A DNA stretch of 64,000 bases from the NCBI RefSeq assembly GCF_018304825.1, contig NZ_CP072648.1:1285501-1349500 (forward strand), read 5' to 3'. Positions 1 through 64,000 of the stretch are shown piece by piece; position 1 is the first letter of the stretch; every line of letters starts with the position of its first letter. Made by a program: the position numbers and the translations under genes. Source of the stretch: Chloracidobacterium validum. Lineage in GTDB: Bacteria > Acidobacteriota > Blastocatellia > Chloracidobacteriales > Chloracidobacteriaceae. The notes beneath the pieces were generated by a model. It did not search any database. It was not told where the DNA came from and saw only the letters and a program-made list of their open reading frames with translations.

Positions 1-1605
1 CAGGAGCCGCGGCGGTTGGCTGTGCCGGATCAGCGGCTGGTTTTTGGTGCGCCGCCAACCAACACGGCCCGGTGGGTCAATGGCGAAGCCTTTTCCGATG
101 ACCTGAACAACTTTGGGCCAAGTGTCGGGGTGGCCTGGGACCCCTTCAAGGATGGCAAAACCTCGATTCGCGCCAACTATCGGCTGGCCTACGACCGGCT
201 CAACACCTTTTTGGCTTCCTCGTTCTTGCTGCCAACAGTTCCCGGTGCGACACTTGGCGTTATCAACGATACCTTTGGACAGGGCGGGGGACGGTTACGC
301 AACCTGCCAACGCTCGCTCCGCCGGCCGGGGTTTCCCCGGACACGCTCCGGCAGCCGCCGGCCTTTTCCGCCAACGCCATCACGGTATTTGATCCCAACT
401 ACCGAACCCCAAAAGTTCACCAGTGGGCGCTGAGCATTCAGCGCGATCTGGGGTGGGGATTGGTCATTGAAGCCAACTACATTGGTCGCCATGGCAATGG
501 GCTGTTGGGTGGCTATAACGCCAATCAGGTCAAGATTTTTGAAAACGGCTTTCTGGATGCCTTCAACACGCTGCGTCCGTGCGCGGTGTCGGGAACGTTT
601 ACGCCGGCCTGCAACAGCGCGCTCATCAATCAGTTGTTGGCAAATCCAAATGGCTCGCAGACCACGATCAACAATTTTCGCAGTGCCATCGTGAACAACA
701 GCGTGGCCGGCTTGGCGACTTCGCTGGCCCAGCAGATTGGGGCCAACCTCCCGGCCCGTGGGTTTTCACCGTTCTTCTTCTTTGACTTTCCGCAGTACAC
801 TGGCGGCGTCTCCGTGGTGGACAACTTCGACTTCTCGAACTACCACGCGGCCGAGCTTCAGTTGTCACGACGGTTTCGGGATGGTCTGAGCTTCCAGATC
901 AGCTACACGCTGGCCAAGTCACTCGATACCCGGTCATTTGATCCGACCTTTACCGTGGCAGCGGCTGGGGCGGTGCAATCAGCCAGCAGCACGCCGTTTG
1001 ACCTGCGCAACCGGCGGATCAACTACGCCCGGTCAGATTTTGACCGGACGCACGCGCTTCAGGGTAATTTCGTTTACGAATTGCCCTTTGGACGTGGGCG
1101 GCAGTACGCCAATAGCCTCAATCCAGTGATTGACCAAGTCATCGGCGGCTGGATGGTCGCCGGGGTTCTGCGGCTGACTTCAGGGCGGCCGTTTACGGTC
1201 TTTTCCGGCGCCAACACGCTAAGCAACGCAGTTCAGTCGTTTGCCAACTGCAATGGCTGCTCACGGTCGCTGGGTTCGGTGCGTCAGGAGTCGGGGACAA
1301 ACTTTTACTTCACGGCCGATGAGCGCACGCGCTTCAGTATCCCAGCGCCGGGAACGTTGGGAAACACGGGGCGGAACTTCTTCAACGGCCCGGGTTTCTT
1401 CCAGCTTGATCTGACCGTGGCCAAATCATTCCGCATCATTGAAGGCGTCAACCTGCAATACCGATTGGAGATGCAAAATGCCACCAACACGCCGTCCTTT
1501 GCTTTTCCTGTGACGACGGTAACCGCGGGGACGTTTGGTCAGATTCGGGATGCCGTGGTGAGCGGCGCGCGCCGGATTCAAATGGCGCTGAAGTTTACGT
1601 TCTAG
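1..1605 (+). CDS. Oar-like TonB-dependent receptor, C-terminal part (5' end outside window)
   Basis: The frame is open from the first base, so the true start lies upstream of the window; about 534 residues are visible. The chain is rich in aromatic-ending beta strands and acidobacterial receptor phrases such as GPSVGVAWDPF and RRINYARSDFDRTHALQGNFVYELPFG, and it ends in KFTF, the terminal aromatic expected of an outer-membrane beta barrel. Proteins of this type usually carry an N-terminal carboxypeptidase-regulatory domain and plug, which would be off the left edge. The likely role is uptake or surface binding of an unknown substrate. A strong terminator follows 25 bases after the stop. Confidence 0.85.
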   Translation, partial: QEPRRLAVPDQRLVFGAPPTNTARWVNGEAFSDDLNNFGPSVGVAWDPFKDGKTSIRANYRLAYDRLNTFLASSFLLPTVPGATLGVINDTFGQGGGRLRNLPTLAPPAGVSPDTLRQPPAFSANAITVFDPNYRTPKVHQWALSIQRDLGWGLVIEANYIGRHGNGLLGGYNANQVKIFENGFLDAFNTLRPCAVSGTFTPACNSALINQLLANPNGSQTTINNFRSAIVNNSVAGLATSLAQQIGANLPARGFSPFFFFDFPQYTGGVSVVDNFDFSNYHAAELQLSRRFRDGLSFQISYTLAKSLDTRSFDPTFTVAAAGAVQSASSTPFDLRNRRINYARSDFDRTHALQGNFVYELPFGRGRQYANSLNPVIDQVIGGWMVAGVLRLTSGRPFTVFSGANTLSNAVQSFANCNGCSRSLGSVRQESGTNFYFTADERTRFSIPAPGTLGNTGRNFFNGPGFFQLDLTVAKSFRIIEGVNLQYRLEMQNATNTPSFAFPVTTVTAGTFGQIRDAVVSGARRIQMALKFTF

Positions 1606-1629
1606 CTTTCCACTTGGTACGATACACAT

Positions 1630-1668
1630 AAAAACGGTGAATGGTCAGACTGGCCATTCACCGTTTTT
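1630..1668 (+). terminator. Rho-independent terminator of the receptor gene
   Basis: An inverted repeat of about 17 bp (left arm 1630-1646, right arm 1652-1668, one G-U pair) encloses the 5-base loop agact. It starts with an A run and ends in six T residues, so it can work on both strands: for the receptor on plus and for the small convergent gene on minus. Confidence 0.9.
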
Positions 1669-1688
1669 TGTGTCACTCAAGGGCCCGC

Positions 1689-1904
1689 TCAACGTCCTTT
1701 TTTGTCCACGTTATAGCGTTCCAGGACCTCGCCGGTTAGTCCGTCAATCACAACGCAGGGACGGTCGCCGAGATTACTGATATGTAAGTTCAGCGCTGAC
1801 CTTGCGTCTTGGGCGCGGATGACATAGATGAAGCGTTCTTCGGGGCTGTTCCCAATTACGCGGATGAAGAAGTCGCGCATGACTTCATTCGTTCCACCGG
1901 GCAT
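1689..1904 (-). CDS. Small hypothetical protein, 71 residues
   Basis: The ATG start at 1904 was chosen because GAGGA lies about 8 bases upstream on the minus strand; the frame stays open further upstream but encodes only Pro/Arg-rich sequence without a ribosome site. The protein (MPGGTNEVM... to ...YNVDKKGR) is soluble, with alternating hydrophobic strands (FIYVIRA, CVVIDG) suggesting a small alpha/beta fold. I do not recognise a family. It converges on the Oar-like receptor and shares its bidirectional terminator. Confidence 0.6.
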   Translation of the reverse strand: MPGGTNEVMRDFFIRVIGNSPEERFIYVIRAQDARSALNLHISNLGDRPCVVIDGLTGEVLERYNVDKKGR

Positions 1905-2250
1905 GGCTGATGTCCTCGGAGTGTGTAGGATACGCAAATAATGCGAACGAAACCGTTGGCGCAAAGTGTATGACGCCATACGGTTATGGGTAATGGGCGA
2001 ATATAGCCACGGCAAAATCATTTGGTCAACCTTCGCTGGTGCGCGGCTCGGTTTTACCTTTCGGAGCCGGTCTGAAACGTCCGAGCGGGGCACAATCACC
2101 GGCCTGCTCGTGGTCGCTGACGGATGACGTGAGGCGCTTGCCTTCGGGTTTGGGGTCGTTCTGGGCTGCGCTGAAGGCGGTGGTGTTTGCGGTCGCCCGC
2201 GTCGCGGAGTAAGCTGTGCCGGCCACATTTCTCACTGGAGGTTCTCCGTT
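1905..2250. other. Divergent intergenic region, no gene seen
   Basis: These 346 bases separate two divergently transcribed genes. The minus-strand frame crossing them encodes Pro/Arg/Thr-rich sequence typical of a spurious high-GC frame. The AT-richer part at roughly 1920-2030 is the likely promoter zone for the small minus-strand gene. No convincing -35/-10 pair, hairpin or RNA gene was found. Confidence 0.5.
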
Positions 2251-2685
2251 ATGGCCGCGCCTGAAGAACGTAAAGTCGTGATCATCGAACGCAAGGATGA
2301 CGCCACCCCGTCGTCTGGAGATCTGCCAACTTCGGCAAGCGAAGAGCCAAAGGGGACAATCGAGGAAATCACCAGTTCCGTCCGCGAGCTGGCTAGGAAC
2401 CTGCCTGAATCCATCGGCAAACTGCCCGGTTCGATTGGCGCTGCGATCCAGCAGGCGCTGGCGAGTCGTGACCTGAACCTGACCGTGCACCTTTCCGAAG
2501 ATGCGATGCGTTCGATTGAAATGCTTGTGCAAGCTGGTATTTTTGCCAACCGTTCGGAAGCTGCGGCCTACCTGATTGGGGAGGGAATTGTCGCCAAGCG
2601 CGACCTCTTTGAGCAAGTCACCGAGAAAATTATCCAAATAGAGAAGCTCAAATCAGAACTGCGCTCCCTCACGGGACGTGCCTAG
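2251..2685 (+). CDS. Ribbon-helix-helix-like protein, 144 residues
   Basis: The start is supported by CTGGAGG 8-14 bases upstream. Residues 1-35 are polar and probably disordered. Residues 36-72 could form a helix. Residues 76-113 (LNLTVHLSEDAMRSIEMLVQ, then GIFANRSEAAAYLIGEGI) match the CopG/ParD-type ribbon-helix-helix pattern, with a beta strand followed by two helices and the typical 'GIF-NRSEA' turn. Residues 114-140 are a charged helix that could dimerise. The inferred role is DNA binding or, less likely, an antitoxin, but no toxin gene is adjacent: the next gene is an acyltransferase 41 bases downstream. Confidence 0.65.
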   Translation: MAAPEERKVVIIERKDDATPSSGDLPTSASEEPKGTIEEITSSVRELARNLPESIGKLPGSIGAAIQQALASRDLNLTVHLSEDAMRSIEMLVQAGIFANRSEAAAYLIGEGIVAKRDLFEQVTEKIIQIEKLKSELRSLTGRA

Positions 2686-2726
2686 GTGGTTACGGCAACA
2701 CTGGATCGGAAGCTGGGGGCTGGCTT

Positions 2727-4025
2727 TTGCTCTGGATCATAAAGTTGGTTGTCCATGCGTTGTTTCGCGTGGTGTTTACACTCGAATATACCGGCGTTGA
2801 GCATGTTCCCCTGACGGGCAGCGTAATCTTGGCTGGAAACCATCCGAGTTACCTTGATCCGGTGCTTATTTCACTCCCGGTTCGGCGGCGGATTCGCTTT
2901 GTGGCATGGGACAAGTTGTTCACCATTCCGGTATTGGGTCCGCTGATCCGTTTTTTTGGGGCGTTTCCAGTTGATACCACGAAGCGCGACCAGCAAGCTT
3001 TCCAGCAGGCGCTTCAGGTGTTGCGCGATGGCGATGCGCTCGGGATTTTTCCCGAAGCCGGTCTTTCCAAGGAAGCCCGCATGAATGCGCTCTTGAAGTC
3101 AGGTGCGGCGCGGCTGGCGCTCGCTGCCCAGTGTCCACTCGTGCCGGTGACGATTGCCGGCGCGCGTGCGGCGTGGCCGCGTCATCAGTGGTTGCCCCTT
3201 CCGCGAAAGATCACGGTCAAGTACCACCCGCCCATCCACCCGCCACGGATGGATAGCGCGCTGGCGCCCGATGAGCCAGCGATTGCGCAGGCACTCACCG
3301 AGCAGCTCCGGCAGACCATCGAACGGCGACTGCTGCCGGCGCTCAAGGTGGGAGCCAAACGGGCTGAGCTGTATGGTCGCCCGGCTTGGGCGCTACGCTC
3401 ATTCGAGTACACCCCGCTGTGGATGTGGCTGGTGGGTCTCCTGCTGGTCGGGCCGAGTTGGAGCTTGACGCTGCCGACGGCCGCTTATCTGGGCTACGTG
3501 CTGCTGGATATTTGGTATTTCCCGCAACAGCGACTGACCAAAACACTGCGGGATTTGGCCTTGCCGCTCTGGCTGGTGGCAGTCTATCCGTGGGCCGTTG
3601 CCATGTTTATCGCGCCCGATGCCCAAGCCCGTTTTCTCGATGCCAAGGCCGGGGTGCTCGGATTGGTCATGGCGAGCATCTTGTTTCCTTTCCACTGGAC
3701 AAGTTACTACGACACGCAGCGTTTCATGCGGGGTCTCACGCTGGGCTACCTGGCCGTTTGGTGGCTGGAAGTCATTCGTCCTGAGCCGACGGGTTACGGT
3801 CCCCATGGACTCCTGCTCACGTTTGTCGTGGCCTACGCCGTCGTGATTCGTCCCCTGCATTGGCCGCTCGTGACGGCCGGGACACTCACATATTTGGCGT
3901 TATTCTGGTTACTTTCAGCCGAGCACTGGACGTTGGATATGCTTTACTATGCTGGGGCCGGGCTGGCTGTGTGTGGTTACGTGCGAGCTGTCAAGTTTAC
4001 GGCCCATGATGGACGCTTGGTTTGA
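2727..4025 (+). CDS. PlsC-type acyltransferase with C-terminal multi-pass membrane domain
   Basis: Residues 1-200 form a phospholipid/glycerol acyltransferase domain: NHPSYLD (residues 38-44) is the catalytic NHx4D box and FPEAG (108-112) the glycerol-phosphate-binding motif, so transfer of an acyl chain to a lysophospholipid-like acceptor at the inner membrane is expected. Residues from about 225 to the end (432) hold some six to eight hydrophobic segments, which ordinary 1-acylglycerol-3-phosphate acyltransferases (about 240 residues) lack. The start is a TTG preceded by a G-rich stretch at 2714-2718; no ATG fits before the first hydrophobic segment, so the exact start is uncertain. Confidence 0.8.
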   Translation: MLWIIKLVVHALFRVVFTLEYTGVEHVPLTGSVILAGNHPSYLDPVLISLPVRRRIRFVAWDKLFTIPVLGPLIRFFGAFPVDTTKRDQQAFQQALQVLRDGDALGIFPEAGLSKEARMNALLKSGAARLALAAQCPLVPVTIAGARAAWPRHQWLPLPRKITVKYHPPIHPPRMDSALAPDEPAIAQALTEQLRQTIERRLLPALKVGAKRAELYGRPAWALRSFEYTPLWMWLVGLLLVGPSWSLTLPTAAYLGYVLLDIWYFPQQRLTKTLRDLALPLWLVAVYPWAVAMFIAPDAQARFLDAKAGVLGLVMASILFPFHWTSYYDTQRFMRGLTLGYLAVWWLEVIRPEPTGYGPHGLLLTFVVAYAVVIRPLHWPLVTAGTLTYLALFWLLSAEHWTLDMLYYAGAGLAVCGYVRAVKFTAHDGRLV

Positions 4026-4169
4026 AGCGTCAGTCGAGGGTCAAGCTTAATAGTCTTGGTTGTAGCCTTGGTTGCGCGGCAGCGTTCACGCCCAGCGGAG
4101 TGCTTGGGCTTTCTTTGCCAACGGTGGGTTGGGGACTGTGGCCGGTTGGCTTGAGAGGGAAAGCTTCAC

Positions 4170-6083
4170 ATGATGACGACACTGATTCACTGGCTTGGGC
4201 AATCCTGGCTCTCCGCCCTGATTGACCTAGTGCTGGTGTTTTTCGTCGTATATGAGGTCTTGAAGCTCCTCAAGGGAACGCGGGCCGCCCAGGTGGCCAT
4301 TGGCATTGCCATTGTGGCGTTGCTTTACCAGGCCTCCCACTGGTTGCGCTTACCGACGCTGGAGTTTGTCATTCGGCATAGCCTGCTCTACGTTGGGTTT
4401 GCCGCGGTCGTGCTGTTTCAAAACGAAATCCGTACTGCCTTCGCCCGATTTGGAACGAACTTACGGCTTCCAGCTAGGTTTGGATGGCGTGCGCCCAAAT
4501 CTCCGGTGGCGCAGTACGAGGACGTGCTGCTGGCGGTGACGACCTTTGCCGCAAAGAAAACCGGTGCGCTGATCGTGTTTGAACGTCAGGACGACCTGGA
4601 TGAGTATATTGCTCGCGGCGTCAAACTCGATGCGCTCGTGGGCTATGACCTGCTGATCAACATCTTCAATCCAGAGGCTCCGCTCCATGATGGCGCCGTG
4701 ATCATTCGTCAGGGACGTATTGCCGCCGCAAGTTGCTTTTTACCGCTGACGCTCAATCCACGGCTGTCGAAAGACACCGGGACGCGCCACCGCTCGGCAA
4801 TTGGGGTCACTGAGGAAAGCGATGCCTTTGTCATTGTTGTCTCTGAAGAGACTGGGATGGTGTCGTGCGTCGAGGGCGGCCAGATCAAGCGCGGGCTTGG
4901 CATTCGGGAAGTTCGGGCGCAACTGTCACGCGCCTTGAATACGCCGACCGGTCAGGCGACGCCGGTCCGGCGGCGGCGGCGAACCATAATGGATGACGCC
5001 TCAAACGTGGATTTTCTAACCGCCGAACCGCGAAGTGAAACCAGCGAGACGCCATCCACCGGTACACCAGCGCTGATCGGCGAAGGGCAACGCTCGCGGT
5101 TGAGTGAACGCGGAGCGCTCGATCTGGCAGCCATCTGGCGACAGGGTCAGCACTGGTCAGCCTGGTTAGGTGAGAAAGCGCGGGTGCTGATTGTCGAGAA
5201 CTTCTTACTCAAGCTCATCGCTGCGCTCATGACCAGCGCCCTGTGGCTTTCGGCAACCAAGCAAGACGCGATTCCGTTTGTCTTGCGTGGCGTTCCGATC
5301 AATTACCAGGGCTTGCGGGAAGACCTCGTCATTGCCAATGGCAGTGATGTGCAAGAAGTTACCTTGCGGGTGCGTGGTCCGCGCGACGTGGTTGAGCGCC
5401 TGCGCCCTGAGTCGTTTGTGGTCACCGTCCCCCTGGACGGCAAGAGTCCGGGCGACCGGGTGATTTTGCTCCGTGAAGACGCAAGAATCGAAAAACCCAC
5501 CGGGGTTGAGATTCTCGAAATTGAACCAGCGCGGATTACCCTGAGTCTGGAGCGCCAGGTGGAACAGCAAGTCGAGATCAAGCCAAACTTTCGTGGGGTG
5601 TTGCCGGTTGACCGGGAAGTGGCCGAGTACCAAGTAACGCCGCCGGTGACAAAGCTGCGCGGGCCGGAGGCCTTGGTCTATGCCTTGCAGTCAGTCGGCA
5701 CTGAGACCATTTGGCTCAATACCCATGACCGATCCTTTACCGAACGCTACAAAGTGGATGTCAAGGACCCACGAATCGCCATTATTGGCGCGCAGGAAGT
5801 CGAAGTGAGGGTAGCGATTCGGCCGATTATCGTCCGCCGGCGTCTGGAGATAGTTCTGGATGTGCCCGGCACACCCCCAACGCGCATCGAGGTCACTGTG
5901 GAAGGGCCGAAGTCAGTTGTTGAGAAGCTACGCGCGCGCGATTTCCAAGTGACCGTCGGGAAGGAGCTGGTATCGGAGCGTCCGCCCCGGCGGTCCGTCG
6001 TGGTGACGCCTCCCGCCGATGTCGCCGACCAAGTGCAGATTGTCAACGTCAACCCCGGCGAGGTTGTCAATCGCGCGCCCTGA
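4170..6083 (+). CDS. cdaA: Diadenylate cyclase CdaA fused to CdaR/YbbR regulatory region
   Basis: This single chain of 637 residues has three N-terminal membrane helices (about 12-90), then a DisA_N/DAC cyclase domain with the catalytic DGA (174-176, in LHDGAVII) and RHR (206-208, in TRHRSAIG) motifs. It should convert two ATP to c-di-AMP at the membrane. After a polar linker (about 260-335) comes another membrane helix (344-362, NFLLKLIAALMTSALWL), as at the start of CdaR, followed by about three YbbR repeats (roughly 366-450, 455-540, 545-630). In Firmicutes cdaA and cdaR are separate neighbouring genes. AGAGGGA lies upstream of the start. No glmM follows; the next gene is convergent. Confidence 0.9.
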   Translation: MMTTLIHWLGQSWLSALIDLVLVFFVVYEVLKLLKGTRAAQVAIGIAIVALLYQASHWLRLPTLEFVIRHSLLYVGFAAVVLFQNEIRTAFARFGTNLRLPARFGWRAPKSPVAQYEDVLLAVTTFAAKKTGALIVFERQDDLDEYIARGVKLDALVGYDLLINIFNPEAPLHDGAVIIRQGRIAAASCFLPLTLNPRLSKDTGTRHRSAIGVTEESDAFVIVVSEETGMVSCVEGGQIKRGLGIREVRAQLSRALNTPTGQATPVRRRRRTIMDDASNVDFLTAEPRSETSETPSTGTPALIGEGQRSRLSERGALDLAAIWRQGQHWSAWLGEKARVLIVENFLLKLIAALMTSALWLSATKQDAIPFVLRGVPINYQGLREDLVIANGSDVQEVTLRVRGPRDVVERLRPESFVVTVPLDGKSPGDRVILLREDARIEKPTGVEILEIEPARITLSLERQVEQQVEIKPNFRGVLPVDREVAEYQVTPPVTKLRGPEALVYALQSVGTETIWLNTHDRSFTERYKVDVKDPRIAIIGAQEVEVRVAIRPIIVRRRLEIVLDVPGTPPTRIEVTVEGPKSVVEKLRARDFQVTVGKELVSERPPRRSVVVTPPADVADQVQIVNVNPGEVVNRAP

Positions 6084-6132
6084 GGGGTCACCGACCGTTT
6101 TTTGCAGGGGCAGCTTTTGGGGGTGTTACTTC

Positions 6133-6459
6133 TTATTCGAGCGTCCTGGCCGACTGGCGTAAGGCATTACGGCGAAACATTGTGAGCAGAAATGTGCAGG
6201 CAAGCATGTCATCCAGGAGAAGCGCCGCATACAAGGCCATATCACCGCGAACCCCGGCTGCCATCAAAAGATGAATCAGTCCCAAGTTGATCAGATAGAG
6301 CAGGAACAGCACAGCCGACATGAAGAGCAGCGGCTGAATCGAGGCCCGGTACAGGCTGGCGCCCTTCTTGACGCGAACCGCCGAAATACGGGCCAATGCC
6401 AGTAACATGACGGTAATAATCAACGTGCAGGACGTGCCAACAAAGAGATCAGACGCCAT
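6133..6459 (-). CDS. Small integral membrane protein, 108 residues
   Basis: Three hydrophobic helices are visible (about residues 6-26, 42-66 and 72-96), with basic residues between the first two (RVKKGASLYR) and at the C-terminus (FRRNALRQSARTLE). No family was recognised. The gene lies 79 bases downstream of tRNA-Cys on the same strand and may be read from the tRNA promoter. It converges on cdaA with a gap of about 49 bases. The start has only a weak ribosome site. Confidence 0.65.
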   Translation of the reverse strand: MASDLFVGTSCTLIITVMLLALARISAVRVKKGASLYRASIQPLLFMSAVLFLLYLINLGLIHLLMAAGVRGDMALYAALLLDDMLACTFLLTMFRRNALRQSARTLE

Positions 6460-6538
6460 GGCGAACGTTCCAATGACTGATAAAATGCTGATCGATGCCG
6501 TGAGGGGGCATGACGGAAACGACCGAGGTCAAGGAAAC

Positions 6539-6613
6539 TGGAGGTGGCGGTCGGAATCGAACCGACGAATAAGGGTTTTGCAGACCCGCGCCTTACCACT
6601 TGGCTACGCCACC
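6539..6613 (-). tRNA. tRNA-Cys (anticodon GCA)
   Basis: Read on minus, the 7-bp acceptor stem GGTGGCG/CGCCACC, D arm with GCC/GGC stem, anticodon loop CTGCAAA, and T arm GTCGG-TTCGATT-CCGAC fold as a cloverleaf. The anticodon GCA and the discriminator base T73 both fit cysteine. The CCA end is encoded (6541-6539). Pair 27-43 is a C/T mismatch. Confidence 0.95.
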
Positions 6614-6660
6614 GAGCGTAAGCGTGGCCTGAGCTGCGCGACAACGACCGCCGCGACAAC

Positions 6661-7665
6661 GTGGCTCACACCGGACAAGGGATGCTAGCGACCGAGTCTT
6701 CGCCTGTCAATCTGTCTTCGGCTGTTCGTCAGTGGGCTGAAGGCGCCTGTGTTGGTGCGTTGGTGCGGGGGGCCGGCTGGCTTCCGCGCCGGTGGGCCTG
6801 TCGGTTTGGCATCCTGGTGGCGGGGCTACTGGCGCTCGTCAGTCCGCGGTTGCGGCGGGTCGGCCAGGACAATCTGGCGCTAGCCTTCCCGGAACTCCCA
6901 GAGCCGGCCCGGACGCGCTTGCTCTGGGGGTGCATTGCAAACCTAGGGCGGCTGTTCGGCGAGTTTTCCCAGCTTCCCAAGCTCCATGCCGGGAACATCG
7001 CCGAACTGGTCGAGTATGAAGGCTTTGAGCATTTCGCGGCCGCGCGCGCCCAGGGGCGCGGCGTCATTTTCTTTACCGGACACCTGGGGGCGTGGGAGTT
7101 GAGCGCCTATGCCCATGCGCTTTATGGTCATCCCCTGACGGTCTTGGTGCGCCCGATTGACAACCCGCGGATTGACGCCCTGGTGCGTCACTATCGCACC
7201 AGGAGTGGCAATCGGATACTTTCAAAGCACCGTGATCTACGGTCGCTGGTGGCCGGCTTGCGGCGCGGTGAGACGGTCGGCATCCTGGCCGATGTCAACG
7301 TCCAGCCACAGCACGGCATCTTTTGTCCGTTTTTTGGCCGTCCGGCCTGCACGTCGCCGCTGGTGGCGCGGCTGGCGCGGCGAACCGGCGCCGTCGTCAT
7401 TCCAGGCTACATGGTCTGGGACGCCCGGCGGGCGCGGCATCGGTTGATTTTTGAGCCGCCGGTTGATTTGGCGCGAACGACCGACGAAGCCCACGACATT
7501 GCGGAAAACACCGCCCGCTTGACGCGCCGCTGGGAAGCCGTGGTGCGGCGTTATCCTGATCAGTGGCTATGGATTCATCGCCGCTGGAAAAGCCAACCGG
7601 CAAGCGCCGTCAACCCGACGGCGGTTCCGGATGGCGCTACTTTTGCGACGTTAGGACGTGATTGA
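6661..7665 (+). CDS. LpxL/HtrB-family lysophospholipid acyltransferase
   Basis: The chain is 334 residues long and carries the HX4E catalytic box of the LpxL family at H141-E146 (GHLGAWE). It also has family phrases such as NLALAFPEL (71-79), VLVRPIDNPRID and GILADVNVQPQHGIFCPFFGRPA, and one hydrophobic segment near 45-62. The expected role is addition of a secondary acyl chain to lipid A or another glycolipid at the inner membrane. The start is ambiguous: GTG at 6661, or ATG at 6682 with AAGGG directly before it. The stop overlaps the next ATG (TGATG), so the secreted propeller protein downstream is translationally coupled. Confidence 0.8.
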   Translation: MAHTGQGMLATESSPVNLSSAVRQWAEGACVGALVRGAGWLPRRWACRFGILVAGLLALVSPRLRRVGQDNLALAFPELPEPARTRLLWGCIANLGRLFGEFSQLPKLHAGNIAELVEYEGFEHFAAARAQGRGVIFFTGHLGAWELSAYAHALYGHPLTVLVRPIDNPRIDALVRHYRTRSGNRILSKHRDLRSLVAGLRRGETVGILADVNVQPQHGIFCPFFGRPACTSPLVARLARRTGAVVIPGYMVWDARRARHRLIFEPPVDLARTTDEAHDIAENTARLTRRWEAVVRRYPDQWLWIHRRWKSQPASAVNPTAVPDGATFATLGRD

Positions 7666-9812
7666 TGTTGAAACAAAAAAACACTGCCTGGTTCTGTGTG
7701 AACGTGGCGGCTGCCTTGTTCTGGCTATGGAGCCTGGGGGCGCTGCCGGCGCGCGCCGAGGGGGCTGCCTTTTGGGAAGCCGCGCGGAAGGAAGACTACC
7801 TCAGTGGTCGCCTCGTTGGGTTATCTGTGTCTGATAATGGTATTTTGCGCGTCGTACCCACCCCGCAACTCCTGGGCGATACCCAACAGCCCTTTGCCCT
7901 CTGTAGCCTGCTGGTGGGCCAGGATGTCTATATCGGAACCGGTCACGACGGCAAACTGTTCAAGGTTGCCACAAACGGAACGATGACACTCGTGGCTGAC
8001 TTTGAAGAACTGGATGTCACCGCCCTGGCCACCGACGGAAAGGGTACGGTATTTGCCGCAACCTCGCCGGATGGAAAGATTTATCAACTCACCGGCGGCA
8101 GCGCACGGGTGGCTTACGACCCACCGGAAAAATATATCTGGGCGCTGGAGTGCTTGGCCGATGGAACGCTGGTGTACGCAACGGGGGCGAAAGCCGGCGT
8201 TTTTGCCCTTGTTCGCGGAGAGATGGCGGCGCGGGCGCTGTTTACCACCGATGAGTCAAACATCACCAGTCTCCTGGTGGCACAGGATGGCGCGATTTGG
8301 GCCGGCACCGATCCCGGAGGATTGGTCATCCGCATGGCGCCGGATAAAACGGTAACGGCCGTGTTTGACGCTCCATCGCGTGAGATTCGCCAACTTGCGC
8401 AACTGGCCGATGGCACGGTTCTCGCGCTCGGCATCGGCGATGGCAAACCGGCGGCAGCCACCAGTAGCCCGGTCACGTCGGCCGATGTGACCACCGGTGA
8501 CGGGGAAGGTGGCGCGAGTCCGCCGCTGCGCCCGGCCTCCGGGGGAACGACCCTGTATCGGCTTGGGAGCGATGGACGGCAGGCCCCCATCTGGACGACC
8601 GGCGATACGGCAACGGTGCTGGTGCGCTGGCAAGCTGGCGTTCTGGTTGGCTTGGGCAGTGGCGCGTCAGGTGGGCAAGGGCGGTTATTTTTCATCACGC
8701 CCGATGGTCAGGCCTCGCTCTTTGGGACGGTTGACGAGGAGCGCGTTGCGGCGGCCAGTGTTGGGGCGAATGACGCGCTGTATGTCGTGACGAGTGGGTT
8801 GGCCAAACTCTACCGCCTTGGCCCCGAAAATCAAAACGAAGGCGTGTTTACCTCGGCGGTGCAAGATGCTAAGGCACTGGTTGAAGCTTGGGGATACTGT
8901 TACCTTGAAAGCAAAGGAGATGTCGTCTTTCAGACACGAACCGGAAACACCCAGTCGCCAAGTTCGCTGTGGAGCGATTGGTCGGCGGAAACACCGTCGC
9001 CTGGGGGGATGATTCGGAGTCCCAAGGCTCGTTTTCTTCAGTGGCGAATACGGTTGAAGAAAGGGGCGGAAGTGACGGCCGTGCGCATTGCCTACTTGCC
9101 TAAAAACCTGCCGCCGGTGATTACGTCATTCAGCGTGCTGCCGGTGGGGGTTGCTTTGCAGGAAGCCGTCATGCCGCCGCCTGATCCAAGTCTGGTGACC
9201 TCTGGGCTGGACCCGCTCCAGTTCGGCATCATTGCCAACCAGCCTCCCCGCAAGGTTTTCCAGCGCGGCGCGCGAACGCTTCAGTGGCAGGCGGAAGACA
9301 AAAACGGCGACACCCTGACCTACCGGCTGGCCTATCGGCTGCGTGGGCAAACGAACTGGAAACCGTTGGCTGAAAAGCTACGCAATCCATTTTTTGTCAT
9401 TACACCCGAACTGCTGCCGGACGGAACCTATGAGTTTCAGCTAGAGGTCAGTGACAGCGCATCTAACCCCACGGCGTTGGCGCTAACATCCACACAGCTC
9501 CTTGGCCCGGTGATTATTAACAATCGCTTGCCAAAAATAACTTTCCTTCCTTCAGTTATTTCCGAAAAGGAATCGAAACTGAAAGTTGAGATTTTGGCGG
9601 CTGCCTTTCCGCTCAAATCGGTCGAGGTGGCCTTCAATGGCGGAGACTGGGAGCTTATCTATCCAGACGACTTGGTTTTAGACTCGGCTAGTGAAACTTT
9701 TACATTGACTTATCGGCAGCTTCTTCCGGGTGAGTATCTCGTGTCTATCCGGGTTTTGGACGCGGCCCTGCAAACGACGAGCGAAAAGTTTATCTTAGCC
9801 ATCAAACCGTAG
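7665..9812 (+). CDS. Secreted beta-propeller protein with C-terminal Ig/FN3-like domains
   Basis: The 715-residue product begins with a signal peptide (about 1-32, hydrophobic core FCVNVAAALFWLWSLG, cleavage near ARAEG). Residues about 60-410 repeat short strands with phrases like GTGHDGKLFKV, AATSPDGKIYQL and AGTDPGGLVIRM, which look like propeller blades. Residues about 490-715 resemble two immunoglobulin/FN3-like modules (DGTYEFQLEVSDSASNP; GEYLVSIRVLDAALQ). No catalytic motif is seen. The ATG overlaps the stop of the LpxL-like gene by one base, suggesting a shared envelope function. The 3' third (about 9500-9750) is visibly richer in AT. Confidence 0.75.
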   Translation: MLKQKNTAWFCVNVAAALFWLWSLGALPARAEGAAFWEAARKEDYLSGRLVGLSVSDNGILRVVPTPQLLGDTQQPFALCSLLVGQDVYIGTGHDGKLFKVATNGTMTLVADFEELDVTALATDGKGTVFAATSPDGKIYQLTGGSARVAYDPPEKYIWALECLADGTLVYATGAKAGVFALVRGEMAARALFTTDESNITSLLVAQDGAIWAGTDPGGLVIRMAPDKTVTAVFDAPSREIRQLAQLADGTVLALGIGDGKPAAATSSPVTSADVTTGDGEGGASPPLRPASGGTTLYRLGSDGRQAPIWTTGDTATVLVRWQAGVLVGLGSGASGGQGRLFFITPDGQASLFGTVDEERVAAASVGANDALYVVTSGLAKLYRLGPENQNEGVFTSAVQDAKALVEAWGYCYLESKGDVVFQTRTGNTQSPSSLWSDWSAETPSPGGMIRSPKARFLQWRIRLKKGAEVTAVRIAYLPKNLPPVITSFSVLPVGVALQEAVMPPPDPSLVTSGLDPLQFGIIANQPPRKVFQRGARTLQWQAEDKNGDTLTYRLAYRLRGQTNWKPLAEKLRNPFFVITPELLPDGTYEFQLEVSDSASNPTALALTSTQLLGPVIINNRLPKITFLPSVISEKESKLKVEILAAAFPLKSVEVAFNGGDWELIYPDDLVLDSASETFTLTYRQLLPGEYLVSIRVLDAALQTTSEKFILAIKP
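7829..7837 (+). repeat. GTCTGATAA motif, copy 1
   Basis: Exact 9-mer inside the propeller gene, followed by TGG. Confidence 0.6.
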
Positions 9813-9908
9813 AACGGGGGGCCGGTGAAGGTGAAAAGGCAGTACCGTTCCCAAATAGGTTCTCGTATGTCAGGCGCATCTGGGTCGTTTTCCGCACGGT
9901 GCGGGTTC

Positions 9909-10421
9909 TCAGGTTGGTCTCGAGGTGGAGCTTGATTCGGGTGATAGGGCATCTGGGAGTGTCGGCTGACTCAGAAACGCCCGCCAGGTGGCCAGGGCTT
10001 GACCGTAGTGCTGGGCCGCCAGCGCCAGCCGTTCGACGAGGAGTGTCCCGATGGTGGTTTGGCGGGGATTGGGGAGGTAGATGATTTTGGCGAGGTCGTC
10101 ATCCGTGAGGGCGGTTTCTAGTTTTGACGTGAGACTGATAACGTCACTGAGGTAGTCGCCCAAGCGGGTTGGGGTGGAGAGCGTTTCGCGCATGGTCCAT
10201 TCTGCCGGGTGGTCCCAGTAGTTGGATAAAATGCCGTTGACGACATATTCGATGCCGCCCGCCATGGCGATGAACCACTCCCCACCAGACCGGTTGTTGA
10301 AGTCGTGGTAGGGAAGCGGTGGTCGCCAATACAAAGCTGTTTCAGGAAGGTCGGCCAGGTAAGCTTGACCCTCGGTCAGGAGTTGCTTGTACTCTTGTGT
10401 CAGACTCCGTAGTATCGGCAT
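9909..10421 (-). CDS. DinB-family four-helix protein
   Basis: The product has 170 residues. The pattern of the DinB/YfiT-like fold is visible: an early helix (EYKQLLTEGQAYLADLPETALYWRP), a central region with WTMRETLSTPTRLGDYLSDVISLTSKLE, and the late LLVERLALAAQHYGQALATWRAFL, where a metal-ligand histidine is expected in this superfamily. Members are often metal-dependent thiol transferases or of unknown function. The start is supported by AAGGGAGA about 6 bases upstream. It is divergent from recN and convergent with the propeller gene. Confidence 0.7.
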   Translation of the reverse strand: MPILRSLTQEYKQLLTEGQAYLADLPETALYWRPPLPYHDFNNRSGGEWFIAMAGGIEYVVNGILSNYWDHPAEWTMRETLSTPTRLGDYLSDVISLTSKLETALTDDDLAKIIYLPNPRQTTIGTLLVERLALAAQHYGQALATWRAFLSQPTLPDALSPESSSTSRPT

Positions 10422-10565
10422 GGGTATCTCCCTTGGGTTCGTGGTGGCTACCGAACCAGGCGGCTCACCCTAAGCTGCGAAACGGACCGGTGACGTTGGG
10501 CGCCGGCGCAGCGAATCGCCCGTTCGTGATTTGCCGTTGATTGGTTTTGCTCTTGGCGCTGGCGC

Positions 10566-12263
10566 ATGCTCAGGCTACTCAACATCGAAAACATTGCTGT
10601 CGTGCATCGGCAACGGGTGGCGTTTGACGCTGGATTGACTATCGTAACCGGCGAGACCGGGGCCGGGAAGTCACTTGTGGTGGATGCTTTGGCGCTGGCG
10701 GTCGGGGGGCGCGCGACGGCCGACATCATTCGCGCCGGTGAGTCACGGGCTGTGGTCGAGGCGTTGTTTGATTGCCCTGCGCACCCAGCGGTGGCGCGCA
10801 TCCTGTCGGAAGCCGACATCGAGGCCGGGGACGAGTTGCTGATTCGGCGGGAGGTTGCCGCGAGCGGCAAGGGACGCCTTTTCATCAACGATCAGCTTTG
10901 CTCGGTGGCGACTGTCCGGGCGCTGCGTCCATACTTGGTGGACATTCACGGGCAAGGGGATCAGCAGACACTGATGTTTCCATCGGCGCATGCTGGTGTG
11001 CTCGATGCATTTGGTCAGCATGTGGCGCTGTCCGACGCCACGGCCACAGCGTTTTCGGCTTGGCAAACCGCACGGCGCGACCTCGACCAGCTCAAGCGGG
11101 ACGAGGCAAGTCGGTTACAGCGACTGGACATGCTCAATTTTCAGCGCGCCGACATTGAACGAGTCGCCCCGCAGGCTGGTGAGGATGAGGACTTGCGGCG
11201 TGAACGGATGCGGCTGTCCAATGCGGAACGGTTGTTGGCGCTGGCGGCGGGCAGTTATGACTTGCTTTATGAGCGCGAGGCGTCAGCGCTGGACTTGGTG
11301 GCGCAGGCGCTACGGCGGGTTGAGGATTTAGCGGCCGATGACCCGGCGCTGGCCGATACTGTAGCTACCTTGGAAGCTGCGCGGTACGGGATTGAGGAAG
11401 CCGCCTTTGCGCTGCGCGATTACGCCGATGCGCTGGTCGTTTCACCAGAGCGGCTTCGTGAAGTCGAAGCGCGCCTGGATGCTCTCGACCAGCTCAAGCG
11501 CAAGTATGGCGGGACGCTCGCTCAGGTTCTGGCCACGTTCGACCAAATTCAGCATGAACTGGCGAATATCGAAAACTACGACGCGGACGTGCGCCGCCTG
11601 ACTGCGGCGGTCGAGGCTGCCGCACAAGCGTATCAGCGTTCGGCGCTCGCGCTTCGGTCGGCGCGACAAGCTGCGGCGCGGCGCTTTGAAGCGGCGCTCG
11701 AACAGGAACTCCATGCGTTAGCCCTACCACAGGCGCGGTTGGTGGTAGCGTTTGACGAGCGCCACGTAGATGCCCCTGAGACTTGGGAAGCATCCGGGCT
11801 GGAAGCGGTGGAGTTTTTGTTTACCTCGAACCCTGGCGAGCCACCCCGCCCGCTATCCAAGGTTGCCTCTGGCGGCGAGTTGGCGCGGATGATGCTCGGT
11901 GTAAAATCTATCCTTGCGCCAACGGATATTCCGCGTACGATGGTGTTTGACGAAGTGGACGTTGGCATTAGTGGGCGGGTTGCGGAGGCAGTCGGTGTCA
12001 GGTTGCGGCGATTGGCCGAGCGGCAGCAAGTGTTATGTATTACGCATCAGGCCCAGGTGGCGCGTTTTGCCACGACGCATCTGCGGGTCGAGAAAAGCAT
12101 CGTGGACGGACGGACACGCGCGGAGATTACGTTATTGGATGCCAGGGAGCGGGTTGAGGAGTTGGCGCGAATTATTGGCGGGGCTGTGGTCACCGATTCA
12201 GCCCGCCGCGCTGCGCGTGACCTATTGGCGTCAGAAGGCGCTGTCGGCGCGCCGACAACATAG
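10566..12263 (+). CDS. recN: DNA repair protein RecN
   Basis: This SMC-like ATPase of 565 residues acts in double-strand-break repair. The Walker A box GETGAGKS is at 29-36, the ABC signature SGGELARM at 435-442, and the Walker B region MVFDEVDVGISG at about 459-470, followed by the RecN-typical ITHQAQVARFA. The middle is a long Ala/Glu/Arg-rich coiled coil interrupted in the usual place. The length matches the family (about 550). The extreme C-terminus (VGAPTT) is encoded by a 16-bp palindrome that recurs in two other genes here. Confidence 0.97.
   Translation: MLRLLNIENIAVVHRQRVAFDAGLTIVTGETGAGKSLVVDALALAVGGRATADIIRAGESRAVVEALFDCPAHPAVARILSEADIEAGDELLIRREVAASGKGRLFINDQLCSVATVRALRPYLVDIHGQGDQQTLMFPSAHAGVLDAFGQHVALSDATATAFSAWQTARRDLDQLKRDEASRLQRLDMLNFQRADIERVAPQAGEDEDLRRERMRLSNAERLLALAAGSYDLLYEREASALDLVAQALRRVEDLAADDPALADTVATLEAARYGIEEAAFALRDYADALVVSPERLREVEARLDALDQLKRKYGGTLAQVLATFDQIQHELANIENYDADVRRLTAAVEAAAQAYQRSALALRSARQAAARRFEAALEQELHALALPQARLVVAFDERHVDAPETWEASGLEAVEFLFTSNPGEPPRPLSKVASGGELARMMLGVKSILAPTDIPRTMVFDEVDVGISGRVAEAVGVRLRRLAERQQVLCITHQAQVARFATTHLRVEKSIVDGRTRAEITLLDARERVEELARIIGGAVVTDSARRAARDLLASEGAVGAPTT
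12242..12257. repeat. VGAPT palindrome, copy 1 (in recN)
   Basis: A perfect 16-bp palindrome TGTCGGCGCGCCGACA containing an AscI-type GGCGCGCC core. It encodes V-G-A-P-T at the last codons of recN. Confidence 0.85.
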
Positions 12264-12365
12264 GTTAATCTTTGATTTCAAAGGTTTTGTATTGTTTAAG
12301 TGGGCTGCTTTTCGATGCATCCGCGATCTGGTTTAGATTAAGACTTTATGGGGAGGGTCGGTCCT

Positions 12366-12860
12366 ATGGAGCGTGAAATGAAAATCCGGGGGTTGATGAT
12401 TGATCCAGCCGCGAATACCCCGATTGTCGTGCTCAAGGAGGTGGACGGCGATCAGTTGCTTCCGATTTGGGTTGGACCCTTTGAAGCCAACGCGATTGCC
12501 TTTGAAATTGAGAAGATGGCGCCGCCGCGTCCTATGACGCATGACTTGCTACGCAACCTGATTCTCCAGATGGACGGCCGGGTGCGGCGGGTGGTTGTGA
12601 CCGAGCTGCGCAACAACACGTTCTTTGCTGTGATTGAGCTTGAAATCGCTGGCAAGATGATCTTTCTTGATGCGCGTCCGAGCGATGCCATTGCGCTGGC
12701 GCTTCGGGTTGACGCCCCGATCTTTGTTCACGAGTCGGTTCTGGAAAGCTCAACCTCCGTGCTGGTCGAGCGTTCGGATGGTGAATCGGTTGAGAAAACG
12801 GACGACCTCGAATTTGACTGGCCCGACGAAATTGACGAATCCGACATTGGCCGCAGCTAG
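12366..12860 (+). CDS. Bifunctional nuclease (BFN/DUF151) family protein
   Basis: The 164-residue product has the DUF151 core: LPIWVGPFEANAIAFEIEK near the N-terminus, RPMTHDLLRNLI, then ARPSDAIALALRVDAPIFVHESVL, the hallmark of the family. The C-terminal 30 residues are acidic (DDLEFDWPDEIDESD). Family members have been reported as nucleases in plants and bacteria, but here the function is inferred by family only. The start at 12366 is supported by GGGAGGG about 8 bases upstream; an in-frame ATG at 12348 lies inside that ribosome site. Confidence 0.85.
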   Translation: MEREMKIRGLMIDPAANTPIVVLKEVDGDQLLPIWVGPFEANAIAFEIEKMAPPRPMTHDLLRNLILQMDGRVRRVVVTELRNNTFFAVIELEIAGKMIFLDARPSDAIALALRVDAPIFVHESVLESSTSVLVERSDGESVEKTDDLEFDWPDEIDESDIGRS

Positions 12861-12953
12861 GGCGTGACCCCCGGTTGGGCGAGCTGGGGACGCTCGCGCT
12901 ACGTTTCGGCTGCTGTCAACTTAGCCGCCAGGGACTTTTGAGCAAGGGGAGCC

Positions 12954-13754
12954 ATGGGTACGGGAAACGGACATCACCCGCGACGATTGGATACTTGTCT
13001 GGTTATTGCCGTCGCCAATCAAAAAGGGGGCGTTGGAAAGACGACAACTTCCATCAACCTGGCGGCTGGGCTGGCGATTCGTGGGCGGCGAACGCTCCTA
13101 CTGGACCTCGACCCACAGGCGAATAGCACGCTTTCTTACCTGCCTTATGAGTCGGCTGGGCTGTCTGCCTATGACGTTCTCACGGATGTCAAGCTTGACC
13201 CATTGAGCGTGGTGCAGCCCAGCCCCGTGCCAGGTCTGGACCTGCTCCCGGCGCGGATCAGTCTGGCAAAGCTCGAATCCCGATTGGTGGGCGAGTTTGA
13301 CGCCCCGTATCGCCTCAAGGATCGGCTTGAGCCACTGCGGAAAACCTATGATGCCATCATCATTGACACGCCCCCCACCCTAGGGCTGATCACGGTCAAT
13401 GCATTAGTGGCTGCTTCGCACGTGCTCATCCCGATCCAGTCATCGTACTTTGCCATGGAAGGGACGGACGACCTGCTGGAGACGATTGACAAGGTCAAGG
13501 CGCGCCCGAATCCGAACTTGCAGGTGCTGGGCGTTGTCATTACGCTTCATGACAAGCGGACGGCGCTGGCCCGGGATATTTATCGGCAGATATACGAAGT
13601 GTTTGGCGACAAGGTATTTGAAACCGTGATTTCCAAATCGGTGCGGCTCGAGGAAAGCCCGGCGTACCGTGAGTCCATTTTTACGTTCGCGCCCCAGTCG
13701 AGTGGCGCGGTTGAGTACGCCAAGCTCTGTGAGGAGGTATTGCGTCGTGTCTAA
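12954..13754 (+). CDS. parA: Chromosome partitioning ATPase ParA/Soj
   Basis: The product has 266 residues with the deviant Walker A motif KGGVGKTT at 24-31, the switch region DLDPQANST, and [19 protein letters not shown], all typical of chromosomal ParA. It moves ParB-parS complexes through nucleoid-bound ATP cycling. The first 15 residues are a short non-conserved lead. AAGGGGA precedes the ATG. The gene overlaps parB by 8 bases. Confidence 0.95.
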
Positions 13755-14598
13755 GCGGGGATTGCCGGCTACGGTGCGCATGCGCCATGAGTCTCATTAC
13801 GTCGAAGACCTGTGGACGCGCACGGGCGCACCCATTGGGCGCATGATTCCAATTGACCGACTTGAGCCGAATCCGGCGCAGCCGCGCATCGAGTTTGGCG
13901 ACTTGGAAGAGTTGACCAACTCCATCCGGGAAAAGGGCGTTCTGGAACCGTTGCTGGTGCGTCCGGCTGAGGTTGGCGGGCGGTTTATGATTATTTCCGG
14001 TGAGCGCCGGTATCGAGCCAGCTTGCTGGCCGGGTTGCGCGAGCTGCCCTGCATCGAGATGGATGTTGATGACCGGGCCGTGGCCGAGATTGCCCTGATC
14101 GAGAACCTTCAGCGCAAGGACCTCACGCCCTTTGAGGAGGCCGAGGGGCTGACGGCGCTGGCCGAGCGGTTCAGCTACACGCACGAGGAAATGGCGCGCA
14201 AGCTTGGCAAGTCGCGGTCCAGCATTACGGAGTCACTGACGATTGGGAGCCTGTCGCCCGAAATCCGGGAGTTGTGTCGGCAGGCTGGCATTACCTCGAA
14301 GTCCACGCTTCTGCAGATCGTGCGCCGTCCATCGGATGAAGAGCGGCGGGCGTTGATTGCCCGCATTCGCCAGCTTGGACTCACGCGCGATGCCGTGCGC
14401 CAAACCACGAAGTCGGGCAAGCGAGCCGCGCCCTTCAAGTTTCGTTTTCAGGAGCCGTCACGCACGTTCACGCTCGACTTGAAGTTTCGCAAGTCAGACG
14501 TTGACAAGTCACAAGTGGTGGCGGCGCTCAAGCGCGTCGTCGCTGAGTTGGAGCAAGAACTGGCAACGGAGCGTCCCGACGCTTCGAGCGGGAGTTAG
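13747..14598 (+). CDS. parB: Chromosome partitioning protein ParB
   Basis: The GTG start at 13747 was chosen because GAGGAGG sits 9 bases upstream and the product then begins MSKRGLP, as usual for ParB. At 283 residues it has the CTP-binding/nuclease-like domain (GERRYRA 85-91, [14 protein letters not shown] 119-132), a helix-turn-helix at about 146-166 ([18 protein letters not shown]), and a C-terminal dimerisation region. It binds parS sites and spreads as a clamp. No convincing parS site was found within the window. Confidence 0.95.
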
Positions 14599-14616
14599 CG
14601 CGCTCCCTGCCCGTGG

Positions 14617-15174
14617 CTACTTCGCCCGTTTGGCGCGCGCTTGAAGCGCTTTGCGTTGTTGGCGGGCCAGCCAGCGGGCAAAGCGATCGAGGTAGGGGAG
14701 CAGCGGGCGCATCAGCCGCATGCGAAAGCTGTTGTCCTGTTCGCGGAGCGCTTCCAATCCCTTGCGGATGTATTCCCGGATGGCCGGCTCATATTCAGTT
14801 TTTTTCCGGCCGTGGGAAAAATTGAGGTGGTAGTGTTGCCCCATCAGGGCGAGAAGCGTATGGGTCAGGTTGACCCGCAGGGTGCGCCGGGCAACAAAGC
14901 GTTGCCACCAGCCCTTTTGATCCGTGAGAGGGCCGAGCGCGATTTCAAACCAGGCCCCGGAAACTGGTGTTTTGGGGTGGTAAAGCAACGGTAGCTTGTC
15001 GCGCTTATCAGCCGGCACGTTGCGGTCGAGGATGCGATCCACGAAGACGACGCGAGTAACCCCGGCGGTGTGGTTGCGGGGCAGGGCCGCAAAGGTGGTT
15101 TGGACAAGCTCTTCCAGGTTGAGTTTCGTTTTGTAGGTTGCGCGATTCTCGACTTTGATCATGGTCAGGTGCAT
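14617..15174 (-). CDS. Conserved-looking hypothetical protein, 185 residues
   Basis: No family was recognised. The N-terminal half alternates strands and loops (VTRVVFVDRILDRNVPADKRDKLPLLYHP), and the second half is helical and increasingly basic (YLDRFARWLARQQRKALQARAKRAK). A His-rich stretch GQHYHLNFSHGRKK is seen near residues 112-125. There are no membrane segments. The start could be 15174 or the ATG at 15162. The gene converges on parB with an 18-base gap, and is divergent from xerD. Confidence 0.65.
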   Translation of the reverse strand: MHLTMIKVENRATYKTKLNLEELVQTTFAALPRNHTAGVTRVVFVDRILDRNVPADKRDKLPLLYHPKTPVSGAWFEIALGPLTDQKGWWQRFVARRTLRVNLTHTLLALMGQHYHLNFSHGRKKTEYEPAIREYIRKGLEALREQDNSFRMRLMRPLLPYLDRFARWLARQQRKALQARAKRAK

Positions 15175-15334
15175 CTGATAACGATTAACTAGGCAGGGCT
15201 ACCGGTGGCAAGCGTCGGTGGAAGCCGTCGCCAGAGGTGAGGTATCCGTTGACCGCCTCATCTGATGACTGCCACGGCTAAACCAATTAAACCGCAACTA
15301 TCGAGGAAGGGGCAACTCATCCAAGGGACGGCGT

Positions 15335-16216
15335 ATGGCACGGGATATCGTCAAGGAATTTTTGTCTTACTTACGGGTTGAGCGCGGGCTGTCGGCGAAC
15401 ACGCTTGACGCTTATGGGCGCGACCTGGCCAAGCTCGCGCGCTTTGCCACCGAGCAGCAGAAAGAGGTACTGACACTGGAGCGGAAGGATGTGGCCGCCT
15501 TTGTCGAGTCGCTGTTCAAAGCCGGGCTTGACGCCCGTTCAGTCGAACGGGCGCTCGTCGTGGTGCGGAACTTTTACAAGTTTTTGGTGCTAGATGGTCA
15601 TCGCAAGACAGACCCGACGGTGGCGCTCGCGCAGCCAAAGAGTTGGCAAACCCTGCCGAAATTTCTCACGCCAGAAGAAATCGAGAAGCTCTTTCAACAG
15701 GCTGACATTACGACTGAAACCGGCGCGCGCGACCGGGCAATACTGGAGCTGCTGTACGCCACGGGTCTGCGAGTCTCTGAACTGTGCAGCTTGAAGATCG
15801 GCGACGTGAACCGGGATGTCGGTTACTTGACCTGCTTGGGAAAGGGCAGCAAGGAGCGCCAAGTCCCGATTGGACGCTCTGCCTTGGCGGCGCTCACCCG
15901 CTATTTGCAGTTCCGCGCCGCGCGGCAAACCGACCGTGACAACCTCTATCTATTTGTCACGTCGCGCGGCAAACCGCTCACGCGCCAGCTTTGCTGGAAA
16001 ATGGTTTCTGAATACGGGCAACAGGCCGGGCTGGGAGCGATCACGCCACACATGATCCGACACACCTTTGCGACACACCTCCTGGAGCGTGGCGCGGACC
16101 TGCGTTCCGTGCAGATGTTGCTTGGGCATGCCGACCTAGCCACGACCCAAATCTACACCCATGTCACATCGGAGCGTCTCCGAGAGACCTACCGAAAGTT
16201 TCACCCACGCCACTGA
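15335..16216 (+). CDS. xerD: Tyrosine recombinase XerD/XerC
   Basis: A 293-residue site-specific recombinase with an N-terminal SAM-like core-binding domain (1-95) and the catalytic domain. R146 (TGLRVSEL), K170 (GKGSKER), H239 and R242 (HMIRHTFATHL), H265 (LLGHAD) and the nucleophile Y274 (TTQIYTHV) are all present. The size and the absence of phage or integron neighbours point to the housekeeping Xer enzyme that resolves chromosome dimers with FtsK. Whether it is XerC or XerD cannot be settled here. AAGGGA lies upstream of the ATG. Confidence 0.9.
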   Translation: MARDIVKEFLSYLRVERGLSANTLDAYGRDLAKLARFATEQQKEVLTLERKDVAAFVESLFKAGLDARSVERALVVVRNFYKFLVLDGHRKTDPTVALAQPKSWQTLPKFLTPEEIEKLFQQADITTETGARDRAILELLYATGLRVSELCSLKIGDVNRDVGYLTCLGKGSKERQVPIGRSALAALTRYLQFRAARQTDRDNLYLFVTSRGKPLTRQLCWKMVSEYGQQAGLGAITPHMIRHTFATHLLERGADLRSVQMLLGHADLATTQIYTHVTSERLRETYRKFHPRH

Positions 16217-16293
16217 GCCAAGCGATGCCCACAGGCTTGCCGACCCTGGCGTATGAAAGGGCATAACTGGCTGGGTTCGGACTGACTAGGTGG

Positions 16294-16404
16294 CTATTGT
16301 CCCCGTGAAAGCAGGTGCGACACATAGGCGATGCCAAAGAGCGCGCCGACGGTGAGGATAAAAAAGCCAAGGACGGAGAGAATTTGACCAAAGACGTTCC
16401 ACAT
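16294..16404 (-). CDS. 36-residue single-pass membrane peptide
   Basis: A short frame starts at ATG 16404 with GAGG 6 bases upstream and ends at TAG 16294. It encodes MWNVFGQILSVLG, then FFILTVGALFGIAYV, then SHLLSRGQ: one transmembrane helix with a small basic tail. The good ribosome site and clean hydrophobic profile favour a real small gene. It lies between convergent xerD and the divergent nucleotidyltransferase gene. The function is unknown. Confidence 0.6.
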   Translation of the reverse strand: MWNVFGQILSVLGFFILTVGALFGIAYVSHLLSRGQ

Positions 16405-16503
16405 AGCGGGCCTCGTCTCACATCTGGTGATTCGGTGGACGCATTCCCAATGTACTTTGTTTCTGGGCGCGTCACAATTTGATTCTTACCAAGGAAGAAG
16501 CCG

Positions 16504-17520
16504 ATGCAGATTCTGATTTTAGCCGGCGGCAAGGGAACGCGCTTGCGACCACTGACGCTGCACACCCCCAAGCCCATCGTCCCCATCGCCAATCGGGCGT
16601 TTATTTACTATCAACTCGACCTGCTCCGTCCGCTGAACGTGGATGGAACCCTGGAAGTCCTGTTGAGCTTGTCCTATCAGCCCCGCAAGATTGAAGAAAC
16701 CCTGACGCACGAAGAACTAGGTGGCATCACGATCCGCCCTATCGTCGAGCCGCACCCGCTCGGCACCGCTGGTGCCATGCGCAACATCAGGTCGCGCGTC
16801 ACCGGGACGCTGGTGGTCTTCAATGGCGATATTCTGACCGATATTGACTTGCGTCCACTGCTCGATCGTCACCGCGCGCGGCGCGCGGCCGCGACACTGG
16901 TTTTGGTGAATGTGGCGGATCCAAGCGCCTATGGCGTGGTCGAGCTGGATGCCGAGCAGCGCATCCGCCAGTTCTATGAAAAGCCCGCGCCGGGCGTGAC
17001 GAGTGCCTCATCCATCAATGCCGGTATCTACTTGCTTGAACCCGAAGTGATCGATCTCATCCCAGATGGACGTGAGTATTCATTTGAGTATGATCTGTTT
17101 CCCCGCCTACTCGCTTCGGGGCTGGCGCTGTACGGAGAAGTGACCAACGCTTACTGGCTTGATATCGGCACGCCAGAGCGGTATCGCCAAGCCAACGCCG
17201 ACGTGCTCCACGGGAGACTGCGCCGCTATCCACCGGAATCATCGCCGTCTCTCACCGCTGATGGTTCACTGGTTGATGCCGAGGCGACGCTCAAATCTGG
17301 CGTGTCGGTGATTCGTTCCGTGGTTGGGGCAAACTGCTACCTGGAGGATGGCGTCAGTGTGGTGGACAGTGTGGTTTTGGCCGGCTCACGGATTGCGGAA
17401 GGCTCGCGCCTGTCGTCGTCCATTGTTGGGCGCGGCGTTCACATCGGTTCGCACTGTGTCCTCCGCGACGCTATCGTCGGCGACAAGTCAGTCGTGACCG
17501 ATTTCTCCCGCCTGGGTTGA
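16504..17520 (+). CDS. NDP-sugar nucleotidyltransferase (mannose-1-phosphate guanylyltransferase-like)
   Basis: The 338-residue product starts with the nucleotide-binding signature LAGGKGTRLRPLT (6-18) and TPKPIVPIANR. It has the metal-binding aspartate in VVFNGDILTDID and ends with a left-handed beta-helix of hexapeptide repeats (about 255-335: SVIRSVVGANCYLEDGVSVVDSVVLAG). This architecture fits GDP-mannose or dNDP-glucose pyrophosphorylases, which make activated sugars for glycoconjugates; the substrate cannot be read from the sequence. Its last 33 bases overlap the 3' end of the convergent glycosyltransferase gene. Confidence 0.85.
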   Translation: MQILILAGGKGTRLRPLTLHTPKPIVPIANRAFIYYQLDLLRPLNVDGTLEVLLSLSYQPRKIEETLTHEELGGITIRPIVEPHPLGTAGAMRNIRSRVTGTLVVFNGDILTDIDLRPLLDRHRARRAAATLVLVNVADPSAYGVVELDAEQRIRQFYEKPAPGVTSASSINAGIYLLEPEVIDLIPDGREYSFEYDLFPRLLASGLALYGEVTNAYWLDIGTPERYRQANADVLHGRLRRYPPESSPSLTADGSLVDAEATLKSGVSVIRSVVGANCYLEDGVSVVDSVVLAGSRIAEGSRLSSSIVGRGVHIGSHCVLRDAIVGDKSVVTDFSRLG

Positions 17521-19170
17521 GACGAGGCGGGCGAGGGTAAACCGTCCCGCCGTTCCCAGCGGCCTGAGTGTGTAGGCCGCGGATTGCAAGGCTGCCAACT
17601 CACGCTGTGGAAAAATGACCAGCAAGCCGCCTCGCTTGCGGACTTCGGCTTCGACCGCGGCCGGGTCGGGAAGTTGATTAGGCTCGCGGGCTGCGTCGCA
17701 GCAGGTGGTGTGCCCTGGGTTGTAGAAAACCGGCGCGTACTCCCGGCAGCGAAAGAACGCGACAATCTCGCCGGGGCGCGCCTCGCGGGCAATGATCGTT
17801 GCCAGTGGCTTGGTTGAGAACCGTCCCTCGATGACCGGGAAGTATGTCGTTAGCCAGAGGACCATCCCAAGGCTGACGCCCGCCAGCCGGACCGTGGCCT
17901 GCGACGGCTCGTCCGCATACATTGCGCTGATGCCAAAGGCGGTGATGAGCCATCCCCCAAGCAAGAGATGCCATGTATCTAAGTCTTTTTCTGGAAAGTT
18001 TTTATGAATGGCAATTTGGAAAACTACATAAAGAATTATTTGACTGAGGCTGGCAAGCAAGAGCCACGGAAGGCGGGTTTTTGTGGACAGGCTCCACAAG
18101 CCATGGGCCGCAAGGATGCCGGCAAAGGGGATGGCCGGCAGAATGTATCCGGGAAGCTTCGAGCCGGAGATGCTGAAGAAAAGGAGAGGAAACAGAAAAG
18201 CGCATAATGCAAGCCGAATCAGTAGTTGACTGTCTGTCATTGAAGCTTTTTCTGGATTTGGTTTAGTCAAACCATCAGAGATGGCACGGTAGACTCCGAC
18301 AAGCCAGAACGGCGTCCAGGGGATGATCCCGGCCAGAACGATTGGCACATAATAGTAAGGCGGGCCGGGATGACGAAACCGATTGGACGTAAACCGCTGA
18401 AGGTGATGGGCGATAAAGAACTCTTCGATGAATGCCCACCCATGCTGTGCGATAACTGGCGCATACCAGAGTCCGGCTACGCCGGCGAAGATCAACCCGC
18501 CGAGCACCGGCCGGCAGCGCCAGAAGGCTTGCCAGGGGCGTTGCCGGAGGTCTGGCGTCAAGAGCATGAAGAGCGCCAGGCTGCCGAGTGGCAGGACAAG
18601 CCCCACCAGGCCTTTGGCCAGGACGCCAACCCCCAGCGCGACGTAAACGAGCCAGCGCGTGATGGCGGCTGTTTTCAAGTGCCCTTGGGACGTCGCTCGA
18701 AAACTCAGATAGAACATGAGTATGGAGCTTGTAATTGCAAATGTCAGAAGGGCTTCAAATGTCGTTGCCCTAGCAAAGGCAAGCAGGAGCGGGCTGGTGG
18801 CCGTGATGACGGCGGCCGTCCAGCCAAGGTGGATTGGACGTAAGCAACCGAGCGCCAAGACGGTCAGGGTCGCGGCGATGGCCGAGGGGAGCCGTGCGCC
18901 CCACTCGTTGAAGCCGGTCACTTGGCAAGTCAGCCCGATGAGCCAGTAGAGCAGCGCCGGCTTTTCAAACCAGGTCGTCCCGCCGAGCGTGGGCGTGATC
19001 CAGTCACCGCGTTGCCACATTTCACGGGCGACTTGGGCATAGCGTGGTTCGTCCGGTCCAAGCAGTCCTAGCCCGCCAAGCTGCCAAAAAAAAGCAACGC
19101 CACAGGTGACCAGCAGGAACGCAACCTGGCGCACCGACGGACGAGCGATGGGCGACAGGGGATCAGGCAT
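17488..19170 (-). CDS. ArnT-like (GT83/GT39) membrane glycosyltransferase
   Basis: The product has 560 residues with about 11-12 hydrophobic segments. The first periplasmic loop holds the family motif GPDEPRYAQVAREM (DE at 40-41) and WFEKPALLYWL, as in ArnT and related dolichyl/undecaprenyl-phosphate sugar transferases. It probably transfers a sugar from a polyprenyl carrier to lipid A or a protein outside the inner membrane. The C-terminal 100 residues form a soluble domain (FFRCREYAPVFYNPGHTTCCDA). Several short AT-rich patches interrupt the high-GC coding sequence (about 18000-18060 and 18228-18290). Confidence 0.85.
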   Translation of the reverse strand: MPDPLSPIARPSVRQVAFLLVTCGVAFFWQLGGLGLLGPDEPRYAQVAREMWQRGDWITPTLGGTTWFEKPALLYWLIGLTCQVTGFNEWGARLPSAIAATLTVLALGCLRPIHLGWTAAVITATSPLLLAFARATTFEALLTFAITSSILMFYLSFRATSQGHLKTAAITRWLVYVALGVGVLAKGLVGLVLPLGSLALFMLLTPDLRQRPWQAFWRCRPVLGGLIFAGVAGLWYAPVIAQHGWAFIEEFFIAHHLQRFTSNRFRHPGPPYYYVPIVLAGIIPWTPFWLVGVYRAISDGLTKPNPEKASMTDSQLLIRLALCAFLFPLLFFSISGSKLPGYILPAIPFAGILAAHGLWSLSTKTRLPWLLLASLSQIILYVVFQIAIHKNFPEKDLDTWHLLLGGWLITAFGISAMYADEPSQATVRLAGVSLGMVLWLTTYFPVIEGRFSTKPLATIIAREARPGEIVAFFRCREYAPVFYNPGHTTCCDAAREPNQLPDPAAVEAEVRKRGGLLVIFPQRELAALQSAAYTLRPLGTAGRFTLARLVSTQAGEIGHD

Positions 19171-19253
19171 GGAACAAATCAGACGACCATTTGGTCAGAG
19201 GCACCGCCTTCGGACTCAGGTTACCAGTCCCGGTGGTGATCATCGGAAGCAAT

Positions 19254-19283
19254 GCCCGGTGTTGGTTTGCCCAGTGTTGGTTG
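19254..19283. repeat. Short imperfect tandem repeat
   Basis: Two adjacent 15-base units (19254-19268 and 19269-19283) differ at two positions. They lie between the ssb stop and the start of the glycosyltransferase gene. Confidence 0.4.
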
Positions 19284-19298
19284 GTCGGGCAGGAGGTT

Positions 19299-19715
19299 TC
19301 AGAAGGGAACGTCCTTGTCGTTGACGGTTTCTTCCGGCGTGGGTTCGCCGCTCGTTGCGCGCTCGGCGCGTCCTTCGCCATCGCTTCGGCTACCCATGAG
19401 GTGCAGCTCGGTAGCCGTCACTTCAAGCGAGGTGCGTTTCGTGCCTTCGTTATCTGTCCACTCACGGGCTGCCAACCGACCTTCGACATAGACTGGGCTG
19501 CCTTTCTTGAGAAACTTGTTGGCAGTTTCGGCAAGGTTGCGCCAAGCCGTGATCCGAAACCAGGTGGTGGTTTCGGTTGGCTCGTTGTCGCCCTGGCCTT
19601 TCTTGCGCTCACTGGTGGCGACAGAGAACGTGCAAACCGGGACGCCCTGCGGGGTGTAGCGCATTTCAGGGTCGCGGCCGAGGTGCCCATAAATGATAAT
19701 TTTGTTGAAGGACAT
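19299..19715 (-). CDS. ssb: Single-stranded DNA-binding protein
   Basis: The product has 138 residues. The OB fold spans about 1-110, with the SSB opening SFNKIIIYGHLGRDPEMRYTPQG and the phrase KGSPVYVEGRLAAREWTDNEG. A short polar linker leads to the acidic C-terminal tip DKDVPF, which docks SSB partners in replication and repair. AAGGGAAA precedes the ATG. It stands apart from rpsF/rpsR, unlike in many bacteria, so it may be a second or relocated copy. Confidence 0.95.
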   Translation of the reverse strand: MSFNKIIIYGHLGRDPEMRYTPQGVPVCTFSVATSERKKGQGDNEPTETTTWFRITAWRNLAETANKFLKKGSPVYVEGRLAAREWTDNEGTKRTSLEVTATELHLMGSRSDGEGRAERATSGEPTPEETVNDKDVPF

Positions 19716-19742
19716 AGTGGTTTTCCCTTGTCTTGGTTGTGG

Positions 19743-20423
19743 TTAGCTTAGGTTTGCCCGGAAGAAGCGCAGGACCCGATCCCAGGCATCGTAGGCCGCA
19801 TCGGCGTGATAGACTTCCGGGCGCGTATCGTTGAAAAACGCATGGTCAGTCCCAGGATAGGTGTCAAACTCGTAGGTTTTGCCGTGCTGGTCCAGCTCGC
19901 TGCGGAGTCCGGCCACCGCTTCGGGCGTCACGAAAGCGTCTTTTTCCGCGAAGAGACCGAGAACCGGGGCGGACAGGTTGGCAAAGTTGGGCTTGACGTT
20001 GGGGTGGATACCATAGAAGTCCACGCAGGCGCCGATTTCCGGGTTTTCACAAGCGGCGTAGAGCGCCAACTGCCCGCCCATGCAAAAACCGATGACACCG
20101 ACCTTGGGGTGTCCCGCCGTGGCCGGGTGCGCCAGCAGGGCATGAACGACGGCGCGCAGCTTGGTTGCGGTTTCACCGATGTTGAGTGCCATCATGAGTT
20201 TTCCGGCTTCATCGGGCGAGGTCGTTGCCTGGCCATCGTAGAGGTCTGGGGCAAACGCGACATAGCCGGCCTCCGCGAAGCGGTCGGCCACGGCTTCGAT
20301 GTGGGGGACAAGTCCCCACCACTCTTGCAGCACGATGACGCCTGGGCCGCCAGTCGCCGGAACGCTGAGGTAGCCCGCTACCGTAAGGTTGTTCGCCGTG
20401 AGTTCAGTCCGTTGTCCAGCCAT
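19743..20423 (-). CDS. Dienelactone hydrolase family protein
   Basis: This 226-residue alpha/beta hydrolase has the family's Cys-Asp-His triad: C114 in GFCMGG, D162 in AEKDAF and H194 in GTDHAFFN, with E34 in QEWWGL holding the cysteine. It would hydrolyse lactones or esters in the cytoplasm. There is no chlorocatechol pathway nearby, so the substrate is unknown. It lies downstream of the aldehyde dehydrogenase, separated by a 20-bp perfect hairpin. Confidence 0.88.
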   Translation of the reverse strand: MAGQRTELTANNLTVAGYLSVPATGGPGVIVLQEWWGLVPHIEAVADRFAEAGYVAFAPDLYDGQATTSPDEAGKLMMALNIGETATKLRAVVHALLAHPATAGHPKVGVIGFCMGGQLALYAACENPEIGACVDFYGIHPNVKPNFANLSAPVLGLFAEKDAFVTPEAVAGLRSELDQHGKTYEFDTYPGTDHAFFNDTRPEVYHADAAYDAWDRVLRFFRANLS

Positions 20424-20447
20424 GGGATGCGCCTCCGTAGGAGAATG

Positions 20448-20494
20448 CGCCAGGTGGTTGGGCGTCCGGTGAGTGGACGCCCAACCACCTGGCG
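20448..20494 (-). terminator. Perfect 20-bp hairpin after the aldehyde dehydrogenase gene
   Basis: The arms 20448-20467 and 20475-20494 are exact reverse complements around a 7-base loop, starting on the base after the dehydrogenase stop codon (minus direction). The downstream sequence on minus is only weakly T-rich (CATTCTCC), so it may terminate, attenuate or protect the 3' end of the mRNA. Confidence 0.65.
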
Positions 20495-22024
20495 TTAGTC
20501 GGTGATCTGGGCCTTTTGAAGTCGGCCGCTAAAGTCAACGTAGAGCGTTTTCCATTCCGAGAAAATATCGAGGGCCTGGAGTCCGCCTTCGCGGTGGCCG
20601 TTTCCGGTGCCCTTGACGCCGCCAAACGGGAGGTGAACTTCAGCGCCAATGGTTGGGGCGTTGACGTAGCAAATCCCGGTTTCGAGGTCGCGCATGGCCT
20701 GAAAGGCCCGGTTGACATCGCCGGTGTAAATCGAGGCTGATAGCCCATAGCCGACCCCATTGGCGATGGCGATGGCATCTTCAAAGCCCTGGCAGGGGAT
20801 GACGGCCGTGACCGGCCCGAAGATTTCTTCCTGGGCAATGGTGGCGTTGGGGGCGACATCACCAAAGACCGTCGGCGCGATGAAGTAGCCGTGCGCCAAG
20901 TCGCCATCGGTTATGCGCTCACCACCACAGAGCAGTTTGGCCTTGTCTTGGGTGCGTCCGATGGCAATGTAGTTGAGTACCCGTTCGAGCTGGTCCTGGT
21001 TGACCACGGGTCCGACATCGGTGGCCGGATCGAGACCGTTCCCCAGCCGGAGTCCCTTGGTGCGTTCGACGAGCATCTGGGTAAACTTTTTGACGACTTT
21101 TTTGTGGACGATGAGCCGTGACGCGGCCGTGCAGCGTTGCCCGGCCGTGCCGAACGCGCCCCAGACCGCGCCCTCAACGGCCAGGTCGAGGTTGGCGTCA
21201 TCCATGACCAGGATGGCATTTTTGCCGCCCATTTCGAGGCTGCACTTTTTGCCTTTGTCCGCAGCCTGGGTCGCAATGATGCGACCTACTTGAGTCGAGC
21301 CGGTGAAGGAGACCAGGCGAATGGTGGGGTGCGTGACCAGCGGAGCCCCGGCCGTCTCGCCATAGCCGGTAACCATATTGACCACGCCGGGCGGCAGTCC
21401 GGCTTCCTCGAACGCTTTGACGAAACGATAGACTGACAGCGGCGTGTCTTCGGCCGGCTTGATGACGACCGTGTTGCCACAGAGGATCGCCGGGAGAATC
21501 TTCCACGATGGGATCGCAATCGGGAAGTTCCAGGGCGTGATGAGGCCGCAGACGCCGATGGCGTCCCGAACCGTCATGGCGAACTTGTCTGTCAGCTCCG
21601 AGGTGGTGGTTTGTCCGTGCAGGCGGCGTCCCTCACCGGCGACGAAATACGCCATGTCAATGGCTTCCTGGGTATCGCCGCGCGTTTCCTTGAGAACCTT
21701 GCCCATTTCCCGCGTCATGTCCCGTGAGATGGCTTCTTTGTCGCGGATCAGGATTTCACCGACGCGGAAGATATATTCGGCGCGCTTGGGTGGTGGGACG
21801 AGTCGCCACCGGGGATAGGCGTCAGCGGCGGCGGCCACCGCTGCGTCAATGTCTTCTGCCGTCGAGTTCGGGAAGTAGCCCACGACCTCACGGGCGTCGG
21901 CTGGGTTATGGTTGGCGAAGGTTTCGCCGTTCTGAGCGGCCACCCACGCGCCATTGATATAGTTGGCGTAGGTTGCCGGTGACGTTTTTGATGCTTTCTT
22001 GTTCGATGCTTTCTGAGCTGGCAT
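20495..22024 (-). CDS. NAD(P)-dependent aldehyde dehydrogenase
   Basis: The 509-residue product has all the key residues of the superfamily: N166 in TPWNFPIA, K189 in VIKPAEDTP, the FTGST cofactor loop (240-244), E264 in LEMGGK and the nucleophile C298 in GQRCTAAS. It oxidises an aldehyde to a carboxylate in the cytoplasm. The [17 protein letters not shown] segment resembles semialdehyde dehydrogenases, but the substrate is not determined. A Lys/Ser-rich leader ([12 protein letters not shown]) precedes the domain. Confidence 0.9.
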
Positions 22025-22063
22025 GGAAGGTAGGATTCCTCACTGAAACGTTTTGGTCGAGCA

Positions 22064-22378
22064 TTATGGCACTTTGGCTACTGTGGGTTTACTGATGACG
22101 TGGCAGCCTGTGCAAGCAAATTTTTCATCGAGCCACTTTTGGGGATGGGTTGGCTGTAGGCGGTGACTGATGGCCGCCCCCTGGTTGGGGTCATGGCAGC
22201 TCAGGCATTGCCCACGTCGCTCGCGCACGGGCAAGTCTGGCTTTTGGCGGGAAACGTCGCAGGCAGCAGCGACCGGCCGCGGACGTTTGCCGGTGCTGGA
22301 AAGATAGGCCAGTCCAGCAATGACAAGCGCAACCACCACGGCAAAAAACACGTCGCGTCTCTGGAGACGGAAAGTCAT
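22064..22378 (-). CDS. Membrane-anchored diheme c-type cytochrome, 104 residues
   Basis: An N-terminal helix (about 10-27) anchors the protein, and two haem-binding motifs follow: CLSCH (58-62) and CTGCH (89-93). Extra histidines at 72 and 78 could be distal ligands. The size and haem spacing recall small NrfB/NapB-like multihaem modules, but no specific family was recognised. A periplasmic electron-transfer role is inferred. No reductase or oxidase gene is adjacent. Confidence 0.75.
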   Translation of the reverse strand: MTFRLQRRDVFFAVVVALVIAGLAYLSSTGKRPRPVAAACDVSRQKPDLPVRERRGQCLSCHDPNQGAAISHRLQPTHPQKWLDEKFACTGCHVISKPTVAKVP

Positions 22379-22797
22379 AGGTTGACATCCTCAAGAAAGG
22401 AAGCTGGAAAAGCGAACCTGACGCGGAAACGTCAATAGACCATGTTCCATGTCTTTGTCGCGCAATGCGCCCTTCTTTGGCTATGTGAAGTCGAGGACGG
22501 CCACACCGTCCCTGTCATTTCGGCTAGAACGCAATCCTTCCCAGGGTCAAGGACCGCCGCCCACCGTTTGCTGTAATCTATCAGGGGCGGGGTTGGAGAC
22601 GGTAGCTGGTGACGTTGGTCGTCAGGCCAGCCTGGGCCGTAGTTTGGAGGATAGAGCGTGGGCGTTGTCTTGGTAGGTAGGGGGCTAATTGAGCGTGGAT
22701 ACAACTCGGCCTGCCGTAGGCGCTTGCCGTAGATTGTAGCTGTTTGTAGAGCGGACTGACCGGTACCGTGCCCGCAACTGAATTTGCTTCATTTGAG
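22379..22797. other. Long intergenic stretch, no gene assigned
   Basis: Short open frames exist on both strands, but none has a ribosome site or convincing composition. The stretch holds the cytochrome promoter on its left side. I looked for RNase P, tmRNA, 6S and SRP RNA signatures and did not recognise any; a small RNA remains possible. Confidence 0.4.
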
Positions 22798-22836
22798 CCA
22801 GCGAGTCAGGCGCAGTGGGCGCGTCTGACTCGCTGG
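22798..22836 (-). terminator. Hairpin after the HtrA-like protease gene
   Basis: A 12-bp perfect stem (22798-22809 with 22825-22836) lies 17 bases beyond the protease stop. It has no clear U tract, so it may be factor-dependent or protect the mRNA 3' end. Confidence 0.5.
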
Positions 22837-22852
22837 GAAAACAAGCATGTCC

Positions 22853-24397
22853 CTAGTCGCGCCCGCCACGCGGCACAACCAGAAAGAGATTGACGCCGCC
22901 GCGGTAGATGCGCAGCAGGACCTCACCCTGGCTTTGCCGAACGGCCGCGTCAAAGGCAGCCGGGCTGGTCACGGGCTGTTGATTGACCTGAAGAATGATG
23001 TCGTCGCGTTGGAGTCCAGCTTCGGCGGCCGCGCTGTCGGGCCGCACGGCGCGGACGATGACGCCGCTGCTGAGATTGAGACGGCTGCGGAGGGTTGGCG
23101 AGAGGTCGCCAACCGTGACCCCGGCCAGGGCACTCCCGGTTGGTGCGTTGGCGCGTGGGGCATCATCATCTGGCGCTTTGGCAAGCGGTTGGTCTTCGGG
23201 CAGTTCGTCGAGTTTGGCGCTGACTTCGCGTGGGGCTTTGTCGCGGAGAAGTTTGAGTTTTACCGTCGTCCCAGGGGGCGTTTGGGCAACGGTGAGGCGC
23301 AAGGTGCGCAGGTCACGGACTGGTTGCCCGTTGAATTCGAGGATGACATCACCGGGTTGCAATCCGGCTTGGCGGGCCGGGCTGTCTGGGGCGACATCGG
23401 TAATCACCACGCCGCGCTGATTCTGGACCCCAAACTGCTTGGCCAGGGCTTCGTTGAGGTCTTGTAGCGTGACGCCCAGGTAGCCGCGAACGACGCGCCC
23501 TTTCGTCACGAGCTGCTCCATGACCAGGCGGGCCATGTTGACCGGAACGGCAAAGCCGATGCCCTGGTTGCCCTGCGCGCCACGGGCAATGATGGCCGTG
23601 TTGATGCCGATGAGCTGACCCTGAAGGTTGATGAGCGCGCCGCCGGAGTTGCCCGGATTGATGGCGGCATCGGTTTGAATGAAGTCTTCGTACGTTTCAA
23701 TGCCGAGGTTGCCGCGTCCCAGGGCGCTCACAATGCCGAAGGTGACAGTTTGGCCAAGATCGAAGGGGTTGCCGATGGCCAGCGCGAAGTCACCGACCTC
23801 GACTTGGTTTGAATCTCCGAGTGGAATGGCGGGCAGGTTGTTTTCATCAACTTTGAGGACGGCAACATCCGTTTTGGGGTCGGTCCCGATGAGCTTGGCT
23901 TTGAGGACACGCCCATCGGCGAAGGTGGCTTTGATGTCGCTAGCCCCGTCCACGACGTGGTGGTTGGTGAGGATGTAGCCATCGGCGCTCACGACGACAC
24001 CGGAGCCAAGGCTGTTGGTTGGTTGGCGGCGGGGCGCGGGGCCGAAGATGTCCGGGAAGAAGGGCAGGTCAAAGCCTGGGTCAACCTGGCCGCGAGTCGT
24101 CCGGGTGGTGGAGATATTGACGACGGCCGGGAGGGTGGCTTTGACGATGGATGAGAAGCTGGCTGCCGGGAGCGCCTCTCCGGCGCGTGAGGTGATAGGT
24201 GGTGGCGAGGGCGGCGTGTCGGGGGGAGATAGCCAGCGGGTCGTCATCGCCCCGCCGATGCCCCCAAGCAGGGTCGTGGTCAGGAGTGCGCCCGCCGCCA
24301 GCCAGGGTTTGACTTGGAAGTTGGCTAGGAAAGCGCCTGGGCGCTGGGTTGGTGGCGCTGGTTGGTCGGTAGCAACAATCGTCTGATAATGAACCAT
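22853..24397 (-). CDS. degP: HtrA/DegP-family serine protease, two PDZ domains
   Basis: This periplasmic quality-control protease has 514 residues. A membrane helix or signal anchor is at about 31-52, then a Pro-rich linker. The catalytic triad is H147 (TNHHVVD), D177 (DPKTDVAVL) and S251 (NPGNSGGAL). PDZ1 spans about 305-395 (RGYLGVTLQDL... GDVILEFNGQPV) and PDZ2 about 425-505. AAGGAG lies about 11 bases before the ATG. A GTCTGATAA motif overlaps the first codons on the opposite strand. Confidence 0.95.
   Translation of the reverse strand: MVHYQTIVATDQPAPPTQRPGAFLANFQVKPWLAAGALLTTTLLGGIGGAMTTRWLSPPDTPPSPPPITSRAGEALPAASFSSIVKATLPAVVNISTTRTTRGQVDPGFDLPFFPDIFGPAPRRQPTNSLGSGVVVSADGYILTNHHVVDGASDIKATFADGRVLKAKLIGTDPKTDVAVLKVDENNLPAIPLGDSNQVEVGDFALAIGNPFDLGQTVTFGIVSALGRGNLGIETYEDFIQTDAAINPGNSGGALINLQGQLIGINTAIIARGAQGNQGIGFAVPVNMARLVMEQLVTKGRVVRGYLGVTLQDLNEALAKQFGVQNQRGVVITDVAPDSPARQAGLQPGDVILEFNGQPVRDLRTLRLTVAQTPPGTTVKLKLLRDKAPREVSAKLDELPEDQPLAKAPDDDAPRANAPTGSALAGVTVGDLSPTLRSRLNLSSGVIVRAVRPDSAAAEAGLQRDDIILQVNQQPVTSPAAFDAAVRQSQGEVLLRIYRGGVNLFLVVPRGGRD
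24381..24389 (+). repeat. GTCTGATAA motif, copy 2
   Basis: Exact 9-mer followed by TGAACCATAG, overlapping the first codons of the protease gene. The flank AACCATAG also follows copy 3. Confidence 0.6.
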
Positions 24398-24494
24398 AGA
24401 CCGTAAGCTCTCCTTGACGCTCCTTCAGGTTGTCTGAAGTTGTGTTCCGGTAGAAATCGTTTCGTCGAACGACTGCCACTCAGAAAAGTTCCGC

Positions 24495-25856
24495 TCAGAA
24501 CAGTTCCGCGTCGTTTGCGGCTGCCTGGCGGTCAGCCGGAGGTGGCAGGTCGTCCGCGACCGGTGGGGCAAAAACGCGCTTGAAAATGGCATCCACATTG
24601 CGTAGCTGGTGGTTGAGGTCAAACAGCCGGTGGAGTTCAGATGGGGTGAGATAGGCCTGAACTTCGGCGTCCTGGCTGGCCAGGGCAACGAAGTTGTCGC
24701 CGGTATCCCAGGCGCGCAGGGCCAGGCGCTGCGTCACGGCGTAGGCCGCTTCCCGCGTCAGCCCGCGGCGGGTGAGTTCTAGCAGCAGTGCGCCGGAAAA
24801 GGTGACCCCGCCCAGGCTTTCGAGATTGGCGCGCATGCGGTCGGCATCCACCACGAGGCCGGCGACCAGTTCGGTCGCTTTCGCTATCATGTAGTCCGTC
24901 AGAATGCAGCTATCCGGCAGGATGATGCGTTCGACACTGGAATGGGAAATGTCACGTTCGTGCCAAAGCGCGATGTTTTCGAGCGCCGCCTGGGCATTGG
25001 CGCGGAGAACCCGCGCCAGTCCACAGAGTTGTTCCGAGGTGATCGGATTCCGTTTGTGGGGCATGGCGGAAGAGCCTTTTTGTCCGGCTCCGAAGGACTC
25101 ACGCGCCTCGCGGACTTCCGTTCGCTGAAGGTGCCGGACTTCGAGCGCCAGTTTTTCAATGCCGGCGCCAATCAGCGCCAGGACGGTCAGCAGTTCGGCA
25201 TGGCGGTCGCGCTGGATGACCTGGGTGGAAATCGGCGCGGGGCGGAGTCCCAAGCGCGCACAGACGCGCGCTTCAACTTCCGGGTCGAGATGGGCAAAGG
25301 TGCCGACAGCGCCGGAAATCTTGCCAACGGCGACCGTCTGGCGCGCTTGCTGAAGTCGTTGCCGATTGCGCTGGGTGTCGGCGTAGTAGAGCGCCAGCAC
25401 CAGACCAAAGGTGGTCGGTTCGGCGTGGACGCCATGCGTGCGTCCGATCATGACCGTATGCTTGTGTTCTTCGGCGCGCAACCTGAGCGCCTCGGCGAAG
25501 GCATCAAGCCGCCGCAGCAAGTGATCGCAGGCCTCACGCATGAGGATGGCGTTGGCCGTATCTACCACATCCGACGAGGTTAGCCCAAAGTGGACGTAGC
25601 GGGCCGCCGGGCCGATGTGCTCGGCTAGCGCCGTGGTAAAGGCAATGACATCGTGGCGGGTGGTTTGTTCGATGTCGGCAATGCGCTCGACCGTAAAGCG
25701 CGCCTTGGCACGAATCTCGGCCAGGGCTTCGGGCGGAATGACGCCCATCTCGGCGTGAACTTCACAGACGGCCAGTTCAACGGCCAGCCAGGTCTCGAAG
25801 CGGCGCTCATCGCTCCAGAGGGCGGTCATCTCGGGCAGGGAGTAACGCTTGATCAT
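24495..25856 (-). CDS. purB: Adenylosuccinate lyase
   Basis: This 453-residue lyase catalyses two steps of purine synthesis (SAICAR to AICAR, adenylosuccinate to AMP). It has the fumarase/ASL superfamily signature SSAMPHKRNP (262-271), the THGVHAEPTTFG substrate loop and HFGLTSSDVVDTA. The ATG overlaps the stop of the thioesterase gene (ATGA), so the two are co-translated. Confidence 0.97.
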   Translation of the reverse strand: MIKRYSLPEMTALWSDERRFETWLAVELAVCEVHAEMGVIPPEALAEIRAKARFTVERIADIEQTTRHDVIAFTTALAEHIGPAARYVHFGLTSSDVVDTANAILMREACDHLLRRLDAFAEALRLRAEEHKHTVMIGRTHGVHAEPTTFGLVLALYYADTQRNRQRLQQARQTVAVGKISGAVGTFAHLDPEVEARVCARLGLRPAPISTQVIQRDRHAELLTVLALIGAGIEKLALEVRHLQRTEVREARESFGAGQKGSSAMPHKRNPITSEQLCGLARVLRANAQAALENIALWHERDISHSSVERIILPDSCILTDYMIAKATELVAGLVVDADRMRANLESLGGVTFSGALLLELTRRGLTREAAYAVTQRLALRAWDTGDNFVALASQDAEVQAYLTPSELHRLFDLNHQLRNVDAIFKRVFAPPVADDLPPPADRQAAANDAELF

Positions 25857-26308
25857 CGGTCGGTGACTCCGGGTGGCGGCGCAAGGCGGTGGGCCTCAAA
25901 GCGGCTCAGGCGTTCCCGCAGCGCCGCCGGGATGGGCAGCGCCGTTCGGGTCTGCGGATTGGCATTGACATACACGAGTTCGCCGCTGGTGAGGCAGGTT
26001 GTTTGGCGGTAAATGCCTAGGGCATAGGTCATGCTTGATCGTCCGAGGCGGGCACAGCGGACGCCGATGGTAATCAAGTCATCAAAGCCAGCCGGAGCGT
26101 GGTACTCAACTGTCGCCTTGACCAGAAAGAGGTCAGTGCCTTCCGTCGTGAAGTCTGCCGGGTAGGTCAGTCCGGCTGCGCGCCAGTATTCGGTCACGCC
26201 GACGTCGAAGTACGTCAGGTAATGGCCGTTGAAGACAACGCCCTGGGCGTCCACTTCTGCCCAGCGGACACGCAACGAATAGGTGAAGGAAAAGGCAGCG
26301 TCAAGCAT
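25853..26308 (-). CDS. YbgC-like acyl-CoA thioesterase (hotdog fold)
   Basis: The 151-residue product has the 4HBT-class signature RVRWAEVDAQGVVFNGHYLTYFD, with catalytic D20 followed by the long helix. It hydrolyses acyl-CoA thioesters in the cytoplasm; the chain length is unknown. It overlaps purB by 4 bases and sits 9 bases below the YycJ-like gene, forming a minus-strand operon. Confidence 0.88.
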   Translation of the reverse strand: MLDAAFSFTYSLRVRWAEVDAQGVVFNGHYLTYFDVGVTEYWRAAGLTYPADFTTEGTDLFLVKATVEYHAPAGFDDLITIGVRCARLGRSSMTYALGIYRQTTCLTSGELVYVNANPQTRTALPIPAALRERLSRFEAHRLAPPPGVTDR

Positions 26309-26317
26309 AGGTCGGGT

Positions 26318-27109
26318 CTAGAGCCTGTGCCACTTGGCGAAGCCGTGTGGCGGAGCGACCGAAACCACCTCGGTCCAGGCGTGGCGCGGGTAGCGATCGC
26401 CCAGGGATTGGAGCGCGGCTAAACGCGCCAGCTCGGGGTGATTATTCTGCTGGCTGAGGTGAGCCAGAATGATATGGGCGGCTTGCCCGTCAAAGTCTTC
26501 GCGCAGGAAGCGCGCCATGGCGTCGTTTGACAGGTGTCCCAGGCGGCCGGCAATGCGCTGTTTGAGTTCCCAGGGGTAGTTCCCGGCCTGGAGCATGTCA
26601 CGGTCGTGGTTGGCTTCCAGGACAAGCGCCTGGCAGCCGGTGAGGTGATGGGCGACGTGAGCCGGGATGTAACCTAAGTCGGTGACAACGGCCAGCTTGA
26701 CGCCACCCGCCTGCGCGGTGAAGACAAATGGTTCGGCGGCGTCGTGGGGAACGGCAATGGGTGTCAGTGTGAGATCGCCGATCGTGATCGGCGCTTCCGC
26801 CGTGAGTGGGTCCGCCCAGCGGATGGCGGCCATGTCTTTTTCCTTGAAGCGAAGCTGCTGGCGGGTCGCCGGCGCGATGAAGACCGGCACGGCCAGGCGA
26901 CGCGCCAGCACCGAGAGGCCGCCGACATGATCGGCATGCTCGTGGGTGATGACAATGGCGGTCAGGCGGGCCGGGTCGAAGCCAACGTCGGTCATGCGCT
27001 GCGCGAGCGCACGGGCGGAAAGGCCGGCATCCACCAGGACGGCCGCCCGGTCGGACGCAATTAGGGTTGCGTTGCCCGCGCTACCGCTGGCCAGAATGGT
27101 AAATCGCAT
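26318..27109 (-). CDS. YycJ/WalJ-like metallo-beta-lactamase-fold hydrolase
   Basis: The product has 263 residues. It opens with FTILASGSAGNATLI, typical of the YycJ group, and has the metal site THEHADHVGG (55-64), the later H in PIAVPHDAAEPF, D in VVTDLGYIP, and a C-terminal ILAHLSQQNNH. A phosphodiesterase or 5' exonuclease-type activity is known for the fold. The walRK genes that usually accompany YycJ in Firmicutes are not here. Confidence 0.85.
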   Translation of the reverse strand: MRFTILASGSAGNATLIASDRAAVLVDAGLSARALAQRMTDVGFDPARLTAIVITHEHADHVGGLSVLARRLAVPVFIAPATRQQLRFKEKDMAAIRWADPLTAEAPITIGDLTLTPIAVPHDAAEPFVFTAQAGGVKLAVVTDLGYIPAHVAHHLTGCQALVLEANHDRDMLQAGNYPWELKQRIAGRLGHLSNDAMARFLREDFDGQAAHIILAHLSQQNNHPELARLAALQSLGDRYPRHAWTEVVSVAPPHGFAKWHRL

Positions 27110-27115
27110 GACATT

Positions 27116-28498
27116 TCAAGAAATGACTTGAACCGTTGAACGTGAAACATGGCGGGGAATATGGAGCCAGTCGGGTTGCAATCCGTAGCGCCCCAGGTTG
27201 CCCAGGGCAATGCCGGAACAGGTCTGTCCGGCGAAAAGATCATGGGCGAGGGCATGCAGCTCCAGGCGGGTAACGGAATTAATCTCCTGCTCTAGGTTTT
27301 TCTTACTAACTATCTGTCCAAAAAAGATTTCTTGGTATCCATTCTGATTGGCGCGGACGCTGCTGGCATCGTGTCCCAAGTGCAGGCTCATCAGATGTTG
27401 GGCCTTGGCCAACTCGACTTCATCGTCGGTCAGGTTGCCCTGCGCCACGTCGGCCAGTTCACGGATAATGGCTTTGACCGTCCGCTTGAGGTTGTGCGGG
27501 GCGACGGCGGCATAAATGAGGAACACCCCGGCGTCACGGTAGGCTGTTGCGTCAGCGTAAATGTGGTAGGCGAGTCCGGCTTCTTCCCGGATGCGCAGGA
27601 AGAGGCGTGAACTCAGCCCTCCGCCCAGAAGCGTTGCCAGGAGGGTGGAAGCCGTACGCTCTGGCGATTGGATGGCCGGGGCTGGAAGTCCAAGCAGGAG
27701 GTGCGCTTGCTCAAAGTCGGCGGCATGATTGAGACAGAATGTCGGCGCGCCGACAGGTGAGTCAAATGGTTGATTTACAGGGGGTTGAACGGAAGAGCGC
27801 GGGTTGATGGCGGATTGGCAATGGTCGAGGATGAGGTCGGTGTCAACCCGTCCGGCCACGGAAAGCACGAGTTGGTCGGGACGGTAGGCGAGTTGGTGAA
27901 ACTGCCGCAGGCGATCCGGTGTCATGCGGCGCAGCGTGCGCGGCGTGCCTTCAATCGGCCGCCCCAGGGCGTGGCCGGGGAAGAAGTTTGCCAGGAACAA
28001 CTCGAAGATAAACTCCTCTGGGCTGTCGGCAATCGTCTTCATTTCCTCGAGGATGACGGCGCGTTCGCGGATGAATTCCACTTCGTCAAAGCGCGGGGCC
28101 AGCAATAGGTCGGTCAGGAGGTCCAGGGCCGGTTGCAGGCAGGTGTCAATGGTTTGAATCTGGTAGTTGACACTTTCCATCATGGTCGCGGCCTCGATCT
28201 GTCCGCCGAGGCGGTCGCTTTCCATGGCAATCTGGCGGGTATCGCGGCGGTCGGTGCCCTTGAAAAGCATGTGCTCGACAAAATGGCTGATGCCGTTCAG
28301 GTTCGCCGCCTCATGGCGCGTGCTGATGCGGCCCCAGACCGACAGGGCCACTGAGCGCACATGGGCCATGGGTTCGACGATGAGCGTAAGTCCGCTTGGC
28401 AAGACCATCCGGCTCGGGCCACGGCGGCGCGGCCGGATGGTTGGGGCTGGGTTGCGGGTGAACTCGAGGGGTGAACGGGATGGAATGGATTTTTTCAC
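27116..28498 (-). CDS. M16-family zinc peptidase
   Basis: The product has 460 residues with the inverted zinc motif HFVEH (72-76, in ISHFVEHMLFKG) and the third-ligand region EEMKTIADSPEE. The two-lobe M16 layout is complete (processing-peptidase size). The GTG start overlaps the stop of the upstream gene (GTGA). A VGAPT palindrome encodes part of a linker between the lobes at 27740-27755, and an AT-rich island (about 27280-27355) interrupts the 3' third. Confidence 0.93.
   Translation of the reverse strand: MKKSIPSRSPLEFTRNPAPTIRPRRRGPSRMVLPSGLTLIVEPMAHVRSVALSVWGRISTRHEAANLNGISHFVEHMLFKGTDRRDTRQIAMESDRLGGQIEAATMMESVNYQIQTIDTCLQPALDLLTDLLLAPRFDEVEFIRERAVILEEMKTIADSPEEFIFELFLANFFPGHALGRPIEGTPRTLRRMTPDRLRQFHQLAYRPDQLVLSVAGRVDTDLILDHCQSAINPRSSVQPPVNQPFDSPVGAPTFCLNHAADFEQAHLLLGLPAPAIQSPERTASTLLATLLGGGLSSRLFLRIREEAGLAYHIYADATAYRDAGVFLIYAAVAPHNLKRTVKAIIRELADVAQGNLTDDEVELAKAQHLMSLHLGHDASSVRANQNGYQEIFFGQIVSKKNLEQEINSVTRLELHALAHDLFAGQTCSGIALGNLGRYGLQPDWLHIPRHVSRSTVQVIS
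27740..27755. repeat. VGAPT palindrome, copy 2 (in M16 peptidase gene)
   Basis: The same 16-bp perfect palindrome as in recN, encoding V-G-A-P-T on the minus strand in a Pro/Ser-rich interdomain linker. Confidence 0.85.
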
Positions 28499-29253
28499 AG
28501 GGCAATGGTGGTTGGTTTCGTGAGGGTCAGCCGAATGATGGTGCCTTGCGGAAGGCGGATGTCGTTGCCGCGCGTCAGCAGGACGCCGCCCAGCGCGCCG
28601 CCGCCCAGCGTCCCCGCCGCGGCCGCGCCACTTCCGCCACTCAGGATGATGATGCTTGAGCCAATGCCGCCCAGCCAGCCGCCGTTGATGGCATTCTGGA
28701 CGGTCCGGCGGCCGCTGCGCCCGCCGGAGACCGTTCCATCGCGGTCGGCCCGGAGGCGGGCTTCATTGCCAATATCATCCACTGACACGACCACGGCCGC
28801 GATTTGCTGCTGGCCTAGGTCGGTGGTGACGGCATCAAAAACCATCTGGAGGCGGGCGGCCCGCTGAGGCATTTTGGCGGGGCTGATGGCCTCGATCGTG
28901 CCGCGCACCTCGGTGCCGCGCGGCAGAACCAGTGTCCCGTCGGCGAGGCGCACCGATTCCCGGAGCTGGGCCACCACTTCATCGCCGGGGCTGTTGATGC
29001 GGGTGTGGATGGGTGTCAGGAGTTCCAGCGTGAGCGGGGTGCCGGCCGGGAGCGTGATCCGGTCGTTTGGGGTGATGGCATAGGCGCGGGGGCGCGTGGG
29101 TGGGTCCTGTTGCGCGTGGATGACAAGGTTCCCACCGGTCAGGCCCAGCGCCAGTCCGAGGGCGAGTCCCATTGCCCGTGCATAACTGGTACCAAGGCGA
29201 CTTCCGGGGTGATGCAGTGTGGTGTGCTGAGCTTGACGGCTTGTGGGTCGCAT
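28495..29253 (-). CDS. Exported hypothetical protein, 252 residues
   Basis: GGAGG 9 bases before the ATG supports the start. A basic N-region and hydrophobic core (about 24-48) ending at IHAQQ form a signal peptide. The body holds a beta-rich region (LPAGTPLTLELLTPIHTRINSPGDEVVAQL; LPRGTEVRGTIEAI), recalling the TrbI/VirB10-like or LPXTG-free 'tether' beta modules. A Gly/Ala-rich segment (about 195-235) could insert in a membrane. The function is unknown. It overlaps the M16 peptidase gene by 4 bases. Confidence 0.7.
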   Translation of the reverse strand: MRPTSRQAQHTTLHHPGSRLGTSYARAMGLALGLALGLTGGNLVIHAQQDPPTRPRAYAITPNDRITLPAGTPLTLELLTPIHTRINSPGDEVVAQLRESVRLADGTLVLPRGTEVRGTIEAISPAKMPQRAARLQMVFDAVTTDLGQQQIAAVVVSVDDIGNEARLRADRDGTVSGGRSGRRTVQNAINGGWLGGIGSSIIILSGGSGAAAAGTLGGGALGGVLLTRGNDIRLPQGTIIRLTLTKPTTIAL

Positions 29254-29297
29254 GGTGCAGCGCCTCCAAAGATAGGTTTCAATCGCGTTGGGATGGT

Positions 29298-31034
29298 TTA
29301 GATATGGCGTAAAAATTCTCGAATTCCACCGAGTTTGAGTTGAAAGAGTTCCTGTTCGTCGGGCGGGCAGAACGGCATCAGGTCAGCAATGAAAGCTTCG
29401 TAGAACACATCTGGGTTGAAGGCGGTGAGAACGCGCGACCGTTCGGCGTGGCGAATATCTTCAAGGGCCGCCAGGAGCATCTCGTTGAGCGGACGGTTGC
29501 GGTGGCTCACCTGGTTGTAGGCCCAGCCGGCGACGATTTCGGCGACTCGCTCGCGTGGCAGAGCGTACGGTGGCTCGGTGCGCAGGAGCAGGGAGAGTGA
29601 GTCGCTGACAATCAGTGGCGCTTTCTGGTCGTCGAGGTAAGCCAGCAAGTCATCAATCGCGGCATCTACCTCTGGATTGCCGGTTGGCTTGACCGGGTTA
29701 GGCAGGCGCTGGGCGGTGGGAGCGGCTTCGGGTGGTGGCAGCACTGGTGGAGGCGTGACCGCGCGGGTGGGTGACGGGAGTGGTCCGGTCGCTGCCACCG
29801 GGTAGCTGCCGGTCACGCGCGCAAGGCTTGGGGCGGCGGTGAAGCGTCCTGTGGTGCGCTGAAGGCGAGTTTGCATAGATTGCTGACGGAGATACTCAAA
29901 GCTCTGGACGATGTGACGGAAGACTTCGTTGATTTCCTGGCGCAGCGGAATGGGCGCGGTGAGGAAGCGATCCGGGTGAAAGCGGTCGGCGAGGCGGAGG
30001 TAGGCAAAGTTGATTTCCTCGACCGAGGCTCCAGCGGGAACATTGAGGATGGCGTTGGGATGATTGAGGCGAATGCGTGACCAGAGCGCGTCAAGTTCGG
30101 CGCGCAGGGCGGTGAAGTCCGGGCTGTAGGCGAGGTTGGCCTGCGATGCCGTGGCCGAGGTAGCGAGTGGGATGACCGGGCGCAGGGCGGCCGGAAGCTC
30201 GAGCTTGCCGGTATCGCGGGAGAGCGTCGGTGGTTCGGTTTGCTCCAGGACGCCGGCGGAGATCAAACCAAAGAGGGACTTGAGCGTGACCGCCGGGGGC
30301 GTCGTCGCCACAACCAAAAGGTGCAGCAGGTCGAGCGGCTGGGTGATGAGTTCCAGGAGCTGGCGCTCAAATGGCTTGAGCGTCATGGTTTGCATACGGA
30401 GCAGTGGCGATGACGATGGGGCGATGAAGCGATTGAGATCGCCCAGTCCGCGCCGGATGATGCCAAAGTCTTCGATGCGGCGAACGCCTTCCAGGATGAT
30501 ACTGGCGGTGGTGAGCTTGAGCTTGAGTTCTTCGGCCACCCGTTGCTCGCCGGCAATGAACTCAAAGGAACCGGTGGTCCAGTTGAAAACGGAGTAGATA
30601 ATATCCAGAACTTGAAAGGTGATGTTGGTGATGAGGTCGCGCTGGGACATGATCCCGGCTTCGACCAGGGCTTGTCCAAAGCGCTTGCCTTCGACCGTTT
30701 GAGCCATGACGCGATCGAAGTCGGCTTGCGTAATCAAGCCATGGCGGAGCAGTGACGCGCCGATGCGATCCTCGTCCTGGTTACTCGATGCGAAAACGAT
30801 GTTGCCGGTTTCGAGGTAAATCTGCTTACGCGCCGCACCACGGGTGAGCAGGAGTTCACCCGTGAAGCGTTCACTGTAGGCGCGCCGCAGCAGGTCGGGA
30901 ACGCCGGTGGTGGTGAGGCTGCCGGTTGTCGGCAGCGGGTCCGTGGTTGGTGTCGTTTCGCCGGATAACATCTCGCCTGGGGGTGTTTTACTTGGGGCTG
31001 TGCTGGTGGGCGATGGCTGAGGTGTTTCGGGCAT
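29298..31034 (-). CDS. DUF4388 (PATAN)-like protein with DnaJ-like domain
   Basis: The product has 578 residues. After a Thr/Pro-rich leader (1-42), residues about 45-170 match the DUF4388/PATAN pattern (VPDLLRRAYSERFTGELLLTRGAARKQIYLETGNIVFASSN). A middle helical region follows. A J-domain-like segment carries HPD at 353-355 (LRLADRFHPDRFL). A Pro-rich linker (about 400-450) leads to a C-terminal helical domain. PATAN proteins are linked to gliding, type IV pili and two-component signalling in Myxococcus-like bacteria; the role here is inferred as regulatory or assembly scaffold. Confidence 0.75.
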   Translation of the reverse strand: MPETPQPSPTSTAPSKTPPGEMLSGETTPTTDPLPTTGSLTTTGVPDLLRRAYSERFTGELLLTRGAARKQIYLETGNIVFASSNQDEDRIGASLLRHGLITQADFDRVMAQTVEGKRFGQALVEAGIMSQRDLITNITFQVLDIIYSVFNWTTGSFEFIAGEQRVAEELKLKLTTASIILEGVRRIEDFGIIRRGLGDLNRFIAPSSSPLLRMQTMTLKPFERQLLELITQPLDLLHLLVVATTPPAVTLKSLFGLISAGVLEQTEPPTLSRDTGKLELPAALRPVIPLATSATASQANLAYSPDFTALRAELDALWSRIRLNHPNAILNVPAGASVEEINFAYLRLADRFHPDRFLTAPIPLRQEINEVFRHIVQSFEYLRQQSMQTRLQRTTGRFTAAPSLARVTGSYPVAATGPLPSPTRAVTPPPVLPPPEAAPTAQRLPNPVKPTGNPEVDAAIDDLLAYLDDQKAPLIVSDSLSLLLRTEPPYALPRERVAEIVAGWAYNQVSHRNRPLNEMLLAALEDIRHAERSRVLTAFNPDVFYEAFIADLMPFCPPDEQELFQLKLGGIREFLRHI

Positions 31035-31124
31035 GGCGCATTTTCCTTATGCCGTGGCTACAGTGGTAGCGTCATCATACTCAGTCTTGGCGCGGCGGGC
31101 TACTGTCAGGCCGGATGCGGTCCG

Positions 31125-32027
31125 TCAAGGCTGGTGACGGCGACGGCGCAGCGCCTCGAAGAGGTACTGCTGGGCCAGTCCGGCGAGTGTCCCGAAGTGA
31201 GTGGCGGCGGCTTCAGCAATGTGGCGGTCGGTGAGACGGCAGTGGGCCGGCGCTTGCGCCGCGAGTAGAGCGGTCATGGCGCGCCGCACCCAGACATCAA
31301 TCGGAAAGGCCTCCCAGCGGTGAAAACCAAAGAGGAGCACACATTCGGCAACCTTGGGACCGACGCCGGGGAGGGCGATGAGGCGTTGCCGGAGGTCGTC
31401 GGTTGGGCAGGTGGCCGCCTGGTTCCAGAACTGGCCGTGGCCGGCGATGGATTGGGCGAGTTGGTGGAGATAGCGGTCACGGTAGCCGACCCGGCATTCG
31501 GTGCGCAGCACGGTAGCGGGGACGGTGGCCAGCGCCGCCGGGGTTGGGAAGGCGTAAGCGTCTTGGGTGAGCGGTGTTCCGAACTTGCGACTGATAATGT
31601 TTATGATCTGGCGAATGCGCGGCAAATGGTTATTGGCGGAAATGACAAACGAAACCAACACTTCAAACCACGGTTGGCGCAAGAGCCGCAGCCCGGCCAG
31701 TGGCGCGACTTCGTCGGCCAGTCCGGTCGCGCCAGGCATCCTGGCTAAACGCTTCACGAGTGTGGCGTGGACGCCAGCATAGTCGCGGTCAAGGTCGAAG
31801 TAGTGCGCCAACCAGCACCGGCGTTCGGTGGTTAGGGCATGGTTGACCAGCCGGACATGCCATCGTCCCTGAATCTGGGCAACCGTCATCACGGCATCTT
31901 CCACGACGCCCTGGTAGGTCGCTTTGCCGCCGGGGGCAAGGCGGGCTTCCCAGCGGAAGGCCTGTCCGCCGAGCAAGGTGAGTTCCGGGTTGAATGCGGC
32001 CGGGAGCGCGACCGTATCATTAGGCAA
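31125..32027 (-). CDS. 8-oxoguanine DNA glycosylase (OGG1-like)
   Basis: The 300-residue product has the OGG1 N-terminal phrase GGQAFRW and the helix-hairpin-helix GPD domain with the lyase lysine K225 (GVGPKVAECVLLF) and the catalytic D244 (FPIDVWVRR), 19 residues apart as in human OGG1 (K249/D268). It should excise oxidised guanine and nick the strand. The start is a TTG six bases after the upstream stop; no better start precedes GGQAFRW. Confidence 0.9.
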   Translation of the reverse strand: MPNDTVALPAAFNPELTLLGGQAFRWEARLAPGGKATYQGVVEDAVMTVAQIQGRWHVRLVNHALTTERRCWLAHYFDLDRDYAGVHATLVKRLARMPGATGLADEVAPLAGLRLLRQPWFEVLVSFVISANNHLPRIRQIINIISRKFGTPLTQDAYAFPTPAALATVPATVLRTECRVGYRDRYLHQLAQSIAGHGQFWNQAATCPTDDLRQRLIALPGVGPKVAECVLLFGFHRWEAFPIDVWVRRAMTALLAAQAPAHCRLTDRHIAEAAATHFGTLAGLAQQYLFEALRRRRHQP

Positions 32028-32033
32028 GGCGAC

Positions 32034-34442
32034 TCATGGCTTGCGGAAGGGATCGCCACTGAAGCCCGGCAGGAACTGAATGTCCGTGAACGTCAGTGTG
32101 ACCGTCCGCCCCCCCTGGACGCTCCGAACGATGCGGTGGGGCAGCAGGATGCCGCCCACCGGTTTGAAGTCTTCATAGCGTTCCTCGATTTGAAGCGGTT
32201 GTCCAATGTCGGTGGGGAGTTGGTAGGCACATTTCCGGGGGAGGCGGGACTCGAGGTCAATCACCACATCGTACGTGTCGCCGTCGGCATCCGTGATACG
32301 GATGGTCTCTTCGACTTGTCCATCGGAGAGGTGGCGGGAAAAGCGAATCAGCTCGTTCCCCGGCAGGAGCAGTTGTTGGTACAGTCCGATTCCGGCCAGC
32401 TTGGATTGGATACGAACTTGCTTGAGGGTTTCCCGTTGCGTGATGGGTTCAGTGCGCCCATTGGCACGTTGCCAAAAGAGCTTGTCTGACCGGAGGAAAA
32501 GGAGTCCCGTCGGGCTTCCCGGTGAGACTTCAAAGCGCAGCTTTCTGGCGCGCGCCCAGAGTTGGCGAATCGGCTTTGGATCGGAGGTAGATTCGGGTGT
32601 GGCCAGGTCTGGCTCGGTGGTGATTTGCGTGCCGTAGAATTGCGCTGCCGTAACTCGTTCGATGTTGGCGCGTCCCCCGACCGCGCCGACCATGGTGCCA
32701 ATGAGCACTCGCGCGCGGACTGGTGATGGTGCGCCGGTTGGGGCGTCATCCACGACTGGCGGCATCGGGCGCGGTGGGGGTGCGGCCGCGGTGGATGGGC
32801 GCGATTCCGCCTTGGCAATGGGTTTGGCATTTGTGGTGGCGGCTGGCTTGAGCGGTTTCGCTTTGGTCGGCTGGCTTGACGACGCGGGCGGGGCTGAGCT
32901 GGCATCGTCACGGGGCGCGTTCCTGGCCGTGGCTTGATCCGTCAGGGGCGCCGGCGGTTTCTCTTTGGTGTCTGACGCTTCGGTGTCCGACTGGGCACGC
33001 TGTTTATCGTTATCTTTCTTTTTGTCGCGGTCTTTCTTGTTGTCATTGTCTTTCTTGGTCTTGGGTGGCGTTTCGTCCGTCACTGCCGGGTCATTGGTCT
33101 TGGTCTGGCTGGTGGCGCTTGGCGAGGGACTGGTTGGCGTTGCCCGGTTCGGATTTGCATTGACGGCCAGGAACTCCCGATGCACTTCGAGTGAAAATCT
33201 AAGAACTTCTTCTATATTCCAGAGAAAATTGATTTTATCTCGCTGTGAAAGCTGGTTTTCTGGCCCTTCTCCGCGTGGGTCGTAGGTGTTGGCCAGGGAG
33301 AACTGAAGGTCTGGCAGGCGCTTTGGTGCGCGCGTGCCGGCCAGAACCAGAAAGACCTCACTTTGCACGTCCCCACGGATGAACACCCGCGAGAAGGACT
33401 CGAGCGGAAATGTTTGGGTTTCATCACTTTCAAGGAACGCCAGCCGCAAGTTTGAGCGTGAAAGTTGCAAGCGCACTGGCTGGGGTGCTTTTTTCTCGGT
33501 GTGCAGGACGAGGTTGAAGTCGAGCATGCCATCGGCATCGAGAATACGCTTGGCGGCAGCCGTAAAGTTTGGCGTGTCGTTGAGCCGCAGGTAGTTTTGC
33601 GCGAGCAGGTTGAGGGCCGGGAGATGGCGCGGCAGGATGGTCAAAATTTCAAGTAGAGTATTGACTGATTTAGTGTAATCCTTGCTAGAAAAAGATTTTT
33701 TAGCATCCAGAATCGTTTCTTCGATGAGGTCTTCATCCAGCTCCAGCTCGACCGGCAGGGTCAGGTTTTGGCCGGACTTAATCTGGATGATCTGAGTGAT
33801 TGGACGGTGCCAGCGGCTTTTCGCCTGGAGCGTATAGACGCCCGGCGTAAGTTCACGGCGGGCGAAGCTCCCAGTCAGCGAGGCGAGTTCGTTATAGACC
33901 ACCACTTCCAGATTGGGGGTGAGTGGGGTAATGGTCAGGCTGCCAACATTGAGTTCCGGCTCAAAGACCACGTCCTGGTTATCGCGTGGGGCAAGGACGA
34001 CGCGGATTTGTCCGTCTTTATACTTGGGGCGGTTGCGGGTTTCGATGAGGTGTTCACCCGGTTCGAGGTCATTGATTTGGAGGATGCCGGTGCTATCCGT
34101 CACGCCATACTGCTTGCCGTCCACCAGGACGGTGGTGCGGTCAAGCCTAGTCACGACCCGAATGGCGGCTTTCGGGAGGTATGGCTCGAGCGCACGCAGG
34201 GTTTTTTCCTGCGCGCCGAGCAACCGGAGTGTTTCGAGGGTTTTCCGGTCAAAGGTATTCGAGAAGTCAATGCCCCGGTCACGAATTTCACCGGCGAGCG
34301 CGGTATCTGGGAAGTCGTTCTGGATGAGCCGCTTGATTTGCTCGAGCGAAAGGGGTTTTCCATTGTCGTCCTGGGCAGTGCCCATGGAGGTAGGAAACAG
34401 GCTGATAATGATGAGACCAAGAATGCAGATCAACGTGCGCAT
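32034..34442 (-). CDS. Exported PEGA-like and LolA-like multidomain protein
   Basis: ATG 34442 was chosen because the product then starts with a signal peptide (MRTLICILGLIIISLFPTSMGTAQ); a GTG at 34463 is the alternative. The product has 802 residues. PEGA-like beta modules lie at about 95-235 (VVTRLDRTTVLVDGKQYGV; LEPGEHLIETRN), a TPR-like stretch at about 240-310, then a long Lys/Asp-, Ser- and Pro-rich linker (about 430-600). A C-terminal beta domain (about 600-802) has the look of LolA/MucB lipoprotein-carrier folds (GGILLPHRIVRSVQGG). The function is unknown, probably envelope. Confidence 0.7.
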   Translation of the reverse strand: MRTLICILGLIIISLFPTSMGTAQDDNGKPLSLEQIKRLIQNDFPDTALAGEIRDRGIDFSNTFDRKTLETLRLLGAQEKTLRALEPYLPKAAIRVVTRLDRTTVLVDGKQYGVTDSTGILQINDLEPGEHLIETRNRPKYKDGQIRVVLAPRDNQDVVFEPELNVGSLTITPLTPNLEVVVYNELASLTGSFARRELTPGVYTLQAKSRWHRPITQIIQIKSGQNLTLPVELELDEDLIEETILDAKKSFSSKDYTKSVNTLLEILTILPRHLPALNLLAQNYLRLNDTPNFTAAAKRILDADGMLDFNLVLHTEKKAPQPVRLQLSRSNLRLAFLESDETQTFPLESFSRVFIRGDVQSEVFLVLAGTRAPKRLPDLQFSLANTYDPRGEGPENQLSQRDKINFLWNIEEVLRFSLEVHREFLAVNANPNRATPTSPSPSATSQTKTNDPAVTDETPPKTKKDNDNKKDRDKKKDNDKQRAQSDTEASDTKEKPPAPLTDQATARNAPRDDASSAPPASSSQPTKAKPLKPAATTNAKPIAKAESRPSTAAAPPPRPMPPVVDDAPTGAPSPVRARVLIGTMVGAVGGRANIERVTAAQFYGTQITTEPDLATPESTSDPKPIRQLWARARKLRFEVSPGSPTGLLFLRSDKLFWQRANGRTEPITQRETLKQVRIQSKLAGIGLYQQLLLPGNELIRFSRHLSDGQVEETIRITDADGDTYDVVIDLESRLPRKCAYQLPTDIGQPLQIEERYEDFKPVGGILLPHRIVRSVQGGRTVTLTFTDIQFLPGFSGDPFRKP

Positions 34443-34515
34443 GGTGGTGCTGGCAGAACTCACAGGACAGAATTCTTGAACAGGCTCATGGGGCCTCAGG
34501 ATGCCGAACGCTCCA

Positions 34516-35838
34516 TCATAGAGGTTCGGGCGCGGTTGGCGACACTTCGCTTGGTGGCGACTTGAGAATTTCGATGGACTTTTGGATGCGGCGCTTCAGG
34601 TCGCGGGCGCCGCTATGTTTAGGGTCTTGCTTGAGGATCGCGTCACACTGCGCCAGGGCTTCCGTGTAGCGCCGCTGTTCGTACAGGGCTTGGGCGCGGG
34701 CGAGTGGTGAAGCCAGTCCGGGGTCTGGACCGGTGGTGACCGGCGGCACGGGCAGGTCGGGTGGTGTGACGAGGCGTGGGCCTGGTTCGAGACTGCCCGG
34801 TAGCGGAGGTGGGGTTGCGGTGGACAAGGGCAGGGTACTGAAGGATGGCTTGGTTTCTGATCGGCTGCCGGTCCAGTTACCGGTGCGCTTATCATCGCGC
34901 CATGTTCCGATCAGGTCGCGCCCGGTCACGGAAACCTGTGCCTCAAAGGTCAGGGTGCGTCCCGTCTCATCCTTGCGTTCGAGGGTGAGGCGTTGGTTTT
35001 CGAGCAACCTTCCCGTGACCGGAAAGGCCCTGGGCGGCTTGGTGGGCGATGGGGGTGGCTCTTCCCAAAGGCCCGAAAGCGTCATGCCGGTTTGTCCAAG
35101 GCTGAGGATGAAGTCACTTGACTTGCCTGTGACCTGTTCCTGGACCATACCTTTCCAGTAGCCGTTGAGGTCGAGGTGAAGTGGGAAGGCGAGCTGGTGA
35201 TTGCTTTCCGGCATCTCCAGGATCGTGGCGAAGGGGAGGTAGCCGCTGCGCTGGAGTGAGATCTGGTGGCTTCCGACCCGGACTTGAGGAATGGCCAGGC
35301 TTCCAGTCTGGGGGTCGGTCTCGCCGACTTGGACGCCATCGAGGCGGACGGTCGTCAGTGGCTCGGTCTGGATGGTGAGCGTGAACAGCGCCGGGCGGAG
35401 TGGCAGGTTGACCTTGATGGGCAGGAAGCCATACTGGACTTCGATTTCCTGTTCGACATCCAGGTATTCAGGATGGGTCAGTCGGACCACATGCTTGCCG
35501 GGTGCGACGCCGGGGAGTGAGAGGCGGCTCAGTTGATTCGTTGCTCCGCGTGGCTCGCCGTCGAGGTAAACTGTCGCGCCCATGGCATTGGTAATGATCA
35601 CGACGGTTGGTTTTGAGAAAAAGAGGACCAGCGCGCCGATGGCGAGGACTGCAACTACCAGTCCCAAGCCGTATAACCATTGGTTGACGGCCCGGCGGCT
35701 GATGAGCGTCACCTTGGGTTGGGGGGGTTGGGGGCGCGGCGGCGCAGATGTTTTGGTTGGATAGGCCTTCATCAGGGGTGTTACGTCGCGGCCGTCGGCT
35801 GGTGATTCACGGCGTTGTTCGGTGCGATAGTTTGCCAT
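34516..35838 (-). CDS. Membrane protein with PEGA repeats and TPR-like tail
   Basis: The product has 440 residues: a polar N-terminus (1-50), one transmembrane helix (about 53-75, LYGLGLVVAVLAIGALVLFF), and two PEGA domains at about 76-150 and 151-220 (ATVYLDGEPRGATNQ; TVRLDGVQVGETD... VGSHQISLQRSGY). A beta-rich middle follows, then a Pro-rich linker and a tetratricopeptide-like helix pair (375-425: RAQALYEQRRYTEALAQCDAILKQDPKHSGA). It is followed by the other PEGA protein and is divergent from uvrA. Confidence 0.75.
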   Translation of the reverse strand: MANYRTEQRRESPADGRDVTPLMKAYPTKTSAPPRPQPPQPKVTLISRRAVNQWLYGLGLVVAVLAIGALVLFFSKPTVVIITNAMGATVYLDGEPRGATNQLSRLSLPGVAPGKHVVRLTHPEYLDVEQEIEVQYGFLPIKVNLPLRPALFTLTIQTEPLTTVRLDGVQVGETDPQTGSLAIPQVRVGSHQISLQRSGYLPFATILEMPESNHQLAFPLHLDLNGYWKGMVQEQVTGKSSDFILSLGQTGMTLSGLWEEPPPSPTKPPRAFPVTGRLLENQRLTLERKDETGRTLTFEAQVSVTGRDLIGTWRDDKRTGNWTGSRSETKPSFSTLPLSTATPPPLPGSLEPGPRLVTPPDLPVPPVTTGPDPGLASPLARAQALYEQRRYTEALAQCDAILKQDPKHSGARDLKRRIQKSIEILKSPPSEVSPTAPEPL

Positions 35839-35957
35839 GGCGGTTGGAATTGCAAGTTTAAGTAAACAATAGTCTGATAATGTTTATAGAACCATAGGGC
35901 ATCATAGACAAACATCATACACAAGATAGACCTAATCGGTAACGCATTTGACGACCC
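35839..35957. promoter_or_regulatory. AT-rich divergent promoter region between the PEGA gene and uvrA
   Basis: This is an AT-rich gap in a GC-rich region, containing a GTCTGATAA copy and the neighbouring sequence TTTATAGAACCATAG. No LexA-type box was recognised and no -35/-10 pair has good spacing. Confidence 0.45.
35872..35880 (+). repeat. GTCTGATAA motif, copy 3
   Basis: Exact 9-mer; the 17 bases 35869-35885 are also found, reversed, at 59341-59357. Confidence 0.65.
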
Positions 35958-38768
35958 ATGAAACCACTGGAAATCACCAACGCGCGCGAACACAATCTCA
36001 AAAACCTTACCCTTACCATCCCCCCCCAATCCCTCACCGTTCTGACCGGCGTCAGTGGCTCAGGCAAGTCATCACTGGCGTTCGATACGATTTACGCTGA
36101 GAGCCAGCGGCGTTACGTGGAGTCCTTTTCAACCTATGCGCGCCAGTTTCTGACGCGCCTCGAACGCCCAGCCGTTGACAGTATTCGCGGACTTAGCCCA
36201 GCAATTGCCATCGAGCAAAAGACAACCAACCGAAGTCCGCGTTCAACCGTGGGGACGGTCACGGAAATCTACGATTACCTGCGACTGCTTTATGCGGCAA
36301 TCGGGACACCCCATTGCCCAGTTTGCCAAGTCCCGATCAGCGTGCAATCACCGGAGGCCATTGCGGTGTGGGCTGCCGCACAGCCACCGGGAACCAAGCT
36401 CATGGTGCTTGCCCCTCTTGCACGCAATCGCAAGGGAGAGTTCAAAAAGGAACTGGCAAGCGCGCTCAAGCAAGGCTTTCCCCGCGCCCGAATTGACGGT
36501 GTGCTGCGTGCCCTGGATGAGGAAGAGATTCACCTAGACAAAAGAAAGAAACACGATATTGAAGTAGTGATTGATCGGGTCATCATTCGGCCAGGACTTC
36601 AGGAGCGGCTTCGTGACTCGATCCAAGCGGCAACTCGCCTGGCCGGGGGGATGGTCATTCTGGCGCTTGAAGGGCAAGCAGATCGGCTGTTCTCACTACA
36701 TTTGGCCTGTCCGGTGTGCGGTATCAGCCTGCCAGACCTCGAGCCGCGCTCATTTTCATTCAACAGTCGCTTCGGGGCCTGCCCAACGTGCGACGGATTA
36801 GGCTTTGTGACCAGCATTGTGCCGGAAGACATCGTGCGCGATGCAAGCCAGCCCCTTGCCGATGCCGACTTCGCAGTGGACGATGGCCATATCGTCAACA
36901 CGCTGCGAGCTGCACTCTATGCGGTCGCGCATCACTGCGGGGTGCCGCTGGCGGTTTCCTTCCAACAGGTACCCCAGCGGCTACGCGAGATGTTTTTTTA
37001 TGGGACATCGGAAAAAATCACGTTTACGTATGGTGACTACACCTACCGTGCGCGGTGGCGTGGTGCGGTGACCTATCTGGGCGAGCGCCTAACCGAGGCC
37101 CGGACGCCGCGCCTGCAAGCTGAACTCGGTCGGCTCGTGGCGGCGCGTGTTTGCTCATCATGCGACGGCTCACGTCTCCGACCCGAAGCGCGCGCCGTCA
37201 CCATTCAGGGGCAAAGCCTCGTGGCGCTCACCCGGCTCCCACTCGTCGAGGCCGAAGCTTGGTCGCGCGCGCTGACACTGACCGGCAAGGAGGCGCAGGT
37301 GGGCGCGGGACTTCTACATGAAATTCAGTCGCGGCTTCACTTCCTTGTGGAGATTGGGCTTGGATACCTGACGCTTGACCGCGCGACCAGTTCGCTGTCT
37401 GGCGGCGAGGTTCAGCGAGTCCGTTTGGCGACGCAGCTCGGCGCGCCGCTGCGGGGGGTTTTGTACATCCTCGATGAACCAAGCATTGGGTTGCATCCAC
37501 GGGACAACCTACGGTTGATTCGGTCACTTGAGCGCTTGCGAAATGCCGGCAACACGGTTCTCGTCGTTGAGCACGACGAAGAAACAATTCGCCATGCGGA
37601 TTGGGTGATTGACCTTGGGCCGGGCGCCGGCAGTCATGGCGGGGAAGCCGTTGCTGCCGGTCCACCTGACCAGATTGCGGCACACCCGGCTTCGCTCACC
37701 GGGCGCTACCTGACCGGCCAGCAAACGGTCGTTGCCGACCGTGCCCCCCGGCCGGCGACGCGGGGCCATGTCACGGTTCATGGCGCAACGCACCACAACC
37801 TCCAGGATGTGACGGTTCGGTTTCCAATCGGGCTGCTCACGGTGGTGACCGGGGTTAGCGGAGCAGGCAAATCATCGCTGGTCCTGGACGTTCTTCACCG
37901 GGCGCTGGTGCAGCATCAGAAGCACATACCAAAAGCTGGCGCGCATCGCGGCATCACGGGGCAAGAGGCATTCGACAAGGTCATCGAAATTGACCAGTCC
38001 CCCATTGGGCGCACGCCGCGTTCCAACCCAGCCACGTACACCGGCGCTTTTACGCCGATTCGGGAGCTATACGCCAACTTGCCTGAATCCAAAGCGCGGG
38101 GCTATCGCGCCGGACGGTTTTCCTTCAACGTGCGCGGCGGGCGGTGTGAAGCCTGTGAGGGGGATGGACTCAAACGAATCGAGATGGCCTTTCTGCCGGA
38201 CGTGTATGTGCCCTGCGAGATCTGTCGCGGAAAGCGGTACAACCGGGAGACCTTACAGGTCAAATACCAGGGACGCGACATTGCCGAGACCCTTGGGCTT
38301 ACCATCGAGGAAGCCGGCGAGGTGTTTGCTGCCTTCCCGGCCATAACCCGCGTGCTGCGAACCCTGGTCGAGGTCGGGCTGGGCTACCTGACCCTTGGGC
38401 AATCGGCCACGACGCTTTCCGGCGGTGAGGCGCAGCGCCTCAAGCTTGCCTGTGAGCTTGCCCGCCGGGCGACGGGGCGCACGCTGTATATCCTGGATGA
38501 GCCAACAACGGGGCTTCACTTCGAGGATGTCCGCCGCCTTCTCGATGTGCTGCATTCATTGGTTGACCAGGGCAACACCGTGATTGTCATCGAACACCAC
38601 ACCGATGTGATGTGGGCGGCCGACTGGATCATTGACCTTGGCCCGGAAGGCGGGCAAGGGGGCGGCCGGTTGGTCGGTGAGGGCATTCCGTCCATGATTG
38701 CCCAACTGCCGACACCCACCGGCAATGCCTTGGCGGCCGCGCGGCAACGGGTAGCTCGCCGCGCCTAA
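35958..38768 (+). CDS. uvrA: Excinuclease ABC subunit A
   Basis: This 936-residue damage sensor of nucleotide excision repair has two ABC ATPase modules: Walker A at 31-38 (GVSGSGKS) and 632-639 (GVSGAGKS), with signatures [12 protein letters not shown] and [12 protein letters not shown]. Zinc-finger cysteines are visible in [19 protein letters not shown] and in [19 protein letters not shown]. The length matches the family. It loads UvrB on damaged DNA. Confidence 0.98.
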
Positions 38769-38837
38769 CCCAGTGCCGACGGCGGTCGAGCGTATCTTTT
38801 GGCCAGTCCGCAAGACGATGGCCAGCCCGCAAGAAGA

Positions 38838-38869
38838 CTTGGGCTGGTTCCTTGCGAAACCAGCCCAAG
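38838..38869 (-). terminator. Hairpin between uvrA and the thioredoxin-like gene
   Basis: A 12-bp perfect stem (38838-38849 with 38858-38869) lies in the convergent gap. On the minus strand it is followed by TCTTCTT, so it most likely ends the thioredoxin-like transcript. Confidence 0.6.
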
Positions 38870-38914
38870 CATCAGGCTGTGCCGCTACCAGCGAGGCACT
38901 CGCTCAAGAGATTT

Positions 38915-39358
38915 CTAGCCAAGCAATCGGTCAAGCGCCGGCTGGACCAATCGGGCGGCATGTTCGCCCGCCGAAAAACTCTTGAGTTTGCCTTCGGCGT
39001 CAAAGAGGTAGAACGCCGGGACGAACTCATTGCCGAAGGCATCCGCGATAGCGTGTTGGTTATCAATAGCGCAGGGTTGGGTGAGGCCATACTTGGCAAT
39101 GGCGGCATCCACATCGGCAAGATTGGTGTCAGCTTCGTAGCGCGGCATGTGGATGCTCACGACGCTGACCCCTTTTTCGGCTAGGGTATCGCGCCATTCA
39201 TTCACTTTGGGCATTTGTTCCGAGCAGATGCCACAGCTCACAGCCCAGAAGTGAACGAGCACGATGCGGTTTCGCAAGTCATCCGCGGTGACTGCGCCAT
39301 TACGCCATTCAGTCGCGCCAGTGAGGTCTGGCATCACGGTGCCAATTCGCATCGGCAT
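38915..39358 (-). CDS. Thioredoxin-like (TlpA/AhpC-TSA fold) protein
   Basis: The product has 147 residues with a CGIC redox pair (C42, C45, in HFWAVSCGICSEQMPKVN) and the late cis-proline region FVPAFYLFD. There is no signal peptide, so it is probably cytoplasmic. It lies 26 bases downstream of the peroxiredoxin gene on the same strand and is a good candidate for its reductant. Confidence 0.85.
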   Translation of the reverse strand: MPMRIGTVMPDLTGATEWRNGAVTADDLRNRIVLVHFWAVSCGICSEQMPKVNEWRDTLAEKGVSVVSIHMPRYEADTNLADVDAAIAKYGLTQPCAIDNQHAIADAFGNEFVPAFYLFDAEGKLKSFSAGEHAARLVQPALDRLLG

Positions 39359-39384
39359 GATGGTTCTCTCCGTTGAGGCGTACG

Positions 39385-39918
39385 CTAGATATTTTCTTGC
39401 CCTGGTTTCCAGTTGACCGGACAGCGTCCGCCAGACTGTAGCCCCTGAAGAACGCGCAGGACTTCGTCCACACTGCGTCCAATGTTCAGAGAGTGGACGA
39501 CTTGGTACTGAAGAATGCCTTCTGGGTCAATAATGAACAGACCGCGCAGCGCAATACCCTCGTTTTCAATCAGCACCCCATAGTTGCGGCTAACTTCTTT
39601 GGTGATGTCACTGCCCAGGGGATACTTGAGACCGGCCACGCCGTTCTTTTCGCGCGGCGTCTCAATCCAGGCTTTGTGCGAGAATACGCTGTCCGTGCTG
39701 ACGGCAATCACTTCAGCATTGAGTGCATGAAACTCCTCGAGCCGGTCGCTGAAGCCCGTCACTTCCGTCGGGCAGACAAACGTGAAGTCAAGGGGGTAAA
39801 AGAACAACACGAGCCATTTGCCTCGGTAGTCTTCGAGTTTGACGCGCTCTTTGAGCGTCGTCAGGTCTTTCGTGGACGCCATGTCAAAACTCGGCGCCGG
39901 TTGGCCAACTTGCAGCAT
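39385..39918 (-). CDS. Typical 2-Cys peroxiredoxin (AhpC/Prx1 family)
   Basis: ATG 39918 was chosen because AAAGGAG lies 7-8 bases upstream; longer in-frame starts lack this. The product (177 residues) has the peroxidatic C49 in DFTFVCPTEV and the resolving C166 in GGRCPVNW. It reduces hydrogen peroxide and organic peroxides in the cytoplasm. The thioredoxin-like gene follows in the same operon, and tRNA-Leu lies upstream on the same strand. Confidence 0.95.
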   Translation of the reverse strand: MLQVGQPAPSFDMASTKDLTTLKERVKLEDYRGKWLVLFFYPLDFTFVCPTEVTGFSDRLEEFHALNAEVIAVSTDSVFSHKAWIETPREKNGVAGLKYPLGSDITKEVSRNYGVLIENEGIALRGLFIIDPEGILQYQVVHSLNIGRSVDEVLRVLQGLQSGGRCPVNWKPGQENI

Positions 39919-40133
39919 AGGACACTCCTTTGCAGGAACAGTCAAAATGATGAATCTCGGCGCTTCTGCCAAGGTAGCAACGAGCTACCCCGGCCAAACG
40001 CCGGACGCAACCTTACTTGCGCCGCTATCTGAGCTGCAATGAGTGTTTCCGGTCGCCTTGGGGCGAAAGGCCAGGCACGAAGCCACGCCACGGCCCCGGA
40101 GGGGGTTGCGGGAAAGCTGACCTAGGAAAGGAG

Positions 40134-40214
40134 TGCGGAAGGAGAGACTCGAACTCTCATGCCTTGCGGCGCCAGATCCTAAGTCTGGTGCGTCTGCCAT
40201 TTCGCCACTTCCGC
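40134..40214 (-). tRNA. tRNA-Leu (anticodon TAG)
   Basis: Read on minus, acceptor GCGGAAG/CTTCCGC, anticodon arm CCAGA-CTTAGGA-TCTGG, a long variable arm and T arm GAGAG-TTCGAGT-CTCTC form a class II tRNA. The anticodon is UAG and the discriminator A, as for leucine. CCA is not encoded. Confidence 0.95.
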
Positions 40215-40306
40215 AAGTGAATCACAGGCGCATAGGCTAGCAGATTTAGGTTGAGATTGCATCTGGTCGGTCGCTGACGGGGACCGTTGCCCATGCGCCA
40301 AGCCGG

Positions 40307-41290
40307 TCACGTTTGGACAGGTGCCGGGGCTTGACCATCCTGGGGGTCGCGCCAGAAATCCATGGTTGATGCGCGGTGAACACAGGCAATGGTGCAAAGG
40401 GGCGCGCATGGCTTTGGCGTTGCGTATTCCCGCCGGAGGTCTTCCTTGGTATAGCTGGCAAGCGGAATGCCGGGGTAGCCACGCTGCTGCGAGCAATAGT
40501 GAACCAACCCGTCCTCGCAGATGTAAAGGTAACGCGCGCCGGCGCGGCACTTCCAGGTATTTGGCCGGCCGTGGGCGAGGTTGTCCTGAAACGTATGAAT
40601 CATTGCGTAGCCGGTCTTGCCGATGCGCTTTACTTCTTCATAAGCGCGCAGCTCGGCTTGAGAAAGCGGCTTGAGCGCGCCGTGGCCGTCGTGGATGATG
40701 CCACAGGAGACGGCAAACCCCAGCGACGCCGCGCGTTTGGCGACGGTCACGGCATCTTCGGGATGGCGGATGCCACCGCCAATCACGGAATTGATACTCA
40801 CCACGAAGCGCGCGTAGCGGTGCAGGTCAACGAGTCGCCGGTCGAGCACCTTGAGGCTTTTTTGGGAGACCTCATCCGGGTTGACGTTGTCAATGCTGAT
40901 TTGGAGGTATTCGAGGCCGGCGTCGTTGAGTTTTTCAATCCGCTCCTTGGTCAAGTAGTAACCATTGGTGATGAGTCCGGCCATCATGCCGTGAGCGCGG
41001 ATGCGGCGAACCATGGTGTAAAGCTCTGGATGGAGCATTGGCTCGCCACCGCTGAAGGCCACGACCGACGAGCCTAGCTCGGCCAGCTTGTCAATCCGCC
41101 GAAGCATCTCATCGAGCGGAAGCGGGTCGGATACCGCGTCATACTCATTACAGTAAGCGCAGGCGAGGTTGCACCGGCGAATCGGCACGATGTGAACCAA
41201 AACCGGGTGCCACCGATCAAAAACACCGTGGAGCACCATGCGTGCTTCACGGTAGCGGCGACCAAACGAGGAAATAGACCTAAAGGGCAT
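40307..41290 (-). CDS. Radical SAM protein with C-terminal cysteine cluster (SPASM-like)
   Basis: ATG 41290 was preferred over a TTG 12 bases upstream. The 327-residue product has the radical SAM CxxxCxxC at C40, C44 and C47 (RCNLACAYC), the [10 protein letters not shown] strand-2 motif, and a C-terminal set of cysteines (WKCRAG... [13 protein letters not shown]... [12 protein letters not shown]) that suggests one or two auxiliary Fe-S clusters. Such enzymes modify peptides or small molecules; no precursor peptide gene was found beside it, so the substrate is unknown. Confidence 0.82.
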
Positions 41291-41359
41291 GGTGTTGGGC
41301 AATCTAGGGAGGAGTCAATCCAGGGCGTAACGTAGGTCGAAAACGTAGGCGGAATGGGA

Positions 41360-44329
41360 CTAGGCATGCAAGCGACTGACCTCGACGGGCATCACGCCGT
41401 CCGGGGTTGGTTGGTTCTGGCCGGCGACCGCCTCCGCGGCCTGGCCCCTGGCCGATGACGGACTGGGGACGGCCCCGGGCAGTTTGACCCGGAAGGTCGA
41501 ACCCTTGCCGGGCGCACTCTCGACAAACACATGCCCGCCATGTTCTTGCACAATGCCATAGCTGACGGCGAGTCCAAGCCCCGTCCCCCGTCCCACCTCC
41601 TTCGTCGTGAAGAATGGATCGTAGATGCGATGAATGACATCGTCCGGCATGCCGACGCCGGTATCCGAGATTTCAATCGTGACGGCATTTCCCTCGGACG
41701 TCGCCGCGATGGTCAAGACCCCGCCATGGGGCATGGCATCGCGGGCGTTCAGAATCAGGTTCATGACGACTTGCTGAAGTTTACCGGCGTGGCCCCAGAC
41801 CGGGGCGAGATTGTCACCATACCGTCGGACGACCTCAATGGACGTGCCCCGGAGGTGGGTTTCCAGGAGCTGGAGCGTGTCGTCGAGCAGCGCTCTCATC
41901 GAAACTGGCGCAAAGGTCGAGTTGCCGGTGCGGGAGAAGTTGAGCAAGTTGTTGACGATGTCGGAGGCCCGCAGCGTCTGGCGGCGAATTTTTTCCAAAA
42001 TGGTTCGGCGTGGGTCCTGCTCGCCACACTCCGCCAGTAGCATCTGGGTATAGCTGGAAATGCCGGCCAGGGGCGTGTTGACTTCGTGGGCAACGCCGGC
42101 CGCGAGTAAGCCAATCGAGGAAAGCTTGTCGGCTTCGCGGATTTGCTCTTCGAGGCGCACCCGATCGGTAATGTCCTCGAAGCAAATCAGCGCACCGTCA
42201 GCCAGGGTGTCGCGGCTTTGCAGCGGCAGGAGCGTAATGTTGAGCACCAGCGGCTGGCGGTCAGGTCCGTGGGTCCGGCAGCGATACATGGTTCGCGCTT
42301 CCGTGATCTGCCAATCCGCCCCACCGACCATGCCACGCATGGCACGCACCAAGTCAGGGTCGAACATGCTTTCAAGCGACTGCCCTTCGGCCACGGCGAG
42401 CGGTTGCCCAAATAGCTTTTCAAAAGCGCTATTCCAGGTGGTCAGGCGGCCACGGCGATCAATGACCACAATCCCGACGTTGATGGACTCGATGATGTTT
42501 TCGTTGAACTCCTTGAGTCGGGCCAGTTCCTCGACGCGCGCGCGCTCGCGTTCATAGAGCAGGCTGTTTTCAATGGCGACCGCGATATAGGGCGATAACC
42601 CACGCAATAGCTCGGTGTCTTCGGAGGTGAGCAAGGTGCGCTGCGTGGTCTTCCCAAGGGCGATGATCGCCACGAAGCGCCCACGCGCAATGCATGGAAA
42701 GTAGTAAGCCAGCCCGCCAGAGGCCAAACCAGCTTCATCCACGATGTAGCCACGCGGGCCAGCTTCAAGGAGCCGCTCCTGGATGCGCGGCGGCGCTTCC
42801 GGGGATGAAAGCCCGCCGCTGGCAAAGACGAGGCGGGGTGATGGGGCCGCCTCCCCAGCCGGGGTGGTCGCCGGAAGGAAAACTGCCAGATCGGTTACGG
42901 CGATGGTCTCGGACAGTTTTTCAGCAATGGCTGATAGCAGTTCCGGCAGAACCGTCGTGGTGGCCATGGCGCGTCCGAAATCCGCAATCCCCAGGCGCGT
43001 GTCATAGCGCGCGCCGTAGAAAATGCGATCAATGCGCTCCTGAAGCCAGTTTTTGAATGGCGCATACAGGATAGCTCCGCAAGAGAGCACGATAACCTGG
43101 AGAAACGTCGTCGTTACGTCGGGAACGGTTGGGTAGGTTTCCCGGATCCAATCCGCCATCTTGACCACGCCCAGCATGAAAATCATCACAATGCCAAACG
43201 TCGCAAGCGCATAGGTCAGGCTTCGCCGTACGATGACATCCACATCCATGAGGCGGTAGCGGATGATGGCGTAGCCGAAGGCCAGTGGGATGAACACTGT
43301 TGGGCCAAGCGCCAGAGCCTCCATGGCTGGGGTTGGCTCAACACCGGCCAGAACCGGCGCGCCATAGAAAGCCATCCAGGGCAAGATGCCCAGCGTCAGC
43401 CCAAGGACAATCCACTTCATCTGCTGCTTGAGCAGCGCCGTTTCCGTTTGGAAAAACGTAACGGTGACCACTCCGAGCGCCGCAGCAAACGCCGTGACGA
43501 AGTGAAACAGGGCAAGTGAATCAAGCTGGGGGCGGAGGTCAAGTAACCAGGCGCTGTAACGCCCCAGCAGTACATGAAGCGTTTCGAGCAGGACGAGCAC
43601 GGCAGCCGGCGTATAGACCACCCACATCAGTTGCCGGTGACGCTCCAGCCAGGCGCTCCGCAGGGGAAAGACCGCGCAAAAGTGAAGAAAGAGCGGACAC
43701 AGCACGGTCAGCGCAGACCGATCGGCCCAGAAAATGAACGTGTCGAAGGTCGTGAATGAACCACTCGCATTCCAGACAAGGTAGATGAACGATAGCGCGC
43801 AGATGGCAAAGAAATGGAGTGACTGGCGGGGTTGCTCATGCTTGGCAAAGACGACGATGCCAATGAGCAGGTAGAGACTCCCCACGAAAGCCAGGTACAC
43901 CTCAAGCCAGAAGCGGCTCGGCTGTGGCTCGATACCACGCAACTCGGCTTGCCAGAGTCCAAGGCTGACACCCAGCGGATTGTAGCGCTCAACCAGATAG
44001 GTGGCATTGCCGCCAACGTGAACATACTCGTCCAGGTAGTACTGAACATGCCACTCCTTCGTCACCGCCAGTGGTTCAGGCGGCTGGTCGGAGGACCGCT
44101 CGACCAGAATGGCCCGTAACACATCGCCCTGAATAATGCCGGCCCGCTCGGCGGAACTGCCGGCTCGAATTCGCCCGGCCGTGAGGCCGTGAGCGGCCGG
44201 CCGCCACCGCACGCCATCATCCGCCAGCGGCGGCTGCCCGGCGCGTTCAGCCAGGTTGACGACGCCAAGCAGAATGATTCCCAAACTCACCGCAACCACA
44301 AGCCAGGTTGGGTAGGAACGGGAACGCAT
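41360..44329 (-). CDS. Membrane histidine kinase: PDZ-like, multi-TM, GAF, PAS, HisKA, HATPase
   Basis: The product has 989 residues. Helix 1 (8-26) is followed by a PDZ-like periplasmic segment (about 45-110: AGRIRAGSSAERAGIIQGDVL), then some seven more helices (about 145-435), a GAF-like domain (about 455-600), a coiled stretch, a PAS domain (about 615-730), and the kinase core with phospho-acceptor H748 (AAGVAHEVNTPLAGI), the N box MNLILNARDAM, and G boxes DTGVGMPDD and GRGTGLGLAV. AGGAG precedes the start. No response regulator is adjacent; the preceding gene is an Oar-like barrel 6 bases away. Confidence 0.88.
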   Translation of the reverse strand: MRSRSYPTWLVVAVSLGIILLGVVNLAERAGQPPLADDGVRWRPAAHGLTAGRIRAGSSAERAGIIQGDVLRAILVERSSDQPPEPLAVTKEWHVQYYLDEYVHVGGNATYLVERYNPLGVSLGLWQAELRGIEPQPSRFWLEVYLAFVGSLYLLIGIVVFAKHEQPRQSLHFFAICALSFIYLVWNASGSFTTFDTFIFWADRSALTVLCPLFLHFCAVFPLRSAWLERHRQLMWVVYTPAAVLVLLETLHVLLGRYSAWLLDLRPQLDSLALFHFVTAFAAALGVVTVTFFQTETALLKQQMKWIVLGLTLGILPWMAFYGAPVLAGVEPTPAMEALALGPTVFIPLAFGYAIIRYRLMDVDVIVRRSLTYALATFGIVMIFMLGVVKMADWIRETYPTVPDVTTTFLQVIVLSCGAILYAPFKNWLQERIDRIFYGARYDTRLGIADFGRAMATTTVLPELLSAIAEKLSETIAVTDLAVFLPATTPAGEAAPSPRLVFASGGLSSPEAPPRIQERLLEAGPRGYIVDEAGLASGGLAYYFPCIARGRFVAIIALGKTTQRTLLTSEDTELLRGLSPYIAVAIENSLLYERERARVEELARLKEFNENIIESINVGIVVIDRRGRLTTWNSAFEKLFGQPLAVAEGQSLESMFDPDLVRAMRGMVGGADWQITEARTMYRCRTHGPDRQPLVLNITLLPLQSRDTLADGALICFEDITDRVRLEEQIREADKLSSIGLLAAGVAHEVNTPLAGISSYTQMLLAECGEQDPRRTILEKIRRQTLRASDIVNNLLNFSRTGNSTFAPVSMRALLDDTLQLLETHLRGTSIEVVRRYGDNLAPVWGHAGKLQQVVMNLILNARDAMPHGGVLTIAATSEGNAVTIEISDTGVGMPDDVIHRIYDPFFTTKEVGRGTGLGLAVSYGIVQEHGGHVFVESAPGKGSTFRVKLPGAVPSPSSARGQAAEAVAGQNQPTPDGVMPVEVSRLHA

Positions 44330-44335
44330 AGTCTC

Positions 44336-45964
44336 CTAGAAACGCACACGCAGACCACCCCGCACCAGTCGGCGCTGGGGAAAGCCGAAGTTCGTCCCAA
44401 GACCGGTAACTTCACCGCGGTGCTCATCGAGGTTGCGTCCCTCGACAATGGCTTCCCAGCGACCGGGCAGGGTGAACCAACTCGGAAGCGTTTGAAGAAA
44501 AGCAAAACTCAGCCCCGATTCGGTCAACGCCAGGCGGGAAGCAAAGGGGTCAATGGCATGAAGGGCCTGCCCCGTTGCGCCACGGTAGCCAACATTCAGC
44601 CGGGCCCCCGGCAGCGGAAGGATAGCCTCGGCCACGACGGTGACGATGTGATAGGTCGTCCGCGCAGTCGTCTCCGGCCTCGGCGGCGTGACCTCCGGCG
44701 TTGTCGTCAGTTCAGCGGATGGGGCATGCCCAACGGCATAGGCCGTCGTGATCATCAGCCGCTGGTGAGGACGGTAAGTCACCAGCAGCCCGCCCCCTTC
44801 GGCCCGACCGTCAACGCGCGCCACAGGCGTCCCGGCCAAAGCGAGCGCCTGCCCATCAATGCGGTCCCGGTAAGCAAAGACTTTGACCGTTGTTTTGGGA
44901 GCAGCTCGCCAGGCCACGCCAACCTCAGTGCGAAGATTGCGCGCTATCACCGGGGTGTCACCCTGGAGCGCGAGACGCTGGGGCGGGTTAGGGAAGTCGC
45001 TTGGAAAGAGCAGGCTCTCCGGATTTGTCCAATCCGGGGTGGATTGGCCATCTGCCGTCAGGGCGGTGTGAAACTGAAGCTGGGCGCAAGGTTGCCAGTG
45101 GGCGGCCAACCGGGGCAGCCAGGCGTCCTCACCGGACCGGCCAATCTGGATGTAGTCAAACCCGTATGTCAGTTGCAGCTCAGGCGTGACCTGCCAGGCA
45201 TCGGCAGCCTGGACCTCATGCCGCCGGAACAGTCCAAACGCCGAAGCCTTATCCCAGCCGCCGGAGGTAAGCGATGGGTCGCCGATGACCTGGCCGTTCA
45301 CCTGGCTGGCCAGTGAGCGAACGATGGCGTGGTGGTTCTCCGTTGTATAGCGCAGCGCCCCGCCAAACGTCGTGGCCCGTCCTTCCCAGTCACGGCGGAG
45401 CAGGAAGCCAACCTCCAGCCCCGGCGCAGCTTCAAGCGCAACCTGGGTATCGTAGCCACTCGAACCAACCATGGCAGCCGCCTGCCAGGCGAGCGCTGGG
45501 GCTTCGCCGGCCACTGGAGCCGCATTGAAAATGCCACGGTTGCGGCGATTTTGGTACTTGACCGGGTTGACGCTGGAATGCTTGCCATCGGGCGCCGGAC
45601 GCAGTGTCAACGTCATCTGGGCTGGAGAACCGGGCGTAAGTTCCGTTCGGTCACTGATCAGGGTTTGGAATCCGCGCGCGGCCGCCAGGAACCGATACGC
45701 GCCAGGGGCGAGTCGGGAGAGGAAGAACTTACCGCTTCGATCACTCGAAGCCGTTGCCAGGGCTTCCTTCTCATCACCATCCCGAAACATCGAAATGATG
45801 GCATACGCCACCGGCACGCCCCGGTGGTCCGTAACCAGCCCGGTTACGCTACAGCCTTCTGAGCGATTGGCGGCCGCCTCAGTGGCGGACGTTGCCGATG
45901 GTGTCACCAGCAACAGTGCCACCAATGTGAAGCTCATCAGCAAACCACGGAATGGGTATCGCAT
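44336..45964 (-). CDS. Outer-membrane barrel with carboxypeptidase-regulatory domain (Oar-like)
   Basis: ATG 45964 was chosen because GGAGG sits 5 bases upstream and a signal peptide follows (hydrophobic core 10-24). The 542-residue product has a CarboxypepD_reg-like domain at about 38-121 (VTGLVTDHRGVPVAYAIISMF... GKFFLSRLAPGAYRFLAAARGF). Directly after it come beta-barrel strands ending in RRLVRGGLRVRF, with a C-terminal Phe. It is much shorter than usual Oar proteins (about 1000) and lacks a recognisable plug, so it may be a reduced member. It is co-transcribed with the following histidine kinase. Confidence 0.72.
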   Translation of the reverse strand: MRYPFRGLLMSFTLVALLLVTPSATSATEAAANRSEGCSVTGLVTDHRGVPVAYAIISMFRDGDEKEALATASSDRSGKFFLSRLAPGAYRFLAAARGFQTLISDRTELTPGSPAQMTLTLRPAPDGKHSSVNPVKYQNRRNRGIFNAAPVAGEAPALAWQAAAMVGSSGYDTQVALEAAPGLEVGFLLRRDWEGRATTFGGALRYTTENHHAIVRSLASQVNGQVIGDPSLTSGGWDKASAFGLFRRHEVQAADAWQVTPELQLTYGFDYIQIGRSGEDAWLPRLAAHWQPCAQLQFHTALTADGQSTPDWTNPESLLFPSDFPNPPQRLALQGDTPVIARNLRTEVGVAWRAAPKTTVKVFAYRDRIDGQALALAGTPVARVDGRAEGGGLLVTYRPHQRLMITTAYAVGHAPSAELTTTPEVTPPRPETTARTTYHIVTVVAEAILPLPGARLNVGYRGATGQALHAIDPFASRLALTESGLSFAFLQTLPSWFTLPGRWEAIVEGRNLDEHRGEVTGLGTNFGFPQRRLVRGGLRVRF

Positions 45965-46092
45965 GCCGGCCTCCATCACCGCTAGGTTCGGTTCAAAAGT
46001 TTCACCATTGTAACGATGCCAGCCATCTGTCACAAGGCAGACACGTTTGCCCTTCATGGCAGGGCCGGTGGTTTACTATGCGACGTTCGGCT

Positions 46093-47139
46093 TCAGAAAC
46101 GAATGACCGTATTCGGGCCACCCTCGACATGAACAGTATCAACTAGGCGGACCGTATGCGGCTGGGTCGTCATCAGGAGCGAAGAGGTGCGCTTACCATC
46201 CCCAAAGAAGCGCACGCCGCGGAGGACGCTACCGTTGGTCACGGCGGTCATGGCAAAGATGATGTGCTTTCCAGGGGCAAGGTCATCGGTGCGGTAAACG
46301 CGGGTCGGGTCGCTAATGCCCATGGACTGCATGCGCGCGATGGTTTCGCTATCTTCGGCGACCTTCGTCTGGTCTTCGGCATGAAGCTGGTCTTTCAGGA
46401 CGAACCGCGCTTGGATTTCACCATTCAGGCATTTCATAGCCGCGGCGGTGAGAACGCCCTCCGGCGCGCCCCCAATCCCCATGACGGCATGGACGCCGGA
46501 GCCACCCACGGCGGCGCTGATGCCGGCAGATAGGTCCCCGTCCGAAATAAGCTGAATGCGCGCGCCGGTTGCCCGAATGTCGGCAATCAGTCGCTCGTGG
46601 CGCGGGCGATCCAGCACCGAAATCACCAAATCCGTAACGGCGCGGCGTAAGCAGCTCGATAGCCTCTTGAGGTTTTCGGCCACCGGGGCATCAATGTCGA
46701 GCTGTCCCCGCGCCGCTGGCCCGACGACGAGCTTGTTCATGTACATGTCGGGGGCATGGAGGAGTCCGCCCCGTTCGGCGGCGGCCAGCACGGCAATCGC
46801 ATTGGGCGCCCCGGTGGCGCACAGGTTCGTGCCCTCAAGCGGGTCAACGGCAATATCCACGGCCGGAAAGGCATTCGGGTCGTCGTCACTCAGTTCAGCG
46901 CCCATGCCGACGCGCTCGCCAATGTACAGCATGGGGGCCTTATCGCGCTCGCCTTCACCAATCACGATGCGCCCGTTCATGCGAACCGCACGCATGGCTT
47001 CGCGCATGGCTTCGACGGCAGCCCGGTCAGATTGTTTACGCTGGCCGAGTCCCATGGTGCGGGCGGATTCAATTGCCGCAACTTCAACGACGTGGAGGAA
47101 CTCTTTTGAGAGATGGGAAAATTTCGTCTCGGTGGACAT
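46093..47139 (-). CDS. glpX: Class II fructose-1,6-bisphosphatase GlpX
   Basis: This 348-residue metal-dependent phosphatase belongs to gluconeogenesis (or the reductive pentose cycle). [11 protein letters not shown] (61-71) and VDPLEGT (98-104) are the metal and substrate motifs, and [16 protein letters not shown] is typical of GlpX. GGAGAAAGG lies upstream of the ATG. It is divergent from coaBC. Confidence 0.96.
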
Positions 47140-47358
47140 GATGGTTGCCTTTCTCCTGACTGAGCAGTTCTAAGCAGCTCTAAGCGGTGACCTCCCGTGG
47201 TGGGAAGCCCTGCAAAGCCTTTTTCTAGAAACTTGCTGTACAACCTAGTGCTGATTAGCCGATACCTGAACCGCGTCTATGATAGGCCTGCCTTCCGGTA
47301 TTCGCTACGATATTGTTTCATCAGAGGAACACAAGCTCAGATGCGAGGCAGACCGGTG

Positions 47359-48609
47359 ATGACACGGCTAGCGACAAAACAGGTGACGCTCGGCGTCACG
47401 GGCTGCATTGGGGCTTACAAAGCCGTGCTCATTCTGCGTGGGCTTCAGCAGGCCGGGTTGGCGGTGGAAGTCGCCATGACCGAGGCGGCGACGCGCTTCG
47501 TTCAGCCACTGACCTTCCAGGCGATTTCGGGCAAACCCGTCTATGTCTCTCACTGGGGACGGGATGCCGACACCGACATTGCCCACATCAGCCTGGCCCA
47601 GCGCACGGATGTGCTGGTCGTCGCCCCGGCAACCGCCAACTGCCTGGCCAAATTCGCCCACGGTATTGCCGACGACTTCCTTTCGACACTCTACTTGGCA
47701 ACAACGGCGCCGGTCTTGGTTGCGCCCGCCATGAACGTCGAGATGTGGCGTCACCCGGCAACCCAGAGCAATGTGGCGCTTCTGCGGGCGCGCGGCGCGC
47801 GGATCATCGAGCCAGCGGCTGGCTTTCTAGCCTGTGGCATGGTTGGAGAAGGAAGACTGGCTGAACCAGAACAGGTCGTCAGCGCTGTCTTGGAATGCCT
47901 TGCCGGTCAAGCGGCTGACTCAGCCGGACACACCGACCAATCCCTTGCCTCACACCACATTCTGGTGACGGCGGGTCCAACCATTGAGGACCTCGACCCC
48001 GTTCGCTACCTCACCAATCGTTCGTCGGGCAAGATGGGCTATGCGGTGGCGCGGGCGGCGCGCGCCCGGGGGGCTACCGTGACACTCATCACCGGCCCGA
48101 CTTCGCTGACGCCACCGGCCGGTGTCAAGGTGGTGCCAGTTCGCTCGACGCGCGACATGTATGACGCCGTCATGAACCACCTCGAAGAAGCGACAATCGT
48201 CATCAAAGCCGCCGCCGTCTGCGATTATCGTCCCCGGCAAACGGCTCAGGAAAAGTTGAAGAAGGCCGCGGGAACAACGACTTACCACATTGAACTCGAG
48301 CCGACCGAGGACATCCTGGCCGCCGTTGGCGCGCGTAAAGGGCAACGTTTTGTCGTGGGTTTTGCCGCTGAAACCGACTGGTCGCCGAGCCTGGCGCTCG
48401 ATAAACTGCGGCGCAAGCAAGCCGATCTTCTGGTGGTCAACAACGTCCTGGAAGCCGGCGCCGGATTTGACGTTGACACCAACCGGGTGTCGCTCGTTAC
48501 GGCGGACGGTGAGACCATCCCGCTCCCGCTGATGACCAAGGATGCCCTCGCCCATGCTATTCTGGACGCCGTTTTGAGCCATCATCAGACCGGTCGAAAC
48601 CCGCGTTAG
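47359..48609 (+). CDS. coaBC: Bifunctional CoaBC (phosphopantothenoylcysteine synthase/decarboxylase)
   Basis: The 416-residue product joins the flavin-dependent decarboxylase CoaC (1-185), with H76 (AHISLA), the PAMN loop (123-126) and C159 (ACGMVGEGR), to the CTP-dependent synthetase CoaB (about 190-400), with ILVTAGPTIEDLDPVRYLTNRSSGKMG and AAAVCDYRP. Together they turn 4'-phosphopantothenate plus cysteine into 4'-phosphopantetheine for coenzyme A. The start is 47359 (GAGG 10 bases upstream) or 47341. Confidence 0.95.
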   Translation: MTRLATKQVTLGVTGCIGAYKAVLILRGLQQAGLAVEVAMTEAATRFVQPLTFQAISGKPVYVSHWGRDADTDIAHISLAQRTDVLVVAPATANCLAKFAHGIADDFLSTLYLATTAPVLVAPAMNVEMWRHPATQSNVALLRARGARIIEPAAGFLACGMVGEGRLAEPEQVVSAVLECLAGQAADSAGHTDQSLASHHILVTAGPTIEDLDPVRYLTNRSSGKMGYAVARAARARGATVTLITGPTSLTPPAGVKVVPVRSTRDMYDAVMNHLEEATIVIKAAAVCDYRPRQTAQEKLKKAAGTTTYHIELEPTEDILAAVGARKGQRFVVGFAAETDWSPSLALDKLRRKQADLLVVNNVLEAGAGFDVDTNRVSLVTADGETIPLPLMTKDALAHAILDAVLSHHQTGRNPR

Positions 48610-48651
48610 CGCCTCCCGGTTTGTTGCCGCCGGAGGAACAGGGACGCTCCT

Positions 48652-49827
48652 ATGGTAAACGACACATCATTGCCCTCGCTGGGCATCGAACGGCGCGTCT
48701 TGGTTGTGGATGATGAGGCCGAAATTCGCGCTTTTTTTGAGGACTTCCTCGCTGGCTACCAAGTCCGCGCAGTCGCGGACGGAAGCGAAGTCGCGCCGTT
48801 GCTTCCGGTTTTCTGCCCGCACCTCGTCATTACCGATCTACGCATGCCGCACCAGGGGGGGCTAAGCGTCATTCGAATGGTCAAAGACCATGATCCCACC
48901 ACCGAAGTGTTGGTCGTTACCGGTTATGGACGGATTGACGAAGCGGTTGAAGCCATGAAACTGGGGGCGAGTGACTTCATCCCAAAACCCTTTGAAGTCG
49001 AGCAAATGCGCGCGGCCATCGAAAAGTGCTTTGACCGGATTGCCCTCCGCCGGCAAAACGCCGCCCTCATCCATGCCAACCAGGAACTTCAGCGTCTGAC
49101 GGAGCTGAAGGAGAAGTTTCTGCGCCTGACCAGCCATGAACTCCGCGGGCCGCTCACCATTCTCCAGGGGTATTGTGACTTGCTTTCCATACTGGCCGAT
49201 TCCCCGACCGATGTCCGGGAGGCCGGGCAGGCAATGCAGACGGCCGTTTCCAACCTGACCACCATCGTTCAAAACTTGACCTTACTCCTCGCGGCCACCT
49301 CGGACCAAATACCCATCACGCGCCAGTCGTTTGACGTCATGGAGGTTCTCCGAACCACCCTTGAAGAAATCAAGGTTCACGCCCACCACCGCCATCACGA
49401 GTACCATCTCACCGGACCAGACCGGATGGAAGCGCTGGGCGACCCGTTGCGCGTGACCCAGATTGCGCGCGAGCTGCTATTCAATGCCGTGAAGTTCACC
49501 CCAGACCACGGCACGATCTGGCTGGAGCTTGGGGCGGTCGCCGATGAGCATTTTGCCATCAAGGTTCAGGATAACGGCATCGGCATGGCTTCTACGGAAG
49601 TTGTCAGCGCGTTTGAGTCGTTTTACGAAACGGCCAATACCCAACACCACAGCACCTCACGCACTAACTTCCGGGGCGGTGGGCTTGGGATTGGACTGAC
49701 GCTCGTCCGCGACATCGTCAGTGCGTACGGCGGCAAGGTCGGTATTCTGAGTGAGCCAGGGCAGGGAACGACGGTCACGGTCTCGTTACCGCTTCGCTAC
49801 CAACCGCCCGCGAGCGTCAAGGCATGA
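48652..49827 (+). CDS. Receiver-histidine kinase hybrid
   Basis: This cytoplasmic protein of 391 residues has an N-terminal receiver domain (about 14-130) with D62 (VITDLRMP), T90 and K112 (FIPKPF), a short coiled linker, HisKA with H162 (LTSHELRGPLTI), and HATPase (about 270-385; DNGIGM, GGGLGIGL). The input comes from another kinase by phosphorylation of D62. No membrane segment is seen. The stop overlaps the start of the epimerase gene (ATGA). Confidence 0.9.
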   Translation: MVNDTSLPSLGIERRVLVVDDEAEIRAFFEDFLAGYQVRAVADGSEVAPLLPVFCPHLVITDLRMPHQGGLSVIRMVKDHDPTTEVLVVTGYGRIDEAVEAMKLGASDFIPKPFEVEQMRAAIEKCFDRIALRRQNAALIHANQELQRLTELKEKFLRLTSHELRGPLTILQGYCDLLSILADSPTDVREAGQAMQTAVSNLTTIVQNLTLLLAATSDQIPITRQSFDVMEVLRTTLEEIKVHAHHRHHEYHLTGPDRMEALGDPLRVTQIARELLFNAVKFTPDHGTIWLELGAVADEHFAIKVQDNGIGMASTEVVSAFESFYETANTQHHSTSRTNFRGGGLGIGLTLVRDIVSAYGGKVGILSEPGQGTTVTVSLPLRYQPPASVKA

Positions 49828-50669
49828 TGGATTGGCTGGTGACCGGTGGCACCGGATACCTGGGGACGCATCTCGTCACACTGCTTGGCGCGACGCCGGC
49901 CGGCCGGCGGGTTCAGAGTGGGCTGTTCGAGCCGAGGCTAGCCGACTTGCTCCGGTCACACCGATGTATTGTCCATCTTGCCGCCCATGTTTCGAAGTCG
50001 GCGGATGCGGCCATGACCTGCTTTGAGATCAACAGCGACGGAACGCGCTGGTTGTGCGCACAGTTGACGGCCGGGCAGACGCTGATTCTGGCATCAACTA
50101 AGGATGTGTATGGGGCGCATGCCGAAAACCATACTTGTGTCTCGGAAGCGTGCCCGACGACCTTGAATGGACAGTCGGCCTATGCTTGGTCAAAGTGGCT
50201 AGCCGAGGAGTATGCGCGCTTCTACGCGGCGCAGCGTGGCTTTCGACTGTTCATTCTTCGGCTCTCGACGATCTTTGCGCCACCCACGCCAGGCAATCCA
50301 GGCGGACTGGTCAGCAGCTTTGCGCGTGCGATTCGCGCCGGACAGCCGTTGACGCTCCGCTGGCAGGGGCAGCAGGTGCGGGACCTTCTCCCCGTATCGG
50401 AGCTGGCCAGGGTCATTCGAGCGTGCGCGGCATCCTCGCTCACCAGTGAAACTTTCAATATTGGTGGGGGCAGCGGCTATGCCTTGACGTTTGCCGAGCT
50501 GGCCCACCGTATCGGTCAGTCCCAGGGATACATCCCACAGCTCAACTTGACAGATGCCGAGCCGTCACCAGATGACCAACGGCGCTATGTCAGCGACCTG
50601 ACGCGCGCTGGAGACAAGCTTGGTTGGGCACCGGGCTTTGACCTCGATGCCGCGCTTGCCCAGGCCTAG
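49824..50669 (+). CDS. NAD-dependent epimerase/dehydratase (extended SDR)
   Basis: The 281-residue product has the Rossmann glycine motif TGGTGYLGTH near residues 7-16 and the catalytic Y120xxxK124 (SAYAWSKWLAEEYARF). It acts on a nucleotide sugar or similar substrate. It is shorter than GalE-type epimerases (about 330). It is translationally coupled to the receiver-kinase gene upstream. Confidence 0.85.
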   Translation: MMDWLVTGGTGYLGTHLVTLLGATPAGRRVQSGLFEPRLADLLRSHRCIVHLAAHVSKSADAAMTCFEINSDGTRWLCAQLTAGQTLILASTKDVYGAHAENHTCVSEACPTTLNGQSAYAWSKWLAEEYARFYAAQRGFRLFILRLSTIFAPPTPGNPGGLVSSFARAIRAGQPLTLRWQGQQVRDLLPVSELARVIRACAASSLTSETFNIGGGSGYALTFAELAHRIGQSQGYIPQLNLTDAEPSPDDQRRYVSDLTRAGDKLGWAPGFDLDAALAQA

Positions 50670-50714
50670 CCACTAAGCCTAGCCACCGAATCCACGGGAG
50701 AAGCGAGTTGCCGT

Positions 50715-50915
50715 TTAGGTCGCGTCGGGGCGGTTGCCGCGTAACAACGTCGCCAGGGTGCGCACGACCGTATTGGAAAACAGCATGGCCTGGGTTTGCG
50801 CAATCGTCAGCGCTTTTTCCGGCAGGGACAGCGTCCGAAAGGTTTCGAGGGAAGCATTGACGGCCGGGACGTCGGTTGACGAGGGTGATGTTGGTTTCGT
50901 TGACGTTTCCTTCAT
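50715..50915 (-). CDS. Small hypothetical protein, 66 residues
   Basis: GAGG about 9 bases upstream of the ATG supports translation. The product is Thr/Ser-rich at the N-terminus, then helical (ETFRTLSLPEKALTIAQTQAMLFSNTVVRTLATLLRGN). It lacks cysteines and membrane segments. It lies downstream of the chlorophyll synthase gene on the same strand with a 59-base gap, so it may be part of that transcript. No family was recognised. Confidence 0.5.
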   Translation of the reverse strand: MKETSTKPTSPSSTDVPAVNASLETFRTLSLPEKALTIAQTQAMLFSNTVVRTLATLLRGNRPDAT

Positions 50916-50974
50916 GACATGCGCCTCGATATGAAATGGATGACTGATGGCGCAAGTTTAGCCAAAGCCAAACT

Positions 50975-51985
50975 TCATCGCCAGTAACCATGAACAATGG
51001 CCACGGCCGTCAGGGCCGTCACGGTCAGCAGGTTGCTGCCGACCAGGAAGCGAATAAACCCCGGATGCGCACCGCTCTGGCTCTGGCTAATCAGTGAGCG
51101 ACCGGCTGCGTTGCGTCCTAGGCTGGTCAGGAGCCGCGCGTCATTGGGTGCACGGTAAAGCTGCACTTGCTGGATGACTTGTGGAATGAAAAAAGCAACC
51201 CCCAGCCAGCCAATCACCGCGTAGCCAAAATAAAAACAGGTCGCAACGAAGATGACCTGCGCTAGGTTGATTTCCGTGAAGGCAATGAGCATGGCCCCGC
51301 GCTCGCCATAGAGCACCGGCAGGGTTTTGAGGTTGTTCTTGCGGTCGCCCTCGATGGACTTGAAGTCATTCATGGTAATGAGTCCCATGGCAACCAGGGC
51401 ATTGACCACGCCAAGGGCAAGGTGGAAGAACGGAAAACCGGGTTCGCGCGCGAAGAGATGCGCGGCCAGAAGCCAGGGCACCATGCAGTAGCCCAGCCCA
51501 ACCGAAGTCGTCCCAAACCAGCCGTTTTCCTTGAGCCGAAACCCCGGCGCGCTGTAGGCATAGGCCAGGAAGAGCCCGGCAGCACCCAGCAGGAGAATCA
51601 ACGGACTATCGGTCACCAAGTACAACAACGCCATGTTGCCGATTGCCAACAGCGCCGTCAGGATGAAATTGGCCCGCGCGGCCGCCAATGAAATCCGGCC
51701 GGCCGGAATCGGACGCTCCGGGTCGTTGATGGCATCGAGGTGGCGGTCGAAGTAGTCATTGATAGACTGGCTGAACCCAGTCAAGAGCGGACCAATCAAG
51801 CCGCAAGCGAGGAAAAACTTCACGCCATCGGCCCACGTCAGGTCCGCCGGACGGAGTCCGACGGCCAGGACGCCGCAGCAAAAACATTGCCATGGCCCAA
51901 GCCAAGTAACCGGATCGAGAAGCTGAAGGTGAGTAAGAACGGTGCGTATCAGTGGGGATGGAATGACCGCGTCCGAGGACGGCAT
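50975..51985 (-). CDS. bchG: (Bacterio)chlorophyll synthase, BchG/BchK/ChlG family
   Basis: AGGAA about 8 bases upstream supports ATG 51985 (336 residues). This UbiA-type prenyltransferase has about eight helices. The first Asp motif NDYFDRHLD (76-84) runs into AINDPERPIPAGRIS, diagnostic for chlorophyll synthases, and the second is MNDFKSIEGDRKNNLKTLPV. It esterifies a (bacterio)chlorophyllide with an isoprenoid alcohol at the membrane. Which of BchG, BchK or ChlG it is cannot be decided by eye. It is divergent from crtB. Confidence 0.9.
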   Translation of the reverse strand: MPSSDAVIPSPLIRTVLTHLQLLDPVTWLGPWQCFCCGVLAVGLRPADLTWADGVKFFLACGLIGPLLTGFSQSINDYFDRHLDAINDPERPIPAGRISLAAARANFILTALLAIGNMALLYLVTDSPLILLLGAAGLFLAYAYSAPGFRLKENGWFGTTSVGLGYCMVPWLLAAHLFAREPGFPFFHLALGVVNALVAMGLITMNDFKSIEGDRKNNLKTLPVLYGERGAMLIAFTEINLAQVIFVATCFYFGYAVIGWLGVAFFIPQVIQQVQLYRAPNDARLLTSLGRNAAGRSLISQSQSGAHPGFIRFLVGSNLLTVTALTAVAIVHGYWR

Positions 51986-52142
51986 GGGTGAGTTCCTGCC
52001 AAGGCTGGGATTGAAAGTGGTCGTTCGGGGGCAAACGCCAACCAAGGTGACCGTTCCGGCGCTGCCGTTGACTCTGGCCTCAAGTCTATACCATAGTGCG
52101 CCGTGTTTTCACGCGAAGGAAGTCCGGCGCGCCAGTCAGAGC
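51986..52142. promoter_or_regulatory. Shared divergent region between chlorophyll synthase and crtB
   Basis: These 157 bases separate two divergent pigment genes and should hold both promoters. No clear -35/-10 pair or operator was recognised. Confidence 0.5.
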
Positions 52143-53093
52143 ATGGAAACAAACGTTGGTATTCGTGCCATTCGTGACGTCTTCACGGATTATCCATACA
52201 TCCAATCACCGCAGGCAGCACAGGTGGCCGCGGCCTATGCCTATTGCCGGGATGTGACCCGCACCCATGCCAAGAGTTTTTACTTTTGCACCCAAACCTT
52301 GCCGGCCCGGAAGCGTCCGGCAATTTATGGCATCTATGCGCTATGCCGGCAAATTGACGACCTCGTGGACACCAACCGCCAGGCATCTGCCACGGAGGTG
52401 ACGTTTGCGGTTGAGCGTTGGTCACAGGTACTGGAAGCCGTCTATACCGGAGCCGCGTTTCCGGCGCATCCGGTGCTGATTGCCTGGCATGACTTTTTGC
52501 CACGGTTTCCGGTCAAGCTGGAACACCCACTGGAACTGATGCAGGGGTGTCTGATGGATGCGCGAACGGACGGGCCGGTCCGGTTTGAGACGTTTGATGC
52601 GCTGTATGCCTATGCCTATCGGGTGGCCTCGCTGGTGGGTCTGATGACGAGTGAGGTGTTTGGCTACCGCGATCCCAGCGCCTTGCAGTATGCCGTGGCC
52701 CTTGGCATTGCTTTTCAGTTGACGAACATTTTGCGGGATATCGGAGAAGACGCGCGCCGTGACCGAATTTATTTGCCTCTGGAAGATTTGCGTCGCTTTG
52801 GGTGCTCCGAGGAGGTTATCCTGCAGGGGCGGCTGACACCGGAACTGATTGCCTTGCTGAAATTTCAAATCCGGCGCGCGCGGGATTTTTACCGCGAGGC
52901 GGAGTGCGGCATTCCGCTTCTGTCGTCAGATAGTCGCTTTACGGTGTTTCTGAGCAGTCGGCTGTATGGCGGGATTTTGCGGGATATTGAGCGCCATGGT
53001 TACGACGTCTTTTCGCGGCGGGCGCATGTTTCATTTCAGGCGAAACTGTGGGCGTTGCCGCGGCTGTGGCTACAGGCGCGGTGGCAGTACTAA
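52143..53093 (+). CDS. crtB: Phytoene synthase
   Basis: The 316-residue product condenses two geranylgeranyl diphosphates to phytoene, the first step of carotenoid synthesis. The two Asp-rich motifs are present: IDDLVD (71-76) and RDIGEDARRDRIYLPLEDL, and AKSFYFCTQTLPARKRPAIYGIYALCR is typical of CrtB. ATG 52143 has a weak ribosome site, but upstream frames read into the divergent bchG-like gene. Its partner genes crtE, crtI or crtP are not in the window. Confidence 0.95.
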   Translation: METNVGIRAIRDVFTDYPYIQSPQAAQVAAAYAYCRDVTRTHAKSFYFCTQTLPARKRPAIYGIYALCRQIDDLVDTNRQASATEVTFAVERWSQVLEAVYTGAAFPAHPVLIAWHDFLPRFPVKLEHPLELMQGCLMDARTDGPVRFETFDALYAYAYRVASLVGLMTSEVFGYRDPSALQYAVALGIAFQLTNILRDIGEDARRDRIYLPLEDLRRFGCSEEVILQGRLTPELIALLKFQIRRARDFYREAECGIPLLSSDSRFTVFLSSRLYGGILRDIERHGYDVFSRRAHVSFQAKLWALPRLWLQARWQY

Positions 53094-53104
53094 CATAAGG
53101 CTTA

Positions 53105-53113
53105 TTATCAGAC
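53105..53113 (-). repeat. GTCTGATAA motif, copy 4
   Basis: Exact 9-mer (minus strand) in the 87-base gap between crtB and the polyphosphate glucokinase gene. Confidence 0.6.
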
Positions 53114-53180
53114 TCCACCTACCACACCGACCGGAAACCTCCCCTGTCACCGACGCCAACGCGCGGCCTCACCGGAGAAC

Positions 53181-53954
53181 ATGATGACCAAGTACGCACT
53201 CGGCATTGACATTGGCGGCACCGGCGTCAAAGGCGCTCCGGTCAACCTGCGCACTGGCGAGCTGGTCCACGAACGCTTTCGCCTGCTCACCCCCCAACCA
53301 GCAACACCCAGCGCCGTGGCGGAAACCGCCTTCGAGCTGATTCGCCACTTTGGGTGGAGTGAACAGGATGGCGCCATTGGGATTGGCCTGCCGTCGGTCG
53401 TCAAGCATGGCGTTGCGCATACCGCCGGCAATATTGACCCAACCTGGATTGGCTGCGATGCAGCCGCACTCTTCAAAGCCGTGACCGGATTCAACGTCGT
53501 GCTGCTCAATGACGCCGACGCCGCTGGACTAGCTGAAATGCGCTTTGGCGCTGGGCGTGACCTGTCCGGCTTGGTCATGGTTGTCACGCTCGGCACCGGC
53601 ATCGGCACGGCTGCCTTTTACCAGGGCCAACTCATTCCCAATACCGAACTCGGCCACCTCATCGTTCGGGAAAAGGATGCCGAACGGCGTGCCTCTCTCG
53701 CGGCGCGTGAGCGCCATGACTGGTCGTGGAAAAAATGGGCCGGGTATGTCAGTGAGTACCTGAGCGAATTGCATCGCCTCCTCTGGTGCGACGCCTTCAT
53801 CCTCGGCGGCGGCGCGAGTAACAAGTTTGATAAGTTTGCGACCTACCTGACTTGCCCTGTCCCCGTCCTGCCGGCCCAAATGGCCAACTTGGCCGGCATC
53901 ATTGGCGCGGCGCTTGCAACCTGCCCCCCCTCGAAGACCAAAGTAACCAAATGA
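53181..53954 (+). CDS. ppgK: Polyphosphate glucokinase
   Basis: This 257-residue ROK-superfamily kinase has the phosphate-binding [11 protein letters not shown] (8-18) and the PpgK-specific region [21 protein letters not shown] followed by [21 protein letters not shown]. It phosphorylates glucose using inorganic polyphosphate (often ATP too). The stop overlaps the next ATG (ATGA), coupling it to an ATP-type glucokinase. Confidence 0.93.
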
Positions 53955-54937
53955 CGACGCCCTATATCCTTGCCGGTGACGTTGGTGGCACGAAAACCCA
54001 CTTGGGCCTGTTCGAGCTGGCCACGCTGGCCCCGCTCGAAACCAAAACCTTTGCCAGCGCTGACTTCACCGACCTCCTGGCGATGATCCGGTCGTTTGCG
54101 GGCGCCCGCGAACTGCGCTGCCAAGCTGTCTGCATCGGCGCGGCCGGTCCCGTTCTCGATGGCGTATGCCAGATTACGAACCTAACCTGGGCGATCCGCG
54201 CGGCCGAACTACGCCAGGCACTCGACTGCCCAGCCTTCGTCATCAACGACCTCGAAGCCAACGGCAATGGCATTGCCCTGCTCCCCCAAAGTGATCTCTA
54301 CCAGCTTCAGGCTGGCAAGCCGCAACTTGGCAACGCCGCGCTGATGTCAGCCGGGACCGGCCTGGGCGAGTGCATTCTGTTTTGGGACGGGACGCGGCAC
54401 ATTGCCGTCCCATCCGAAGGCGGCCATGCCAGTTTCTCGCCCAGTAATCCGACGGAAGCTGAACTGCTGGCCTACCTCTGGCAAACCTACCGCCACGTCA
54501 GTTGGGAACGCCTCGTCTCGGGCACCTTTGGATTTGAACACATTTATACCTTCCTCCGTGACACCGGGCGCGCCGCCGGGTCGGCCGAACTCGAAGCCAT
54601 GGCGGAAGCGGAGGGCTACGGAGCGGCCGTTTCAAAATTTGCCGACCAAGGCCTGCCGATTGCAGTTGCCACCATGGAGCAGTTTGTCGCCCTTTACGGC
54701 TCCGAAGCCGGCAACCTGGCGCTCAAGGCGCTGTCCACTGCCGGACTGTTCATCGGCGGCGGCATCGCCCCAAAAATCCTCACGTGGATGACCCGCGGCG
54801 GGTTTCTTCAGGCGTTCGTTGCCAAGGGAAGATTTCAGAACTTTCTCGAACAAATTCCGATCTCGATCATCCTCAATGAGCAAACGGCTCTCCTTGGCGC
54901 GGCACGCTACGCCAAGTATCACGCCCATCTCGCCTAA
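53951..54937 (+). CDS. glk: Glucokinase (ATP-dependent, Glk type)
   Basis: The 328-residue product has the N-terminal phosphate loop [13 protein letters not shown] (8-20), the [12 protein letters not shown] region, the substrate aspartate in [15 protein letters not shown], and [21 protein letters not shown], all of the Glk family. It makes glucose-6-phosphate. The start overlaps ppgK by 4 bases. Two glucokinases with different phosphate donors in one operon suggest switching between polyphosphate and ATP. Confidence 0.93.
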
Positions 54938-54964
54938 GCTTCATCATCCATAGCTTCGTCATCC

Positions 54965-56458
54965 ATGATTTTGGCGATTGATATTGGCTCGTCATCATTG
55001 CGCGCGGTCGTATTTACCCCAGATGGTCAATGGCGGACTGAAACCCTGGCGCGCCAACCGGTCGCCCCGACCACCACCGCGCCGGGCGAGATGACCTATG
55101 CTGCACCGACCCTGCTACGCCAGCTTGCCCACGTGGTAGGTCAATCCCTGCGCGCCGCCAATGCTCAGGGGCTGACGATTCAGGGCGTCGGCATGTCAAC
55201 CATGATGCACAGCCTGCTGGGCGTGAAGCTCTCGCCAGATAGTTCTGTTCCGGCGACTGTCGGCGCGCCGACCACACCCGTATTCTCTTGGGGAGACACC
55301 CGTTCCGAGGCAGAAAGAGAGAATTTGGTTGAATACTTCACCAGCCGCCAGCTCTACGCCCGGACCGGCTGTCCGCTCCATTCAAGCTACTGGCTGCTCA
55401 AGTTGGCCTGGCTCAAGCGAACGCTCACCATCCAGGACTGGCAGTGGATGTCCTTTGCCGAATACGTCTGGCTCCACCTCTTTGGCGTTGCCTATGCCAG
55501 TGTCTCACTGGCGTCAGCGACCGGGCTGTACGCCCGGCAAGCCGGCGATTGGGATGATGAAATCCTTTCCCAACTAGGACTTACCCGACGCAACCTCACC
55601 CCGATTGCCGATGATGATTTCGCGCTGCCGGGAACGGAGCTGCGGTCGCCGTTCAAAGTTCGCTGGTCAACTCTCCAGGATGCCAGTTTTTTTCCGCCGC
55701 TCAGCGATGGCGCGTGCAGTAACCTCGGCAGCCTTTGCTTTTCAGACGCCCGCGCGGCGATCAATATCGGCACGACCGCGGCGCTCCGCATCACCGTGCC
55801 GAAAGACCGCGAACCGGCAGCCCCACCTCCCGGACTCTGGGCTTACCGCTTCGACCAGCAGCACGCGCTGATCGGCGGAGCCCTGAGCAACGCCGGAAAC
55901 CTCCTCGCTTGGGGACGACGCGCGCTACGACTTCCTCCCCCAGAAAAGTTAGAAGCCATGCTCCAGGCCATGCCCCCGGACGAGGCCCAACTGACGGTGC
56001 TACCCTTCCTGACCGGCGAACGCAGCCTGGGTTGGCAGACCAACGCGACCGGCGCCATCCTTGGGTTGCGCCTCTCCACCTCGCCGGTCGCCATCTGGCA
56101 GGCGCTCCTTGAAACCCTCGCCATCCGTCTCGCCTGGATTGCCGAAACCCTGGAGACCGCTCACCTACTGCCGGCCTCCACATCCATTATCGTCTCGGGC
56201 GGCGTTTCTGCCTCACCGGCCTTTGCGGCCACCCTGTGCCATGCGCTCGGACGGCCCATTTGTGTTATCCAGACGGAAGCTTCGGCCCGGGGCGTAGCGC
56301 TCTGGGTCAGTCTCCGCCTGGGACTCATGGTCACGGAGGCTTGCCCGCTCCCCGATGGCCGGTGGTTTCAACCAGATGCCGAACGCCACGCGCAGTACCA
56401 GGCTTGCCTCATGCGTCACCGCGCGGCGTATTATCAAATCATGACCGCTCCCGGCTGA
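54965..56458 (+). CDS. FGGY-family carbohydrate kinase (gluconokinase-like)
   Basis: The 497-residue product opens with AIDIGSSSLRAVVF and has the FGGY features FSWGDTRSEAE, GCPLHSSYWLLKL and the C-terminal IIVSGGVSASPAF, as in gluconate or xylulose kinases. The sugar substrate is not certain. A VGAPT palindrome encodes part of an extra loop at about residues 94-106. The gene follows glk by 27 bases. Confidence 0.87.
   Translation: MILAIDIGSSSLRAVVFTPDGQWRTETLARQPVAPTTTAPGEMTYAAPTLLRQLAHVVGQSLRAANAQGLTIQGVGMSTMMHSLLGVKLSPDSSVPATVGAPTTPVFSWGDTRSEAERENLVEYFTSRQLYARTGCPLHSSYWLLKLAWLKRTLTIQDWQWMSFAEYVWLHLFGVAYASVSLASATGLYARQAGDWDDEILSQLGLTRRNLTPIADDDFALPGTELRSPFKVRWSTLQDASFFPPLSDGACSNLGSLCFSDARAAINIGTTAALRITVPKDREPAAPPPGLWAYRFDQQHALIGGALSNAGNLLAWGRRALRLPPPEKLEAMLQAMPPDEAQLTVLPFLTGERSLGWQTNATGAILGLRLSTSPVAIWQALLETLAIRLAWIAETLETAHLLPASTSIIVSGGVSASPAFAATLCHALGRPICVIQTEASARGVALWVSLRLGLMVTEACPLPDGRWFQPDAERHAQYQACLMRHRAAYYQIMTAPG
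55258..55273. repeat. VGAPT palindrome, copy 3 (in FGGY kinase gene)
   Basis: The 14-bp core GTCGGCGCGCCGAC is perfect; the outer pair is T/C. It encodes V-G-A-P-T in a loop just before FSWGDTR. Confidence 0.85.
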
Positions 56459-56483
56459 CACCTGCACGGGTAGCCCCTTGCCT

Positions 56484-57257
56484 ATGGTTCGCTTGATACA
56501 CTCGATTGTCGCATTGGCGCTCATTGTTATCTACACCATCGTTATGGCCTCGCTGGCCCTGCTCATCGCGCCGTTTGACCGAACCGGCGAATACCAGCAC
56601 TGGTGCGCGCGCACCTGGTGCCGCCTGATTGCCTGGACCGTCGGCATGCGCGTGACCGTCACCGGGCTGGACCAACTACCCTGCCATACACCGGCAGTGG
56701 TCTTATCCAATCACCAGAGCCTGCTGGACATTCCGGTTCTCTTTGCCTTTCTGCCGTTTCAGTTTCGCATTCTCGCCAAAAAAGAACTCTTCCGCCTTCC
56801 CTTCCTGGGTTGGTTTCTCTGGCGCGCCGGCCATATCCCGGTTGACCGTGGAAACCGAAATGCCACCCCGACGATGATTCGGGCGGCCAAAAGCGTGCTA
56901 GAGGCGCGGATTCCGGTGGTCATCTTTCCAGAGGGCACCCGCAATCTCCAGCCAGCCCAAGTCAAGGCTTTCAAACCGGGTGGCTTCCGCTTGGCCCAGG
57001 AAGCCGGCGTTCCGTTGGTCCCAGTGACAATTTACGGAACGGCGGCTTTCCTGCCGGCGGGTTCATTTATTCTGACGCCTTGTCCGGTGAACGTGACGAT
57101 TCACCCACCCATCCCATCCGATCGGCCGATTGAAAGCGCCATGGCCGAGGTCACCGCTGTCATGAACCGACAACTCGAAGCGTCAGCTCACCTTCACCGC
57201 CAGTCGGCGCCCCTGGCAACCGGCGCTCGACCGGGCAACGAACTGTCCCGCTCATGA
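56484..57257 (+). CDS. plsC: 1-acyl-sn-glycerol-3-phosphate acyltransferase (PlsC)
   Basis: The 257-residue product has a membrane helix (about 8-30), the catalytic NHQSLLD (76-82) and FPEGTR (148-153). It acylates lysophosphatidate to phosphatidate at the inner membrane. ATG 56484 was preferred to a TTG two codons earlier. The stop overlaps the CPBP gene (ATGA). Confidence 0.92.
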   Translation: MVRLIHSIVALALIVIYTIVMASLALLIAPFDRTGEYQHWCARTWCRLIAWTVGMRVTVTGLDQLPCHTPAVVLSNHQSLLDIPVLFAFLPFQFRILAKKELFRLPFLGWFLWRAGHIPVDRGNRNATPTMIRAAKSVLEARIPVVIFPEGTRNLQPAQVKAFKPGGFRLAQEAGVPLVPVTIYGTAAFLPAGSFILTPCPVNVTIHPPIPSDRPIESAMAEVTAVMNRQLEASAHLHRQSAPLATGARPGNELSRS

Positions 57258-58081
57258 CACGCCACACCCCACCAATGGCTGACGGACGAGTGGCTAGCCC
57301 GCCGCCACTAAGGGTGGGTTGGAATGCCAGCGCGGCGCTTGTCGCCTGGCTCGTGAGCGTCAGTTGCCTATTCTTGGCTTCGCTTGGCGCGCAACTCGGC
57401 TGGCTGACTTGGTACTACTGGAAGCAAGGCATGATGCCCACCCAAGCCGACATGGTGGGATCGCACTCGCTCACACTGACCCTGATACTCTCTACGTTCG
57501 TTGCCCATGCCGTCATCCTTGGCTGGTGTGTTCGGCTCATCCGTAGAACGTCACCCCAGGGCATGCTCCGGGCGCTTGGCTTTGATTGGGGTTTCCCGCT
57601 CTGGTCGCGCAAGGGTGGCCTGCTGGCCGCCTGTGTCCTGGCGGCGCCGGGCTTTCTGGCACTTGGCGCCTGGCTCGAACGCTATGTTCCCAACAGCAAA
57701 ACCGACCTCGACCGCGTGCTGGCCATGGGTCCATCCATTCGGATTGCCATTGCCCTGGTGGCTGCGCTATCCGCGCCGCTGGTCGAAGAAATCGTGTACC
57801 GTGGTATTGTGTTTGGCGGACTCCGTACCCGCCTCGGAACCGGTGTCACCGTCGCGGTCGTTTCGGTCTTGTTTCTGGTCGTCCACGTTCCCCAGTACTG
57901 GGGTGCGTGGGCCGGGCTGACCATGTTGGGGCTGCTGAGTTTGGCCCTGACGCTCCTCCGCGCCGCCACCGGTTCCGTGCTCCCCGCGGTGGCACTGCAC
58001 TATGCGTTCAACGGCATCCAGGCCGTTGCAATTATTTTTTTCTGGGAACATCTGGAAGCTTCCCAATCAACCACGCCATGA
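57254..58081 (+). CDS. CPBP-family intramembrane metalloprotease (CAAX-like)
   Basis: The product has 275 residues with about six to eight hydrophobic segments. The family motif EEIVYRG is present (E178, E179, R183), with histidines in LVVHVPQYWG and ALHYAFNG as the other metal or catalytic residues. It would cleave a membrane substrate, which is unknown. It overlaps both neighbours by 4 bases (plsC and fabG). Confidence 0.88.
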   Translation: MTRHTPPMADGRVASPPPLRVGWNASAALVAWLVSVSCLFLASLGAQLGWLTWYYWKQGMMPTQADMVGSHSLTLTLILSTFVAHAVILGWCVRLIRRTSPQGMLRALGFDWGFPLWSRKGGLLAACVLAAPGFLALGAWLERYVPNSKTDLDRVLAMGPSIRIAIALVAALSAPLVEEIVYRGIVFGGLRTRLGTGVTVAVVSVLFLVVHVPQYWGAWAGLTMLGLLSLALTLLRAATGSVLPAVALHYAFNGIQAVAIIFFWEHLEASQSTTP

Positions 58082-58824
58082 ACTTTCACAACCAGACGAT
58101 CCTTATTACAGGTGGCTCACGCGGCATTGGGCGCGCCATTGCCCTCGAACTGGCCTCCCGCGGCGCCAACATCGCCTTCACCTACCGCAGCCAAGTCGAA
58201 GCCGCTCAAGCAGTCGAGCAGGAATTGCGCCAGCACGGCACTGAGGCCCAGGGCTATCAGGCCGATGGGGCTGACTTCGAGGCAGCGCAAACGGTCGTCA
58301 AGCAAGTCCGGGAACGGTTTGGCGCGATTCACGCCCTGGTCAACAACGCCGGGATCACCCGTGACAAGCTGCTGGTGATGATGAAAGAAGAGGACTGGGA
58401 CGCCGTTTTGTCCGCCAACCTCAAAAGCGTTTTCAATCTCTCGAAGGCCGTCGTCAGCCTCCTCATCAAGCAAAAGCAAGGCGGGACGATTCTCAACATC
58501 AGCTCCATCAGCGGGGTTGTCGGCATGGCCGGGCAAACCAACTATTCGGCCGCCAAAGCTGGCATGATTGGCTTCACTAAAGCTCTGGCCAAGGAAGTCG
58601 CCAGCCGCAGCATTACGGTCAACGCCCTGGCGCTCGGCCTCATTGAGACCGATATGACCGAAGCGCTCGGCGCCGATTACCGCGCCAAGCTACTGGCCGA
58701 CATTCCGCTCGGACGGTTTGGGACACCCGCGGAAGTGGCCCGCATTGCGGCCTTTCTGCTTTCCACCGACGCGCGCTATATCACCGGACAGGTCATCCAG
58801 GCGGACGGTGGACTGGCCATGTAG
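58078..58824 (+). CDS. fabG: 3-oxoacyl-[acyl-carrier-protein] reductase
   Basis: This 248-residue SDR has TGGSRGIG (11-18), NNAG (89-92) and the catalytic S143, Y156 and K160 (NYSAAKAG), plus the FabG phrases SRSITVNALALGLIETDMT and ITGQVIQADGGLAM. It is the NADPH-dependent second step of fatty-acid elongation. It is coupled to the CPBP gene. No fabD or acpP is adjacent, so it may be a paralogue. Confidence 0.9.
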   Translation: MNFHNQTILITGGSRGIGRAIALELASRGANIAFTYRSQVEAAQAVEQELRQHGTEAQGYQADGADFEAAQTVVKQVRERFGAIHALVNNAGITRDKLLVMMKEEDWDAVLSANLKSVFNLSKAVVSLLIKQKQGGTILNISSISGVVGMAGQTNYSAAKAGMIGFTKALAKEVASRSITVNALALGLIETDMTEALGADYRAKLLADIPLGRFGTPAEVARIAAFLLSTDARYITGQVIQADGGLAM

Positions 58825-58867
58825 GCCGGCCCCCAATCATCGCCATCACCCAGACCAAGGAGATCTG

Positions 58868-59143
58868 ATGCCGGCGCCAGACCTGTCGAGCCTCGAAAAA
58901 ATCCAGGCTGAACTCCGCCGCTACGAACACCCGCTTTTTGACTTTCGGGCTGAAGCTGATGAGCGTGGCGTTCGGGTGATCATTTCCCTCAAAGTGGACG
59001 GCATTCTGGAGCCGTACAGCTTTGTCGTGCCACACCGCGACCTTCAGGACCCGCGCTATGGTTGGCGCTTTCAAAACCTGGTCTTCAACTACCTGCACGA
59101 CTATATGATTGAAACCTTCACGCTCACGCCCCATCACCTGTGA
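58868..59143 (+). CDS. Conserved-looking hypothetical protein, 91 residues
   Basis: AAGGAG lies 5 bases before the ATG, an excellent ribosome site. The product is soluble, with amphipathic strands (GVRVIISLKV, EPYSFVVPHRDL) and a helix (FQNLVFNYLHDYMIETF). No family was recognised. It sits between fabG and mobA in a tightly packed run. Confidence 0.7.
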   Translation: MPAPDLSSLEKIQAELRRYEHPLFDFRAEADERGVRVIISLKVDGILEPYSFVVPHRDLQDPRYGWRFQNLVFNYLHDYMIETFTLTPHHL

Positions 59144-59144
59144 C

Positions 59145-59834
59145 ATGGTGACTGCCCAGGAAGCCTCGTACCCGCTTTATATCCTGGTCGGTGGGCAGAG
59201 CCGGCGCATGGGCCGGCCAAAGGCACTCCTGCCTTTCCCTGTGGCTCCGCTCGTGGTGGTTTTGATCAGTCGTTTCCTTGGTTGCTTTCGGGATATTTAC
59301 CTTATTTCTTCTTCTGCGCTGCCGGCCTGGTTACTAGAAAAAACATTATCAGACTATCGTTTCACCACAGATGACATCCCAGTCATCGTTGATTCCCATC
59401 CGGCCGCCGGCCCCTTGGCCGGCCTCGAATGCGCCGCCCACCACGCCCAAGGCCAGGGCGCGGCACGCTGGCTGGTCATCCCCTGTGACATGCCGTTTCT
59501 GACCACGGACTTTCTGCAACGCTTGGCATGTGCTTCACCACAGGCCTCAGCCGTCGTTCCCGCTTCGGCAACCGGACAACGCACCGGCGTCTGCGCGGCC
59601 TACGGCGGCCCGGACGTCCACCCGGCGCTGACCGCTCTCCTCGCAGCCGGACAGCACCGAGTCCACGCCTTCATCGAGCAGATTGGCGCGGCAACCCTTC
59701 CCTTCTCGGCTTACGCCGACTTGCCTGCGGCCGAGTGGCTACTTTTCAACCTGAATACGCCCAAAGACTACCAGCAAGCGCTCAGATGGCAGACCACTGC
59801 CCGCCCGCCACTACCGAGCGGCAGCTTCGGCTGA
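59145..59834 (+). CDS. mobA: Molybdenum cofactor guanylyltransferase MobA
   Basis: The 229-residue product has the nucleotide-binding LVGGQSRRMGRPKALLP (14-30) and the metal-binding VIPCDMPFLT. It attaches GMP to molybdopterin. The start is one base past the stop of the preceding gene. An AT-rich island (about 59260-59375) lies in the first third and contains a GTCTGATAA copy. The last 24 bases overlap the convergent LOG gene. Confidence 0.88.
   Translation: MVTAQEASYPLYILVGGQSRRMGRPKALLPFPVAPLVVVLISRFLGCFRDIYLISSSALPAWLLEKTLSDYRFTTDDIPVIVDSHPAAGPLAGLECAAHHAQGQGAARWLVIPCDMPFLTTDFLQRLACASPQASAVVPASATGQRTGVCAAYGGPDVHPALTALLAAGQHRVHAFIEQIGAATLPFSAYADLPAAEWLLFNLNTPKDYQQALRWQTTARPPLPSGSFG
59346..59354 (-). 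repeat. GTCTGATAA motif, copy 5
   Basis: Exact 9-mer inside mobA; 17 bases around it match copy 3 exactly. Confidence 0.65.
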
Positions 59835-60383
59835 AACAGCGGCGGCCAGGCGCGCCAGTAATGGCACGACGTCTCGCTCAACCATCAGCAATGCCCGACA
59901 GTCGGGCGTCAAAAAGCCCTCGCGCACGGCCCGGTCGAGAAAAGCCAAAAGACCATCATAGTAACCGCCCACGTTCAGCAGGCCGACCGGTTTGGTGTGA
60001 TAACCCAACTGCCGCCAAGTCCAGATTTCAAACAGTTCATCCAAGGTACCGATGCCGCCCGGCAAGGCAACAAAAGCATCGGACAGCTCCATCATGCGCG
60101 CTTTGCGCTCATGCATGGTCGGCGTGACGTACATGTCCGTCACGCCGACATAGGCTACCTCGCGGGCCATCAATCGCTCTGGAATGACACCCAGGATCCG
60201 TCCGCCAGCACTCAGAACAGCGGACGCCACAACCCCCATCAAACCAACGCTGCCACCGCCGTAAACGACCTCAATGCCCTGCTGCGCCAGGTATTGCCCA
60301 ACGGCTTGCGCCGTCTCACGGTAGATGGCGGCTTGCCCAGCCTGCGACCCACAGTAAACACAGACCCGCTTCAGTTGTTTCAC
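59811..60383 (-). CDS. LOG-family protein (cytokinin-type nucleotide phosphoribohydrolase)
   Basis: The 190-residue Rossmann-fold product has the signature PGGIGTLDE (108-116), MHERKARM (90-97) and the YGGGSVGLMG loop. Family members remove ribose-5-phosphate from nucleotide monophosphates. The GTG start is fixed by an in-frame TGA two codons upstream; GGAGG lies 11 bases before it. It converges with and overlaps mobA. Confidence 0.9.
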   Translation of the reverse strand: MKQLKRVCVYCGSQAGQAAIYRETAQAVGQYLAQQGIEVVYGGGSVGLMGVVASAVLSAGGRILGVIPERLMAREVAYVGVTDMYVTPTMHERKARMMELSDAFVALPGGIGTLDELFEIWTWRQLGYHTKPVGLLNVGGYYDGLLAFLDRAVREGFLTPDCRALLMVERDVVPLLARLAAAVSAEAAAR

Positions 60384-60454
60384 GGCTCACCACCCTCCGG
60401 CTGGTCTTCGGCGCTTTTCGGCTTCTCGGCCTTGGCTCGGCCCTTGCGCTAACG

Positions 60455-60463
60455 TTATCAGAC
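60455..60463 (-). repeat. GTCTGATAA motif, copy 6
   Basis: Exact 9-mer (minus strand) about 75 bases upstream of the LOG gene, in the position of a possible -10 element, in an otherwise G/C-rich gap. Confidence 0.6.
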
Positions 60464-60481
60464 GAAAGTCATAAAAAAACA

Positions 60482-62062
60482 CTACGGCGTGTCGGCAATC
60501 CAAACCTTCCGCAAGAAGGCGTAGCTCCCCGATAACTCCAACGCAATCCCCTGCACCCGCTCGTGCGCCACCGCCACGTTGTCGGGATGCCAGAGAAAAA
60601 TTTGTGGCGCATCGGCCACGACTTGCTTCTGTACTAACCCATATAACCGCCGCTGCTCCGCCTTATCGGTCGTCCCAGCCGCCGCCCGCAGCCAGCCGTC
60701 CACCGCCGCCGAACGGTACCGCGCCCGGTTCGCCCCCTCGCTATACCCGCGCTCTTTCGTGGGGATGCGTGAGGATTCATAAAAATAGCTCAGGAAATCC
60801 ACGCTTTGATTGGCCCCCACGTTGATGAGGTAGAACATTTGAAAATTCCCGGCAATCGTATCCTGCAAAAAGGTTTGAAACTCAAATGAACGCAGCGCCA
60901 GCTCGATCCCCACTTGCTTGAGCTGCTCCTGAAGCACGGCCGCGACCTGACGTGACAATTCAGCCGAAGACGTCTTGAGTTCCAGGCGGAGTGGCCGCTC
61001 CGGCCCATAGCCGGCCTCGCCCAACAGTCGGCGCGCCTCTTCCGGGTCATACCGCGCCGGCGGTAAGTCTGCCGGATAAGCCCACTGCTCCGGCGGTAAT
61101 GGACCGGCTGCCGGCCGCGCCATGCCGCGAAACACGGTTCGGATGATGGTCTCCCGATCAATGGCCAGTGCGAGCGCCCGCCGGACCCGCACGTCGGCCA
61201 AGCGCGCGTCCTCGCAGTTCAATCCCAGGTAGGCAATGTTCGTTCCCTTGGACCGCACAAGCTTGAGACCCCGCGCTTTCCCCAACGCCTGGTTCGTGCT
61301 GTAGGCCAAATCCGCGTTGATCGCCAACTGGACCGTTCCCTTGCGCAACTCCAACTCCCGTGTCGTCGCGTCGGGAATGAAGCGAATCCGCAGGTGCTTT
61401 AGCTTTGGCGCGCCCTTGAAGTAGTCCGGGTTGGCTTCCAGCCAAATGTCGTTCTGTTCCCGATAAGCCACCACCTTGAACGGTCCGGTGCCGATCGGCT
61501 TCGTCGCTGCCTCGGCCGCGTCCGTGCCCTTGGGCAGAATGCCCACCGCGACCAGGCTCCCCAGCATGGGTAGATTGGGCGCGCGACAGCGAAAAATTAC
61601 CGTTTGCGCATCGGGCGTCTCAATGCGCTCGACCAGCGCGAAATCCCCCTTCTTCGGCGAACTGAAATCCGACGCGCACATGCTCTCGAACGTGTACTTC
61701 ACATCCTCGGCCGTCAGCCGCCGCCCATCGTGAAACCGAATGTCCGGCCGTAACCGGAAGGTAAACACGCGCGCATCGGGCGAAACCGTGAAGTCCGCCA
61801 GCTCCGGCACAATTTCAAGCTGGTCGTTCTTGTTCACCAGCGTGTCAAAGACAAGCTGCTGCAACCTGGCCGAAACGGCGTCGTTGCCAACGCGCGGGTC
61901 AATCGTCTTGGGCGGCTTCTCGACCGCCAGCACGAGCGTGTCAGCCGCCAGCGCCACGGGTCGCCGACACCCACCGCCGGCCAGCCAGCCAGCCACCACC
62001 AACCATAAACACTGGGCCGCGACCAGGACGGCCGCCGGTCGCCGCGCCTCACGCCAGGGCAT
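60482..62062 (-). CDS. Orphan ABC solute-binding protein, family 5 (peptide/nickel type)
   Basis: The product has 526 residues. An N-terminal hydrophobic segment ends in GGGCRRP, which could be an atypical lipobox. The body is a complete SBP_bac_5 domain (GTGPFKVVAYRE, VRRALALAIDRETII, PDIRFHDGRRLTAEDVKYTFE). It binds oligopeptides or similar ligands in the periplasm. No permease or ATPase gene is adjacent. It overlaps the upstream CruA-like gene by 14 bases. Confidence 0.88.
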   Translation of the reverse strand: MPWREARRPAAVLVAAQCLWLVVAGWLAGGGCRRPVALAADTLVLAVEKPPKTIDPRVGNDAVSARLQQLVFDTLVNKNDQLEIVPELADFTVSPDARVFTFRLRPDIRFHDGRRLTAEDVKYTFESMCASDFSSPKKGDFALVERIETPDAQTVIFRCRAPNLPMLGSLVAVGILPKGTDAAEAATKPIGTGPFKVVAYREQNDIWLEANPDYFKGAPKLKHLRIRFIPDATTRELELRKGTVQLAINADLAYSTNQALGKARGLKLVRSKGTNIAYLGLNCEDARLADVRVRRALALAIDRETIIRTVFRGMARPAAGPLPPEQWAYPADLPPARYDPEEARRLLGEAGYGPERPLRLELKTSSAELSRQVAAVLQEQLKQVGIELALRSFEFQTFLQDTIAGNFQMFYLINVGANQSVDFLSYFYESSRIPTKERGYSEGANRARYRSAAVDGWLRAAAGTTDKAEQRRLYGLVQKQVVADAPQIFLWHPDNVAVAHERVQGIALELSGSYAFLRKVWIADTP

Positions 62063-63713
62063 AGCGATAGTAGGTCGCGTAGTTGTGGAAGTCTTCCCGA
62101 AGCCCCCGCCCGACCTGTCCGGTCAGCCCGGCCAACTGCTTCTGAAAGGCGAAGGATGAAAACTCAATGAAGTTGAGCACCCAGGCTGAGGTATAGACCG
62201 TTCCGAGCTTGCGCGGCACGGCCTCCCAGATGTTGGGGTGTAGCTTCTGCATCTGGAGCATCAGCTTCACAAAATCGCCCCAGTCCATACAGTCCTGAAA
62301 CAGTCCGGTCCGCGCGGACGGCGGCAGCCGGTGCAACGCTTCCATGACGATGTTGAGCAGCTCGTTGACGGCCTTGGGATCCTCGCCGGCATCCGCCACC
62401 ATGTAGCGTGTGAACGCCGCCATGATCGCAACGCCCGGCTCATAGGCGTTAATGAGCCGCAGTGACCGTTCATCCAGATGGTCGCCCTTGAGCGCCAGGT
62501 CAATCAAATGCGTTATCCGCCGCAAGTTCCGCACCAGCGACCCAAACCCACAAAACGTCAGCGGAGAATTCAATGACGCCGCGTCCCCAACCAACAGCAC
62601 CCGATGCGTCGCCGTCCGCTTCTGCGGCCCCAGCCCCACGTGGTGCAGACCGGGAATATACCCGAACACGGGACGCTGAAACCGAAACCCCGGCCCCGGC
62701 CGCTTGTACGTCGGCAAGGTCTCGAAATAGGTCTCGAACAACGCCAGCAGTGACAGCCGGTCCAGGTCGGCCACCGGCGCGTAGTGAAACAAATACGTCG
62801 TAAACTCGTCCCCGCGCCCGGCAAAGCCTTCCCACAACAACTGCCGCCCACCCTGAGCATGCTCGGTCGTGACCAGAATTTCCCCGACCCGCGCATCCAC
62901 CTCATCCGCCGCCGTCCCCGTGGCAAACCCGCTCGCCACCGTCCCCACCGTCGGACACAGGTAACTCACCGTCTCACGCGGGTTGAGCTGCCGCGCAATT
63001 GGCGACAACGTTCCCATCGTGTCAATCAACAACCGCCCGCGAAACACCAGACGCTCATCCGCTCGACCGGCAACAGTAACCGTTACGCCGTCCTCTTCCA
63101 CCTGCACCCGCTCAAGCGTCGCTCGGTCAAGGCACTGACTCCGCCCATCCGCCACCAACTTGCGCCGACACTGCGCCAAAAGCTCATCCGATGACACCGC
63201 CAGCGTCAAGACGTCGTCGAACCACAGCCGCTCAGCCGCAAGCCAACACCCCTCAGCATGAAACTGGACAAAACCCCGGTCATACTCGGCCACGATAAAC
63301 GAGCCCAACTCTGACTCGCTAAACAACCCGGCCTCGCACAAGCGCCGAATTTCACCCCGTGAAATGTTCCAATCCCGATGGGTTTTCCCCACCTGATGCC
63401 GATCAAAGACCAGCACCCGCCAGCCATAATGGGCCGCCAACGTCGCCCCGATGATCAAACCAAAGCAACCACCGGCCACGATGACGTCAAAGGTATCAGC
63501 CACCGGCGGCCGTGACTCGGAAGGCGGGCCATAGGCAATCATCGGCTCCGGCGCCGCCAACAGCCGGTGGCGGCCGGCGTCGAGTTCAACCAACCGCTCA
63601 AACCACAGCTCCCCATCGGGCATACCAGAAAATGCGGCATGGGTCTGCGGGTAGGTTTCACGAATGGCAGGTGAAGCAAGCCGGGGCAGCACGTTTGACT
63701 GACTCATTGGCAT
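62049..63713 (-). CDS. cruA: CruA/CruP-type lycopene cyclase family flavoprotein
   Basis: The 554-residue product has an FAD-binding betalphabeta motif (about 75-105, FDVIVAGGCFGLIIGATLAA... VLVFDR) and the CruA/CruP hallmark RDWNISRGEI (113-122), followed by a SEYD-like stretch, and HVGLGPQKRTATHRVLLVGDAASLNSPLTFCGFG. CruA makes gamma- or beta-carotene from lycopene in green sulfur bacteria and cyanobacteria; CruP is a related protein of different role. Which one this is cannot be decided by eye. It leads an operon with an orphan solute-binding protein. Confidence 0.8.
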   Translation of the reverse strand: MPMSQSNVLPRLASPAIRETYPQTHAAFSGMPDGELWFERLVELDAGRHRLLAAPEPMIAYGPPSESRPPVADTFDVIVAGGCFGLIIGATLAAHYGWRVLVFDRHQVGKTHRDWNISRGEIRRLCEAGLFSESELGSFIVAEYDRGFVQFHAEGCWLAAERLWFDDVLTLAVSSDELLAQCRRKLVADGRSQCLDRATLERVQVEEDGVTVTVAGRADERLVFRGRLLIDTMGTLSPIARQLNPRETVSYLCPTVGTVASGFATGTAADEVDARVGEILVTTEHAQGGRQLLWEGFAGRGDEFTTYLFHYAPVADLDRLSLLALFETYFETLPTYKRPGPGFRFQRPVFGYIPGLHHVGLGPQKRTATHRVLLVGDAASLNSPLTFCGFGSLVRNLRRITHLIDLALKGDHLDERSLRLINAYEPGVAIMAAFTRYMVADAGEDPKAVNELLNIVMEALHRLPPSARTGLFQDCMDWGDFVKLMLQMQKLHPNIWEAVPRKLGTVYTSAWVLNFIEFSSFAFQKQLAGLTGQVGRGLREDFHNYATYYRYALA

Positions 63714-63818
63714 CTGGCAAATCCATCAGGAATGTGAGAAAAGTCGCACTGACACTGTATCGTACCCTTCCCGAAAACAAAACATCATCCTGGGCGTTCC
63801 ATCCGGGACAAACCAGCC

Positions 63819-64000
63819 ATGCCGACGGCGCCATCGCTGCTCACTGAACCGTTTCCCATCATCCTGCGCCCAAGCCGGCGGCGGCTCACCGGACTCCTCG
63901 CCGTGTCACTCCTGTTCGTTGGACTGGGCACCTGGCTCATCCCGCGCAACCCACTCATCGGCATCGCCAATATCATCTTTTTTGGCGCCTGCGCGATCAT
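63819..64000 (+). CDS. Membrane protein, 5' part only
   Basis: An open frame starts at ATG 63819 and runs off the right edge (60 codons visible). FPIILRPSRRRLTGLLAVSLLFVGLGTWLIP followed by a second hydrophobic stretch (LIGIANIIFFGACAI) suggests two N-terminal helices and resembles the STM3941-like PH-domain membrane proteins, but too little is visible to be sure. It is divergent from the CruA-like gene. Confidence 0.6.
   Translation, partial: MPTAPSLLTEPFPIILRPSRRRLTGLLAVSLLFVGLGTWLIPRNPLIGIANIIFFGACAI

Follow-up and report, generated by a model that had tools for sequence, protein, structure and literature searches.

The closest described system is that of Bacillota, in which the cyclase CdaA and the regulator CdaR are encoded by separate genes of a cdaA-cdaR-glmM operon. 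According to the passages of the reports considered here, the two proteins interact (PMC6368335), with CdaR touching CdaA at its membrane part and GlmM touching it at the DAC domain (PMC6368335, PMC8316131), and CdaR was enriched in S. mutans pull-downs with DacA (PMC13289029). The signal perceived by CdaR and its mode of action on CdaA are unsettled. In the same passages, c-di-AMP increased upon loss of CdaR in P. gingivalis (PMC9259658) and in S. aureus (PMC11520302), it also increased when the B. subtilis proteins were co-expressed in E. coli (PMC8316131), and one study of S. aureus YbbR did not find conclusive evidence for its role (PMC6368335). As CdaR is thus reported to lower, raise or leave c-di-AMP, the direction of control in a fused chain is unpredictable.

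The window analyzed here, the whole stretch of 64,000 nucleotides from Chloracidobacterium validum, contains a gene with the same modules, in the same order and with the same implied topology as those of the Bacillota operon, with one chain here as opposed to two chains there. The contrast with Firmicutes drawn in the first-pass annotation, where the two genes are adjacent and separate, was borne out. A match was found in 176 of 199 Bacillota genomes, and among the matches listed there was no stop-free fusion; each of those that extend beyond position 300 of the profile, and hence into YbbR, has at least one stop. In the best of these (G546) the proteins are separate ORFs of 270 and 308 aa. 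One Bacillota locus (L195:1234-2253, minus strand) encodes a 339-aa CdaA with an extra hydrophobic stretch resembling the CdaR helix, followed by a stop; it has no Pfam YbbR match and is perhaps a decayed or shifted pair.

A cyclase and its regulator in one chain

The gene (4170..6083, plus strand, as are all features below) encodes 637 aa in a single frame with no internal stops, and the ORF, Pfam and NCBIfam profiles, genomes of the family and a predicted structure all confirm that CdaA and CdaR are joined in one intact chain, as the first-pass annotation had proposed. The chain passes the NCBIfam model for CdaA (TIGR00159, 219.3 bits against a cut-off of 188.8), and Pfam places the DAC diadenylate cyclase domain at residues 122-238 (4533..4883, E 1.5e-41). 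This domain carries the DGA (residues 174-176, 4689..4697) and GTRHR motifs expected of a CdaA-type cyclase; the DGA and the RHR (residues 206-208, 4785..4793) are where they had been read at the outset and are invariant across ten fused relatives. The preceding membrane helices (residues 2-98, 4173..4463) resemble CdaA_N, whose Pfam match at residues 16-87 scores 21.8 bits, just below the cut-off of 23.8; among relatives one locus is above it (L019, 27.6 bits) and another below (L036, 22.6 bits).

The AlphaFold2 model of the chain has a mean pLDDT of 81 and a pTM of 0.44, so that the placement of the domains relative to each other is unreliable. It shows N-terminal helices at 2-34, 39-59, 62-83 and 85-98, and residues 109-258 match solved DacA/CdaA structures, best 6gyw (Z 26.9); the DAC domain matches DacA of S. 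aureus and CdaA of B. subtilis. Between the cyclase and CdaR parts, about 58 residues (261-318, 4950..5123) with Arg-rich and SET/ETP-rich stretches have a pLDDT below 50 and are probably a disordered linker. A juxtamembrane helix comes next (residues 319-342, 5124..5195). The layout that follows is of the CdaR type by profiles, predicted structure and structure matches: a membrane helix and several YbbR domains. The membrane helix had been recognized from the sequence, and its presence stands, with its limits moved from 344-362 to 345-363 in the model (5202..5258).

The expected count of about three YbbR repeats also agrees with the data, as does the presence of a YbbR-like fold after residue 360. 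Three beta-rich domains are modelled, mostly with pLDDT above 90, at approximately 367-457 (5268..5540), 458-552 (5541..5825) and 554-633 (5829..6068), and Pfam gives three YbbR stretches at a lax threshold (E<=1), the YbbR match scoring 39.3 bits against a cut-off of 22.3 (E 8.2e-10). Residues within 357-561, a range that takes in the first two domains, match the YbbR structure 4qdy (Z 10.7, rmsd 7.4), together with 3lyw, 5hqh, 2kpu, 2kxy and 2kq1 (Z 8.8-10.6) and 2l3u (Z 7.5). The third, the least conserved, is covered by none of the listed solved-structure matches; its YbbR-like character is suggested by the model together with one weak stretch of the profile match. A sequence-only search of solved structures with the YbbR part returned 2l3u as the only match (E 0.045).

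Distribution in Acidobacteriota and relation to separate genes

A DAC match was found in 14 of 14 genomes of the order. Within the family, the fusion is present in all ten genomes, representing four genera, in frames of 642-685 codons with ORFs of 637-671 aa containing both modules; none of these has CdaR as a separate protein beside cdaA. An assembly or sequencing artefact, whose probability we regard as negligible, is thus rejected: a frameshift or internal stop was sought as its sign and none was found, and ten separate genomes carry a stop-free chain with both modules. Loci L046-L050 come from five of these ten and are not additional cases. The genome of the window (3.66 Mb, two contigs) has one DAC match only, and its single YbbR match outside the fusion is weak and sits in the C-terminal end of a 771-aa protein that does not resemble CdaR.

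The idea that the fusion is conserved across Acidobacteriota did not hold. In a sample of 149 genomes of the phylum, 121 have a DAC match, and frames longer than 500 codons occur only in four genomes of this family and in the metagenome-assembled genome (MAG) G104; many of the loci in the sample were judged by frame length alone, and ORFs were inspected for L002-L030 and ten further loci. The sample and the ORF inspection together reject a general fusion in the phylum: it is fixed in one family, and elsewhere in the sample none was seen except the G104 copy, which belongs to another group (see below). Among L002-L030, the best-scoring loci of the phylum search, 27 are unfused; every one of these has a ybbR ORF next to cdaA, and in nine the two overlap by 4 bases. 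The ten further loci were picked mostly for long open frames; eight have separate ORFs, and two (L205 and L041) have no YbbR.

The nearest CdaA relatives in the trees are those of a sister family (branch support 85/69 and 92/77), and in a tree of the membrane-DAC part the fusions of the family form one clade (100/99) inside unfused Blastocatellia CdaA. Two sister genomes, G155 and G156, have separate cdaA (309 and 310 aa) and ybbR (328 aa) genes with spacers of 35 and 39 bp, as opposed to one chain in the fusion, and the sister YbbR has three Pfam stretches as the fusion does. In G158, placed with them in the trees, cdaA is present with no YbbR match. In G157 the ybbR gene is on another contig and the DAC match is weak (L041, E 1.7e-10); its frame is 604 codons long and may encode a cyclase of another kind.

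The distance from residue 257 to 344 is 87 codons in the fusion, and the equivalent distances in the sister family, spacer included, are 263 bp (87.7 codons) and 270 bp (90 codons). The length of the linker therefore equals the old CdaA tail plus the spacer plus the YbbR N-terminus, as expected from stop loss and read-through, and it is likely, judging from these lengths, that the fusion originated when the cdaA stop was lost and the spacer was read through. Since the G155 spacer is out of frame and that of G156 contains further stops, more than one change would have been needed. Taken from anchor residue 258 to anchor residue 343, the linker is 84-88 aa long in all ten genomes; it is poorly conserved (31-66% identity to that of the window), and the SET/ETP stretch recurs in linkers of the family.

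In five pairs of sequences, dN/dS is about 0.01-0.13 for the N-terminal membrane part and DAC, 0.03-0.14 for YbbR1-2, 0.11-0.29 for YbbR3 and 0.17-0.56 for the linker (one linker ratio not computable), rough values as many dS are near or above 1. These ratios indicate purifying selection on the fusion, weakest in the linker, and, rough as they are, they disfavour YbbR as a neutral passenger.

Unlike the Bacillota operon, no glmM is found downstream of the fusion: the best match in this genome is at C1:413449 and the fusion at about C1:1289670, and in all ten genomes of the family the best match is on another contig or more than 0.8 Mb away. By comparison, a genome of the same class (G009) has, in this order, a CoaBC-type flavoprotein, cdaA, ybbR and a phosphosugar mutase of the GlmM superfamily. 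The neighbours of the fusion are an acyltransferase upstream (PF01553, 2727..4025) and, on the far side of a tRNA-Cys downstream, a lipid A biosynthesis acyltransferase (PF03279, 6661..7665); judged by size and place, similar flanking ORFs are found in L046-L048 and not in L050. Rfam detected two tRNAs only over the window.

As to c-di-AMP turnover, the PgpH profile has no match in this genome or in any of eight genomes of genera g1 and g98, and it was matched in both genomes of genera g2 and g3. The genome encodes three DHH proteins, among which no GdpP was seen: RecJ, a 322-aa protein and a 436-aa protein. The 322-aa protein is nearest to NrnA, though under the cut-off of that model, and could degrade c-di-AMP or pApA. 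The 436-aa protein (L185:883-2193, minus strand) has weak similarity to named phosphoesterases and is a candidate for c-di-AMP turnover. The one TrkA_C domain of the genome is in a sodium/hydrogen-exchanger-type transporter, which is a plausible c-di-AMP receptor.

A second group of fused cyclases

Chains of CdaA and YbbR were also found outside this family, as in a Geobacteraceae locus (L109, 473 aa). A DAC match is present in 192 of 195 Desulfuromonadia genomes, and of 13 regions inspected from among the matches listed nine are fused (L164-L170, L172, L173) and four unfused (L171, L174, L176, L177). By Pfam, L164-L166 have two YbbR stretches and the other six have one. In a Bacteroidota-centred set, with a match in 73 of 118 genomes, two are fused: the YbbR of L192 is above the cut-off and that of L193 below (16.6 bits against 22.3). 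These chains contain CdaA_N, DAC and YbbR like the window fusion, with the YbbR of L193 under the cut-off, and differ from it in having one or two YbbR domains and a shorter linker. Nine of ten Desulfuromonadia genomes with a fused chain have a second CdaA of ordinary length, as recorded for G159, G171, G183, G188, G199, G226, G258, G262 and G324.

The MAG G104, labelled Acidobacteriota, carries a 541-aa CdaA-YbbR-YbbR-LysM chain (L175:959-2584) in addition to an unfused cdaA/ybbR pair; as the chain is grouped with the Desulfuromonadia copies, contamination or transfer is possible. Its LysM domain suggests contact with peptidoglycan.

The chains of the second group cluster together (100/98), apart from the family of the window. 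A single clade for all fusions is rejected with p_AU 0.014 in 55 of the 155 rows of the first tree, and with p_AU 5.6e-5 in a second set, again of 55 rows, which has three rows new to it, including L192 and L193, and lacks others, including L169 and L170; the rows of both sets were chosen by hand. Hits below 60 bits, identical rows and 13 loci presumed to be repeats had been left out before the first tree, and L162, one of the 13, is actually distinct. The first tree required three changes with the single-YbbR Desulfuromonadia chains labelled unfused and two once Pfam showed them to be fused, and two also suffice on the second 55-row tree; on account of the long branches of L175 and L192, the placement of single rows is unsure. 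By these trees the second group is of independent origin, with the same modules in the same order, which points to the same CdaA-CdaR partnership.

Predicted working, rival readings and meaning

We consider it probable, with some reserve, that the membrane-bound cyclase and CdaR are made here as one molecule that works like the separate pair. The fusion keeps the parts that bear the CdaA-CdaR-GlmM contacts of Bacillota, and its implied topology is the same. The N-terminal helices would anchor the DAC domain, on the cytoplasmic side, to the membrane; from there a flexible tether, also cytoplasmic, would run to the CdaR helix, and this helix, passing to the outside, would leave the three YbbR-like domains in the periplasm. 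Two DAC domains are predicted to meet and form c-di-AMP, giving a cyclase dimer in which each chain bears a YbbR rod in the periplasm, a 2:2 unit with neither free CdaA nor free CdaR. As the tether is disordered in the model, any signal should go helix to helix in the membrane; regulation would most likely run where the CdaR helix meets the N-terminal helices, the route proposed for the separate pair, rather than along the linker. The fusion would set partner number and proximity and be by itself no lever. The first-pass annotation had proposed a fixed 1:1 complex with output depending directly on a periplasmic signal. The 1:1 ratio per chain follows if the chain is uncleaved, and direct control by a periplasmic signal may be envisaged, although the separate proteins of Bacillota already interact (PMC6368335). 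The disorder of the linker speaks against a rigid rod, and the fusion need not tighten the coupling of the two halves.

The fusion could also carry no additional signalling meaning, the stop loss having been tolerated because CdaA and CdaR already cooperate. This is a less probable reading that nonetheless deserves weight, as it accords with the adjacency of ybbR in all the unfused loci among L002-L030, with the 4-base overlaps, with a linker length matching plain read-through and with the disorder of that linker. Fixation in four genera, the nearly constant linker length with its recurring SET/ETP stretch and the second independent origin speak for more than tolerance, although neutral fixation would be compatible with them too. 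We think it improbable that the chain is split into CdaA and CdaR during or after translation, be it by proteolysis within the linker or by initiation at an internal codon. Such a long disordered linker could host cleavage, and there is a GTG at codon 339 with AGGTGA upstream of it; however, several relatives have Ala or Thr at this residue, and this particular start is therefore not conserved.

The joined chain is thus a fusion of two known partners that is found throughout the family. In the abstract openings and passages of the literature searched, no description of the fusion was found, and the novelty is provisional, as that scope did not take in a survey of cyclases, 'All DACs in a row' (Galperin 2023, J Bacteriol), where such a fusion would be expected.

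A natural single chain removes the problem of stoichiometry, since a single molecule can be purified and its output followed after its periplasmic part has been shortened or swapped, and it offers a handle on the question of what CdaR senses. We tentatively suggest that a joining reached at least twice marks lineages in which the synthesis of c-di-AMP is tied to a sensor of the envelope, as a one-component transmembrane receptor cyclase of fixed stoichiometry and with no operon-linked GlmM, responding to a periplasmic cue, perhaps the cell wall, a hint given by the LysM domain of one chain in the second group. That the two modules were fused twice, independently and in one order, favours the view that CdaA and CdaR may act as one machine outside Bacillota as well.
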